This document shows positions 1-5,545 of a DNA stretch of 5,545 bases, piece by piece (the first letter of the stretch is position 1; each line of letters opens with the position of its first letter). The translations under genes and the position numbers were made by a program. Origin of the DNA: a bacterium. Its GTDB lineage: Bacteria > DYJV01 > JALVYZ01. The stretch spans positions 1-5,545 of the forward strand of contig JALVYZ010000488.1 of assembly GCA_027037705.1 (NCBI GenBank), written 5' to 3'. The notes under the pieces were generated by a model. It was given only the letters and a program-made list of their open reading frames with translations, made no database searches and was not told the origin of the DNA.

Positions 1-1
1 G

Positions 2-835
2 GCTTCAAATCAATTGAATGAAATTGATTTATTTTTTGAGAAAATTCATAAATTTAGTAATAATAAAGATATAAAGAAAACAAAAATTACAGCAAAAGAA
101 TTATTAAATAAAATAATTAATAACAGTCAAGATCTGAAAAAAGTAAAGATTTCACAAAGTAATTTTTTAAATTCAGATGGTGCACAAGATAATTTAGAAA
201 AGAATTTAAAACATAACAATTTAATTAAAAAAAATATTGAAACTTTTTTAGCAAAGAAATTTATTGCTGATAATAACATTACAAAAGAAGAGACAGTAAA
301 TTTTAATGATAATAAAGAAGAAAAAATACAAAATTTTCAATTCTTAAATGTATTAAAAAAATCTCATAATATTAAAAATAACAAGTTCGCTAATGTAAAA
401 AATTTAGAAAATAAAAGTAATATACAAGATAATATTATTTCTCAAATAAAGAAGAGCTTACCAAACAATTTAAATTTAAAGAGCGAAGTTTCAATTAAAT
501 TAAATCCTCCTGAATTAGGAAAAATTCATTTAAAATTAGTTATGATTAATAATGACTTAAGTGCAAAAATTACAACAGAGAATAGTATTGTCAAAAATGT
601 AATACTACATAACTTGAATCAGTTACAAGAGACATTAGTAGAAAAGGGGATTAATTTAAGTAATTTTAATGTAACTGTTCAAGGAGAATTTGCTGATAAT
701 AATTCAAACCAACAAAAATTTGAAAAAAGATATTTTAGCTCAAATTTTGGAGAACTAATAGATAAAAGTGCTGAAAATAATGAAATTTATGAATTTATAA
801 ATGATTTAAATAATACATTAAATTTAAAAGTATAA
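2..835 (+). CDS. fliK: Flagellar hook-length control protein FliK, C-terminal part (5' end outside window)
   Basis: FliK is exported by the flagellar secretion system, measures hook length and switches export from hook to filament subunits. The frame is open to the left edge (reads A-S-N-Q before a TTG codon at 14). No Shine-Dalgarno sequence precedes that TTG, so I treat the gene as cut by the window rather than starting at 14. Counting from the TTG, residues 1-150 are a low-complexity, Asn/Lys-rich, probably disordered stretch, as expected for the FliK ruler region. Residues about 157-224 match the conserved C-terminal hook-length domain (Flg_hook): the signature LNPPELG at 163-169, then a beta-rich part, then LNQLQETLVEKG at 201-212. 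A charged, Asn-rich tail follows. The stop codon overlaps the flgE ribosome binding site, so the two genes are in one operon. Identification rests on the C-terminal motif and the flgE neighbour; the N-terminus is not diagnostic. Confidence 0.85.
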   Translation, partial: ASNQLNEIDLFFEKIHKFSNNKDIKKTKITAKELLNKIINNSQDLKKVKISQSNFLNSDGAQDNLEKNLKHNNLIKKNIETFLAKKFIADNNITKEETVNFNDNKEEKIQNFQFLNVLKKSHNIKNNKFANVKNLENKSNIQDNIISQIKKSLPNNLNLKSEVSIKLNPPELGKIHLKLVMINNDLSAKITTENSIVKNVILHNLNQLQETLVEKGINLSNFNVTVQGEFADNNSNQQKFEKRYFSSNFGELIDKSAENNEIYEFINDLNNTLNLKV

Positions 836-842
836 GGAGGTG
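834..842 (+). promoter_or_regulatory. Strong ribosome binding site of flgE overlapping the fliK stop
   Basis: AAGGAGGTG lies 4 nt before the flgE ATG at 847 and is complementary to the 16S rRNA 3' end over its whole length. It begins inside the TAA stop of fliK (833-835), so ribosomes finishing fliK would stop right on it. This suggests translational coupling and fixes the flgE start. Confidence 0.85.
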
Positions 843-846
843 TAAT

Positions 847-2988
847 ATGTTAACATCTATGTTTTCAGCAGTAAGTGGTTTAAATGCAAATGGGACAGAA
901 ATTTCGGTCATTGGAAATAATATTGCAAATTCAAATACTGTTGGATTTAAAGCAGAAAGAACAAGTTTTTCTGATATTATGAGTTCATCAATTGGTGCTG
1001 GAGCATATGGACAGGTAGGAAGAGGTACAAAAGTGGCAAGTATTATGCCTGTTTTCACACAATCGTCATTTGATACTACTTCTAATCCTACTGATTTGGC
1101 TATTGATGGAAGAGGTTTTTTTGTAGTTAAAGATCCTAAGGCAGAAAATCTTTTTTACACTCGAGCTGGAGATTTTATATTTAATAAAGATGGTTTACTT
1201 GTTAATCCAGATGGATATGTGGTTCAAGGTTGGAGAGTAGATGAAACAACTGGAGAGCCTGTTGGTGATATTGGTAATATTGATATATCAAAAATTTCTT
1301 CAAGTTCTAAACCTACATCAAAAATAACATTAGGAGCTAATTTAAATTCAACATCAGAGCCTAAATTTGTTGTAACAGATTATAATAATACTATAGTGTA
1401 CAATGATGGTTCAGGTGAGAAGGTAATTAAAATTGAGGATGGAATTTATACAGGAGAATCATTAGCAGAAAAAATTCAAAGCAAGTTTGGTATAGATGGT
1501 TTGCAGGTTACATATGAAAGTAATACAGGGAAATTTGATTTTATAAATAATACAGCCTCCACTAATATTACTATAAAATTTAAACAAACAAGCGCAACAG
1601 ATACTAATATTACCACAATGGGAAGTCTTTTAGGTTTTAAAGTAATTGATAGAGATAATGCAGATAGTGATAATAATGAGTTAACTGGTGTTGATGATAT
1701 AACGATTGCTGCTGGTACAAATTTTAAAAGTGATACTTATCCTGATTTAACTCAAAAAATTTTTAGAGTAACTGATCAAAATAATGTAATAAAGTTTTCA
1801 GAAGATGGAGGTACAACAATATTAACTGCAACTATTTCTCCTGGAGACTATACAGATGAACCTTATGCTGATAACAATGGAGATCAATATACATCAATTG
1901 CTAAAGCAGTTGAAGATGCTTTAAATAATGCATCGACTGATGCTAATTTAACATATAAGGTAACTTTTGACAAAGATACTGGAAAATTTAATATTATTGT
2001 AAATAATGCGGGGGGAAGTGATGCGACAGTGAAATTTTATTGGGGTGATGATACAATAGAAGGTGATCCAGGAGAAGAGACAACAGCGGAGCAATTGCTC
2101 GGATTTGTGAGAAAAACTTCTGATACTCAAAACAATCCAAGTGTTGTAAATTCATTTGAAATAACAGCTGCTGCTGGAAGTTCTGGTAGTTTAACAAGTG
2201 TTTATGCTCCATATTCAATATTTGATAAATCATCATATGATTATTCAAGTTCAATTAACATATATGATTCTCTTGGAAATCCACATACTATAACTTTTTA
2301 TTTTAAAAAAGTAGCAGGAAATTATTGGGAATGGCATGCAGTTGCAAATAGTTCTGATTTAGATGGAGCTTTACCAGATGAAAATGGAAACCCTCAACCA
2401 TATGAAATTGGAAATGGAGGTTATTTAATTTTTAATTCAAGTGGAAGTTTAAAAGAAGCAACAGGAATCGATGACCTTTACTTTAATTTTTCTGGAGGCT
2501 CTGAACAGCTTCAACATATTGTTTTTAATCCTGGGACTCCAACTACAAAAGGAGGCACAGGATTAGATGGTGTTACACAATTTGCATCTGCCTCAACTAC
2601 ATTTTCTCAAAGTCAGGATGGTAATCCAGCTGGAACTTTAACAGGGGTTCAAGTAGATAAAGATGGTATTATTCATGGAATTTATACAAATGGTGAAATT
2701 AAACCTCTTGCGAAACTTGCAATTGCAAAATTTTTAAATCCATGGGGATTGGCAAAAGAAGGAAAAAATTTATTTGCTCAAACTGTTCAATCTGGAGATG
2801 CAATTATGGGAGCAGCTGGAACAGGTGGAAGAGGTCAAATTGTTTCAAATGCATTAGAGCATTCTAATGTTGATATAGCAGAAGAATTTGTAAAATTAAT
2901 TATGGCTCAAAGAGCATTTCAGGCAAATTCAAGAGTAATTACCACATCAGACCAATTATTATTAGATGTTGTTAGTCTCAAGAGATAA
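847..2988 (+). CDS. flgE: Flagellar hook protein FlgE, enlarged form
   Basis: FlgE polymerises into the hook, the flexible joint between rod and filament outside the cell. The N-terminus has the rod/hook/filament axial motif: MFSAVSGLNANG at 5-16 and IGNNIANSNTVGFKAERTSF at 22-41. It continues into the FlgE/F/G body with LAIDGRGFFVV at 84-94 and the FYTRAGDF block at 103-110. A FlgE D2-type domain is seen at about 450-580 (SSINIYDSLGNPHTITFYF at 468-486). The C-terminal axial helix is at 670-713 (SNVDIAEEFVKLIMAQRAFQ at 673-692). At 713 residues it is much longer than the E. coli protein (about 400). The extra length lies mainly at residues 170-450 and contains two tandem domain copies, annotated separately. 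No cysteine is present. It follows fliK directly; flgD, often found between them, is absent. A terminator follows, so flgE ends the operon. The ATG at 847 has a near-perfect ribosome binding site. Confidence 0.95.
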   Translation: MLTSMFSAVSGLNANGTEISVIGNNIANSNTVGFKAERTSFSDIMSSSIGAGAYGQVGRGTKVASIMPVFTQSSFDTTSNPTDLAIDGRGFFVVKDPKAENLFYTRAGDFIFNKDGLLVNPDGYVVQGWRVDETTGEPVGDIGNIDISKISSSSKPTSKITLGANLNSTSEPKFVVTDYNNTIVYNDGSGEKVIKIEDGIYTGESLAEKIQSKFGIDGLQVTYESNTGKFDFINNTASTNITIKFKQTSATDTNITTMGSLLGFKVIDRDNADSDNNELTGVDDITIAAGTNFKSDTYPDLTQKIFRVTDQNNVIKFSEDGGTTILTATISPGDYTDEPYADNNGDQYTSIAKAVEDALNNASTDANLTYKVTFDKDTGKFNIIVNNAGGSDATVKFYWGDDTIEGDPGEETTAEQLLGFVRKTSDTQNNPSVVNSFEITAAAGSSGSLTSVYAPYSIFDKSSYDYSSSINIYDSLGNPHTITFYFKKVAGNYWEWHAVANSSDLDGALPDENGNPQPYEIGNGGYLIFNSSGSLKEATGIDDLYFNFSGGSEQLQHIVFNPGTPTTKGGTGLDGVTQFASASTTFSQSQDGNPAGTLTGVQVDKDGIIHGIYTNGEIKPLAKLAIAKFLNPWGLAKEGKNLFAQTVQSGDAIMGAAGTGGRGQIVSNALEHSNVDIAEEFVKLIMAQRAFQANSRVITTSDQLLLDVVSLKR
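1363..2184 (+). repeat. Two divergent tandem domain repeats inside FlgE
   Basis: Unit A covers FlgE residues about 173-292 and unit B about 306-446. Both run in the same order. Each begins with an F-x-VTD-x-NN-x-I strand (FVVTDYNNTI at 174-183; FRVTDQNNVI at 306-315). Next is a G-x-YT or GDYT turn (199-202; 333-336), then a helix of SLAEKI / SIAKAVEDAL type. A VTY/VTF strand with TGKF follows (TGKFDFI at 227-233; TGKFNII at 378-384), then a K-F strand, then LLGF (261-264; 417-420). Each ends with ITIAAG (285-290) or EITAAAG (438-444). The order is clear but identity is modest, and unit B has an insertion after the GDYT turn. Similar modules with a GxYT turn and a terminal LGF occur in surface-exposed parts of axial and tail-like proteins; I infer that these decorate the hook exterior. 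Confidence 0.65.
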
Positions 2989-2998
2989 AAATATCTCT
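2981..2998 (+). other. Small inverted repeat across the flgE stop codon
   Basis: AGAGATA (2981-2987) and TATCTCT (2992-2998) can form a 7-bp stem with an AAAA loop, and the TAA stop (2986-2988) sits at its top. It lies 16 nt before the strong terminator hairpin and has no T-tract of its own. It may shield the mRNA 3' end or be incidental; the stem is short and AT-rich. Confidence 0.35.
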
Positions 2999-3014
2999 GA
3001 ACCTCCTGCCTTAT

Positions 3015-3045
3015 AGCACCTGAGATACTCAGGTGCTTTTTTTTT
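3015..3045 (+). terminator. Intrinsic terminator after flgE
   Basis: The perfect 10-bp inverted repeat AGCACCTGAG (3015-3024) / CTCAGGTGCT (3028-3037) has an ATA loop and runs straight into nine T residues (3037-3045). It ends the fliK-flgE operon 26 nt after the flgE stop and separates it from csp. Confidence 0.93.
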
Positions 3046-3063
3046 AATTTTATAAAAAAACAT

Positions 3064-3092
3064 TTGACTTTAAAATTTTTTAATGATAAATT
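3064..3092 (+). promoter_or_regulatory. Probable sigma-70 type promoter of csp
   Basis: A -35 element TTGACT (3064-3069, 5 of 6 to consensus) is followed by a 17-nt spacer and TAAATT (3087-3092, 4 of 6). A TG at 3084-3085, correctly placed for an extended -10, compensates for the weak -10 box. Transcription would start near 3099, giving a leader of about 72 nt whose first element is the hairpin at 3102. The region is very AT-rich, so chance matches are possible, but the position between a terminator and a structured leader fits. Confidence 0.6.
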
Positions 3093-3101
3093 GAATTTTA
3101 A

Positions 3102-3142
3102 GCAGTCGTTCTAAGTAGTATTATCTATTTGGAACGCTCTGC
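3102..3142 (+). promoter_or_regulatory. Structured 5' leader hairpin of csp, possible RNA switch
   Basis: The leader folds into a long stem. A lower part GCAG (3102-3105) pairs with CTGC (3139-3142). After a small internal loop (T3106 opposite C3137-T3138), a 12-bp upper stem pairs 3107-3118 with 3125-3136, using two G-U type pairs, around a TATTAT loop. No T-tract follows, so it is not a terminator. The 3' arm ACGCTCTGC (3134-3142) is also perfectly complementary to GCAGAGCGT (3175-3183), codons 2-4 of csp, which would give a competing helix with the ribosome binding site and ATG in its loop. Structured leaders that change with temperature are known for cspA mRNAs in E. coli; switching here is my inference. 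Confidence 0.6.
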
Positions 3143-3155
3143 AAAAGAAATTTTT

Positions 3156-3161
3156 AGGAGG
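3156..3161 (+). promoter_or_regulatory. Ribosome binding site of csp
   Basis: AGGAGG lies 10 nt before the ATG at 3172, a slightly long but workable spacing. It sits in the single-stranded interval after the leader hairpin, in the loop of the alternative helix between 3134-3142 and 3175-3183. Confidence 0.8.
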
Positions 3162-3171
3162 TTTAAGTAAC

Positions 3172-3384
3172 ATGGCAGAGCGTGAAACGGGAAAAGTAAA
3201 ATGGTTCAATGCTAAGAAAGGGTATGGCTTCATCGTAAGGGATTCTGGTGGAGACATTTTCGTGCATTATACCGCTATTCAAGGGAACGGTTTTAAAACA
3301 CTTGAAGAAGGACAAACAGTGGAATTTTCAGTAACTGAGGGTCAAAAAGGGCCGCAAGCTCAAGATGTTTCAGTTGTGAAATGA
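3172..3384 (+). CDS. csp: Cold-shock domain protein (CspA family)
   Basis: This is a small single-domain OB-fold protein that binds single-stranded RNA and DNA in the cytoplasm, acting as an RNA chaperone or transcription antiterminator. The 70 residues are the usual Csp length. Both nucleic-acid binding motifs are present: RNP1 as KGYGFI at 16-21 (after KWFNAK at 10-15) and RNP2 as DIFVHY at 28-33. The C-terminal [10 protein letters not shown] strand is at 60-69. The start is set by AGGAGG and by the family N-terminus (GKVKWFN). It is a single-gene unit with its own promoter, structured leader and terminator. The coding region is about 42% G+C (89 of 213 bases by my count), clearly above the neighbouring genes. 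This fits either strong codon selection in a highly expressed gene or acquisition. Family assignment is certain; whether it is cold-induced or constitutive cannot be told from the protein. Confidence 0.97.
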
Positions 3385-3387
3385 TAT

Positions 3388-3412
3388 CAGGCGGGATTCC
3401 CCGCCTGTTTTT
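3388..3412 (+). terminator. Intrinsic terminator after csp
   Basis: CAGGCGGG (3388-3395) and CCCGCCTG (3400-3407) form a GC-rich 8-bp stem with an ATTC loop, followed by TTTTT (3408-3412), three bases after the csp stop. The same palindrome is read by the converging minus-strand operon. On that strand it is followed by a mixed sequence without a T-run, so it would be weak there, although I see no better terminator for that operon in the 40-nt gap between the stop codons. Confidence 0.92.
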
Positions 3413-3424
3413 ATAAACTTTCAA

Positions 3425-3841
3425 TTAATCCATTAAAAACATTTCTAAAGCATTATAAGGACAAACTTTTACACACCATCCACAAGCACTACATTTAGAA
3501 AAATCAAATTTTATTTCTTTGGTGTTTTTATCAATTGTTATTGATTTTGTTGGACAAACTGCTGTACATGCACCACAATGAACACATTTTTCAATATTTC
3601 TTACAACTGATTGTTCAATTGAGGAAACTCTTACACCAACTTTTTCTAAATATTTTAACCCAGCGTTATAGTTTTCTTCTTCTCCAGTGACTTCTGTGAC
3701 AAGATAGCTTTCATGACGAGGTAAAATATTTGCAATTAAAATGTTTAAAATTAAATCATAATCTTTGATTAATTTATAAACTATTGGTTTATCCCATATT
3801 TGTTTTGAAAATCTTAATACTAATCTTTTTTTTATTTCCAT
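3425..3841 (-). CDS. NIL-domain 2x[4Fe-4S] ferredoxin-like protein, probable homocysteine synthesis factor
   Basis: This 138-residue cytoplasmic protein has an N-terminal NIL domain (about 1-77; the small fold also found at the C-terminus of MetN methionine transporters) fused to a bacterial-type ferredoxin domain (about 80-135). Two complete CxxCxxCxxxCP motifs are visible, at Cys86/89/92/96 and Cys117/120/123/127, enough for two [4Fe-4S] clusters. In Methanosarcina and Desulfovibrio, proteins of this architecture are needed with a DUF39 protein to form homocysteine from aspartate semialdehyde and sulfide, presumably supplying electrons. The start at 3841 has AAAGGTG 6 nt upstream, overlapping the stop of the UPF0280 gene (gap 11 nt), so it is the last gene of the operon. 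The UPF0280 and cysE neighbours support the sulfur amino acid role. An alternative is an unrelated ferredoxin carrying a NIL regulatory domain. Confidence 0.85.
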   Translation of the reverse strand: MEIKKRLVLRFSKQIWDKPIVYKLIKDYDLILNILIANILPRHESYLVTEVTGEEENYNAGLKYLEKVGVRVSSIEQSVVRNIEKCVHCGACTAVCPTKSITIDKNTKEIKFDFSKCSACGWCVKVCPYNALEMFLMD

Positions 3842-3847
3842 TTTTTA

Positions 3848-3854
3848 CACCTTT
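3848..3854 (-). promoter_or_regulatory. Ribosome binding site of the NIL/ferredoxin gene
   Basis: On the minus strand AAAGGTG lies 6 nt before the ATG at 3841 and begins inside the TAA stop of the UPF0280 gene (3855-3853). It supports the chosen start and suggests coupled translation of the two genes. Confidence 0.65.
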
Positions 3855-4566
3855 AATTTTTTATTTTTACAAATTCAATTTTCCCCTTTATTGCAATTTT
3901 GTTATTTGAAATTGCAATTATTCCATAAATAGATTTTTCTTTTACATTATTTAGAACATTTTGTAAATTATTTTCATTTCTTATTTTATTACAAATAGAT
4001 GTTGCAAATGCATCACAAATAGGTGCATTTTTTCCTATTACGACTACTAAGTCAGCTTTCCCAAAACTTAATGAATGTCCTATTTTTGCTGAGGAAGAAC
4101 AAATAGCTATAGGTTGCAGCTCTTTTTTAATTTTTATTCCTATGTTATCAAAGCCATTTGAATAAATCTGCACTAATCTTTCATTATGAGTATCAATATA
4201 GATATCACCACCATTTTCAATTATAACTTCATTACAGAATTTTTTTAAGTCTTTACAAACAAATTGGGATATTGCTCCTGCAACTGATGCAAAAGGTCCT
4301 ACATTTGCCTTTTTTGCAGCAATAAGCATTTCATTAATTATTTCTGGTTTATTATTTTTAAATTTAATAGGAGTTAATGATTTTAAAAATTCTGGACAAG
4401 TTTTTATAAAATTTTCAATTTGAATTCTATACTTAAGTAAAATAGAATATGCTTCTTTTTTTAAGTATTTGTCGCTTATTATAAATAAATCTGATTCTTT
4501 AATAGTGACATTGTATTTGTATTCTTTTCTGGAATTATAATTTCTATAAATTCTTGCATATTGCAT
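3853..4566 (-). CDS. UPF0280 (COG2122) ApbE-like family protein
   Basis: This 237-residue protein belongs to UPF0280/COG2122, distantly related in fold to the FAD:protein FMN transferase ApbE. Signature blocks are NVGPFASVAGAISQ at 88-101, IIENGGDIYI at 115-124 (the N-GGD element shared with ApbE), SSSAKIGHSLSFGKADLVVV at 157-176 and CDAFATSICNKI at 184-195. No signal peptide or membrane segment is evident, so it is probably cytoplasmic. Genetic screens in Desulfovibrio linked COG2122 proteins, with DUF39 and NIL/ferredoxin partners, to homocysteine formation; its biochemical reaction is not established. Its ATG at 4566 directly follows the cysE TAG stop (sequence TAGATG). The bases before it are almost all A and T with no Shine-Dalgarno sequence, so initiation probably depends on ribosomes finishing cysE. 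The NIL/ferredoxin gene follows after 11 nt. Family assignment is firm; the role is inferred from context. Confidence 0.88.
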   Translation of the reverse strand: MQYARIYRNYNSRKEYKYNVTIKESDLFIISDKYLKKEAYSILLKYRIQIENFIKTCPEFLKSLTPIKFKNNKPEIINEMLIAAKKANVGPFASVAGAISQFVCKDLKKFCNEVIIENGGDIYIDTHNERLVQIYSNGFDNIGIKIKKELQPIAICSSSAKIGHSLSFGKADLVVVIGKNAPICDAFATSICNKIRNENNLQNVLNNVKEKSIYGIIAISNNKIAIKGKIEFVKIKN

Positions 4567-5295
4567 CTATTTTAATGTTTTTTTTAATTCTTCCAAGTCT
4601 TTAATATCTTTAATATTTAAATTTTTTAAAATTTCTTCTTTTGCATCCTCATGAAGTTCATTAAGCGATTTTAATTCTTCTTCAATTTTAATAAGCTTTT
4701 CAATCAATACAGTTAATGCTTTAGCTTCAGGATCAGGTAAAAGATGGTGGTCAAGTGGAGCTTCCTTTAGTTTCTTTCTTACAGTTTTTCCGGGAACACC
4801 TACAACAGTTGAATTTGGAGGAACATCCTTTACAACAACAGAATTAGAGCCAATTCTTACATTCTCGCCTATTACGATATTTCCAAGAATCTTAGCCCCT
4901 GAACCTATAACAACATTATTCTTAATGGTTGGATGTCTTTTCCCTTTTCTCCATGTTGTTCCTCCTAATGTAACACCATGGTAAATTGTAACATCATCTC
5001 CTATTTCAGTTGTTTCTCCAATAACAACACCCATTCCATGGTCAATTACAAATCTTCTACCAATTTTTGCACCTGGATGTATTTCAATACCTGTTAAAAA
5101 TCGTGAAAAATGTGATATTAATCTTGCAAGTAAAAAGAATTTTTTTCTCCAGAAAAAATGGGCAATTCTATGTAATATTGTAGCGTGAAATCCTGGATAG
5201 CATAATATAATTTCTAAAACACTTCTTGCAGCAGGATCTCTCTCAAAATAGCAATTTATATCTTCTTTAATTTTTGAAAAAAAATTTTTCAGCAT
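4567..5295 (-). CDS. cysE: Serine O-acetyltransferase CysE
   Basis: CysE transfers acetyl from acetyl-CoA to L-serine, giving O-acetylserine, the acceptor that O-acetylserine sulfhydrylase combines with sulfide to make cysteine. The N-terminal helical part has FERDPAARS at 17-25 and [17 protein letters not shown] at 33-49. The left-handed beta-helix of hexapeptide repeats runs from about 72 to 170. His86 in IDHGMG and His121 in KRHPTI are 35 residues apart, the same spacing as His158 and His193 of the E. coli enzyme. Glu71 occupies the position of its Asp143. Further family blocks are [10 protein letters not shown] (93-102), GVTLGGT (107-113) and [10 protein letters not shown] (131-140). The 242-residue protein is a short-form enzyme with an unusual charged, Lys/Glu-rich helical tail (about 190-242) ending in Lys rather than the C-terminal Ile that docks into CysK in E. 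coli. The ATG at 5295 lies inside the end of the upstream PHP gene, with only a weak GAGA element 9 nt before it. Confidence 0.95.
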
Positions 5296-5545
5296 TATTT
5301 ATCATCTCTTTAAAATCTTCAATTTTTCCACCAGCACCGATTATTATTTTTTCAGCAAGTTCTTTTTTTACAAAATCATTAGGAGCATGAGCATCATTAT
5401 TTAATAGAAGTTTAGCTCCGTATTTTTTACTTAATTTTAATACATGACCATTTGTTAATGAATGACCTTTCCTTGTTGTTAGTTCAAGAAATTTATTTCT
5501 TTTTACTGCAAGTTTTACATCTTCTTCTGAAATTAATCCTGGATG
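5267..5545 (-). CDS. PHP-domain phosphoesterase, C-terminal fragment (5' end outside window)
   Basis: Reading the minus strand from the right edge gives 92 open codons and a TAA at 5269-5267. The fragment begins [10 protein letters not shown], contains [11 protein letters not shown] at 25-35 and the metal-binding DAH in [12 protein letters not shown] at 46-57, and ends in an amphipathic helix. These blocks fit the C-terminal third of a PHP (polymerase and histidinol phosphatase) TIM-barrel metallo-phosphoesterase, histidinol-phosphatase-like in type. Its substrate cannot be told. The gene overlaps cysE by 29 nt in a different frame. The overlap includes an A5T8CA5 homopolymer stretch, so the last nine residues (AEKFFFKN and the residue before them) depend on that run being correct. 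No promoter is visible; the operon starts outside the window. Confidence 0.8.

Follow-up and report, generated by a model that had tools for sequence, protein, structure and literature searches.

Thermoswitches of cold-shock protein (csp) genes have been characterised in a few members of the Proteobacteria and Firmicutes. Temperature-sensing csp leaders are known from E. coli, Listeria and S. aureus (review PMC8155936). In the E. coli cspA thermosensor (RF01766), the leader is predicted to refold with temperature and the cold fold is the one expected to be translated. Listeria monocytogenes cspA and S. aureus cspB and cspC have, according to the review, thermoswitches in which leader structures that are opened in the cold control translation (PMC8155936). 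In S. aureus cspA, whose mRNA carries a 5′-terminal hairpin, RNase III cuts a long hairpin and a short hairpin stabilises the mRNA; the accessible text of that report describes no mimic of the start region (PMC3386247).

Here we describe a csp leader in a window of 5,545 bases, one complete contig (G000:C488) from an AT-rich draft genome. This leader probably acts as an RNA switch that adjusts how much cold-shock protein is made, and its design recurs in several little-studied phyla. It shares the 5′-terminal hairpin with S. aureus cspA and, with the E. coli thermosensor, the predicted refolding with temperature and a cold fold expected to be translated. Whereas the RF01766 model covers the whole csp gene, the window's leader is ~72 nt long and would work by a simple strand exchange against codons 2–4. 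The window scored 35.6 bits with RF01766, against a gathering score of 78, and scores stayed below threshold in all loci tested, relatives included; since the model spans the entire csp gene, the window's match is largely coding. Csp thermoswitches are already known, but no other Rfam family covers this leader and its structural class is missing from Rfam. A literature search for csp leaders in Bipolaricaulota or Chloroflexi, with most subscription journals beyond its reach, found no paper.

The csp gene (3172–3384, plus strand) encodes a 70-aa cold-shock protein and is the sole csp detected in its genome. The preceding flagellar hook gene, flgE, ends in a terminator at 3015–3037 and an intrinsic terminator of csp is predicted at 3388–3414 (plus strand); csp is therefore a single-gene unit. 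A candidate sigma-70-like promoter at 3064–3092 (plus strand), a consensus match of TTGACT, 17 nt and TAAATT with a TG before the −10, would put the mRNA start at ~3099–3101, at the foot of the leader hairpin. The Shine–Dalgarno (SD) sequence AGGAGG, read from the sequence, lies at 3156–3161 on the plus strand. G+C content is 40.5% in the csp unit (3100–3415) and 28.8% across the window, and csp uses the codons CGT, TTC and ATC, which are not preferred by the neighbouring genes or by the EF-G and EF-Tu genes of the genome. Going by this composition, the unit may have been acquired together with its leader. The protein tree, built on 70 aa, was unresolved and showed neither co-inheritance nor transfer of gene and leader, and a 16S search of the draft genome found none. 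The EF-Tu gene of the same genome (L323, G000:C366) has a G+C content of 42.5%, next to an EF-G gene at ~33%, and its codons (GAG, GCG and AGG, with ATT or ATC nearly absent) are unlike those of that EF-G. The minus strand of 3425–5545 appears by eye to encode a ferredoxin-domain protein, a UPF0280/ApbE-like protein, a CysE serine acetyltransferase and a PHP-type protein.

A preliminary description of this DNA had proposed two mutually exclusive RNA folds around the csp start, and both of the pairings it gave proved exact in coordinates and sequence. Fold 1 is the 5′-terminal hairpin at 3102–3142 (plus strand), with the pairing GCAG-U-CGUUCUAAGUAG / CUAUUUGGAACG-CU-CUGC. Its 5′ strand is GCAG-T-CGTTC (3102–3111, plus strand), and the hairpin is the minimum-energy fold of 3095–3150 at every temperature tried (−21.1 kcal/mol at 37°C). 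A covariance model (R1), derived from 20 Bipolaricaulota csp leaders with the window left out, has its best match in the window at 3101–3143 (24.3 bits, E 8e-5). The switching strand ACGCTCTGC (3134–3142, plus strand) can take either 3102–3110 as its partner (fold 1) or 3175–3183 (fold 2). The latter segment is codons 2–4 of csp on the same strand, GCAGAGCGT (Ala-Glu-Arg); written as GCAGAGCGU, it is the perfect 9-nt reverse complement of 3134–3142, ACGCUCUGC, with 9/9 pairs. The lower 3′ strand is common to both helices and the hairpin keeps its upper 9 bp in either fold (55°C structure), so the exchange is limited to the lower stem.

The complementarity exceeds what shuffled leaders provide. 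When the best contiguous helix between the leader (−95 to −26) and the start region (−22 to +15) was compared with that of dinucleotide-shuffled leaders, the window reached z −4.6 (p 0.002). Of the 48 synonymous ways to encode Ala-Glu-Arg, only 2 allow 9/9 pairing, or 0.27% when weighted by the codon usage of the neighbouring genes. RNAduplex scoring of leader against start region (window z −1.1) was too permissive, and the contiguous-helix test was used instead. Among the many features scanned for the preliminary description, a match as strong as the one that 0.2% of shuffles attain might have arisen as a functionless coincidence. We regard this as very unlikely: the same helix recurs at the same position in another phylum, and an independent covariance model finds the hairpin.

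Constrained folding put the energy of fold 1 minus fold 2 at −2.9, −1.5 and −0.4 kcal/mol at 10, 25 and 37°C, and at +1.0 and +2.1 kcal/mol at 50 and 65°C, the differences at mid temperatures being no larger than the energy model's own error. For an mRNA starting at 3099, the predicted occupancies of fold 1 and fold 2 are 0.99 and 0.00 at 25°C, 0.92 and 0.07 at 37°C, and 0.27 and 0.72 at 55°C, and in the full mRNA they cross at 45–55°C whichever 5′ end is chosen. The temperature-dependent balance suggested earlier agrees with these predictions, in which two exclusive folds of similar energy give way to one another between cold (hairpin >90% at ≤37°C) and warmth (start pairing 72% at 55°C), with differences that stay near model error. 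The predicted shift has the direction that one would expect of a cold-shock gene.

The predicted accessibility of the ribosome site differs from the earlier picture. Fold 1 had been said to leave that site free, but in the full mRNA at ≤25°C the SD is predicted to be 77–82% paired within a weak local hairpin. In fold 2, at 55°C, the SD and ATG are predicted to be ~0.8 unpaired, in an open loop, and only codons 2–4 are closed. The sign of control is therefore inferred, and repression by fold 2 would depend on a stable helix spanning +4 to +12, with support by analogy from the Anaerolineae leaders described below (class II). The footprint of an initiating ribosome takes in +4 to +12, where the fold-2 helix lies.

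We favour the reading, with a probability of roughly 0.55, that the csp leader is a bistable translational switch in which cold favours the hairpin and fold 2 lowers Csp synthesis. Behind it stand the sequences themselves, the pair of predicted folds, their predicted shift with temperature and the presence of the leader in other phyla. Strand 3134–3142 would act as an anti-start sequence, held in place by a 5′ segment that mimics the start of the gene (GCAG-T-CGTT). Transcription would yield the mimic hairpin first, and cold would favour it in the window and several relatives, or would slow its replacement in class II. When it is warmer, the freed strand would pair with codons 2–4, and a 9-bp helix within the footprint of the initiating ribosome would result in less Csp being made. 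The trigger for the exchange might be temperature, the RNA-chaperone activity of Csp itself, or both.

By identity, the csp genes most similar to that of the window come from Bipolaricaulota (77% for G596) and carry the same leader, here called class I (for example L332, GCAGTCGTTCTAA..TTTAGAACGTTCTGCC). Of the 46 Bipolaricaulota csp genes examined, which are those nearest to the window's csp and not a random sample, 35 have the hairpin of this leader. Model R1 also matches leaders from Handelsmanbacteria. The hairpin motif GCAG-Y-CGTT ... AACG-NY-CTG[CT] upstream of csp is present in the window. A DNA pattern for the hairpin gave mostly chance matches in 386 genomes. One order-mate genome of the window was compared and has a different csp leader. 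In one Anaerolineae family (L233–L242) we found a class I variant with 8/9 pairs, or 9/9 including a G-U in L242. The divergent members L159, L174, L399 and L276 keep much of the hairpin and have no complement. In four class I leaders (L391, L339, L396 and L348) we noted by eye UGUUGG upstream and CCAGCA or CCAACA immediately before the SD, which would add an outer helix closing the hairpin.

Fold 1 is 95.8% paired in class I (27 sequences), a level reached in 3 of 500 shuffles. The fold-2 helix is paired in 83.9% of cells (40 sequences), and pairing is nearly the same (82.9%) when the starts are dealt among the leaders. Covariation of the leader with codons 2–4 was not above chance in these 40 sequences (82/500 shuffles), single compensatory instances in L338, L339 and L340 included. 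An uncompensated mismatch is frequent at one position, the third base of codon 3 (16 of 40 relatives), which comes near to the uncompensated loss of complementarity that the preliminary description took as refuting the switch. Given the lack of covariation above shuffles and this frequent mismatch, conservation of the second helix in class I is suggestive, not proven. The window-type helix, ACG[CUA]UCUG[CU]C x GGCAGA[GAU]CGU, is, whole or as its GGCAGA core, the best leader-start helix at the window's position in 26 of 30 non-redundant Bipolaricaulota class I leaders. In its 10-bp versions (L332, L336, L338, L339 and L340), codon 3 is GAG, GAA or GAU, and the matching leader base is C/U, U or A. 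Codon 2 is GCA at 26 of 31 Ala in class I genes versus 16 of 93 elsewhere (p 3e-11), and codon 4 is CGT in 21 of 35 versus 18 of 105 (p 4e-6); in both cases the preferred synonym is the one able to pair with the leader. The bias can also stem from shared descent and a general start-region bias. The 11 Bipolaricaulota csp genes that lack this leader, a small number, show no preference for the pairing forms at codons 2 and 4. Heating is predicted to shift fold 1 to fold 2 in several relatives; many Bipolaricaulota members are predicted to be in fold 2 at every temperature, and acting as a thermodynamic thermometer is therefore no general feature of these leaders.

Class II comprises csp leaders in two Anaerolineae families (CAGAAGTTCTAA..GATTTGGAAC..AAAGGAGTTCCAAATC-ATG), where the SD-ATG spacer is complementary to the 3′ strand of the hairpin and similar to its 5′ strand. 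Members were chosen by fold-1 elements, apart from eight leaders added by hand (L165, L255 and L257 inside the counted set, the other five outside). Fold 2 pairs in 92.4% of cells (45 sequences) and the competing hairpin in 91.1%. Double changes were found at four pairs, in 9 cells versus 2.2 in shuffles (1/500 shuffles), the rows being related sequences and the shuffles taking no account of kinship; examples are GATTTAGAAC/GTTCTAAATC (L217), GGAACTCCT/AGGAGTTCC (L219) and CTGGAACCTCT/GGAGGTTCCGG (L155). The compensatory changes looked for in related csp leaders are seen in these analogous Anaerolineae leaders, and do not rise above shuffles in class I fold 2. Leader-start helices at p<0.01 occur in 32% and 23% of csp leaders of the Anaerolineae families, against 2–4% in broad comparison sets. 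When we tested in a generic way whether the anti-start strand has a contiguous 5′ partner, the result was only weakly positive (mean z −0.86 versus −0.21 in weak cases).

Class II also bears on a rival explanation, in which only the 5′-terminal hairpin is conserved, for protection from decay or for RNase III processing, and the match to codons 2–4 is a by-product of the conserved strand and an Ala-Glu-Arg start. Such an explanation accords with the better conservation of fold 1 than of fold 2 and with the lack of fold-2 covariation in class I, and a short 5′ hairpin does stabilise the processed S. aureus cspA mRNA (PMC3386247). It accounts neither for the window's perfect match, nor for the use of pairing-compatible synonyms at codons 2 and 4, nor for the separate Anaerolineae class, where the SD-ATG pairing is non-coding and shows compensatory change. 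We consider it unlikely.

In class II, the pairing of fold 2 falls directly on the ribosome site, and fold 2 is predicted to be favoured by ~4.5 kcal/mol at all temperatures, so a switch there would need kinetics or a chaperone. This predicted preference fits a variant of the bistable leader that differs in its trigger, namely kinetic autoregulation: fold 1 would arise as a co-transcriptional trap in which translation is possible, fold 2 would be the ground state, and Csp would speed the passage between them and so shut off its own synthesis, while cold would slow it. Only kinetics could switch the many Bipolaricaulota leaders predicted to be in fold 2 throughout, and in E. coli, Csps have been proposed to remodel csp leaders as a form of autoregulation (review PMC8155936). 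In the window, however, the folds are nearly isoenergetic and a thermodynamic switch suffices; we judge the kinetic variant somewhat unlikely. The bistable switch with its trigger left as temperature and/or Csp is the reading we retain.

More tentatively, and at rather less than even odds, an anti-start strand with two partners, a 5′ mimic of the start and the start itself, may be a broadly distributed and undescribed csp-switch design in Bipolaricaulota, Anaerolineae, Handelsmanbacteria and the window's lineage, with differing targets (codons 2–4 or the SD-ATG spacer) and Csp perhaps catalysing the exchange as autoregulation. A short leader with one strand exchange, and with natural variants in both its partner and its predicted balance, is a compact test system; it would allow testing of how bacteria tune Csp levels and of whether the mRNA of an RNA chaperone is itself a target of that chaperone.

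Further leaders have complements near the start. Five from Bipolaricaulota (L355, L357, L358, L359 and L360) have complements of 9–16 bp that span the SD and start, for example CACGGGUUAUUCCCUU x GGGGGAAUGACCCGUG in L359. Their sequences differ between members in a coordinated way, and the group is a possible third leader class. An unrelated csp (L132, genome G019) has a 16-bp leader complement over the SD spacer and ATG.
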